Positions 1 through 33,080 of a stretch of 33,080 nt of DNA are shown piece by piece. The first letter of the stretch is position 1; each line of letters begins with the position of its first letter. The DNA comes from Parcubacteria group bacterium GW2011_GWA2_47_21 (GTDB lineage: Bacteria; Patescibacteriota; Minisyncoccia; Phycocordibacterales; DSPV01). The notes below the pieces were generated by a model. It saw only the letters and a program-made list of their open reading frames with translations, was not told where the DNA came from and searched no databases. The translations under genes were made by a program, and so were the position numbers. The stretch spans positions 1-33,080 of the forward strand of contig LCOC01000011.1 in the NCBI GenBank assembly GCA_001000545.1. The letters run 5' to 3'.

Positions 1-1
1 A

Positions 2-1600
2 GCGCAACTCGTAGAGTTGCAAGAGTATGCCGCCAAAGAAAAACTTGAAATTGTCGCCTCGTTCTGCGAGGCGAAAACCGCAAAAGAACCCGGGCGAATG
101 AAATTCGCAGAAATGTTGTCATTGATTGAGAGAGGAAAAGCAGACGGGATTATCTCATGGCATCCCGATCGTCTTGCAAGAAATAGTGTGGACGGCGGAA
201 AGATTATTCATTTTGTCGATTGCGGCTTGATTAAGTCCCTTAAATTTCCCACCTTTTGGTTTGAAGCAACACCGCAAGGTTTGTTCATGCTAAACATTGC
301 TTTCGGGCAGAGTAAATATTTTGTAGATAATTTGCGAGAGAATGTGAAGCGAGGTTTACGGCAAAAAATCAGGAACGGCGTATGGCCCGGCTGGGCTCCG
401 GTGGGCTATACCAATAACCCGAAGACTCGTGGAATAGACATTGACCCTGAAAAATCTTCGCAAGTTAGAAAAATGTTTGAGTTATATGCCACCGGAGAAT
501 ACACGCTTCATTCTCTCGCAAATTGGTGCAAGGAAAAGGGTTTGCGTGGTAATCTCGGCAAAGAAATAGCGTTGAGTAATGTGCAAAGTATTCTACAAAA
601 TATTTTCTACATCGGGCTGATGAAATATGGTGGGGAAATTCATGAGGGACATCACGAGCCGTTAATTTCAAAGAAGCTTTTTGATTCTTGCCAAGAAGTG
701 ATGGCGAAGCGCGGAAAATTCCACCATGTGAGAAAAAATGATTTTGCTTTTCTTGGCCTCTTAAAGTGTTCTTCGTGCGGAGCAAGCATTACTGCGGAGA
801 AACAGAAAGGCCATAACTATTATCGTTGCACCAAGAAAAAAGGTTTATGCCAAGAAAAGCATTATCTCCGCGAAGAAGCATTGACCGAGCAAATCACTTC
901 TTATCTTCAAAAAGTTTCTTTATCGAGCCAAGACACCGAGAAAGTTTTGGCGGCGTTGGATAGTGAACAGGATAAAGCGCGAGAGAGCGCACAAAGTGAG
1001 GTTAGTGTTTTGAAAGAGCAGTTAGCGCAGGTTGAGGCAAAACTTCAAAAATTATTAGACATCTATTTGAACGACGCTTTATCCACAGAGGAATACGCCG
1101 CCAAAAAACAGAGTTTGCTGTCTCAAAAATTGTTGTTTAATGAAAAAATCACCGACTTTGAGACAAAAGGGTTGTCTTGGCTCGAACCGGCTCGTGAGTT
1201 CGTAAAATCCTTAAATCAAGCCGCAAATCTCATTGGGACAGATAATCTTTCCGAATTGCCAACATTTCTGAAAAACATCGGCTCGAACCATATTTTGCGA
1301 AATCGTGAATTCGTTTTTACCCCCAAAATTGAATACGATTTAGTCGCCGAGCGAAGCGAGGCGAACCAAAACTCTTTGACTTTTCCTGTCTGGTGCTCCC
1401 AGCAGGAATCGAACCTGCACCGCCTCCTTCGGAGGGAGGCATTGTATCCATTCAACTATGGGAGCGAGGACGTAAATGTAAAGCCAAAAGCGAAAAATGT
1501 AAAACTTGCCGCAGAAGACAGAATACCCTTCAGCAAATGTCCTCTCGGCAGGAATCGAACCTGCATTTTTCCCTTCGCAGGGGAATGTCCTATCCATTGA
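2..1600 (+). CDS. Large serine recombinase (resolvase + recombinase + zinc-ribbon domains), 5'-truncated by window edge
   Basis: In-frame coding continues to the window edge (AQLVELQEYA before the called start). Motifs: IISWHPDRLARN, RENVKRGLRQKIRNGVWPGWAPVGY, CSSCGASITAEKQKGHNYYRCTKKKG. The last ~70 codons run antisense through two tRNA genes. Confidence 0.93.
   Translation, partial: AQLVELQEYAAKEKLEIVASFCEAKTAKEPGRMKFAEMLSLIERGKADGIISWHPDRLARNSVDGGKIIHFVDCGLIKSLKFPTFWFEATPQGLFMLNIAFGQSKYFVDNLRENVKRGLRQKIRNGVWPGWAPVGYTNNPKTRGIDIDPEKSSQVRKMFELYATGEYTLHSLANWCKEKGLRGNLGKEIALSNVQSILQNIFYIGLMKYGGEIHEGHHEPLISKKLFDSCQEVMAKRGKFHHVRKNDFAFLGLLKCSSCGASITAEKQKGHNYYRCTKKKGLCQEKHYLREEALTEQITSYLQKVSLSSQDTEKVLAALDSEQDKARESAQSEVSVLKEQLAQVEAKLQKLLDIYLNDALSTEEYAAKKQSLLSQKLLFNEKITDFETKGLSWLEPAREFVKSLNQAANLIGTDNLSELPTFLKNIGSNHILRNREFVFTPKIEYDLVAERSEANQNSLTFPVWCSQQESNLHRLLRREALYPFNYGSEDVNVKPKAKNVKLAAEDRIPFSKCPLGRNRTCIFPFAGECPIH
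1391..1465 (-). tRNA. tRNA-Arg (anticodon CCG), CCA encoded
   Basis: Reverse complement gctcccatagttgaatggatacaatgcctccctccgaaggaggcggtgcaggttcgattcctgctgggagcacca folds as a cloverleaf; loop ctCCGaa. Confidence 0.93.
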
Positions 1601-1611
1601 ACGACGAGAGG
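1540..1611 (-). tRNA. tRNA-Arg (anticodon GCG), no encoded CCA
   Basis: Reverse complement cctctcgtcgttcaatggataggacattcccctgcgaagggaaaaatgcaggttcgattcctgccgagagga; loop ctGCGaa. Confidence 0.9.
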
Positions 1612-1745
1612 AGTTAGGTAAATTTAAAACGAAAAACGAAAAATGTAAAGAACCCCGCCTCCTGCCTGCCTGCCGCCTGCCTCTGCCGGCAGGCAGGGGG
1701 CGGGGTATTTGCCTAGCGGCAAACGCCTCGTTCTTTGCCGGAGCG

Positions 1746-1768
1746 GTGTCGGGCTATCGCCCGACACA
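1746..1768. repeat. Hairpin gtgtcgggctatcgcccgacac
   Basis: Perfect short inverted repeat in an intergenic region that also contains GC-rich palindromes. Confidence 0.6.
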
Positions 1769-1874
1769 TCATGTCTTATTGTCCATTCATCCCCACCGCA
1801 AGTGGTGGGTTTCTCCACAACTCCAGTAAAACAGCCGGAAATTCACCACCACTCGTTATAGATAAAATATTTTT

Positions 1875-2336
1875 TTAAAATCCGAGCCGCTCCAGAATTT
1901 TTTCAGCCAAGGGCTCGCGGTGTTCCACTTCCGTTAATTTTTCCAAAAGCATTTCCCGAACGGTTTCGGGGGAAATATCGGTTAATGGAATGGCTATTAA
2001 GGGGACGAGGACTTTCTGCAATTTAATCAAGAGTTTTGGCGGTTCAATTCTTGTTTCCACCCAAAATGATTCAATGGAATTCCAAGGGTGCAGGGTTTTA
2101 TCCGCGACAATGCCACCCCGACCGATTTCAAATGTTACGATTTTAGGTTTACGGTGAGCAAAGATAAGGAGAGCGAAAATGCCTAAAGCGATAAGAACAG
2201 CGAAGATGAAATTGCCGAAGATGATGGCGGTAACAATGACAGACACGGCGATAATGCCGACAGCGATGTACCAATCAGCCCTTTTTTCCTCAAAATGATA
2301 TTCCGGCGCTTGCCATTTTATCGGTTCGTTGACCAT
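1875..2336 (-). CDS. Conserved small membrane protein (two N-terminal TM segments), function unknown
   Basis: 153-aa ORF, hydrophobic N-terminus; TATAAT (2343-2348, minus strand) 6 nt upstream of ATG. Confidence 0.75.
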   Translation of the reverse strand: MVNEPIKWQAPEYHFEEKRADWYIAVGIIAVSVIVTAIIFGNFIFAVLIALGIFALLIFAHRKPKIVTFEIGRGGIVADKTLHPWNSIESFWVETRIEPPKLLIKLQKVLVPLIAIPLTDISPETVREMLLEKLTEVEHREPLAEKILERLGF

Positions 2337-2496
2337 AGGGAAATTATACCAGTTGCAAGGAAAAATTTTCTGTATGCTGTGTATTACGAAGAAAATGTTA
2401 TGCCTTGAAAAGGATTTTCAAAAACGGAGACGGTAGGACTCTCTGTCTAAGACGGACCAACCTAGGGCTGGGAACTCACAGATTATCGCGCTCGCG

Positions 2497-2586
2497 GCGG
2501 AGAGGGTGGGATTCGAACCCACGGTCCCCTTGCGGAGACTCGAGTTTTCAAGACTCGTGCATTCGACCACTCTGCCACCTCTCCGC
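2497..2586 (-). tRNA. tRNA-Ser (anticodon TGA)
   Basis: Class II cloverleaf gcggagaggtggcagagtggtcgaatgcacgagtcttgaaaactcgagtctccgcaaggggaccgtgggttcgaatcccaccctctccgc; loop ctTGAaa. Confidence 0.95.
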
Positions 2587-2597
2587 CTCGAGAACGA

Positions 2598-2867
2598 TTA
2601 TTTCTTCAAGTTGCCGAAATTTTCTTTAATCCACTCGCGCCTCACGCCAGATTTAAGAAAATTTTCTTTTTTTCTTGCTTCAGTGTATGTTTCTAAGTAT
2701 GTTTCTAATTTTTCCTCAAAAATAACTGACCGAGGTTTGCCGTACTTTGTTGACTTGGTTTCTCCTGAATTATGAGCAGCCAACCTAATAAGTGCGTTTC
2801 CATTTCTACTCGACCCAATGTAGAATTTGTTCGTTGCACTGCTAAACAAAATATAAACGCAAACCAT
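2598..2867 (-). CDS. GIY-YIG nuclease domain protein
   Basis: VCVYILFSSATNKFYIGSSRN...RLAAHN motif, typical ~90-aa single-domain GIY-YIG protein. Confidence 0.9.
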   Translation of the reverse strand: MVCVYILFSSATNKFYIGSSRNGNALIRLAAHNSGETKSTKYGKPRSVIFEEKLETYLETYTEARKKENFLKSGVRREWIKENFGNLKK

Positions 2868-3026
2868 ATATTGTCAGTTTTTCCGCCGTAGGCGGACCCG
2901 CCTCTGGCGGGCAAGACCGGTGGAATACCATTATCCGACCCCTCCTTTCCCGTCATAATAATAGAAAGGACGCACCACCGCAATCTCTAGTTTTGCGTTT
3001 TGCGTTTTTCGCTTTAAACTTTACTT

Positions 3027-3419
3027 ATGCGTTATTTAGGTATTGATTATGGGGGGAAAAGGGTTGGAGTTGCTATATCGGACCAATCGGGAAAAATCGC
3101 TTTTCCGGAGGGGGTGATTCCTAATACTAAGCATCTAGCCGAGACGGTTAAAATTATTTGCGAGGAGAAAAGTGTGGGTGAAATTGTCCTCGGCGAATCA
3201 AAAAATTTTTCCGGCGAAGATAATCCGGTGATGAAAAAAATTTACGAGTTTAAAGCGGCGCTCGCAAAAGAAACCAATCTCCCGATTCGCATGGAACCGG
3301 AATTTTTAACCAGCGCCGAGGCCGAGAGAATTCAAGGGAAAAACAAAATGCACGACGCCTCCGCGGCGGCGCTCATCCTCCAGAGTTTTTTGGATAAGCG
3401 CCGCAGTGCCGCTCTTTGA
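3027..3419 (+). CDS. ruvX: RuvX/YqgF family putative Holliday junction resolvase
   Basis: MRYLGIDYGGKRVGVAISD N-terminus, DASAAALILQSFLDKR C-terminus. Confidence 0.92.
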   Translation: MRYLGIDYGGKRVGVAISDQSGKIAFPEGVIPNTKHLAETVKIICEEKSVGEIVLGESKNFSGEDNPVMKKIYEFKAALAKETNLPIRMEPEFLTSAEAERIQGKNKMHDASAAALILQSFLDKRRSAAL

Positions 3420-3435
3420 ATGCTATACTTAAAAA

Positions 3436-3765
3436 ATGATTTTGCTAGAAGATTTCAAAAAACTGGAAATACGGATAGGGGAAATCAAAACAGCCGAGCG
3501 GATTCCAGAAACGGACAAACTACTTCGGCTTGAGGTTGATTTCGGAGAGGAAAAACCGCGGCAGATAATTTCCGGCATCGCGCTGTATTTTCCGGAGCCG
3601 AACGCGCTAGTCGGCAAAAAGTGCGCCTTTGCCGCCAACTTGGAACCGCGGATTATTAAAGGACTTGAAAGCCAAGGTATGATTCTCGCCGTCGGCGGAG
3701 GGGAAGAGTTATTTTCGTTGTTGGAGGTAGGTAGAGGGGTACAAGTGGGAGCGAGGGTGAAATGA
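3436..3765 (+). CDS. tRNA-binding domain protein (MetRS C-terminal/CsaA-like)
   Basis: DFKKLEIRIGEIKTAERIPETDKLLRLEVDFGEEKPRQIISGIA...NLEPRIIKGLESQGMILA. Confidence 0.9.
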   Translation: MILLEDFKKLEIRIGEIKTAERIPETDKLLRLEVDFGEEKPRQIISGIALYFPEPNALVGKKCAFAANLEPRIIKGLESQGMILAVGGGEELFSLLEVGRGVQVGARVK

Positions 3766-3881
3766 TTGCTTAAATGTAAAACTTAAAACGAAAAATTAAA
3801 AACTAAAATTTAAAAGAAAAAATAAAAGCACTTCTCGTCTCTTGAATTTCAGTTTTTCGTTTTTACTTTTTAATTTGAAAT

Positions 3882-4487
3882 ATGTTTGACTTCCTCTCTC
3901 CGGAAAATCTCATCCAAACGCTAGGTTTGCTTGGCGTCGTGCTTATCGTTTTCGCCGAGTCCGGACTTTTCTTCGGCTTCTTTTTTCCGGGCGATTCGCT
4001 TCTTTTCACCGCCGGCGTTTTTGCTTCGCAGGGGTATTTGTCGTTTGCGCCCCTGCTTATCCTATCTTTTTTGGCGGCGGTTTCAGGCGACGCCGTCGGT
4101 TATTTTTTCGGCAAGAAAGTCGGCCAGAAATTTTTTGACAGGGAAGAGTCGTTTTTCTTCAGAAAAAGCTACATTAAAAAGACCGAAGAATTTTACGCGA
4201 AGCACGGCCGACAGACCGTTGTTTTGGCGCGTTTCATGCCGGTTGTCCGGACTTTCGCGCCCATTCTCGCCGGTATGGGCGGCATGGCCTACTCCGTTTT
4301 TTTTAAATATAACGTCATCGGGGCTTTAATTTGGGCGGTAGGCCTTATCACTCTCGGTTTCTTTTTTGGGAGAATAATTCCCGACATTGAAAGATATTTG
4401 TTGTGGTTTATCATCGGTATTATTTTTACGTCCTCCGTGCCCGCTTTGTTTGGGTTTTTAAAGGACAAGGGGAAAACCGGCTCTTAA
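3882..4487 (+). CDS. DedA/SNARE-associated family membrane protein
   Basis: FAESGLFFGFFFPGDSLLFTAG, GKKVGQKFFDRE, ARFMPVVRTFAPILAGMGGM. Confidence 0.92.
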   Translation: MFDFLSPENLIQTLGLLGVVLIVFAESGLFFGFFFPGDSLLFTAGVFASQGYLSFAPLLILSFLAAVSGDAVGYFFGKKVGQKFFDREESFFFRKSYIKKTEEFYAKHGRQTVVLARFMPVVRTFAPILAGMGGMAYSVFFKYNVIGALIWAVGLITLGFFFGRIIPDIERYLLWFIIGIIFTSSVPALFGFLKDKGKTGS

Positions 4488-4567
4488 TTGTAAGGAAAGG
4501 GTATATAATATGAATGACGCCTAGCGTTATTTACACCGCGGTTTCGTCATGAAATTCGCGCCCAATT

Positions 4568-5665
4568 ATGTCCAAAATTTTTTTTAATTTTTTCCCCTTG
4601 CCGAGGACTCTTGAAATGCCGGCGGTCGGCTTTGACATTGGCGACGATGCCGTGCGTTTTATTGAGCTTAAAAAGACCAACGACGGATTTAAGGTCGGGC
4701 GTTTCGGAGAAAGAATCAATCCGGTTTTAAGAGACCGCAGCGCCGATATTACCAAAAATGGGGGTTTTAGGGGTTTTCTGTCGTCGCTTCGGGAAGCGGA
4801 AAATTTAGGGCCGATAAACGCTTCTTTGCCGGAGGATAAGGCCTATCTTTTTGCAACCGAACTGGTCGGTGTGGATTCTTCTTTGATTCGGTCGGCAATA
4901 GAATTTCGTTTGGAGGAATTTGTGCCGATTCCCGCCAAGGATGCGATTTTTGATTATGAAATTATACCGAGCCAAGCGCAAAGCGGCGCCAAGACGGAAG
5001 TCGGCGTTGCCGTTTTGCCTAAATCAATAGTTTTGAGTTATTTGGAAATGTTTCAAAGCGCGGGCTTCACGCCGCTTTCTTTTGAGGTGGCGGGGCAGGC
5101 GATTGCCAAGGCCGTTGTTAAACGGGGAGACCAGAGAACCCGAATAATAGTTTACTTTGGCAAAAGCGGCAGCACGATATTTGTCGTGAAAGGCGGGGCG
5201 GTGCTTTTCAGTTCGGCCGTATCGGTTGGCGGCGACGCCTTGACTGGCGCTTTTGCCAAAGATAAATCCGTCTCTATCGCCTTAGCCGAGAAATTTAAGT
5301 GGGACAAAGGCCTGCAATTCATAAAAGGCGACATAGAAAATTATGCCGCCGTCTTAAGCTTGCTTGCTAGCGTAAAAGAAGAGCTTAACCGGGTTTTAAG
5401 CTATTGGAAGACCAAAAAAACCAAAGAGGCCAATGATAAAAACGAAGATGATAAAATACGGTCTATAATTTTCTGCGGGCCGGAGGCCGGTTTGCCCGGG
5501 CTTATAGATTATTTCAAAATATACATTTCTGTTCCATCGGAATTGGCCGATGTCTGGGTTAACGTGCTTGATGTCAATGAAAACATTCCACCGATATCTT
5601 TTTCAAAATCGCTGGCCTTCGCGGCGGCCATCGGATTAGCTCTTTCTCGGTCCAGGATTGCTTAA
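4568..5665 (+). CDS. pilM: Type IV pilus assembly ATPase-like protein PilM
   Basis: AVGFDIGDDAVRFIELKK, IIVYFGKSGSTIFVVKGGAVLFSSAVSVGGDALT; followed by PilN/PilO-like ORFs. Confidence 0.88.
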   Translation: MSKIFFNFFPLPRTLEMPAVGFDIGDDAVRFIELKKTNDGFKVGRFGERINPVLRDRSADITKNGGFRGFLSSLREAENLGPINASLPEDKAYLFATELVGVDSSLIRSAIEFRLEEFVPIPAKDAIFDYEIIPSQAQSGAKTEVGVAVLPKSIVLSYLEMFQSAGFTPLSFEVAGQAIAKAVVKRGDQRTRIIVYFGKSGSTIFVVKGGAVLFSSAVSVGGDALTGAFAKDKSVSIALAEKFKWDKGLQFIKGDIENYAAVLSLLASVKEELNRVLSYWKTKKTKEANDKNEDDKIRSIIFCGPEAGLPGLIDYFKIYISVPSELADVWVNVLDVNENIPPISFSKSLAFAAAIGLALSRSRIA

Positions 5666-5694
5666 TTTACCGCCAAAAAATTTTTAGAACCACA

Positions 5695-6246
5695 ATGTTT
5701 AATTTATTGCCCATTGAGCAGAAAAGGGAAATAAAACGCGAATATATTTTGCGGCTGTTAATCGCGGGCGGGGCGATGGCTTTCATCTCTCTGGCTATAG
5801 CCGCTTTCCTCGTTTTGCCAAGTTACTTTATCGCCTTGGCCGAATATCGTTTGGTTTTGGCGGAACAGCTTGCCGCAGAAAACCTGCTTGAACTCAAAGA
5901 AGCGGCAGAACTTAGAACCGTGATGCGCGAATCCAGAGACAAATTGAGCGTGTCGGCTCTCCTTGGCGGCGAGGTTTCGCCTAGTGAGGTTTTGGACAAA
6001 GCGCTTTCGGCTCGGGCAAACAATGAGGGCGTGAAAATCAGAGGCATTCGCTGGGAGAGAAAAACGGAGAAGGTCTTTGCCGTTACGCTAACCGGCGAAG
6101 CCGACAATCGGGACGCTCTGCTCTCCTTTAAAAAAGGATTGGACCGCGACGGAACTTTTGAGAAAGTGCTTTTGCCGGTTTCTAACTTTGCCAACGCGGA
6201 GAACATTAATTTTATCATTTCAGCCGAGGCCGTTTTTAAAAAATGA
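5695..6246 (+). CDS. PilN-like inner-membrane protein
   Basis: MFNLLPIEQKREIKREY start, single TM, position after pilM. Confidence 0.78.
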   Translation: MFNLLPIEQKREIKREYILRLLIAGGAMAFISLAIAAFLVLPSYFIALAEYRLVLAEQLAAENLLELKEAAELRTVMRESRDKLSVSALLGGEVSPSEVLDKALSARANNEGVKIRGIRWERKTEKVFAVTLTGEADNRDALLSFKKGLDRDGTFEKVLLPVSNFANAENINFIISAEAVFKK

Positions 6247-6776
6247 GGAGCCGCAAAACAAAATTAATTTTGATTTTAATCATTGCCGCCGACATTGCTT
6301 CCGGCCTCTCCCTTTGGCTTATATCGGATAAATTCTGGCAGTTGCGCGACCAAATCGTTGCCGCCAAGAATGAAATCAATGTCGCCAAAAATCAAGATGT
6401 CTACATCCGTTTCATAAAGAAGACGCTTGAGGATACCGGCGAGAAGAGGGCAGTGATTGACCGCTATTTTGTCGGCCCGGATGAGGTAGTGACTTTCATT
6501 AAAGAACTTGAAGCGTCGGCGAAAAAATTGGGGCTTACCGCTACTACGCTGTCTGTTGGCATAGAATCCGGCGACGAAACGCTTTCGTACAGGGAAAATT
6601 TGCGGGTGGCGTTAAAAACTTTGGGCTCGTGGGACCAGATAATCCGTTTTGTTGATACGCTTGGCAACCTTCCTTATCATTTAACCGTGAACTCGGCCGA
6701 TTTATCCTTAATTGAAGAAGGTAAAAAAATGGTGTGGAGCGGAGTTTATGAGATTAATGTGATTAAATTGAAATAA
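6243..6776 (+). CDS. PilO-like inner-membrane protein
   Basis: Single N-terminal TM, 4-nt overlap with upstream PilN-like gene, operon position. Confidence 0.7.
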   Translation: MRSRKTKLILILIIAADIASGLSLWLISDKFWQLRDQIVAAKNEINVAKNQDVYIRFIKKTLEDTGEKRAVIDRYFVGPDEVVTFIKELEASAKKLGLTATTLSVGIESGDETLSYRENLRVALKTLGSWDQIIRFVDTLGNLPYHLTVNSADLSLIEEGKKMVWSGVYEINVIKLK

Positions 6777-6789
6777 ATTCCCTATAAAT

Positions 6790-7110
6790 ATGATTTTCCA
6801 AAACATTGCCGCCGGGTTTAGAAAAATAAAAGGGTTCCGATTTAATTTTGGAGCCAACCGGAACCGCGATTGGCGGGTTCTAGTCGCTTTGTTTGTTGTT
6901 TTGAATCTTTTGAATGTCGGTTGGGGTCTGTATGGTTTTTGGCGCGTTTATAGCGGCCAGGTTTTTGAAACGAAAGACGCCCCCGCGATAGAGTCCGCCG
7001 AAACAATCAACGCTGAAGTTCTTGAAAGCACTTTGGAAATGTTCAATCAAAGAAAACTCCGATTGCTGGATGCGGGCGGTAAAAAATATTATTCTGACCC
7101 GGCGGTTTAG
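6790..7110 (+). CDS. Small single-TM protein at end of pil operon
   Basis: 106-aa ORF closely following the PilO-like gene, central TM segment. Confidence 0.6.
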   Translation: MIFQNIAAGFRKIKGFRFNFGANRNRDWRVLVALFVVLNLLNVGWGLYGFWRVYSGQVFETKDAPAIESAETINAEVLESTLEMFNQRKLRLLDAGGKKYYSDPAV

Positions 7111-7163
7111 AGAGAACCAACAACCAACAATTCACAACAAACGACCCGCTCCTTTTTTACTTT

Positions 7164-7264
7164 GAATTACGAAACACAAAATTTTACGGTTGCTTCCGCA
7201 AAATCTCCTCTAAAAATTAGAGATTTTGCGACCCGAGGACCTAAAATTTTGTGTTTCGTAATTC
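7164..7264. repeat. Nested palindromic element: 23-bp outer arms, 11-bp inner stem
   Basis: gaattacgaaacacaaaatttta (7164-7186) / taaaattttgtgtttcgtaattc (7242-7264); cgcaaaatctc (7197-7207) / gagattttgcg (7220-7230). Confidence 0.95.
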
Positions 7265-7347
7265 ACGACTTTTTAGAAGAATTATGGGGTGCGTGTGGCG
7301 TTTCTAGATTATTTTCTTTTAACCAAGTAATATTGATGGATAGTATA

Positions 7348-7421
7348 TCCCCTCGTAGTTTAATGGATAGAACTGCGGACTTCTAAGCCGCTAATGGGTG
7401 TTCGATTCACCCCGAGGGGAG
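7348..7421 (+). tRNA. tRNA-Arg (anticodon TCT)
   Basis: tcccctcgtagtttaatggatagaactgcggacttctaagccgctaatgggtgttcgattcaccccgagggga cloverleaf. Confidence 0.93.
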
Positions 7422-7428
7422 CGGTTTT

Positions 7429-7500
7429 GCGCGGTTAGCTCAGTGGTAGAGCAGTGCTTTTACACAGCAAAGGTCGGGGGTTCAAATCCCTCACCGCGCA
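7429..7500 (+). tRNA. tRNA-Val (anticodon TAC)
   Basis: gcgcggttagctcagtggtagagcagtgcttttacacagcaaaggtcgggggttcaaatccctcaccgcgca cloverleaf. Confidence 0.95.
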
Positions 7501-7502
7501 TT

Positions 7503-8234
7503 GTGGAAATTAAAATTTTATACGAAGACGAAGATTTTTTAGTCGTGAACAAGCCGGCGGGGCTTATGGTTCATGGCGACGGCCGCAGCAGCGAGCCGAC
7601 TTTGGTTGATTGGCTTTTGAGGGAAAGGCCGGAGATTAAAGATGTGGGCGAGCCGCTTGTTTTAACTAACGGCCAAAAAATTGGTCGGCATGGGCTGGTC
7701 CATCGCTTGGACAAGGGAACCTCCGGCGTCCTTGCCGTCGCTAAAAATCAGACAGCTTTTGATTATCTCAAACATCTTTTTCAAAAAAGAAAAGTGGAAA
7801 AAATCTACCACGCGATTCTTTCGGGCGAAATGAATCGCGATGACGGCATTATTGAAAAGCCCATAGGTAGAAGTACCCACGATTTTCGAAAGAAAACCGT
7901 CGGGCTCTCCATAGCCGGCAAAGAACGGGAGGCGGTAACTTTTTATCGCGTTTTGGCTCGGGGCCGAGGGCTTTCTTTCGTTGAGTTTATTCCAAAGACC
8001 GGCCGTACCCACCAAATCAGGGTGCACGCCAAATTTTTGGGTTACCCGGTTTTGGGCGATTCTCTTTATGGCAAGAAACAAGCCAGCGAGTCGGATATCG
8101 GGCGGATGGCTTTGCACGCCCGAGAGATTTCGTTTGTGAATCAAGCCGGCCGTAAAATTTCCGTTATCGCGCCTTATCCGGAGGATTTTGAAACGGTTCT
8201 GAAGTCATCCTTTGCCGGCAAGTTGCGGTTTTAA
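7503..8234 (+). CDS. RluA-family pseudouridine synthase (GTG start; longer ORF overlaps tRNA-Val)
   Basis: ILYEDEDFLVVNKPAGLMVHGDG, HGLVHRLDKGTSGVLAVAKN, KTGRTHQIRVHAKFLGYPVLGD. Confidence 0.93.
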   Translation: MEIKILYEDEDFLVVNKPAGLMVHGDGRSSEPTLVDWLLRERPEIKDVGEPLVLTNGQKIGRHGLVHRLDKGTSGVLAVAKNQTAFDYLKHLFQKRKVEKIYHAILSGEMNRDDGIIEKPIGRSTHDFRKKTVGLSIAGKEREAVTFYRVLARGRGLSFVEFIPKTGRTHQIRVHAKFLGYPVLGDSLYGKKQASESDIGRMALHAREISFVNQAGRKISVIAPYPEDFETVLKSSFAGKLRF

Positions 8235-8261
8235 GTTCGGTATGTTAAATTCTTTGAGCGT

Positions 8262-8720
8262 ATGAAAACTGACCAAATCATTTCGCCGACCGATGTGGAA
8301 AATAGAAAGAAGCTCCCGATAAGTTCGGGAGACACTGTTCGCGTTTGGCAAAAAATCGTCGAAAAGGAAATTAACGAAAAAACCAAGGAAACGAAAGAAC
8401 GTTCTCGCCTTCAGGCCTTTGACGGTTTGGTGATAGGACGGAAACACGGCGCCGAAGCGGGCGCCACCTTTACTGTTCGCAAAACAATAGACGGCATCGG
8501 CGTGGAAAGAATTTTTCCGCTTTACTCGCCTTTAATTGATAAAATAGAAATTCTTCGCCGAGCAAAAGTTCGGCGCGCCAAACTTTATCACATCCGCGAC
8601 AAAGCGGCTAAAGAAATCAGAAGGCAAATGAGAAATGAACTGAAGATTAAAATTCCGGTACCGGAGCAAAGCGAAACGGTTTTGACAGAAGAGAAAAAAG
8701 AGGAAGCAAGCGGCGAGTAA
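8262..8720 (+). CDS. rplS: 50S ribosomal protein L19
   Basis: [53 protein letters not shown]...[34 protein letters not shown]. Confidence 0.95.
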
Positions 8721-8727
8721 AAAATTT

Positions 8728-8940
8728 GTGTTTTGGCTTCGACGAACGCCACACTCTCTCATTGGTATTTCTGGGCATATTTCGGCTGACGGTAGAAAGC
8801 GAACACTCCAACTTAAATACGCGAAAATGGAGACCTTGCGTCTTTTAAGATATATGTACTATTCACTTTCCGTCGTTTGCTTACAAAGAAAGCGCTTGAA
8901 ACTGGAGAAAACATTGGCTATAGTTGGTAAGTCAATATAA
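8728..8940 (+). pseudogene. Possible remnant of a LAGLIDADG-type homing endonuclease C-terminus
   Basis: 70-aa ORF with LQLKYAKMETLRLLRYMYYSLSVVCLQRKRLKLEKTL, loosely resembling C-termini of LAGLIDADG proteins; weak call. Confidence 0.3.
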
Positions 8941-8951
8941 CTGATGGTCGC

Positions 8952-9033
8952 GCGCAGGTGGAGAAATTGGCAAACTCACTACCTTGAGGGGGTAGCGCCG
9001 TAAGGCTTGCGGGTTCAAGTCCCGCCCTGCGCA
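8952..9033 (+). tRNA. tRNA-Leu (anticodon GAG)
   Basis: gcgcaggtggagaaattggcaaactcactaccttgagggggtagcgccgtaaggcttgcgggttcaagtcccgccctgcgca; class II cloverleaf. Confidence 0.93.
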
Positions 9034-9043
9034 TTTTTGAAAT

Positions 9044-9763
9044 TCAACCCTTTCTAATTTTCACCTTTTTGATTTTTTCAAAAAGAGGCAGATAAAGGTC
9101 ATTTTGGACATCTATTTCAAGTTCTCGCTTGTCGGTTTTTTCTACGAATTCAACCGGCACTTTTTCAATTAAAGCTAAAGGAATTTGTTCGTTGCCTTCT
9201 CCCATAGTGAGAACCGCCGCGGTTGCCAAACTGTCAACCGCGTCCACTCTTTGGTGTCTGAAGGTTCGGCCGAAAATATCCGGTTTGCCTTTATAACTTT
9301 TAAGTCCGCGAAGCCCGGCGTAGCCGATTGTTACCCCGACTGTGCCGTGGCGGAGAGGGATAAGCCGGCTGTCGGTGATAATTACCGCGAAATTTTTGAG
9401 AAGGAACTTCTTCATCAGAGTTTTTCTGATTTTTTCCGCCAACGCGAAGCTGTTTTGAGGGAGGAGAATCAATTTGCCGTTGCCGTTTGATTCGTCAATG
9501 CCGGCGCTGGCCATTACTAGATTATCGCGGATGGTAAGCCAGACATATTTTGTCCGCATGGCGAATTGGCTTTCGGCGCGAATGAGGCGTTCTTTTTCCT
9601 TCTCATCCTTCACGAGCGCCGTGCGGCCTTCGGATAGGGCGGCGATTTTGGAGGTTACCGCCAGGACGGACTTCTCCGGAATTTTTTTAATATGTTCCAA
9701 TATAAAATTAAGGAGATTTTCTCCCTCCAAGAAAATTCTGGTTTTTACGGGTTTGATAATCAT
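9044..9763 (-). CDS. CofE-like (coenzyme F420-0:L-glutamate ligase family) protein
   Basis: VLAVTSKIAALSEGR, DSRLIPLRHGTVGVTIGYAGLRGLKSYKGKPDIFGRTFRHQRVDAVDSLATAAVLTMGEGNEQIPLALIE. Confidence 0.85.
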   Translation of the reverse strand: MIIKPVKTRIFLEGENLLNFILEHIKKIPEKSVLAVTSKIAALSEGRTALVKDEKEKERLIRAESQFAMRTKYVWLTIRDNLVMASAGIDESNGNGKLILLPQNSFALAEKIRKTLMKKFLLKNFAVIITDSRLIPLRHGTVGVTIGYAGLRGLKSYKGKPDIFGRTFRHQRVDAVDSLATAAVLTMGEGNEQIPLALIEKVPVEFVEKTDKRELEIDVQNDLYLPLFEKIKKVKIRKG

Positions 9764-9871
9764 GTCGTTTGCAAAATGCTATAGTTCATTCTAATATGCG
9801 TCAATCAGTATTTTGTTTGTTTCTAAAAGCTTTGAAACTTTGAAGCTAACGAAGCTTTGAAGGAAGCTATC

Positions 9872-10435
9872 ATGTTGTATACAAGAAAAGGCGATAGCGG
9901 CACAACCAAGGTTTTTGACTCAAAACCCGGCGAGCGGATTTCCAAGGCCTCTTGCCAAACGGAAGCGCTTGGCGCCTTGGACGAGCTTAATTCCTGGCTT
10001 GGCTTTTGCAAGACAAGGGTTTTGGAATGGCAGATGAAAGTTGGCCTTAACGAAGCGCTTTTCCGCGACATTATCCACCAAATTCAAAAAGACCTTTTCA
10101 TCATTCAGGCGGAAGTCGCCGGCGCCGAAAAAACGATTGCCCGCCCGAAGGTTCTTTGGCTTGAAGGAATTATTGATGACGCCGAAAAAGAATTGCCGTC
10201 GATTAAAAATTTTGTTATTCCTGGCGGAAGCGACGCGTCGGCGATTTTAGATGTGGCAAGGACTATGGCAAGACGAACCGAACGGAGAGTAATCGAAGCC
10301 GTTCTGAAAGGAGAAGCAAAAGCGGGAGGGGAAAGTTTGGCCTACCTGAATCGCCTTTCCTCGCTTCTTTACGCGCTGGCTCGCCTAACCAACGCGAAGC
10401 TCGGCTTTAAAGAAAATTCGCCGGATTACTTATAA
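9872..10435 (+). CDS. PduO-type ATP:cob(I)alamin adenosyltransferase
   Basis: MLYTRKGDSGTTKVFDSK...ALGALDELNSWLGF...IPGGSDASAILDVARTMARRTERRVI...YLNRLSSLLYALAR. Confidence 0.93.
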   Translation: MLYTRKGDSGTTKVFDSKPGERISKASCQTEALGALDELNSWLGFCKTRVLEWQMKVGLNEALFRDIIHQIQKDLFIIQAEVAGAEKTIARPKVLWLEGIIDDAEKELPSIKNFVIPGGSDASAILDVARTMARRTERRVIEAVLKGEAKAGGESLAYLNRLSSLLYALARLTNAKLGFKENSPDYL

Positions 10436-10484
10436 AGAAGATATCCACAGCGTCCAGTGATAACATCTCTGCTATAATTATGCC

Positions 10485-10973
10485 ATGACGGTGTTAAGTT
10501 GTGATTCGTGCCACTGTTATTTTTCCAGAAAGCCATCGCAAATTGGGCTCGCAAAAAGGCATTTCTGCTCGACTTATTGTCAATATAAAGCAAGTCGAAA
10601 AGGAAGTTTTGTTAGATGTCTCCAGTGCAGTAAGAAAGTATATAAATCTCTTAATAATCTCAAAAGATCGAAGAGCAAAAAGCATTTTTGTTCTGTTTTG
10701 TGCAGTAATATTTGGCATGGCAAAGAGTTTTCTAGAGAAAAGCACCCGAACTGGAAAGGCGGTGAGTTCTCTTACAAAGACGCTTTAAAAAGACACGATG
10801 TATTGAAACAATGTGTTCTTTGTGGAAAATCAGACCAGAGGATTCTAGCAGTGCATCATGTTGATCGTAATCGTAAAAATAATAAATTGGAGAATTTAAT
10901 GTGGCTTTGCCACAACTGCCACTTTCTTGTTCATCATTATAAGAGAGAAGGATTGAAAATTATGAAAAGTTAA
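10485..10973 (+). CDS. Zinc-finger/HNH endonuclease (copy 1)
   Basis: Cys-pair zinc motifs, HPNWKGGE motif, CVLCGKSDQRILAVHHVDRNRKNNKLENLMWLCHNCHFLVHH. Confidence 0.88.
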   Translation: MTVLSCDSCHCYFSRKPSQIGLAKRHFCSTYCQYKASRKGSFVRCLQCSKKVYKSLNNLKRSKSKKHFCSVLCSNIWHGKEFSREKHPNWKGGEFSYKDALKRHDVLKQCVLCGKSDQRILAVHHVDRNRKNNKLENLMWLCHNCHFLVHHYKREGLKIMKS

Positions 10974-10974
10974 T

Positions 10975-11475
10975 ATGTCTCATCTTTTGTGTAAAATTTG
11001 CAGAAAAAAATTCTATGTTCGTCCTACTCATGTAAAAATTGGATGGGGTAAATATTGTTCCCGGTCTTGTCACCATAAAGGAATGCGGACCGGAAAATTT
11101 ATTGGGTGTTTCCTTTGCGGCAAGGGGATATATAGGACTCCAACAAGCATGTTACACTCAAAAAGTAAAAAATATTTTTGTAGTAAATCGTGTCAAACGA
11201 AATGGAGGAATACGCAGTATATAGGGTCTAAACACGCAAATTGGAAAGATGGCAAAAATGCGTACAAAAGTGTTCTCAATCGTCACGGTATTATGCCGAT
11301 ATGTTTCTATTGTCGGACTCGCGATAAAAGAATTTTAGCAGTTCACCACATCGATGAGAATCATTTTCATAATTATGTCAGTAACCTTGCTTGGCTGTGT
11401 CACAATTGCCATTATTTAGTACATAATGATAAGGTAGAGAAACAAAAATTCTTGGCAAACCTAAACAAGAATTGA
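10975..11475 (+). CDS. Zinc-finger/HNH endonuclease (copy 2, tandem paralogue)
   Basis: Same architecture as copy 1: ANWKDGKNAYKSVLNRHGIMPICFYCRTRDKRILAVHHIDENHFHNYVSNLAWLCHNCHYLVH. Confidence 0.88.
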   Translation: MSHLLCKICRKKFYVRPTHVKIGWGKYCSRSCHHKGMRTGKFIGCFLCGKGIYRTPTSMLHSKSKKYFCSKSCQTKWRNTQYIGSKHANWKDGKNAYKSVLNRHGIMPICFYCRTRDKRILAVHHIDENHFHNYVSNLAWLCHNCHYLVHNDKVEKQKFLANLNKN

Positions 11476-11478
11476 TAT

Positions 11479-11553
11479 GGTGCTCGTAGTTTAGCGGTAA
11501 AACACTGCCCTGTGGAGGCAGATTTGAGAGTTCGACTCTCTCCGAGCACCCCA
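11479..11553 (+). tRNA. tRNA-His (anticodon GTG), G-1 and CCA encoded
   Basis: ggtgctcgtagtttagcggtaaaacactgccctgtggaggcagatttgagagttcgactctctccgagcacccca. Confidence 0.95.
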
Positions 11554-11568
11554 GTTTTACGGCAATTA

Positions 11569-11592
11569 AAAACCGCTCAAGGGAGCGGTTTT
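11569..11592 (+). terminator. Intrinsic terminator after tRNA-His
   Basis: aaaaccgctc aagg gagcggtttt hairpin. Confidence 0.75.
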
Positions 11593-11602
11593 GGTCGGCG
11601 CT

Positions 11603-11980
11603 TTACACCTTAATCATTTCGGCTTCAGTCAAGACATCGCCTTTGCCGTTCCGGTCGAAAACGACATGGATGATGAAGTAGGGCGAGGTTGCTTTGTCTT
11701 GCAGAAAATCAATGTGGATGAAAACCCCCAGGCCCTCGTCGTAGGGATGGAAAGCAAAACAAATCATATCGGCTTTCGCGAACGCTTGCCGGAATATGCC
11801 GTTGCCGTGGAATCCCCAGGAAAGGCATTTAACAATTCTACCGCCCCAATAGTATTCGTGGGTGCCATCGCCTAGGCCGGATGAGCAAAAATCATTGACG
11901 GTTTGTTTGGCCATAAGCCGCGCTTTTTTTGATGCGGTTGGAGGCAAGAAATTTCTAATGGAGATTAGCAGTGTTTTCAT
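11603..11980 (-). CDS. Hypothetical protein
   Basis: 125-aa ORF, tRNA-terminator downstream, no competing ORF of better quality; function not recognised. Confidence 0.5.
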   Translation of the reverse strand: MKTLLISIRNFLPPTASKKARLMAKQTVNDFCSSGLGDGTHEYYWGGRIVKCLSWGFHGNGIFRQAFAKADMICFAFHPYDEGLGVFIHIDFLQDKATSPYFIIHVVFDRNGKGDVLTEAEMIKV

Positions 11981-12027
11981 AAGTGCGTCTGATTAAAGAT
12001 ATACACCTTTTGTCGGCTTTTGTGAAT

Positions 12028-12074
12028 CTGTGAAAATCAGTTCCTCACAATTTATGAAGAACTGATTTTCACAG
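12028..12074. repeat. 47-bp palindromic repeat, copy 1
   Basis: ctgtgaaaatcagttcctca-caattta-tgaagaactgattttcacag; 20-bp arms, one mismatch. Confidence 0.95.
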
Positions 12075-12128
12075 AGCACGCCAGCTTATCTCGTTACAGG
12101 CGAGCGGTTTTTTGGTAGAATTACCTAA

Positions 12129-13226
12129 ATGTTTTTAGGTCTTAAAAGCAGGGTGGCGGATTGGTGGGAGCGCAACGAACGGCGGCTTTCTTCTTTCGCG
12201 CTTTTTACCGGTTTCATCGTTGATAATCTGACGCTGACTCGGATTACGCTCAATTCCGTGAGTGTTGCCCTTTTTTCTTATCTTTTGGTTGCCGGCTTTT
12301 GCATCATCGTCCTCAATTTTTTGGAGAACACTCCAGAGCGCCAGGGTTTCAAAGCTAAAATTCACGCTTTCACGCTAATCATTCTCCAATTCACTTTCGG
12401 CGCGCTCTTCAGCGGGTTTTTGGTTTTTTATTCGCGCGGCGCTTCCATCGGCGCGAGCTGGCCGTTTCTTTTGATTTTATTTTTTATTCTTATCGGCAAT
12501 GAGTTTTTAAGAACTCGCTACATCAGAATCGGTTTTCAGATGATAATTTTTTTCATCGCCCTTTTCTCCTATTCCATTTTTTTCATGCCTATCATGACGA
12601 AGAAGGTCGGCGCCGGCGTTTTTCTTCTAAGCGGCGCGGCGAGTTTGCTTTTAATCTACCTGTTTCTTCGGCTTATAGGTTTGGTTTCGCCGGAGCGTTT
12701 CAGCAAAAGCAAGCCCTTCGTTTTGGGCGGGATGATTGCCGTTTTTGGCTTGATGAATTTCCTTTATTTCAAAAACCTTATTCCGCCCCTGCCTTTGACC
12801 CTAAAAGAAGCGGCGGTGTTTCATGACCTTAAAAAATTGCCGTCAGGCGAATATTTGGTTACCGCGGAGGCGAAAAAATGGCACGAGAAATTTCGCCTGC
12901 GGGAAATTGTCCGCGTTTCAGCCCCATGCGAACCGCTTTATTTCTGGAGCGCGGTTTTCGCGCCGACTGATTTGGAGATTGATGTCACTCATGTGTGGCT
13001 TAAATTTAGCGAAGCGAAAGGTCAGTGGCTGGAGACCTTCCGGACGACTTTTCCGATTAAAGGCGGACGCGTTGGAGGATTTCGGGGCTTTTCTTTGAAG
13101 GAGCGGGTAACCCCCGGTCTTTGGCGCGTGGATGTAAAAACGCCCCGGGGCCAGGTGATCGGCCGGATGAGTTTCAGGGCTTTGGAGAAAGAAGCGCAGG
13201 TTGATTTTGTGGAAGAAATAAAATGA
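12129..13226 (+). CDS. Membrane protein with C-terminal DUF2914-like domain
   Basis: Multiple TM segments followed by APCEPLYFWSAVFAPTDLEIDVTHVWLKF...GRVGGFRGFSLKERVTPGLWRVDVKTPRGQVIGRMSF. Confidence 0.85.
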   Translation: MFLGLKSRVADWWERNERRLSSFALFTGFIVDNLTLTRITLNSVSVALFSYLLVAGFCIIVLNFLENTPERQGFKAKIHAFTLIILQFTFGALFSGFLVFYSRGASIGASWPFLLILFFILIGNEFLRTRYIRIGFQMIIFFIALFSYSIFFMPIMTKKVGAGVFLLSGAASLLLIYLFLRLIGLVSPERFSKSKPFVLGGMIAVFGLMNFLYFKNLIPPLPLTLKEAAVFHDLKKLPSGEYLVTAEAKKWHEKFRLREIVRVSAPCEPLYFWSAVFAPTDLEIDVTHVWLKFSEAKGQWLETFRTTFPIKGGRVGGFRGFSLKERVTPGLWRVDVKTPRGQVIGRMSFRALEKEAQVDFVEEIK

Positions 13227-13241
13227 GCGTATGAAAAGAAC

Positions 13242-13808
13242 ATGAGAATAAAAAGGCGAATGTATTTTTACCATCTCCTTAGAGATATTTTTATCGTCGT
13301 GGGAAGCATTGCCGCCGCCTATTTTCTTATGAAGGCGGGCGCGATAGAAAAGTTTCTTGAAGCTACCTCAAGCTTTAAACTTGTGGCGAGTTTTGTCGCG
13401 GGAATGTTTTTCACTACGGTTTTCACCGTCGCGCCCGCCACCGTCGCGCTTATTGCCATTGCCAAATCTTTGCCAGCGATTTATGTGGCGCTTTTGGGTG
13501 GGGTCGGCGCGATGATTGTGGATGCCGTAATTTTTCGGTTTTTTCGCGACAAAGTTGCTTCTGATGCCAGCGGCGTTTTAAACAAAAGTTCTAAAAAGTG
13601 GCTCCGCGCCCTTTTTCGCCACGGTTTTCTGAAGTGGCTCCTGGTTATTTTGGGTGGCGTAATTATCGCGTCGCCTCTGCCGGACGAACTCGGCTTGGCG
13701 CTTATCAGCGTCTCAAAGATTAAAAATTCCGTTCTTTTCCCGCTCCTGTTCATTATGAATTTTTTAGGAATTCTGGCCATTGTGTCCTTGGCTGACTTAA
13801 TTATTTGA
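13242..13808 (+). CDS. Multi-pass membrane protein, function unknown
   Basis: 188-aa ORF with several hydrophobic segments, 15 nt after the DUF2914-like gene. Confidence 0.75.
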   Translation: MRIKRRMYFYHLLRDIFIVVGSIAAAYFLMKAGAIEKFLEATSSFKLVASFVAGMFFTTVFTVAPATVALIAIAKSLPAIYVALLGGVGAMIVDAVIFRFFRDKVASDASGVLNKSSKKWLRALFRHGFLKWLLVILGGVIIASPLPDELGLALISVSKIKNSVLFPLLFIMNFLGILAIVSLADLII

Positions 13809-14006
13809 GTGGAAATTTGAGGGGAAATTAGGTCAATACCGCGCGGTTACTGCCCGCCTGCGCGCCGACACGCAGGCGGGGTAGGCGGGTTGGCCACGCT
13901 AATTGATGAGCGGAGCGAGGTCTTCCTCGCGAGCTTTTGCCGTAGACCCACATCTTCACTTCACAGCTCAATAAAGCCATATTACAGTTTGTGGTAAGTT
14001 AGTGGA

Positions 14007-14699
14007 ATGAATAAAAATAGCAACAGCACGCTGATTTGGGTCGGGGTGATTATCGCCGTTTTGGTTGCGGGCGGTTTGGCGGTTTATTTCGCCAAAGGAA
14101 GCGGCGCTGGCGGAAATTCCATGGCCAACGCGCTTTCGGCGGTAACCGATACCGATTGGTCAGCCGGCAATAAGAACGCGCCGGTTACTCTTATTGAATA
14201 CAGCGATTTCCAATGCCCGGCTTGCGCCGCTTATTTTCCTTTGATTGAAGAACTCCGCCGGAATAATCCGGATAAATTGCGTTTCGTCTATCGCCACTTT
14301 CCGCTGGCCCAGCATAAAAACGCCGAGCCGGCGGCGCTGGCGTCGGAAGCAGCCGGCAAAGAAGGCAAATTTTTTGAAATGTATGTTACTCTGTTCACCA
14401 GGCAGAAAGAATGGGAAAACGAGCCGAATCCAACCGCGAAATTCGCCGCCTACGCCGTCTTAATAGGCCTTGACGCCAAAAAGTTCCTTGATGATTACAA
14501 GGATGCCGGCGCCAAAGAAAAAATTCGCGCCGACTATAAAGACGGTTTTCGGGCCGGCGTCAATTCCACTCCCACTTTTTTCGTTAACGGTAAAAGAATC
14601 GCCAACCCCAATAACTTAAATGAATTTCAAAAAATTATTGATGACGCCGCTTCAACGGCCGGTTCGGAAATCGGCACTTCTACTCCTCCTCTTAATTAG
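14007..14699 (+). CDS. DsbA-family thiol-disulfide oxidoreductase (membrane-anchored)
   Basis: N-terminal TM; APVTLIEYSDFQCPACAAYFPLIEELRRNNPDKLRFVYRHFPL, NSTPTFFVNGKRI. Confidence 0.93.
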   Translation: MNKNSNSTLIWVGVIIAVLVAGGLAVYFAKGSGAGGNSMANALSAVTDTDWSAGNKNAPVTLIEYSDFQCPACAAYFPLIEELRRNNPDKLRFVYRHFPLAQHKNAEPAALASEAAGKEGKFFEMYVTLFTRQKEWENEPNPTAKFAAYAVLIGLDAKKFLDDYKDAGAKEKIRADYKDGFRAGVNSTPTFFVNGKRIANPNNLNEFQKIIDDAASTAGSEIGTSTPPLN

Positions 14700-15123
14700 C
14701 ATTCTTGGTTTCGCCGATGCCTCTTATCTCGCGGCTAAATTCTATCAAGGCAAAGTCCCGCCTTGTTCCATTGTCTCTGGTTGCGAGGAAGTAACCACAA
14801 GCCAATACGCGACAATTTTAGGCGTGCCGGTGTCCCTTACGGGCGCTCTGTATTATTTGGCCTTTATAATTTTATTGGTCGTTTATCTGGACAGGGGGAA
14901 AGACGCATTTTTTAGGGCGGCGGCTTGGCTTTCGGTTTTTGGCTTTTTGTTTTCCCTCTGGCTTCTTTCCGCGCAACTATTTCTTATCGGCGCGATTTGC
15001 CTCTATTGTTTGTTCTCTTTCACGACTTCAACCGTGATATTTATCACAAGCACAGGCATTTTGGGATGGGGCAGACATGCTATAATAAATACCAATCAAC
15101 CAATAATTCCAATCTACAAATAG
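14641..15123 (+). CDS. Vitamin K epoxide reductase (VKOR) family protein
   Basis: Four TM segments, CSIVSGCEEVTTSQYATILGVPVSLTGALYY and ICLYCLFS CxxC motif; overlaps the dsbA-like gene. Confidence 0.9.
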   Translation: MTPLQRPVRKSALLLLLLISILGFADASYLAAKFYQGKVPPCSIVSGCEEVTTSQYATILGVPVSLTGALYYLAFIILLVVYLDRGKDAFFRAAAWLSVFGFLFSLWLLSAQLFLIGAICLYCLFSFTTSTVIFITSTGILGWGRHAIINTNQPIIPIYK

Positions 15124-15197
15124 CTACGAATATACAGCGTTTCTCATTAGTATTTATTCGCAGATTGGTATCATTCGTATATTGGCGTATTTATTTT

Positions 15198-15476
15198 ATG
15201 AACGACATCATCGGCACAATTAATAAACTTCGGCGGGAAATTGACGAGCAGAATCGCCAACTTCGGGAAAGGGGGCTCGCTTTCAGGCAGGCTAAGGATG
15301 AGTTGGAACGTTTTAAGCAGGAAGTGGAAATGAAAGATGTTGAACTTAGAAAAATGGAGATAGATATTAGAAAGCTTGAAGGGGAACAGCAGAGAAATAA
15401 AGTCGCGCTTAGGCGTTTTCAAGATGAGCTGGAAGCGGAGGAAAGGGACAAAGCGCCGAGGCGGGTTTCGTTATAA
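15198..15476 (+). CDS. Small coiled-coil protein
   Basis: MNDIIGTINKLRREIDEQNRQLRERGLAFRQAKDELERFKQEVEMKDVELRKMEIDIRKLEGEQQRNK heptad pattern. Confidence 0.7.
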   Translation: MNDIIGTINKLRREIDEQNRQLRERGLAFRQAKDELERFKQEVEMKDVELRKMEIDIRKLEGEQQRNKVALRRFQDELEAEERDKAPRRVSL

Positions 15477-15516
15477 GTGAATCAGGAATAAAGAATTATG
15501 AATAAGAAATAAAAAT

Positions 15517-16665
15517 ATGAGAAAAATTTTCAAATTAGGCGTAGCCGTTTCCATTATTTTAACTCCGCTTATCGCCGGCGCGGCCTATTTTAGAGCGGGC
15601 GATTCTTACACGCTTCGCGCCGATGCGGTGGTTGACGACAATCTTTATGTGGCCGGTTCCAATTTGTTCATCAGCGGAAGGGTGGAGGGCGACATTGCCG
15701 GTTTAGGAAGCGCCATTGTCATCTCCGGCGCAGTGTCGGACGATGTGCTGCTGGCCGGCGGGAATATTGATTTTAGGGGCGAAACCGAAGGCGATTTGAG
15801 GGTGCTCGGCGGGACGGTTCTGGTTTCCGGAAAAATCGGCGGCGACTTGGTGGTAACCGGCGGCACGGTAACTATTTTACCGGAAGCGGTTATCGGCAAA
15901 GATGTGGCGGTGGTTGGCGGCGAAGTGTTTTTCGCGGGCGAAACGAAAGGCGATTTACTCATTTCCGGCGGCAACGCGGAAATCGGCGGGCGGGTAGGAG
16001 GCAAAGCCAAATTTATCGGGGAGGAAATTAGGATTGCTGACGGCGCGTCCATTGTCGGCAACTTCATTTACCGGACAAAGCATCCGGACGATGCTCTTAT
16101 TTCTTCGGCGGCGCAAATTGGCGGCGCGGTGCAATATGAAGATTTGGGCGCGCTTGGCAGGGAGCGGGCGAGAGAATTTTGGGCCGGCGCTTTCGGCATA
16201 GCGTTTTTGACGCGGCTTCTGGTTTTCCTTTTGTCGGCGTTCCTCATCGTTTGGCTTTTGCCGAAGGCCTCTTCGTCGTGGCTTGAAAGAGGGCGAGCGT
16301 TCGGCAAAAATCTTCTGACCGGATTTTTGGTTTTGGTGGCAACGCCGATTGCCGCAATCATTCTCTGCGTGACTGTTATCGGCTCGCTTGCCGGTCTAAT
16401 CCTTCTGGTCGCTTACGCGCTTTTTATTTTCGCCGCTCTGCCTTTGACCGGACTTTTGGCCGGCGATATCCTCGCCAACCTGTTTAAGAATAGCGACTTG
16501 AAATTCTCTTTACCAAACAAGGCGATTGTCGGAACAATCACTTTAAGTTTAGTCAGTTTGACGCCGGTTATCGGACCCGCGCTATTTTTCCTGATTTTTC
16601 TTGCTTCTTTAGGCGCGCTCTCGCAGGAGTTTTATACAAGAGTGTGGCTTCGGAGAAAATTGTAG
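15517..16665 (+). CDS. Secreted/membrane bactofilin-like (polymer-forming, beta-helix repeat) protein with C-terminal TM region
   Basis: Signal peptide, then repeated GxxxGDLxxxGGxVxxSGxIGGDLxxTGGxV pattern, then several TM helices. Confidence 0.82.
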   Translation: MRKIFKLGVAVSIILTPLIAGAAYFRAGDSYTLRADAVVDDNLYVAGSNLFISGRVEGDIAGLGSAIVISGAVSDDVLLAGGNIDFRGETEGDLRVLGGTVLVSGKIGGDLVVTGGTVTILPEAVIGKDVAVVGGEVFFAGETKGDLLISGGNAEIGGRVGGKAKFIGEEIRIADGASIVGNFIYRTKHPDDALISSAAQIGGAVQYEDLGALGRERAREFWAGAFGIAFLTRLLVFLLSAFLIVWLLPKASSSWLERGRAFGKNLLTGFLVLVATPIAAIILCVTVIGSLAGLILLVAYALFIFAALPLTGLLAGDILANLFKNSDLKFSLPNKAIVGTITLSLVSLTPVIGPALFFLIFLASLGALSQEFYTRVWLRRKL

Positions 16666-16757
16666 GACTGCCGCGTTTGGCGAACTTCTTCGCTCGGAGT
16701 TTCGCAAAAGATTTTTTTCCTTGGGAAACATGAGGGTGAGTTTGGGTTTTTATGATT

Positions 16758-16804
16758 CTGTGAAAATCAGTTCTTCACAATTTATGAAGAACTGATTTTC
16801 ACAG
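16758..16804. repeat. 47-bp palindromic repeat, copy 2
   Basis: ctgtgaaaatcagttcttca-caattta-tgaagaactgattttcacag; perfect 20-bp arms. Confidence 0.97.
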
Positions 16805-16848
16805 GTCACGCTAGTTATATTGTAAATTCCGGGCGGTCGGCTATTATA

Positions 16849-17136
16849 GTGCCGGAGGTATTTGTGAATGACCTTGAAATTGCCAGAGCTGTGGCTTGGA
16901 GCGATGTTTTGGGAAATCGTAAGCCGAAAAGATTCGGCAAGTCGGGTGATGTGTGTCTCATTTGCAAGGTTACCAAAATTAACCGGTACAACCCGCTCGG
17001 TATTTGCGCTTTTTGCCAAGAGGCGATTGGAAAAGAGTTCGTCAAAGAAACGGGCGTGGTCGCCGGTTTGCGAAAGGCATGGCGGACCAAATCATTTCCA
17101 ACTTTAAGAGCTTTCCGCCGAGCCGAAAGGCGATGA
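16849..17136 (+). CDS. Small zinc-ribbon-like protein (GTG start)
   Basis: CLIC...CAFC Cys pairs; 95-aa ORF followed by a terminator-like hairpin/T-tract. Confidence 0.5.
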   Translation: MPEVFVNDLEIARAVAWSDVLGNRKPKRFGKSGDVCLICKVTKINRYNPLGICAFCQEAIGKEFVKETGVVAGLRKAWRTKSFPTLRAFRRAERR

Positions 17137-17170
17137 AACCGTTCTGATTTAGGTCGGAGCGGTTTTTTTA
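17137..17170 (+). terminator. Probable intrinsic terminator
   Basis: aaaccgttc...ggagcggttttttta. Confidence 0.5.
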
Positions 17171-17206
17171 TTTGCCTATGGAGGAGAGGGAACTGATGTG
17201 GAATTG

Positions 17207-17247
17207 ATAAAGGCGTCATTTGGCCAACGGCCAAATGACGCCTTTAT
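17207..17247. repeat. Perfect 19-bp palindrome with 3-nt loop
   Basis: ataaaggcgtcatttggcc-aac-ggccaaatgacgcctttat. Confidence 0.95.
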
Positions 17248-17253
17248 AACATG

Positions 17254-17281
17254 TTGACAAAGAAAAAGAGGCGCTTAATAT
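17254..17281 (+). promoter_or_regulatory. Sigma70-like promoter TTGACA-N16-TAATAT
   Basis: TTGACA 17254-17259, TAATAT 17276-17281. Confidence 0.65.
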
Positions 17282-17287
17282 GAGACC

Positions 17288-17396
17288 TCGTCGGTTTTTT
17301 GGTCTTAAGATTCAAAAAATCCAGGGAGGGGCGCTAGCTAGCTAGCCCGAAAGGGCCAGTTTCCCATAGCCTAACGCCCCTCTCTGGATTTTTTTC
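17288..17396 (+). ncRNA. Candidate small structured RNA (promoter + 20-bp stem + GNRA hairpin + U-tract)
   Basis: aaaaaatccagggaggggcg (17314-17333) pairs with cgcccctctctggatttttt (17375-17394), with G-U pairing only in the plus-strand RNA; inner gcccGAAAgggc (17345-17356); no convincing ORF. Confidence 0.5.
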
Positions 17397-17534
17397 TTGC
17401 CATAATTATACACCCGGAAAGTGTCTGGTTCCGCAAATCGGATGGGCGCTCCGCAAGCCGCGCCTCCACGGACTGTTGCCAAACACCGTTTTGTATTTCT
17501 TTGACAATAAAATCTCGTTATATCGTAACTCATA

Positions 17535-17835
17535 AATTGGGGATTTTTTGTTGCGTTCCGGAGCAGATAGGCGATAAAATGCTCTTGCACAGTGAGTTTT
17601 CGTTTTGAGGGGAAACCAAAACGAAAAAGAAAATGGTATGCAACAGGTTTCCCGAATAAAAACTTTTGTTTTCAATTTGCGTCGCTAAACGGCTTTTGCC
17701 GTTTGGCGATTTTCGTTTGTAACAGAATTCGGGAAATCTCGCCAGGTCTTTGAGAAAAGAAATTTCGGCGAGAGAAGCTAACAAGGAAGGCTAAACCTTC
17801 CCCTAGGAAGGTTTAGCCTTCCTTGGATTATTTTT
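17535..17835 (+). ncRNA. Candidate structured RNA / long attenuator-like leader with multiple helices
   Basis: Helices: 17549-17554/17640-17645; 17598-17606/17618-17626; 17648-17657/17727-17736; hairpin 17682-17709; 17737-17743/17767-17773; terminator at 17782-17825. No plus-strand ORF listed between 17136 and 17954. Confidence 0.45.
17782..17835 (+). terminator. Strong intrinsic terminator
   Basis: caaggaaggctaaaccttcc-ccta-ggaaggtttagccttccttg (20-bp perfect stem) followed by gattatttttt. Confidence 0.85.
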
Positions 17836-17953
17836 TCCCGCCGGAGTTTCTGCAAGGAAACGAAGGGGTCGAGTATCCATTTGCTTATTCCGTATTCCCT
17901 TAAGGGACGGAGGAAGGAATGGTTTTAAAAGAATAATTCATTAAGCAAAAACT

Positions 17954-18607
17954 ATGAAAAAAGTTATTGCAGGAATTGCGGTAGTCGCGATGTTTGCGGT
18001 TGCTTCTCCAGCTTTGGCTTGGCACTGGTCATCGTCCGACATTGATGTGGATGTGGAGAATAAAAACACCGCAGTTGTCAATACGGTTACAACCGTGGCG
18101 AATACGGGAGGCAATACTGCTGACGGCGGGAACGCAACAACCAACAGCGGTGGCGGTAATGTCTCCGGCTTCGGAAATGACAACAACACCACTGGTGCGG
18201 GTAACGCTGATTCCGAAGGGGGAAAAGGAGGAACGGTGAATACCGGCGATGCTGGCGCGAAGTCAAGCGTGTCAAACGATGTCAACTCAACCTACATCAA
18301 GGTCAAGGTTCCGTGCGGTTGCAAGGGCGACATTGATGTTGATGTAGAGAATAAAAACACTCTTGTTGACAATCTTGTTGGCACAGGTGCCGACACTGGC
18401 TACAACTATACTGACGGCGGAAGCGCTGATACAAGCACGGGCGGCGGCAATGTTTCCGGTTTCGGAAATGATGGAAACAACACTGGCGCTGGCACATCTA
18501 ATTCCGACGGCGGAGACGGCGGTTCGGTTACGACCGGCAACTCTTGGGCAAAATCCAAGGTGACCAACACGGTCAACTCTACGGTTGTTCGCGTTCGCAA
18601 AATCTAG
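17954..18607 (+). CDS. Secreted Asn/Gly-rich repeat protein with two ~90-aa repeats
   Basis: Signal peptide MKKVIAGIAVVAMFAVASPALA; two copies of DIDVDVENKNT...TGxN...GGGNVSGFGND...TGAG...AKSxVxNxVNST. Confidence 0.85.
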   Translation: MKKVIAGIAVVAMFAVASPALAWHWSSSDIDVDVENKNTAVVNTVTTVANTGGNTADGGNATTNSGGGNVSGFGNDNNTTGAGNADSEGGKGGTVNTGDAGAKSSVSNDVNSTYIKVKVPCGCKGDIDVDVENKNTLVDNLVGTGADTGYNYTDGGSADTSTGGGNVSGFGNDGNNTGAGTSNSDGGDGGSVTTGNSWAKSKVTNTVNSTVVRVRKI

Positions 18608-18719
18608 TGCGGACATATGAAGTATGAAAGCTCATTGCTTTCTCCTTCGCGAACCGAGCTTCTGCTTGTGACGGGAGCTCGGGGGCGAGGGTTTTGGGGA
18701 ACTGGCCCGGCCCTCTTTC

Positions 18720-19463
18720 ATGGATTTTCAAAAAACAACGGTATCCATAACTCTGGTTTTTATAGCTCTTTTCACAGCCGGTTTGGTTTCGGCGAAAGAG
18801 TTTTATTTCAATGTGCCTAAGCCGAATTTGCGCAATTTGCCGGAGATTTCCGTTTCTAAAGTAAATGACGACGCGGGAGGAACTTCCATTACCAATGACA
18901 TTTCCGTTTCCGCTTCAACCGGCGGGAATAATGTTTCGGGAGGCAGTGGTCAATCCGGCGGAACGATTCAAACCGGCTCGGCCAAAGCGGAAGTCAAAAT
19001 TCAAACCACGGTCAATGGGGAAGTGATAGAGGATTTTGACGAAGAGTATGAGGGCGAAGCCGAGATTGAAAAGGAGTTTGAAAATGCCAGCGGGACGGTT
19101 AAAACGCGGGTGGAGGTGAAGGTGCGGAGCGGGACGAGCACGGCAGGCAACCTACAACCGACGACCCTGCCTCTGCCCTACCTGCCGGCAGGCAGGTGGC
19201 AGGCAGGCAACAACCAACAACAAGAGTTGCTAGAAGAAAAAGAGAAGAGTAGTTGGTTTTTGAAAATTTGGCCTTTCGGTGAAGAAGTTGACGAGGCAAA
19301 ACCTCGTCATCCTGACAAGGTTTTGCCTCGCTCTGACTTTAGTAGCAGTTCGCCGACCACATCGCCTGAAGCATTTGTTTCAAAAGATTTACCGACCAAT
19401 CACATTATTCGACAGGCGATTCAGAATTTCTTTAAAAATTTGTTTTCAATTTTCAGGATTTGA
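18720..19463 (+). CDS. Secreted protein with TGGN-type repeat
   Basis: Signal peptide; ITNDISVSASTGGNNVSGGSGQSGGTIQTGSAKAEVKIQTTVNG; the CDS also contains a GC-rich palindromic repeat. Confidence 0.75.
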   Translation: MDFQKTTVSITLVFIALFTAGLVSAKEFYFNVPKPNLRNLPEISVSKVNDDAGGTSITNDISVSASTGGNNVSGGSGQSGGTIQTGSAKAEVKIQTTVNGEVIEDFDEEYEGEAEIEKEFENASGTVKTRVEVKVRSGTSTAGNLQPTTLPLPYLPAGRWQAGNNQQQELLEEKEKSSWFLKIWPFGEEVDEAKPRHPDKVLPRSDFSSSSPTTSPEAFVSKDLPTNHIIRQAIQNFFKNLFSIFRI

Positions 19464-19517
19464 TTTATGGAGCATCAGATTCTCCAGAAGGATTTGAGAC
19501 TCCAAAGATTTAAGACA

Positions 19518-21350
19518 ATGAAGAATTTCAAGAAAAAACTGGCGGGGATACTTATGTTTTCAATGCTTTTGGCGACAACGCCGGCCGGTTTTGTCTTTGC
19601 CGATTTGTCTTCCGATACCGTTTCTTCCACCACACCCACCGCCACCGTTACAACCGGCGACACGGCGTCGGTGACCGATGTGGAGAATGCGGTTAATACC
19701 AGCAATATAACTGACAACCCACAACCCACAACCGACAACCAAGAACAAACTTCAACCGGAGAAGTTGCGGAGTCACTACCAATTAGCACTGAATCATTAG
19801 CTTCCACTACACCCCAAAACACGAGTGCCGATATTGTTAATGAAGCTACGGTTTCAAACGATGTCGCTGGTCTTGCTTCAACGGGGGAGAACAGTTCTGT
19901 TTCAAATGACGGCAATGCTTCTATTGAGACTGGCACGGCAGTGTCGGTGGTAAATGTCGCCAATGTCGTGAACACCACGATTTTTGATTCGCAAGGTTTC
20001 ATTCTGCTTTTGAACAGTTTATTCGGCGAGGTCGGCACGATTGATACGCGCCTTTTTATGTCCGGCAATTCCGATTCCACGATTCCTTGCGGAGGGAATT
20101 GCTCTTTCTTCCCGTCTCAAACTTCGCTTAACGCGAGTTCCACCGCTTCCATTACCAACAATATTATTGCCAGAGCCAATACCGGCGGCAATGAAGCGGA
20201 GGGCGACAACGCTTTTGTAGGCACCGGCGACGCTTTTGCCGGCGTCAATTTAGTGAACATTGCCAACACCAATATCACCAACTCCAGTTATATGTTGGTG
20301 GCTTTCAATAATTTCGGCGATTGGGGCGGGGACTTGGTTTTGCCCGGCAAGGATTTTTGGAGCAAGTTTTTTAATCCGCGAGCGCCTTCTTTGAATCAAA
20401 ATGGGGACGGCCAAGGAGCTTCGGTCTCCGTTAACAATGAAAATAGCGCCAACGTGGAGAATGGGGTGGATACGGTTGCCGACACCGGCGGCAATGAAGC
20501 GGAGGGCGACAGCGCTTCCGTGGACACCGGCAATGCCGTTTCTTCCACTAATGTGGTAAATCAGGTTAATAAAAATCTTTTCGGTTCCGATTCTTTCCTC
20601 GTGGTCTTTAGAGTGTTCGGCAATTGGACGGGCAATGTTTTCAGCGCGCCGCCCGGGATGTCTTGGACGGAGAGCGAGGGGGGTCTTCAAATCATGTATG
20701 ACGAAGAGGCGGCGGCCACTGGTTATGAAAGTGAAGACGACAGTGGCGAAGGTGGTTCTAGCGGGGGTGAAGGTGGCGGGCCGAGTTCTGTTTCTGTGCG
20801 CAATAACAATCGGGCGGACATAAAAAACAATGTGCAAGTTTTTGCTTTAACCGGCGCCAATAAAGCCCAAGGCGATTCGGGAGCGGAGGTAGAGACGGGC
20901 AACGCTTACGCCGGCGCCAACATCGTGAACCTCGCCAACACCAACATTTTCGGCCGAAACTGGATTCTCGCCATCTTCAACATCTTTGGCGACTGGTCTG
21001 GCGATGTCGCGTTCGGCCGCCCCGACCTTTGGGTGGGGACGGAGATTGAGCGCCGGCCGGAGGGTTTTACCTCCGGCTCTCCGGTGGAATTTAAATTTAC
21101 TGTGGCCAATCTAGGCGATGCTGACGCCACCAACGTTTATTTAAATCTCGGATTGAACAATGATAAATTGGCCTATTTTCATGGCGCCAATTACAGACAC
21201 AATAGAAACAACAGAGAAATCGCCCGATACTATTTAGGTAACATCCCGGCTGGCGAGTTTAGGGAATTTAATCAGATGGCGCTTGTTCGGGATGTGCCTT
21301 ACGGCGGGGCGTTTTCGGGAGGCCGTTCAAGGCGTCCAAATAAATTATGA
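19518..21350 (+). CDS. Large secreted repeat protein (four ~100-aa TGGN/FGxW repeats), N-terminal part of a frameshifted ORF
   Basis: MKNFKKKLAGILMFSMLLATTPAGFVFA signal; repeats ANTGGNEAEGDNAFVGTGDAFAGVNLVNIANTN...FNNFGDW; then CARDB/DUF11-like VEFKFTVANLGDADATNVYLNLGL. Confidence 0.85.
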   Translation: MKNFKKKLAGILMFSMLLATTPAGFVFADLSSDTVSSTTPTATVTTGDTASVTDVENAVNTSNITDNPQPTTDNQEQTSTGEVAESLPISTESLASTTPQNTSADIVNEATVSNDVAGLASTGENSSVSNDGNASIETGTAVSVVNVANVVNTTIFDSQGFILLLNSLFGEVGTIDTRLFMSGNSDSTIPCGGNCSFFPSQTSLNASSTASITNNIIARANTGGNEAEGDNAFVGTGDAFAGVNLVNIANTNITNSSYMLVAFNNFGDWGGDLVLPGKDFWSKFFNPRAPSLNQNGDGQGASVSVNNENSANVENGVDTVADTGGNEAEGDSASVDTGNAVSSTNVVNQVNKNLFGSDSFLVVFRVFGNWTGNVFSAPPGMSWTESEGGLQIMYDEEAAATGYESEDDSGEGGSSGGEGGGPSSVSVRNNNRADIKNNVQVFALTGANKAQGDSGAEVETGNAYAGANIVNLANTNIFGRNWILAIFNIFGDWSGDVAFGRPDLWVGTEIERRPEGFTSGSPVEFKFTVANLGDADATNVYLNLGLNNDKLAYFHGANYRHNRNNREIARYYLGNIPAGEFREFNQMALVRDVPYGGAFSGGRSRRPNKL

Positions 21351-22083
21351 GTTCGACCCCAAGCTTTCTGTTAGTAAACTTAACAACGCTCCGTTTGGCG
21401 TTTATGCTTCTTCAACCGTTGGTTATACGATTGTTGTTGAAAACAAAGGCGGGCCGGCTTACTATGCGATTTTAAAGGATGTTTTGAAGAATGAAGCGGG
21501 CGAGGCGGTGGGTGAGCAGACCTGGGATCTTGGGACTGTTCTGCCAAATGAAGAGATTACCGTAAATTACGGAACTTTTTTTAATCCCAATGCTCCGCCG
21601 GGTAAATACACCAATTTCGCGGAGGTCAAAGCTGTTGGCCGAAGTTCGGTTCTAGAGCCCTTCTACGGAAACCACGTCAGTTCCGGAGTCGCCACCAGTT
21701 CTATTGTAATGCTCGCGCCCGACGAAGTGCCGGAAATTCCCGCCGATGTGATTTTACCTGAACCGGAAGAAGCGCCGGCTACCACGACGATTGACCGAGT
21801 AATCAAGCCCGCGCCCCAAACGCCGCTTAGCGGCGGAATGAGCAAGAAACCGTCGCCGTTTCCGGCGCTTCTGCCGCAGGCCCTGCCGCCTTCGCCGCCG
21901 GTCCACGGCAGTCCGTTAAGCGGCCTTGAAGCGGCGGTAATTGTGGGAGCAAAGCCGCTTAAGCTACCCAAAGATTTGAGTTTGGCGGCGCTTCTTATCG
22001 CCCTTGCCGGCGTCTCTCTTAATAGATTCAATCCCGAGCAATACCGACAATGGCGGAACGCTTTGACGACTTTTTTCTGGTAG
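21326..22083 (+). CDS. C-terminal part of the large secreted repeat protein in the +1 frame
   Basis: VQGVQINYEFDPKLSVSK...VGYTIVVENKGGPAYYAILKDVLKNEAGEAVGEQTWDLGTVLPNEEI continues the domain; C-terminal hydrophobic segment. Boundary approximate. Confidence 0.75.
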
Positions 22084-22209
22084 GAGTCAATCGTAAAGCG
22101 TAAAGTGAAAAGCGCAAAATTAAAATTCAAGAAGAGAAAAAAAGGACTCTTTTTGTTCCGTCTTTTTGCTTTGAGTTTTTAGTTTCTTGTTATAGGATGG
22201 TTTCTACTT

Positions 22210-23757
22210 ATGAAGAAGGCCTTAAAGAACAAGGTGTTTTTGGTTGCCGCGGCGTTTTTCGTCATCGGCACTTTAACTTTTGTGATTTTGCGGAACGGAA
22301 ACGGAAAGTATGCTTACGCCGAAGCGGCGGTTGGGGAGGTCTTAAAGACCGTTTCCGTAACCGGAAAAGTTCGGCCGGTTCGGGAGGCGACTTTGGGTTT
22401 TGAACGAAGCGGAAAAATTGCCGGTTCGTTTGTGAAAGTGGGCGATACCGTTGCGGCGGGCGAGCCGCTTGTCCGGCTGGATTCAAGCGAGCAATATGCG
22501 GCGATTCTTCAAGCGGAAGCAAATTTGCGAGGCGTGGAAGCGGCTTTGAATAAACTTATTCGCGGCGCCAGAACCGAAGAAATCCAGGTCTCGGAAGTGA
22601 AAGTTTTAAATGCCAAGGAAGCGGTCTTAAATTTCCAAAATGCCGCCGCGGATTCAATTCGAGACGCTTACACCAAAACCGATGACGCCGTTCGGAACAA
22701 GGCCGACCAGCTGTTTTCAAATCCCAGAACCAGCCAGCCGAAGTTTAATTATCTTCTTTCCGACGCCGGATTTAAAAGCAATTTGGAAGAGAGTCGGTTT
22801 CTCTTGGGAAAAGAGCTTAACGATTTTTCGGATAAACTTTTAGGCATCGGAGCGGGTTCTGATTTTTCCGAGTTATTTTATTCAGCCAAGCAAACGCTTG
22901 CTAAAACCGCGGCGTTTCTAAATAATTTGGCGCTGGCTTTAAGCGCGCTAGCCCCCAATCCCGGCCTTTCTCAAGCCACTATAGACGGTTGGAAAACGGA
23001 TATCGCGACGGCGCGGACCAATGTGAATAACGCGATAAGCGGTCTTTCCGCCGCGGAGAAAAATCTGCGGGACGGCGAAGCTGCCGCCCGCTTGGCCAGT
23101 GAAGAACTCGCTCTTCTGAAAGCTCCGGCCGGAGCAGAGGAGATTCAAAACAGCGAAGCGTCAGTCGCTCATGCCGGCGCCGCTTTATTGTCGGCCAAGG
23201 TGTCGTTTGAAAAATCCACGCTTCGTTCCCCAATAAACGCTCTGGTCGTGTCGCAAGAGCCAAAAACCGGAGAATTTGTTTCGGCCGGCGAGCCGGTCAT
23301 AATTTTGATGAGCGACAAAGAATTTGAAATAGAAGCCGATGTACCTGAAGTTGATATCGGCGGCATAGCGCTCGGCAATCTAGCAACGGTTGTCTTGGAC
23401 GCGATGCTTAACGAAGAATTTTACGGAGAGGTCTTTGCCGTTTACCCGGCGGAGACAATCATACAGGGCGTGCCGACTTATAAAGTAAAAATTTCTCTTA
23501 AGACCTCTGATGAGAGGATTAGAGCCGGTCTCACCGCCAATCTCTCAATTCTCACCTTTAAAAAGGATGGCGTTTTGGTTCTGCCGGCGCGATTCGTCAA
23601 GGAGGACCAAAGCGGCGCTTATATTTCTTTCGTAAATGCGGAGGGCGAATTAATCCGCAAGCCGGTCGCCGCAGGCCTTCGCGGCACCAACGGTTTCGTT
23701 GAAATAATCGGCGGTTTGAAGGCAGGAGACAGAGTGGCGGATTTGGACAAAAGTTAA
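22210..23757 (+). CDS. HlyD/RND-type membrane fusion (efflux periplasmic adaptor) protein
   Basis: VGEVLKTVSVTGKVRPVREATLGFERSGKIAGSFVKVGDTVAAGEPLVRLDSSE...ALVVSQEPKTGEFVSAGEPVIILMS. Confidence 0.9.
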   Translation: MKKALKNKVFLVAAAFFVIGTLTFVILRNGNGKYAYAEAAVGEVLKTVSVTGKVRPVREATLGFERSGKIAGSFVKVGDTVAAGEPLVRLDSSEQYAAILQAEANLRGVEAALNKLIRGARTEEIQVSEVKVLNAKEAVLNFQNAAADSIRDAYTKTDDAVRNKADQLFSNPRTSQPKFNYLLSDAGFKSNLEESRFLLGKELNDFSDKLLGIGAGSDFSELFYSAKQTLAKTAAFLNNLALALSALAPNPGLSQATIDGWKTDIATARTNVNNAISGLSAAEKNLRDGEAAARLASEELALLKAPAGAEEIQNSEASVAHAGAALLSAKVSFEKSTLRSPINALVVSQEPKTGEFVSAGEPVIILMSDKEFEIEADVPEVDIGGIALGNLATVVLDAMLNEEFYGEVFAVYPAETIIQGVPTYKVKISLKTSDERIRAGLTANLSILTFKKDGVLVLPARFVKEDQSGAYISFVNAEGELIRKPVAAGLRGTNGFVEIIGGLKAGDRVADLDKS

Positions 23758-23773
23758 ACTTTTGACCCGAATT

Positions 23774-24097
23774 TTAATTTTTGTTTGCCAAGGCCTCAAT
23801 GAATTCCGCCATCAAAAAATCGTTCTCGGAGAGGCCGCTAATTGAATGAGTAAAGAGTTTGATTGTTACTTTGCCCCAAGCAAGTTCTATGTCCGGATGA
23901 TGCCCCTCTTCTTCGGCGAGAGAGCCGACTTTGTTTACGAATTCCAAAGCCGACTTAAAGTCGGAGAATTTGAAATCTTTTATCAAATGATGATTATTTT
24001 CGGCTCGCCAGCCCGGTAAAGCCGGCAGGCGAAAGGAAATTTCTTTTGCCAGCATCGATGCCGCGCTGATTTCGCAGGGAATACAATGTTTGGCCAT
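23774..24097 (-). CDS. 4a-hydroxytetrahydrobiopterin (pterin-4a-carbinolamine) dehydratase family protein
   Basis: LPGWRAENNHHLIKDFKFSDFKSALEFVNKVGSLAEEEGHHPDIELAWGKVTIKLFTHSISGLSENDFLMA. Confidence 0.92.
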   Translation of the reverse strand: MAKHCIPCEISAASMLAKEISFRLPALPGWRAENNHHLIKDFKFSDFKSALEFVNKVGSLAEEEGHHPDIELAWGKVTIKLFTHSISGLSENDFLMAEFIEALANKN

Positions 24098-24249
24098 GGC
24101 TACAGTATAAACTATTTCGGCCTTACGCATTTCATACCAGTTTTGTTTCGTAATTCAAAGTGAGATACGGCCCCTCGCAGAATTAATAGAAGATGATGAA
24201 AATGAATCCCGCAAGGCGCGCTTGCGGGATGGCGAGGGAACTCTCATTG

Positions 24250-24765
24250 CTAACGATGCGAGCCGACTTTCGGCAAAATACGGCGCAACTTCGCCGGCAA
24301 AGGCAGAGGGCTATCTTCCGGCATAAACATCGGCAAGGTGAAGATGTGGCCGCTAAGTTTCATCCGCCAGTCATAAAGCTTGATAACTTCCTCAAACAAC
24401 TCGCCGGTTTTCTTGAGCATTTTTTCCACTCGCCGGATTTGCCATCGGTTTGCTATTCTCCCGCGCAGAGAAGAAGGGTTCTCCCAGTACAAATTGCTTC
24501 GTCTGGCGTGAAGCCAAGCAAGCGATTTTTGAAGGCGTTGGTACGTTTCAATCAATTCCGTCAGCAGGAGGTAATTTCTGATTTGGTTGGGCGACAGAGT
24601 AAAACCCTCTACAGTGGCGATTGTTTTGCTGGGCGGTTTTCTTTCTTCTCCGGCGCGCCGCCCGCCCGCTTCGCTTTTGTTGATACCCGAAACGGCGAAG
24701 AAAAAAACGGCGGTAAACAATAACAAATACATTATTACGGTAGGGATGTCAGAGATTGCGCTCAT
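24250..24765 (-). CDS. Hypothetical membrane-anchored protein
   Basis: N-terminal TM (IMYLLLFTAVFFFAVSGI), then charged helical region. Confidence 0.6.
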   Translation of the reverse strand: MSAISDIPTVIMYLLLFTAVFFFAVSGINKSEAGGRRAGEERKPPSKTIATVEGFTLSPNQIRNYLLLTELIETYQRLQKSLAWLHARRSNLYWENPSSLRGRIANRWQIRRVEKMLKKTGELFEEVIKLYDWRMKLSGHIFTLPMFMPEDSPLPLPAKLRRILPKVGSHR

Positions 24766-24856
24766 AGCGAGGCTTTTTTTGAAGAGCTTAAACTTTGTTT
24801 AGGTTAAAGCGATAGCCCGCTTGTGTCAACCAAATCTTTGCTATACTCTGTTTGGT

Positions 24857-25723
24857 ATGCCTTTAATTTTAGACGGGAAAAAAGCGGCGGAGGCGTTGGC
24901 GGCGGCGCTTCAAGAAAAAGTGAAACTGTGGCCGGCGGCTTTAACTCTTTCCGTCATTCAGGTCGGCGCCCGCGCGGACTCAAACGCCTACATCAAAGCC
25001 AAAACGGCTTTCGCCGAAAAAATCGGGGTGAAAGTTGAATTGGTAAAGTTTCCGGAAGATATTTTAGAAGAAATCGTTACTTCCGCCGTGTTGGAGCGTA
25101 ATAATAGGACGGATATCCAGGGTATTATCGTGCAGCTGCCTCTTCCGGCGCATTGGGACGCCGATGTAATTCTGGAAAATATAATTCCGGAGAAAGACGT
25201 GGACGCTTTAACCGCGAAGAATGTCAAAAATTTGCTGGCCGGCAGAGCCGGCCTGATGCCGGCGACGGCGGCGGGGATTCTCAAATTATTGGAATTCTAC
25301 GGGCTGCCGCTTTCCGGCAAGCGGGCTTTGGTGGTCGGCAGGTCTTTAATGGTGGGCAAAGCGATTGCTTTAGCTTTCCTTAATCAAGACGCGACCGTAA
25401 CCATCTGCCATAAGAAGACCGAGAATTTAGCGGCCCTTGCCAAGGAAGCGGATATTTTGGTGGTAGCGGCGGGGCGTCCGGCTTTGATTGGCAAGGATTG
25501 CGTCAAGGCGGGACAGGTAGTGATTGATGTCGGCATCAACGAGGTTCCCGGCGGGAAACTTGACGAAGAAATCTTTGGCCGGAAGCTTGTCGGCGATGTG
25601 AAGTTTGATGAGGTTTCGCCGATTGTCGCCGCCATTTCGCCGGTTCCCGGAGGAGTCGGTCCGATGACGGTGGCGGCATTATTTAGTAATTTGCTGGATT
25701 TAGTTGGAAATTTAAAATACTAA
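24857..25723 (+). CDS. folD: Bifunctional methylenetetrahydrofolate dehydrogenase/cyclohydrolase
   Basis: GIIVQLPLPAHWDADVILENIIPEKDVD, KRALVVGRSLMVGKAIALAFLNQDATVTICH, GDVKFDEVSPIVAAISPVPGGVGPMTVAALFSN. Confidence 0.96.
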   Translation: MPLILDGKKAAEALAAALQEKVKLWPAALTLSVIQVGARADSNAYIKAKTAFAEKIGVKVELVKFPEDILEEIVTSAVLERNNRTDIQGIIVQLPLPAHWDADVILENIIPEKDVDALTAKNVKNLLAGRAGLMPATAAGILKLLEFYGLPLSGKRALVVGRSLMVGKAIALAFLNQDATVTICHKKTENLAALAKEADILVVAAGRPALIGKDCVKAGQVVIDVGINEVPGGKLDEEIFGRKLVGDVKFDEVSPIVAAISPVPGGVGPMTVAALFSNLLDLVGNLKY

Positions 25724-25729
25724 TCTGCG

Positions 25730-25905
25730 CATTATACGAATGAGTCCGAATAGCTACTAATAAAATAAAAATTCCAAATAAGCTCCAATAATCAAATCTC
25801 AAACTTTGGGTATTGGAATTTGAAATTTATTTGGCGATTGGAATTTTGAGCTTGGAATTTAACATTCGTAACTATTAGCACATTAACCTCATTTATTATT
25901 AGTAA
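25730..25905. repeat. AT-rich intergenic inverted repeats
   Basis: attccaaataagctccaat...attggaatttgaaatttatttggcgattggaat; outer tacgaatg...agctactaataa / cattcgtaactatta. Confidence 0.6.
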
Positions 25906-25915
25906 ATAAAAAAAT

Positions 25916-26749
25916 ATGGACTCAAACAATTTTCAGGGTTTTTGGGGCGAGCATAAGCATTATTACGGCAAAGCGGTGCTCTTAGTGGCGACGCTTTTGT
26001 CTTTGTTTTTATTGGCGAAGACCTTGGCGGCTTTTAAGGAATACAGCACTGCCGGCCGCGATTATCCGGCGCAGAATATTATTACTGTAAGTGGTGAGGG
26101 GGAAGTGATGGCGGTGCCCGATGTCGCCGAGGCGACTTTTGACGTTCGCGAGGAGGCGAAGGATGTGCCGGACGCGCAGAAAAAAGTTACCGAGAAAATG
26201 AATGCCATTATTGACGCCCTCAAAGCATTAGGCGTTGCTGAGAAAGACATCAAGACTGTAAATTATAATGTTTATCCAAAATACGAGTATCGAAACGAGA
26301 CGGTCGTCTGTCCGGCTGGTTCTTATTGTCCGCCGGCCCCGGGAAAACAGATTCTTACCGGCTATGAAGTCAGCCACGCCGCGCAGATAAAAATCCGCAA
26401 AGTTTCCGACGCTGGAGCAATTTTATCCAAATTAGGCGCGCTTAAGGTTTCAAACTTAAGCGGTATCAATTTTTCAATTGACGATGAGGAAGCGTTAAAG
26501 GCCGAAGCGCGCCGCTTGGCGATTGCCGATGCCAAAGAAAAAGCCAAAGTGTTGGCGCGCGACCTCGGAGTGCGGCTGGTTAGGATTGTCAGCTTTGGCG
26601 AAGCGGGCGATTATCCGATTTACTACGCCAGAGCAGAGGCCTTCGGCAAAGGCGGCGACATGTCCGCTATGGAGACGCCGACACCGGAGATTCCGGCTGG
26701 TGAGAACAGAATCATCTCTAATATCAGCATTTCCTACGAAATCAGATAA
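25916..26749 (+). CDS. SIMPL (DUF541) domain secreted protein
   Basis: IITVSGEGEVMAVPDVAEATFDVREEAKD...DIKTVNYNVYPKYEYRN...GYEVSHAAQIKIRKVSDAGAILSKLGAL. Confidence 0.92.
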   Translation: MDSNNFQGFWGEHKHYYGKAVLLVATLLSLFLLAKTLAAFKEYSTAGRDYPAQNIITVSGEGEVMAVPDVAEATFDVREEAKDVPDAQKKVTEKMNAIIDALKALGVAEKDIKTVNYNVYPKYEYRNETVVCPAGSYCPPAPGKQILTGYEVSHAAQIKIRKVSDAGAILSKLGALKVSNLSGINFSIDDEEALKAEARRLAIADAKEKAKVLARDLGVRLVRIVSFGEAGDYPIYYARAEAFGKGGDMSAMETPTPEIPAGENRIISNISISYEIR

Positions 26750-26758
26750 GGGTCGCTC

Positions 26759-26850
26759 GGAAGCGCTTTTAAAATGCACGAAAATTTTTTGCTAAAAATT
26801 TTCTCTGTCCGGCGCCGTCGCGCTTTCCAAGGCATTTTAAAAGCGCTTCC
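26759..26850. repeat. Compound inverted-repeat element A (19-bp outer arms)
   Basis: ggaagcgcttttaaaatgc / gcattttaaaagcgcttcc around core acgaaaattttttgctaaaaattttc...ggcgcc. Confidence 0.93.
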
Positions 26851-26889
26851 TCGCTCCAAAATGAAACCCTAAAGAGCTAAATTTTTTCT

Positions 26890-26917
26890 TTGACAATTTT
26901 CGGTTTTTAGGTATTCT
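26890..26917 (+). promoter_or_regulatory. Sigma70-like promoter TTGACA-N16-TATTCT upstream of secE
   Basis: ttgacaattttcggtttttaggtattct. Confidence 0.5.
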
Positions 26918-27032
26918 TATCTTAAGCCCGCCGGGCGGTTTTTTCTAACGCAGAACTATAGAGCATTGGCGCGGAAATAATGCGAAAATCGCGCTCATTC
27001 ACGGCATTCATGTTATATTTTATATTCATCTT

Positions 27033-27215
27033 ATGAAATTATTGGATTACATCAAGGAAACCCGAGTAGAACTGAAACACGTGTCGTGGCCGACGAGGCG
27101 GCAGACGCTTGTTTTTACCGCGGTGGTTATTGTGATTTCAATTTTGACCGCTTTATTTCTGGGCGCCTTTGACTTTTTATTCACGAAGGGCATTGAGAAG
27201 CTAATTTCCAAATAA
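27033..27215 (+). CDS. secE: Preprotein translocase subunit SecE
   Basis: 60 aa, DYIKETRVELKHVSWPTRRQTLVFTAVVIVISILTALFLGAFDFLF; upstream of nusG. Confidence 0.95.
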   Translation: MKLLDYIKETRVELKHVSWPTRRQTLVFTAVVIVISILTALFLGAFDFLFTKGIEKLISK

Positions 27216-27219
27216 TTTT

Positions 27220-27765
27220 ATGGCCAGACAAGATACGGAGAACAAGAGAAATTGGTATGCCATCCACACCTACGCCGGCTACGAAAATGCCGTAGCTAGA
27301 AATTTAAAACAGAGGATTGAGTCGCTCGGCATGGAAAGCAAAATTTTTAATGTGGTTGTGCCGGTAGAGAAAAAGATAAAAGTAAAAGGCGGAAAGAGGG
27401 TAGAGGAAGAGGAAAAGATATACCCGGGCTATGTTTTGGTGGATATGATTGTTGACGATGATTCCTGGTATATTGTTAGAAACACCCCGCGGGTTACCGG
27501 TTTTGTCGGCAGCGGAGTATATCCTGTGCCGCTTGGCGAGAAGGAAATCAGCGAATTGTTCAACCGGATGAACACCGACACGGTGAAGCACGCCATTGAT
27601 CTTGATGTTGAGGACCCCGTCATTATCGCCGACGGACCCTTTAAGGATTTGGAAGGCAAGGTGTCGGAAGTGGACCATAATCGGGGCAAGATTAAGGTGT
27701 TGGTTTCAATGTTCGGTCGGGAAACGCCAGTAGAATTAGATTTTCTTCAGGTTAAAAAAATCTAA
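27220..27765 (+). CDS. nusG: Transcription termination/antitermination protein NusG
   Basis: WYAIHTYAGYENAVARNLKQRIESLG...YPGYVLVDMIVDDDSWYIVRNTPRVTGFVG...GPFKDLEGKVSEVDHNRGKIKVLVSMFGRETPVELDFLQV. Confidence 0.97.
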   Translation: MARQDTENKRNWYAIHTYAGYENAVARNLKQRIESLGMESKIFNVVVPVEKKIKVKGGKRVEEEEKIYPGYVLVDMIVDDDSWYIVRNTPRVTGFVGSGVYPVPLGEKEISELFNRMNTDTVKHAIDLDVEDPVIIADGPFKDLEGKVSEVDHNRGKIKVLVSMFGRETPVELDFLQVKKI

Positions 27766-27785
27766 TTTGAGAAATCCTAAGCACG

Positions 27786-27905
27786 AAACTCTAAATTCTA
27801 AACAAATTCAAATTATTTAAATTCTAAATTAAGAATAATGTTTTGAATTTTGCAAATTTGGATTTGGATATTATTTAGGATTTAGTATTTAAAATTTAGG
27901 ATTTA
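27786..27905. repeat. AT-rich intergenic repeat (ctaaattctaaacaaatt family)
   Basis: ctctaaattctaaacaaattcaaatt ... attatttaggatttagtatttaaaatttaggattt. Confidence 0.7.
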
Positions 27906-27916
27906 ATCATAAAATT

Positions 27917-28342
27917 ATGGCCAAAAAACTCGTTCGCAAATTAAAAGTTACCGTAGCCGGAGGCAAAGCCACGCCAGCGCCGCCTTTGGGTCCGACTTTG
28001 GGTCAGGCCAAGGTTAATATTGGTGAGTTTGTCACTAAATTCAACGCCGCGACCAAGGATATGGCCGGCGATATGGTGCCGGTAGTGATTTCAGTTTATG
28101 AAGACCGGACCTTTGACTTCGTGGTGAAGACCCCGCCGGCTTCCAATTTGATTCTTAAAGTTATCGGCAAAGAGAAAGGTTCGGGCAAGAATGTTTCTAA
28201 TAAAGTCGGCACAATCAAGAAAGACCAAATTCGCGCTATTGCCGAGAGAAAACTTAAAGATTTGAACGCCAACGACTTAGAGGCCGCCTCAAAAATCATT
28301 GAAGGCACGGCGAGAAGTATGGGCGTTGAGATTCGCTCGTAA
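27917..28342 (+). CDS. rplK: 50S ribosomal protein L11
   Basis: [69 protein letters not shown]. Confidence 0.97.
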
Positions 28343-28426
28343 CGGCAATTCAAAAACGCGCATAATTTTCTGCTGAAAATTTGCCATACTCGCGCCAGCC
28401 CCGCCGCAATGTTTTTGAATTACCGT
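28342..28426. repeat. Compound inverted-repeat element B (16-bp outer arms)
   Basis: acggcaattcaaaaac / gtttttgaattaccgt around core gcgcataattttctgctgaaaatttg...gcgcc. Confidence 0.85.
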
Positions 28427-28502
28427 CACTCTCTTTTATGTTAAAGCAGATTTGCGATTTTTCTCTTTGTGTAGTAATTTCATAGGCGGAAGTTCCCACC
28501 GT

Positions 28503-28844
28503 ATGAGTGCGAAAATCATCCAGAAAGTTTATGTGGCGGTTGCTTTTGACGGCCGGAAAAGTTGGGAAGCGCGCCGGATAGCTCTAGAGGTCGTTGACCA
28601 ATTGGAAGCCCATTTGCGGCAAGAAGGGTTTGAAGTCCTGAATTTTCAGTCCCAAGGACTGCCTTTTGACCCGCTTGCCTCCGAGGATACTATCGGTTCG
28701 TTCATTGAACTGGCTGATTTGGTGGTGCACTTGGAAGGCGAGCCGTTTGCCGGCCTTGGCGAAATTGCCGCGGTGGCAGTTAAAAGGCACAACGCCGTCA
28801 CAAAATCCATCCGTCATTTTCTGACAGTTAACGCTTTCGCGTGA
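28503..28844 (+). CDS. Hypothetical protein, possibly nucleoside 2-deoxyribosyltransferase-like
   Basis: KVYVAVAFDGRKSWEARRIALEVVDQLEAHLRQEGFEVL...FIELADLVVHLEGEPFAGLGEIAAVA: Rossmann-like layout; family inferred only. Confidence 0.55.
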   Translation: MSAKIIQKVYVAVAFDGRKSWEARRIALEVVDQLEAHLRQEGFEVLNFQSQGLPFDPLASEDTIGSFIELADLVVHLEGEPFAGLGEIAAVAVKRHNAVTKSIRHFLTVNAFA

Positions 28845-28857
28845 GCCATTCTTTTTC

Positions 28858-28890
28858 AAACTCTTCCCTTGGCGGGGAAGAGTTTTTGTT
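28858..28890 (+). terminator. Intrinsic terminator
   Basis: aaactcttccc-ttggcg-gggaagagtttttg. Confidence 0.8.
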
Positions 28891-28892
28891 GC

Positions 28893-29528
28893 CTATACCG
28901 CCGGATGTTTTTCTTTAAGTTCCCGAATTTTGCCGCGCATAATAAGGCGGACCTCGGTTTCTTTTTCTTTGCCGACGCCCTCCACGATGTCTTTTTGATG
29001 GTATTTATGTTTATGAGGGTTGGCGACCGATTCCGTCAATTCCTCAAAAGCGATTTGGCAGACCCGCTCGCCCGGATAAAGCCGAACCACCTGGGCTTCG
29101 GTGTTGTTTCTAACCGGAAGCGCGAGCGTGCCTTCATAGCCGCAATCAACAATGCCGGTTAAATCAAGCGACAGGCCTTTGCGGTTGGTTGAGGAGCGGG
29201 GATAGAGCACGGCCATTAGGTCGTTTGGCACTTTTATTTTTTCCAAAGTTGAAACAATGACATACTCGTGGGGCAGAAGTTCAAAATACTGCCCTTCTTC
29301 AAGCTCCACGACATCAAAATATTGGAGGCCGGGCTTGTTGAAGTGAGTGACGGCAATGGTTTCGCGGCCTTTGGCGGTAAGCCGCCAGGTCTTTGGGATT
29401 AAGAAAGTGAAACCAAGCCGCAAGTCAACGACATGGTCGTGGAGTTGGAAAATGTCTAGGGTTGGGGTGAATGATAAATTGCCTGATTTAATCCTTTCAA
29501 CGATTTGTTTTTTTGTGAGAATGGACAT
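28893..29528 (-). CDS. dcd: dCTP deaminase/dUTPase-family protein
   Basis: FTPTLDIFQLHDHVVDLRLGFTFLIPK...VLYPRSSTNRKGLSLDLTGIVDCGYEGTLALPVRNNTEAQVVRLYPGERVCQIAFEEL. Confidence 0.88.
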   Translation of the reverse strand: MSILTKKQIVERIKSGNLSFTPTLDIFQLHDHVVDLRLGFTFLIPKTWRLTAKGRETIAVTHFNKPGLQYFDVVELEEGQYFELLPHEYVIVSTLEKIKVPNDLMAVLYPRSSTNRKGLSLDLTGIVDCGYEGTLALPVRNNTEAQVVRLYPGERVCQIAFEELTESVANPHKHKYHQKDIVEGVGKEKETEVRLIMRGKIRELKEKHPAV

Positions 29529-29570
29529 TATTTGAAGGAATTAGGAAGTGTGAATGATAAATAGTGGAAA

Positions 29571-30083
29571 TCACTTGTTAAGTTTAACCCGCCGTTCATA
29601 GATTGCGTAAGTGGCGTCATGTTCGTTTTTGTTGTCTTTTGGATGGAATTCGCTTCTGGTTGTTTGCCACTCGCTTTCATCTGTATCGGGAAAAAACGCA
29701 TCGCCTTGGATTTTTGCGTGAATAGTTGTTTTATAAATCCGGTCGGTTTTAGGCAACGCCTCCTTGTAAATCTCCGCTCCGCCGATTATAAAGACCTCGT
29801 TTTTATCTTTAGCAAACCTTCGGAGCGCCTCTTCAAGAGACGAGGCCACTTCGCACCCTTGCGCCGAATAATTTTTTTGTCTGGTAACAACCACATTAAG
29901 GCGGTTGGGAAGGGGCTTGCCTAGCCGCCCCTTTATTGATTCAAAGGTCTTCCGGCCCATAATGACCGTATGATTTTTCGTAAGCGCCGCGAAGCGTTTT
30001 AAATCGTCCGAAAGCCGCCAAGGGATTTGACCCTTGTTTCCCATGACGTTATTTTCTGATGCGGCCACAATGATAGAAATCAT
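29571..30083 (-). CDS. folA: Dihydrofolate reductase
   Basis: MISIIVAASENNVMGNKGQIPWRLSDDLKRFAALTKNHTVIMGRKTFESI...FIIGGAEIYKEALPKTDRIYKT. Confidence 0.96.
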   Translation of the reverse strand: MISIIVAASENNVMGNKGQIPWRLSDDLKRFAALTKNHTVIMGRKTFESIKGRLGKPLPNRLNVVVTRQKNYSAQGCEVASSLEEALRRFAKDKNEVFIIGGAEIYKEALPKTDRIYKTTIHAKIQGDAFFPDTDESEWQTTRSEFHPKDNKNEHDATYAIYERRVKLNK

Positions 30084-30089
30084 AATTAA

Positions 30090-30131
30090 AAATTCTAAAT
30101 CCTAATATCTAAATTCTAAACAAATTAAGAA
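30090..30131. repeat. Left inverted-repeat copy flanking the four-helix-bundle gene
   Basis: aattctaaatcctaatatctaaattctaaacaaattaagaa. Confidence 0.7.
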
Positions 30132-30146
30132 ATAATAAATCACACA

Positions 30147-30512
30147 CTATTTTACTTTCTCAAAAATTGCGCCAAAAATTTTCATTAACTCTATACATTC
30201 CTTCATCAAAACATCACGCTCCGTCATTAATGATTTTTACTCACCACACGCTATAAGATTTAACCAATAAATAGTTTCTTTTGGCTCTTTCCTAGAAATT
30301 CGTATTTTTATTGCAAAATCTTTCTTGCCTAGGGATTCGCTCGCTTCACGATAATTAGCACCAATTGATCCAGAAGAACGCACAAGCTGCTTTGCATCTT
30401 CGTAGTTTGAAATATTTTTCGGTAGCCGCCTAACAAGAATCCTGATATTTTTTGCAAATTCAAGAGTTCGTTCTTCCAGATCGTAGATTTTTCTATTTTG
30501 AACTTCGGTCAT
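30147..30512 (-). pseudogene. Four-helix-bundle (23S rRNA IVS-like) protein gene interrupted by in-frame TAA
   Basis: KIYDLEERTLEFAKNIRILVRRLPKNISNYEDAKQLVRSSGSIGANYREASESLGKKDFAIKIRISRKEPKETIYWLNLIACGE*KSLMTERDVLMKECIELMKIFGAIFEKVK*; stop at 30237-30239. Confidence 0.8.
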
Positions 30513-30553
30513 TAAGATTTGTTTAGGATTTAGAATTTAGCGCTTAGGATTTT
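30512..30553. repeat. Right inverted-repeat copy flanking the four-helix-bundle gene
   Basis: ttaagatttgtttaggatttagaatttagcgcttaggatttt; reverse complement resembles 30090-30131. Confidence 0.7.
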
Positions 30554-31388
30554 ATAGTACTATTTTAATTCCTTTTATCGGTTCCAGCGGTTTATATTGT
30601 TTTTCCAGATTGGCGACGATTTCCTCCACCAGTTTTTTGTCTTTTTTCTCGGCGCGGTCAAATGAATTTTTTGGCAGGGCAAGGCGGAGCGGCTCATGGT
30701 CGTTTTCCCGCTTCATGATTTCCTCGGCGGCGAAGTAATGCGAATCGTAGATGTGGGCGTTTGAAATAGAATGGGAATAAATGCCGGGCCTGACTTTTAA
30801 TTTTTGGGCCAGAATAGAAGCAAGCAGGGCAAAGCCCGGGACGTCTGAAGGCAATCCTAAAATTATGTCATTGGAGCGGATAATGTTGTGAAAATGCAGC
30901 CGCCCGCCGATTATGTTTGCCGTAAAAGTGTAAGGGCAGGGCACATTTTTCTTTTTGAAAAGCGACAAGCCGTCTTGCGCGGGGTCCCATGTGATGACGA
31001 CCCCTTGTCTGGACGACGGCTCTTTTTGGAGAAGTTCTATGAGAAGGCCGAGCTGGTCGCGGCCGAAGTGCTTGCGCCACCTATAGCCGTAGGCGACCGT
31101 TACGACATCCTGCGGATTAGTGAAATCGTCCCAGATTTTTGTAAAAGAGCGAAGCATTTCTTCCGGCTTCCTTGAGCCGGCGATAAACCAAACCTGTTCG
31201 GCCACAAACATCTTTATCGGCGTTTTTCTTAAAGTTAAAATAGGAAAACCGTCTTTTTCCAAATCAATTTGAAAATGGACTCCGGGAAGGGCCTTTGTCT
31301 CGTGCCGAGTGCGTTCCGACACTTCGGTGATGCCTTCAACCATGATTTTTCTGACTAAGGTCTGGTATATTTCGTCAAATTTGGTCAT
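30552..31388 (-). CDS. thyA: Thymidylate synthase
   Basis: TYGYRW-like VAYGYRWRKHFGRDQLGLLIELLQKEPSSRQGVVITWDPAQD, CPYTFTANIIGGRLHFHNIIRSNDIILGLPSDVPGFALLASILAQKL. Confidence 0.9.
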   Translation of the reverse strand: MTKFDEIYQTLVRKIMVEGITEVSERTRHETKALPGVHFQIDLEKDGFPILTLRKTPIKMFVAEQVWFIAGSRKPEEMLRSFTKIWDDFTNPQDVVTVAYGYRWRKHFGRDQLGLLIELLQKEPSSRQGVVITWDPAQDGLSLFKKKNVPCPYTFTANIIGGRLHFHNIIRSNDIILGLPSDVPGFALLASILAQKLKVRPGIYSHSISNAHIYDSHYFAAEEIMKRENDHEPLRLALPKNSFDRAEKKDKKLVEEIVANLEKQYKPLEPIKGIKIVL

Positions 31389-31430
31389 TGTGCCGGCATT
31401 ATATCCCTCATTGTGTATAATAGCCAAATG
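31386..31430. promoter_or_regulatory. Divergent promoter pair between thyA and the deaminase gene
   Basis: attata 31398-31403 (minus -10) and TATAAT 31416-31421 (plus -10), 6-9 nt from the two start codons. Confidence 0.65.
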
Positions 31431-31892
31431 GGAAAAATAAATTACCCCTACTTGCCCGAGGGCAGAGAGATTCTTTATGTTCCGGAAAGCAATCCGTTTA
31501 TGGCCGAAGCGAAAAAAGAGAGGAATACAAACTCAACGGAAAATAATCATCCGACGGGAGCGGTCGTGGTGTTTGGAGGCAAAATAATCGGACGCGGAGC
31601 AAATCAGGCGGCGATAAAAAATAAATTCATTCAAAATTTCCACAGAGATTTTTTCTGTATTCGCCGAATGCTCAAAATCAAGACCGGGACGAAGTATTGG
31701 CTTTGTCCCGGTTGCGCCGACTTTCATAATCACGCCGAGGTTTTGGCGGTCGCTGATGCGGTAAAAAACAGGGGAGATATCGCTGGCGCCGATTTGTATC
31801 TTTACGGCCATTGGTGGTGCTGTCGGCTTTGCTGGGATGCGATGGTTTCAGCCGGAATAAAAAATGTTTATCTGCTTCGGGGGAGCGAGTGA
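31428..31892 (+). CDS. Cytidine/deoxycytidylate deaminase family protein (dCMP deaminase-like)
   Basis: HPTGAVVVFGGKIIGRGANQ, HNHAEVLAVADAV, CCRLCWDAMVSAGIKNVYLL. Confidence 0.85.
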   Translation: MGKINYPYLPEGREILYVPESNPFMAEAKKERNTNSTENNHPTGAVVVFGGKIIGRGANQAAIKNKFIQNFHRDFFCIRRMLKIKTGTKYWLCPGCADFHNHAEVLAVADAVKNRGDIAGADLYLYGHWWCCRLCWDAMVSAGIKNVYLLRGSE

Positions 31893-31995
31893 TTATTTAG
31901 CCGGAGTTACTCACAAGATTGATTATTCTCCGAACAACTTTTCTGAAAAAATTAAAACCACCCCCCCCAACAGAGAGATGGCTTCAATTGATTTT

Positions 31996-32202
31996 TTAGT
32001 GCCATCTTCTTGCCAATGTCATAGCTTCAGCAATGAGGCCATTGGTCATGTGAAGTTCAAAAAGTTTTGCTAAATGCGAGCGATCACTCGTCATGTGTTC
32101 TTCGCGGGCCACTTTGTCTCTGATGTGAAATTCCGCTTTGCAATTTAGAACAGGGCAGGGGAACTTGCGTTCGGTGTCTGGAGCTTTGACGAATAAACTC
32201 AT
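31996..32202 (-). CDS. Small Cys/His-containing hypothetical protein
   Basis: FPCPVLNCKAEFHIRDKVAREEHMTSDRSH; strong Shine-Dalgarno aaaatggaggtacattATG. Confidence 0.6.
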   Translation of the reverse strand: MSLFVKAPDTERKFPCPVLNCKAEFHIRDKVAREEHMTSDRSHLAKLFELHMTNGLIAEAMTLARRWH

Positions 32203-32266
32203 AATGTACCTCCATTTTTAGATTATCACTTGAGGAGTGGCTGGAAAACCTGTTTTGAGCAGTCCG

Positions 32267-32848
32267 TTACAAATTACCTTCCGGCAACTTATAACTTTTC
32301 CGTAGCCACCCGTCGTTTTCTATTGAGTCCACAATCATGTAGAGGAGGTCTTTTCCGATTTTGAAGTCGGCCTTGAGGAGAGTGATAAGGTCTTCGCAGT
32401 CGTAGGGGTAGACCCAGACCGATTTCTGAAGTTTCCTGAAACCAATCGAAGCGAGAGTTAGCCGGACTTTATCGCGAAGCCCCTTCCTCTTTTCCGGAAT
32501 GTCAAAAATCAACACCCGCCATTTTTTATCCCAGTGTTTAGGATGGGGAAGGCGGTAGTTGTATGTTTCCAAAGCTCGGAGTTTCGCTTCGCCTTTTGAT
32601 GTCAGTTGTAAAAATCCCCGTTCGTTTCGCTTAAGAAACCCTTGCTCAAGCAGTTTAGCGCGTGATGCATTGATAACTTCCTTTTGCCGCCGGTGCGGTT
32701 TATAACCGAACATTTTTAGCATTTGAAGCGCATTCGGCGCTAGAAGAGCTACGCTTAATACTCCAACTGCCGCAATACTTCGCAGTATTATTTTTTGTAT
32801 CTGCGTTTTCTTGGCCCGCTTTCCTGATGCGTTTTCAAGTATTGCCAT
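32267..32848 (-). CDS. PaaX-like regulator: N-terminal hydrophobic segment, winged helix, C-terminal Cas2-like domain
   Basis: MAILENASGKRAKKTQIQKIILRSIAAVGVLSVALLAPNALQML...WDKKWRVLIFDIPEKRKGLRDKVRLTLASIGFRKLQKSVWVYPYDCEDLITLLK. Confidence 0.8.
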   Translation of the reverse strand: MAILENASGKRAKKTQIQKIILRSIAAVGVLSVALLAPNALQMLKMFGYKPHRRQKEVINASRAKLLEQGFLKRNERGFLQLTSKGEAKLRALETYNYRLPHPKHWDKKWRVLIFDIPEKRKGLRDKVRLTLASIGFRKLQKSVWVYPYDCEDLITLLKADFKIGKDLLYMIVDSIENDGWLRKSYKLPEGNL

Positions 32849-32856
32849 ATATAACC

Positions 32857-32900
32857 AATATACATTATTTTTTAGCGGTCGCCAAATAATAATGTATATT
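32857..32900. promoter_or_regulatory. 13-bp inverted repeat upstream of the PaaX-like gene (candidate operator)
   Basis: aatatacattatt (32857-32869) / aataatgtatatt (32888-32900), perfect complement. Confidence 0.65.
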
Positions 32901-33080
32901 GACAAAATGAATAAGAGATTGACAAGATAAGTTGGTTGGTGGTAGGGTGGTGGGCAGAAAAAAGAGGTGTCACCTGCCTTTGAGTGGTGAGCTAATCCGC
33001 GAGATTGAATGATTGTTCGTAAAACAAGGGAATCAGAAAATGAATACAAAAACATTCGGAATAAACTGGCCGGGGCGTTT

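Follow-up and report, generated by a model that had tools for sequence, protein, structure and literature searches.

Three genes, here called A, B, and C, encode secreted-looking proteins that share one repeat and lie on the forward strand of the window, i.e., the whole 33,080-nucleotide stretch of DNA analyzed, which is contig 11 (LCOC01000011.1) of the small draft genome (489,564 bases, 73% complete) of Parcubacteria group bacterium GW2011_GWA2_47_21, an ultra-small (CPR) bacterium. The ORFs of A and B are exactly those of the preliminary description of this DNA, and the features of the locus are as follows.

17954 to 18607, forward strand: gene A, secreted-looking protein of 217 amino acids, with two repeats joined by a CGC linker and an Arg-containing C-terminal end
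18720 to 19463, forward strand: gene B, secreted-looking protein of 247 amino acids, with one repeat (about 18882 to 19028) and an amphipathic, aromatic tail
19518 to 21350, forward strand: first part of gene C, 610 amino acids from 19518, containing the four repeats and the bulk of the first DUF11-like domain, stopping at a frame break
19824 to 20048, forward strand: C repeat 1 (E value, 1e-28)
20124 to 20348, forward strand: C repeat 2 (E value, 5e-34)
20427 to 20651, forward strand: C repeat 3 (E value, 5e-35)
20793 to 21014, forward strand: C repeat 4 (E value, 2e-37)
21305 to 21322, forward strand: frame break in C, 16 nt against about 105 nt expected from the relative L095
21304 to 22083, forward strand: remainder of gene C in another frame, with a second DUF11-like domain (DUF11 E value, 0.0076, under the cut-off) and a hydrophobic tail

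The N-termini of A, B, and C, judged by eye, resemble signal peptides, in line with the signal peptides originally proposed for all three proteins, and the two repeats of A and four of C equal the copy numbers first given, with one further copy in B. A perfect-looking 20-pair stem-loop followed by a T run (17782 to 17825), resembling a terminator, lies just 5′ of gene A.

A repeat profile built from the C repeats of eight other genomes, with no rows from the window, matched A (2.1e-9), B (1.0e-7), and C (1.4e-108). The real scores were 32.8, 26.6, and 350 bits, respectively, against −9.6, 4.1, and 4.5 bits for the best of 300 composition-preserving shuffles of each protein, and neither shuffled nor reversed sequences came near them; the proposal that one repeat is common to all three proteins therefore stands far above chance. 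Within the draft genome (at its 73% completeness), the repeat is present only at this locus. At E values of up to 1, neither A nor the repeat region of C matched any Pfam family, A and the repeats had no sequence match in Pfam, NCBIfam, or PHROGs, and PDB sequence searches with them returned insignificant matches only. The preliminary description, which recognized no named system here, is thus borne out. Nothing in the open-access literature searched describes this locus. In methanogen-attached Paceibacteria, a 2024 study reported strong expression of secreted proteins that carry peptidoglycan-binding domains (PMC10936435), and these proteins are possibly related.

Gene C had been described as one frame from 19518 to 22083, which cannot be so, as 2,566 nt is not a multiple of 3. 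In this assembly it occupies two frames: the frame that opens at 19518 (or at a possible alternative in-frame start, 19467) runs into a stop at 21350, and a different frame carries the remainder on to 22083. The closest relative of the window C protein, from “Ca. Taylorbacteria” (L095), is 69% identical and intact; compared with it, 35 residues (603 to 637) are absent and 16 nt stand in place of 105, a net loss of 89 nt. In the other genomes in which whole-genome search matched C, the gene is open across the match. The frame break is either a real mutation or an assembly error of the metagenome-assembled genome (MAG). Because C is broken in the assembly, the window copy may not work and the system may be damaged in this genome.

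Several lines of evidence bear on the fold of the repeat. First, among the top 20 coupling pairs in the repeat arms, from mean-field couplings computed on 333 repeats, 13 lie on an antiparallel band (i + j = 54 to 60), where 2.8 were expected; the nominal P value of 1.9e-7 is optimistic, since the band was picked after the couplings had been seen. The averaged band reached 4.5, compared with 2.5 to 3.5 for the best band in each of ten column-shuffled controls, a moderate margin. Second, an AlphaFold model of the four C repeats and most of the first DUF11 domain (mean pLDDT, 80.7; pTM, 0.72) has a strand pattern that fits one long hairpin and a short hydrophobic hairpin per repeat. The model and the couplings together support the prediction that each repeat is a long antiparallel β-hairpin with a variable, often Gly-rich tip. 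Couplings between adjacent repeats gave a strong same-position signal, which may reflect only homogenized repeats, as it is also present between repeats i and i + 2. The couplings within A units were uninformative, the units being poorly aligned, and the AlphaFold model of A (pLDDT, 52) was too poor to read. Foldseek searches of the C model against PDB and BFVD gave nothing at an E value of 0.001 or better, and the leading fold matches, about 95 residues long, correspond in size to the Ig-like DUF11 domain, indicating that none are to the repeats.

In C, four repeats are nearly always present, followed by DUF11 domains and often by a membrane or peptidoglycan-binding tail. Exactly four full repeats were found in 97 of 126 proteins scored, a count in which the same locus may appear more than once and which holds 77 unique four-repeat proteins. 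DUF11 was found in five of nine C proteins (best E value, 8.9e-16) and PG_binding_1 in three of nine, and the earlier suggestion that the long DUF11-bearing protein acts as an anchor is therefore likely. The assignment of C to DUF11 comes through its orthologues, the window fragment alone falling under the cut-off. Simple hydropathy and pattern rules assign a transmembrane-like or PGBD-like tail to 52 of 65 C proteins and, to 55 of the 65, a Cys pair located between the first and second repeats. C-x-C or C-x-x-C motifs are frequent in A proteins, as are ends that contain Arg, and the tails of B and C are more aromatic and amphipathic in character than other ORF tails. The cell-surface role first proposed for the locus is supported.

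In A and in C, the Cys pairs probably form disulfides. Genes for a DsbA-like thioredoxin (Thioredoxin_4, 4e-34) and VKOR (5e-24) are located about 3 kb upstream (14007 to 15123); their products could oxidize these pairs, which would fit secreted disulfide proteins. A thiol-disulfide oxidoreductase enriched in CPR bacteria has been discussed (PMC6744442).

The locus was sought across 85,462 species genomes, and the 68 loci recovered are all CPR except for one on a 2.4-kb contig labelled Dehalococcoidia and a few titled only “bacterium”; because the scan rests on two short peptide motifs, distant relatives outside the CPR could be missed. In 55 of the 68 loci, C is preceded on the same strand by an A-type gene. 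Seven of the 13 loci without one have <1.5 kb of upstream sequence, so that the share among loci with at least 1.5 kb available is 55 of 61. Relatives of B directly precede C in about 25 of these loci (the L147 match is an A protein), and most of them run 3 to 49 nt into the start of C. The A-(B)-C order is kept over very divergent lineages, and this conservation, with the overlap of B and C, suggests one system. The co-localization predicted for related genomes was accordingly found in these CPR-dominated loci.

Within the phylum, a search of 382 genomes drawn across it (threshold, 1e-10) with the C alignment matched 48, and by match range 33 of these (the window's genome included) cover the repeats and the others the DUF11 part only. 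Within the order, 41 of 397 genomes match C (about 10%), which indicates that it is not a core structure. No relatives were found in the viral contigs, phages, and plasmids searched. In a quick tree, the Taylorbacteria C proteins do not group together but occupy several separate positions, a pattern suggestive of transfer or an old duplication. The C-like gene on the Dehalococcoidia-labelled contig (L132, SCTU01000320.1) is placed inside a CPR clade of the tree, and this contig is probably misbinned.

At other CPR loci, proteins with a VWA (4.7e-9), Ice_binding (3.7e-22), or PA14 (2.7e-5) head have the A-type module as their C-terminal part, as do proteins that are TasA-like by eye. Adhesins commonly carry vWA and PA14 heads on surface modules. 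Sortase genes occur in 13 of 98 locus sets (four sortases being Pfam confirmed) and TasA-like genes also in 13 of 98, some loci being counted twice, and LPxTG-like tails end repeat proteins of L083 and L084. The window locus has no sortase gene, no match to a TasA gene or SipW-type peptidase, and no LPxTG tail on A, B, or C. Clusters of TasA-like and SipW-like genes lie near the C locus in L034, L097, L100, L118, L143, and L157, and some TasA-like proteins (by eye) of L119, L127, and L157 carry the repeat.

Each of the known systems compared shares part of this composition. The sortase-assembled pili and LPxTG surface proteins of Gram-positive bacteria also combine secreted repeat proteins, an anchored base, and vWA-type heads on module-bearing proteins, and some related loci have the sortase genes and LPxTG-like tails; however, the window locus lacks both, and the repeat matches no pilin family. 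TasA/camelysin fibers with SipW are similar in that 13 locus sets have genes of this kind close to C and the repeat occurs in a few proteins that look TasA-like by eye, but the window has none, and A, B, and C match no TasA models. DUF11/PG_binding_1 domain proteins resemble the C-terminal half of C, while its four N-terminal repeats are in no family found. Curli (CsgA) is likewise a small, secreted, Asn/Gly-rich repeat protein, in contrast to which the repeat here is longer, is antiparallel where curli would have a parallel solenoid, and lacks any curlin match.

The recurrence of the gene set across CPR lineages, in some cases with sortases or head fusions, indicates that it is probably a cell-surface system for holding on to something. 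From the adhesive heads on the A module, the sortase and TasA-like genes, and the LPxTG-like tails, we infer a modular surface fiber or adhesin display with C as its base, so far seen only in CPR bacteria, a reading that we consider about equally likely to be right or wrong. In such a system, C would be the cell-anchored base and A the exposed subunit, with hairpin contacts docking A on C and perhaps also on other A; B would be a small accessory or linker; the A-type proteins of relatives with vWA, PA14-like, and ice-binding-like heads would be binding tips; and the assembly might polymerize into a fiber. A more specific proposal, which we put forward tentatively, is that the locus represents an undescribed, CPR-limited class of extracellular fiber that is built of long β-hairpin repeats, stands on an anchored base of four hairpins, carries adhesive heads that can be exchanged, and attaches the cells to hosts or surfaces. 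Little is known of CPR attachment to hosts beyond type IV pili, and the locus offers named genes to express, localize, and test, together with a repeat family described in none of the libraries searched.

Other explanations differ mainly in whether the three proteins assemble and into what. The proteins might act alone as separate surface adhesins, the repeat being a binding or spacer module with no mutual assembly; the fusion of the A module to several different heads would suit this, but conservation of the A-(B)-C order over very divergent lineages, with B often overlapping the start of C, makes independent action unlikely. Assembly could instead give a surface coat (an S-layer-like lattice or sheath), with C as the anchored lattice protein and A filling or decorating it. 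C is indeed large, anchored, and secreted, with a fixed repeat number and a small partner encoded beside it, but a patchy distribution, in about 10% of the order's genomes, would be unusual for a main coat, and A modules bear adhesive heads in relatives; we consider a coat rather unlikely.

A fiber could also be a functional amyloid of the curli kind, in which parallel β-solenoid units stack, and the Asn/Gly-rich repeats with alternating hydrophobic positions had led the preliminary description to suggest a β-solenoid or curli-like fiber. That reading was rejected on the antiparallel couplings within repeats, the strand pattern of one hairpin per repeat, and the lack of a Pfam curlin match, and a curli-kind amyloid is very improbable. 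Whatever the system does elsewhere, the locus in this genome might be a decaying remnant, C having been broken by deletion and A and B left over. The frame-breaking loss in C, where relatives carry an intact gene, would agree with decay, but apart from the break the two halves of C remain open and can be aligned, genes A and B are intact, and assembly errors are common in MAGs, so that a remnant appears improbable. The modular surface fiber or adhesin display thus remains the reading that we prefer.

Several other features of the window were noted. An HlyD/MacA-type membrane fusion protein is encoded directly 3′ of C (22210 to 23757); a relative in L032 is followed by ABC transporter genes, none of which were seen adjoining in the window. 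On the other side of the locus, a 382-amino-acid protein (15517 to 16665) has membrane segments and Gly/Val repeats that look bactofilin-like by eye, with no Pfam match above the cut-off. Type IV pilus assembly genes (4568 to 6776) comprise PilM (1e-14), a neighbor called PilN-like solely from its position, and a weak match to PilO (9e-4). Two tandem, mutually similar HNH-like endonuclease ORFs (10485 to 11475) adjoin a tRNA-His gene, and a large serine recombinase (Recombinase, Resolvase, and zinc ribbon; 17 to 1600), the end of which lies beside tRNA-Arg genes (1391 to 1465 and 1539 to 1611), marks a possible mobile element.
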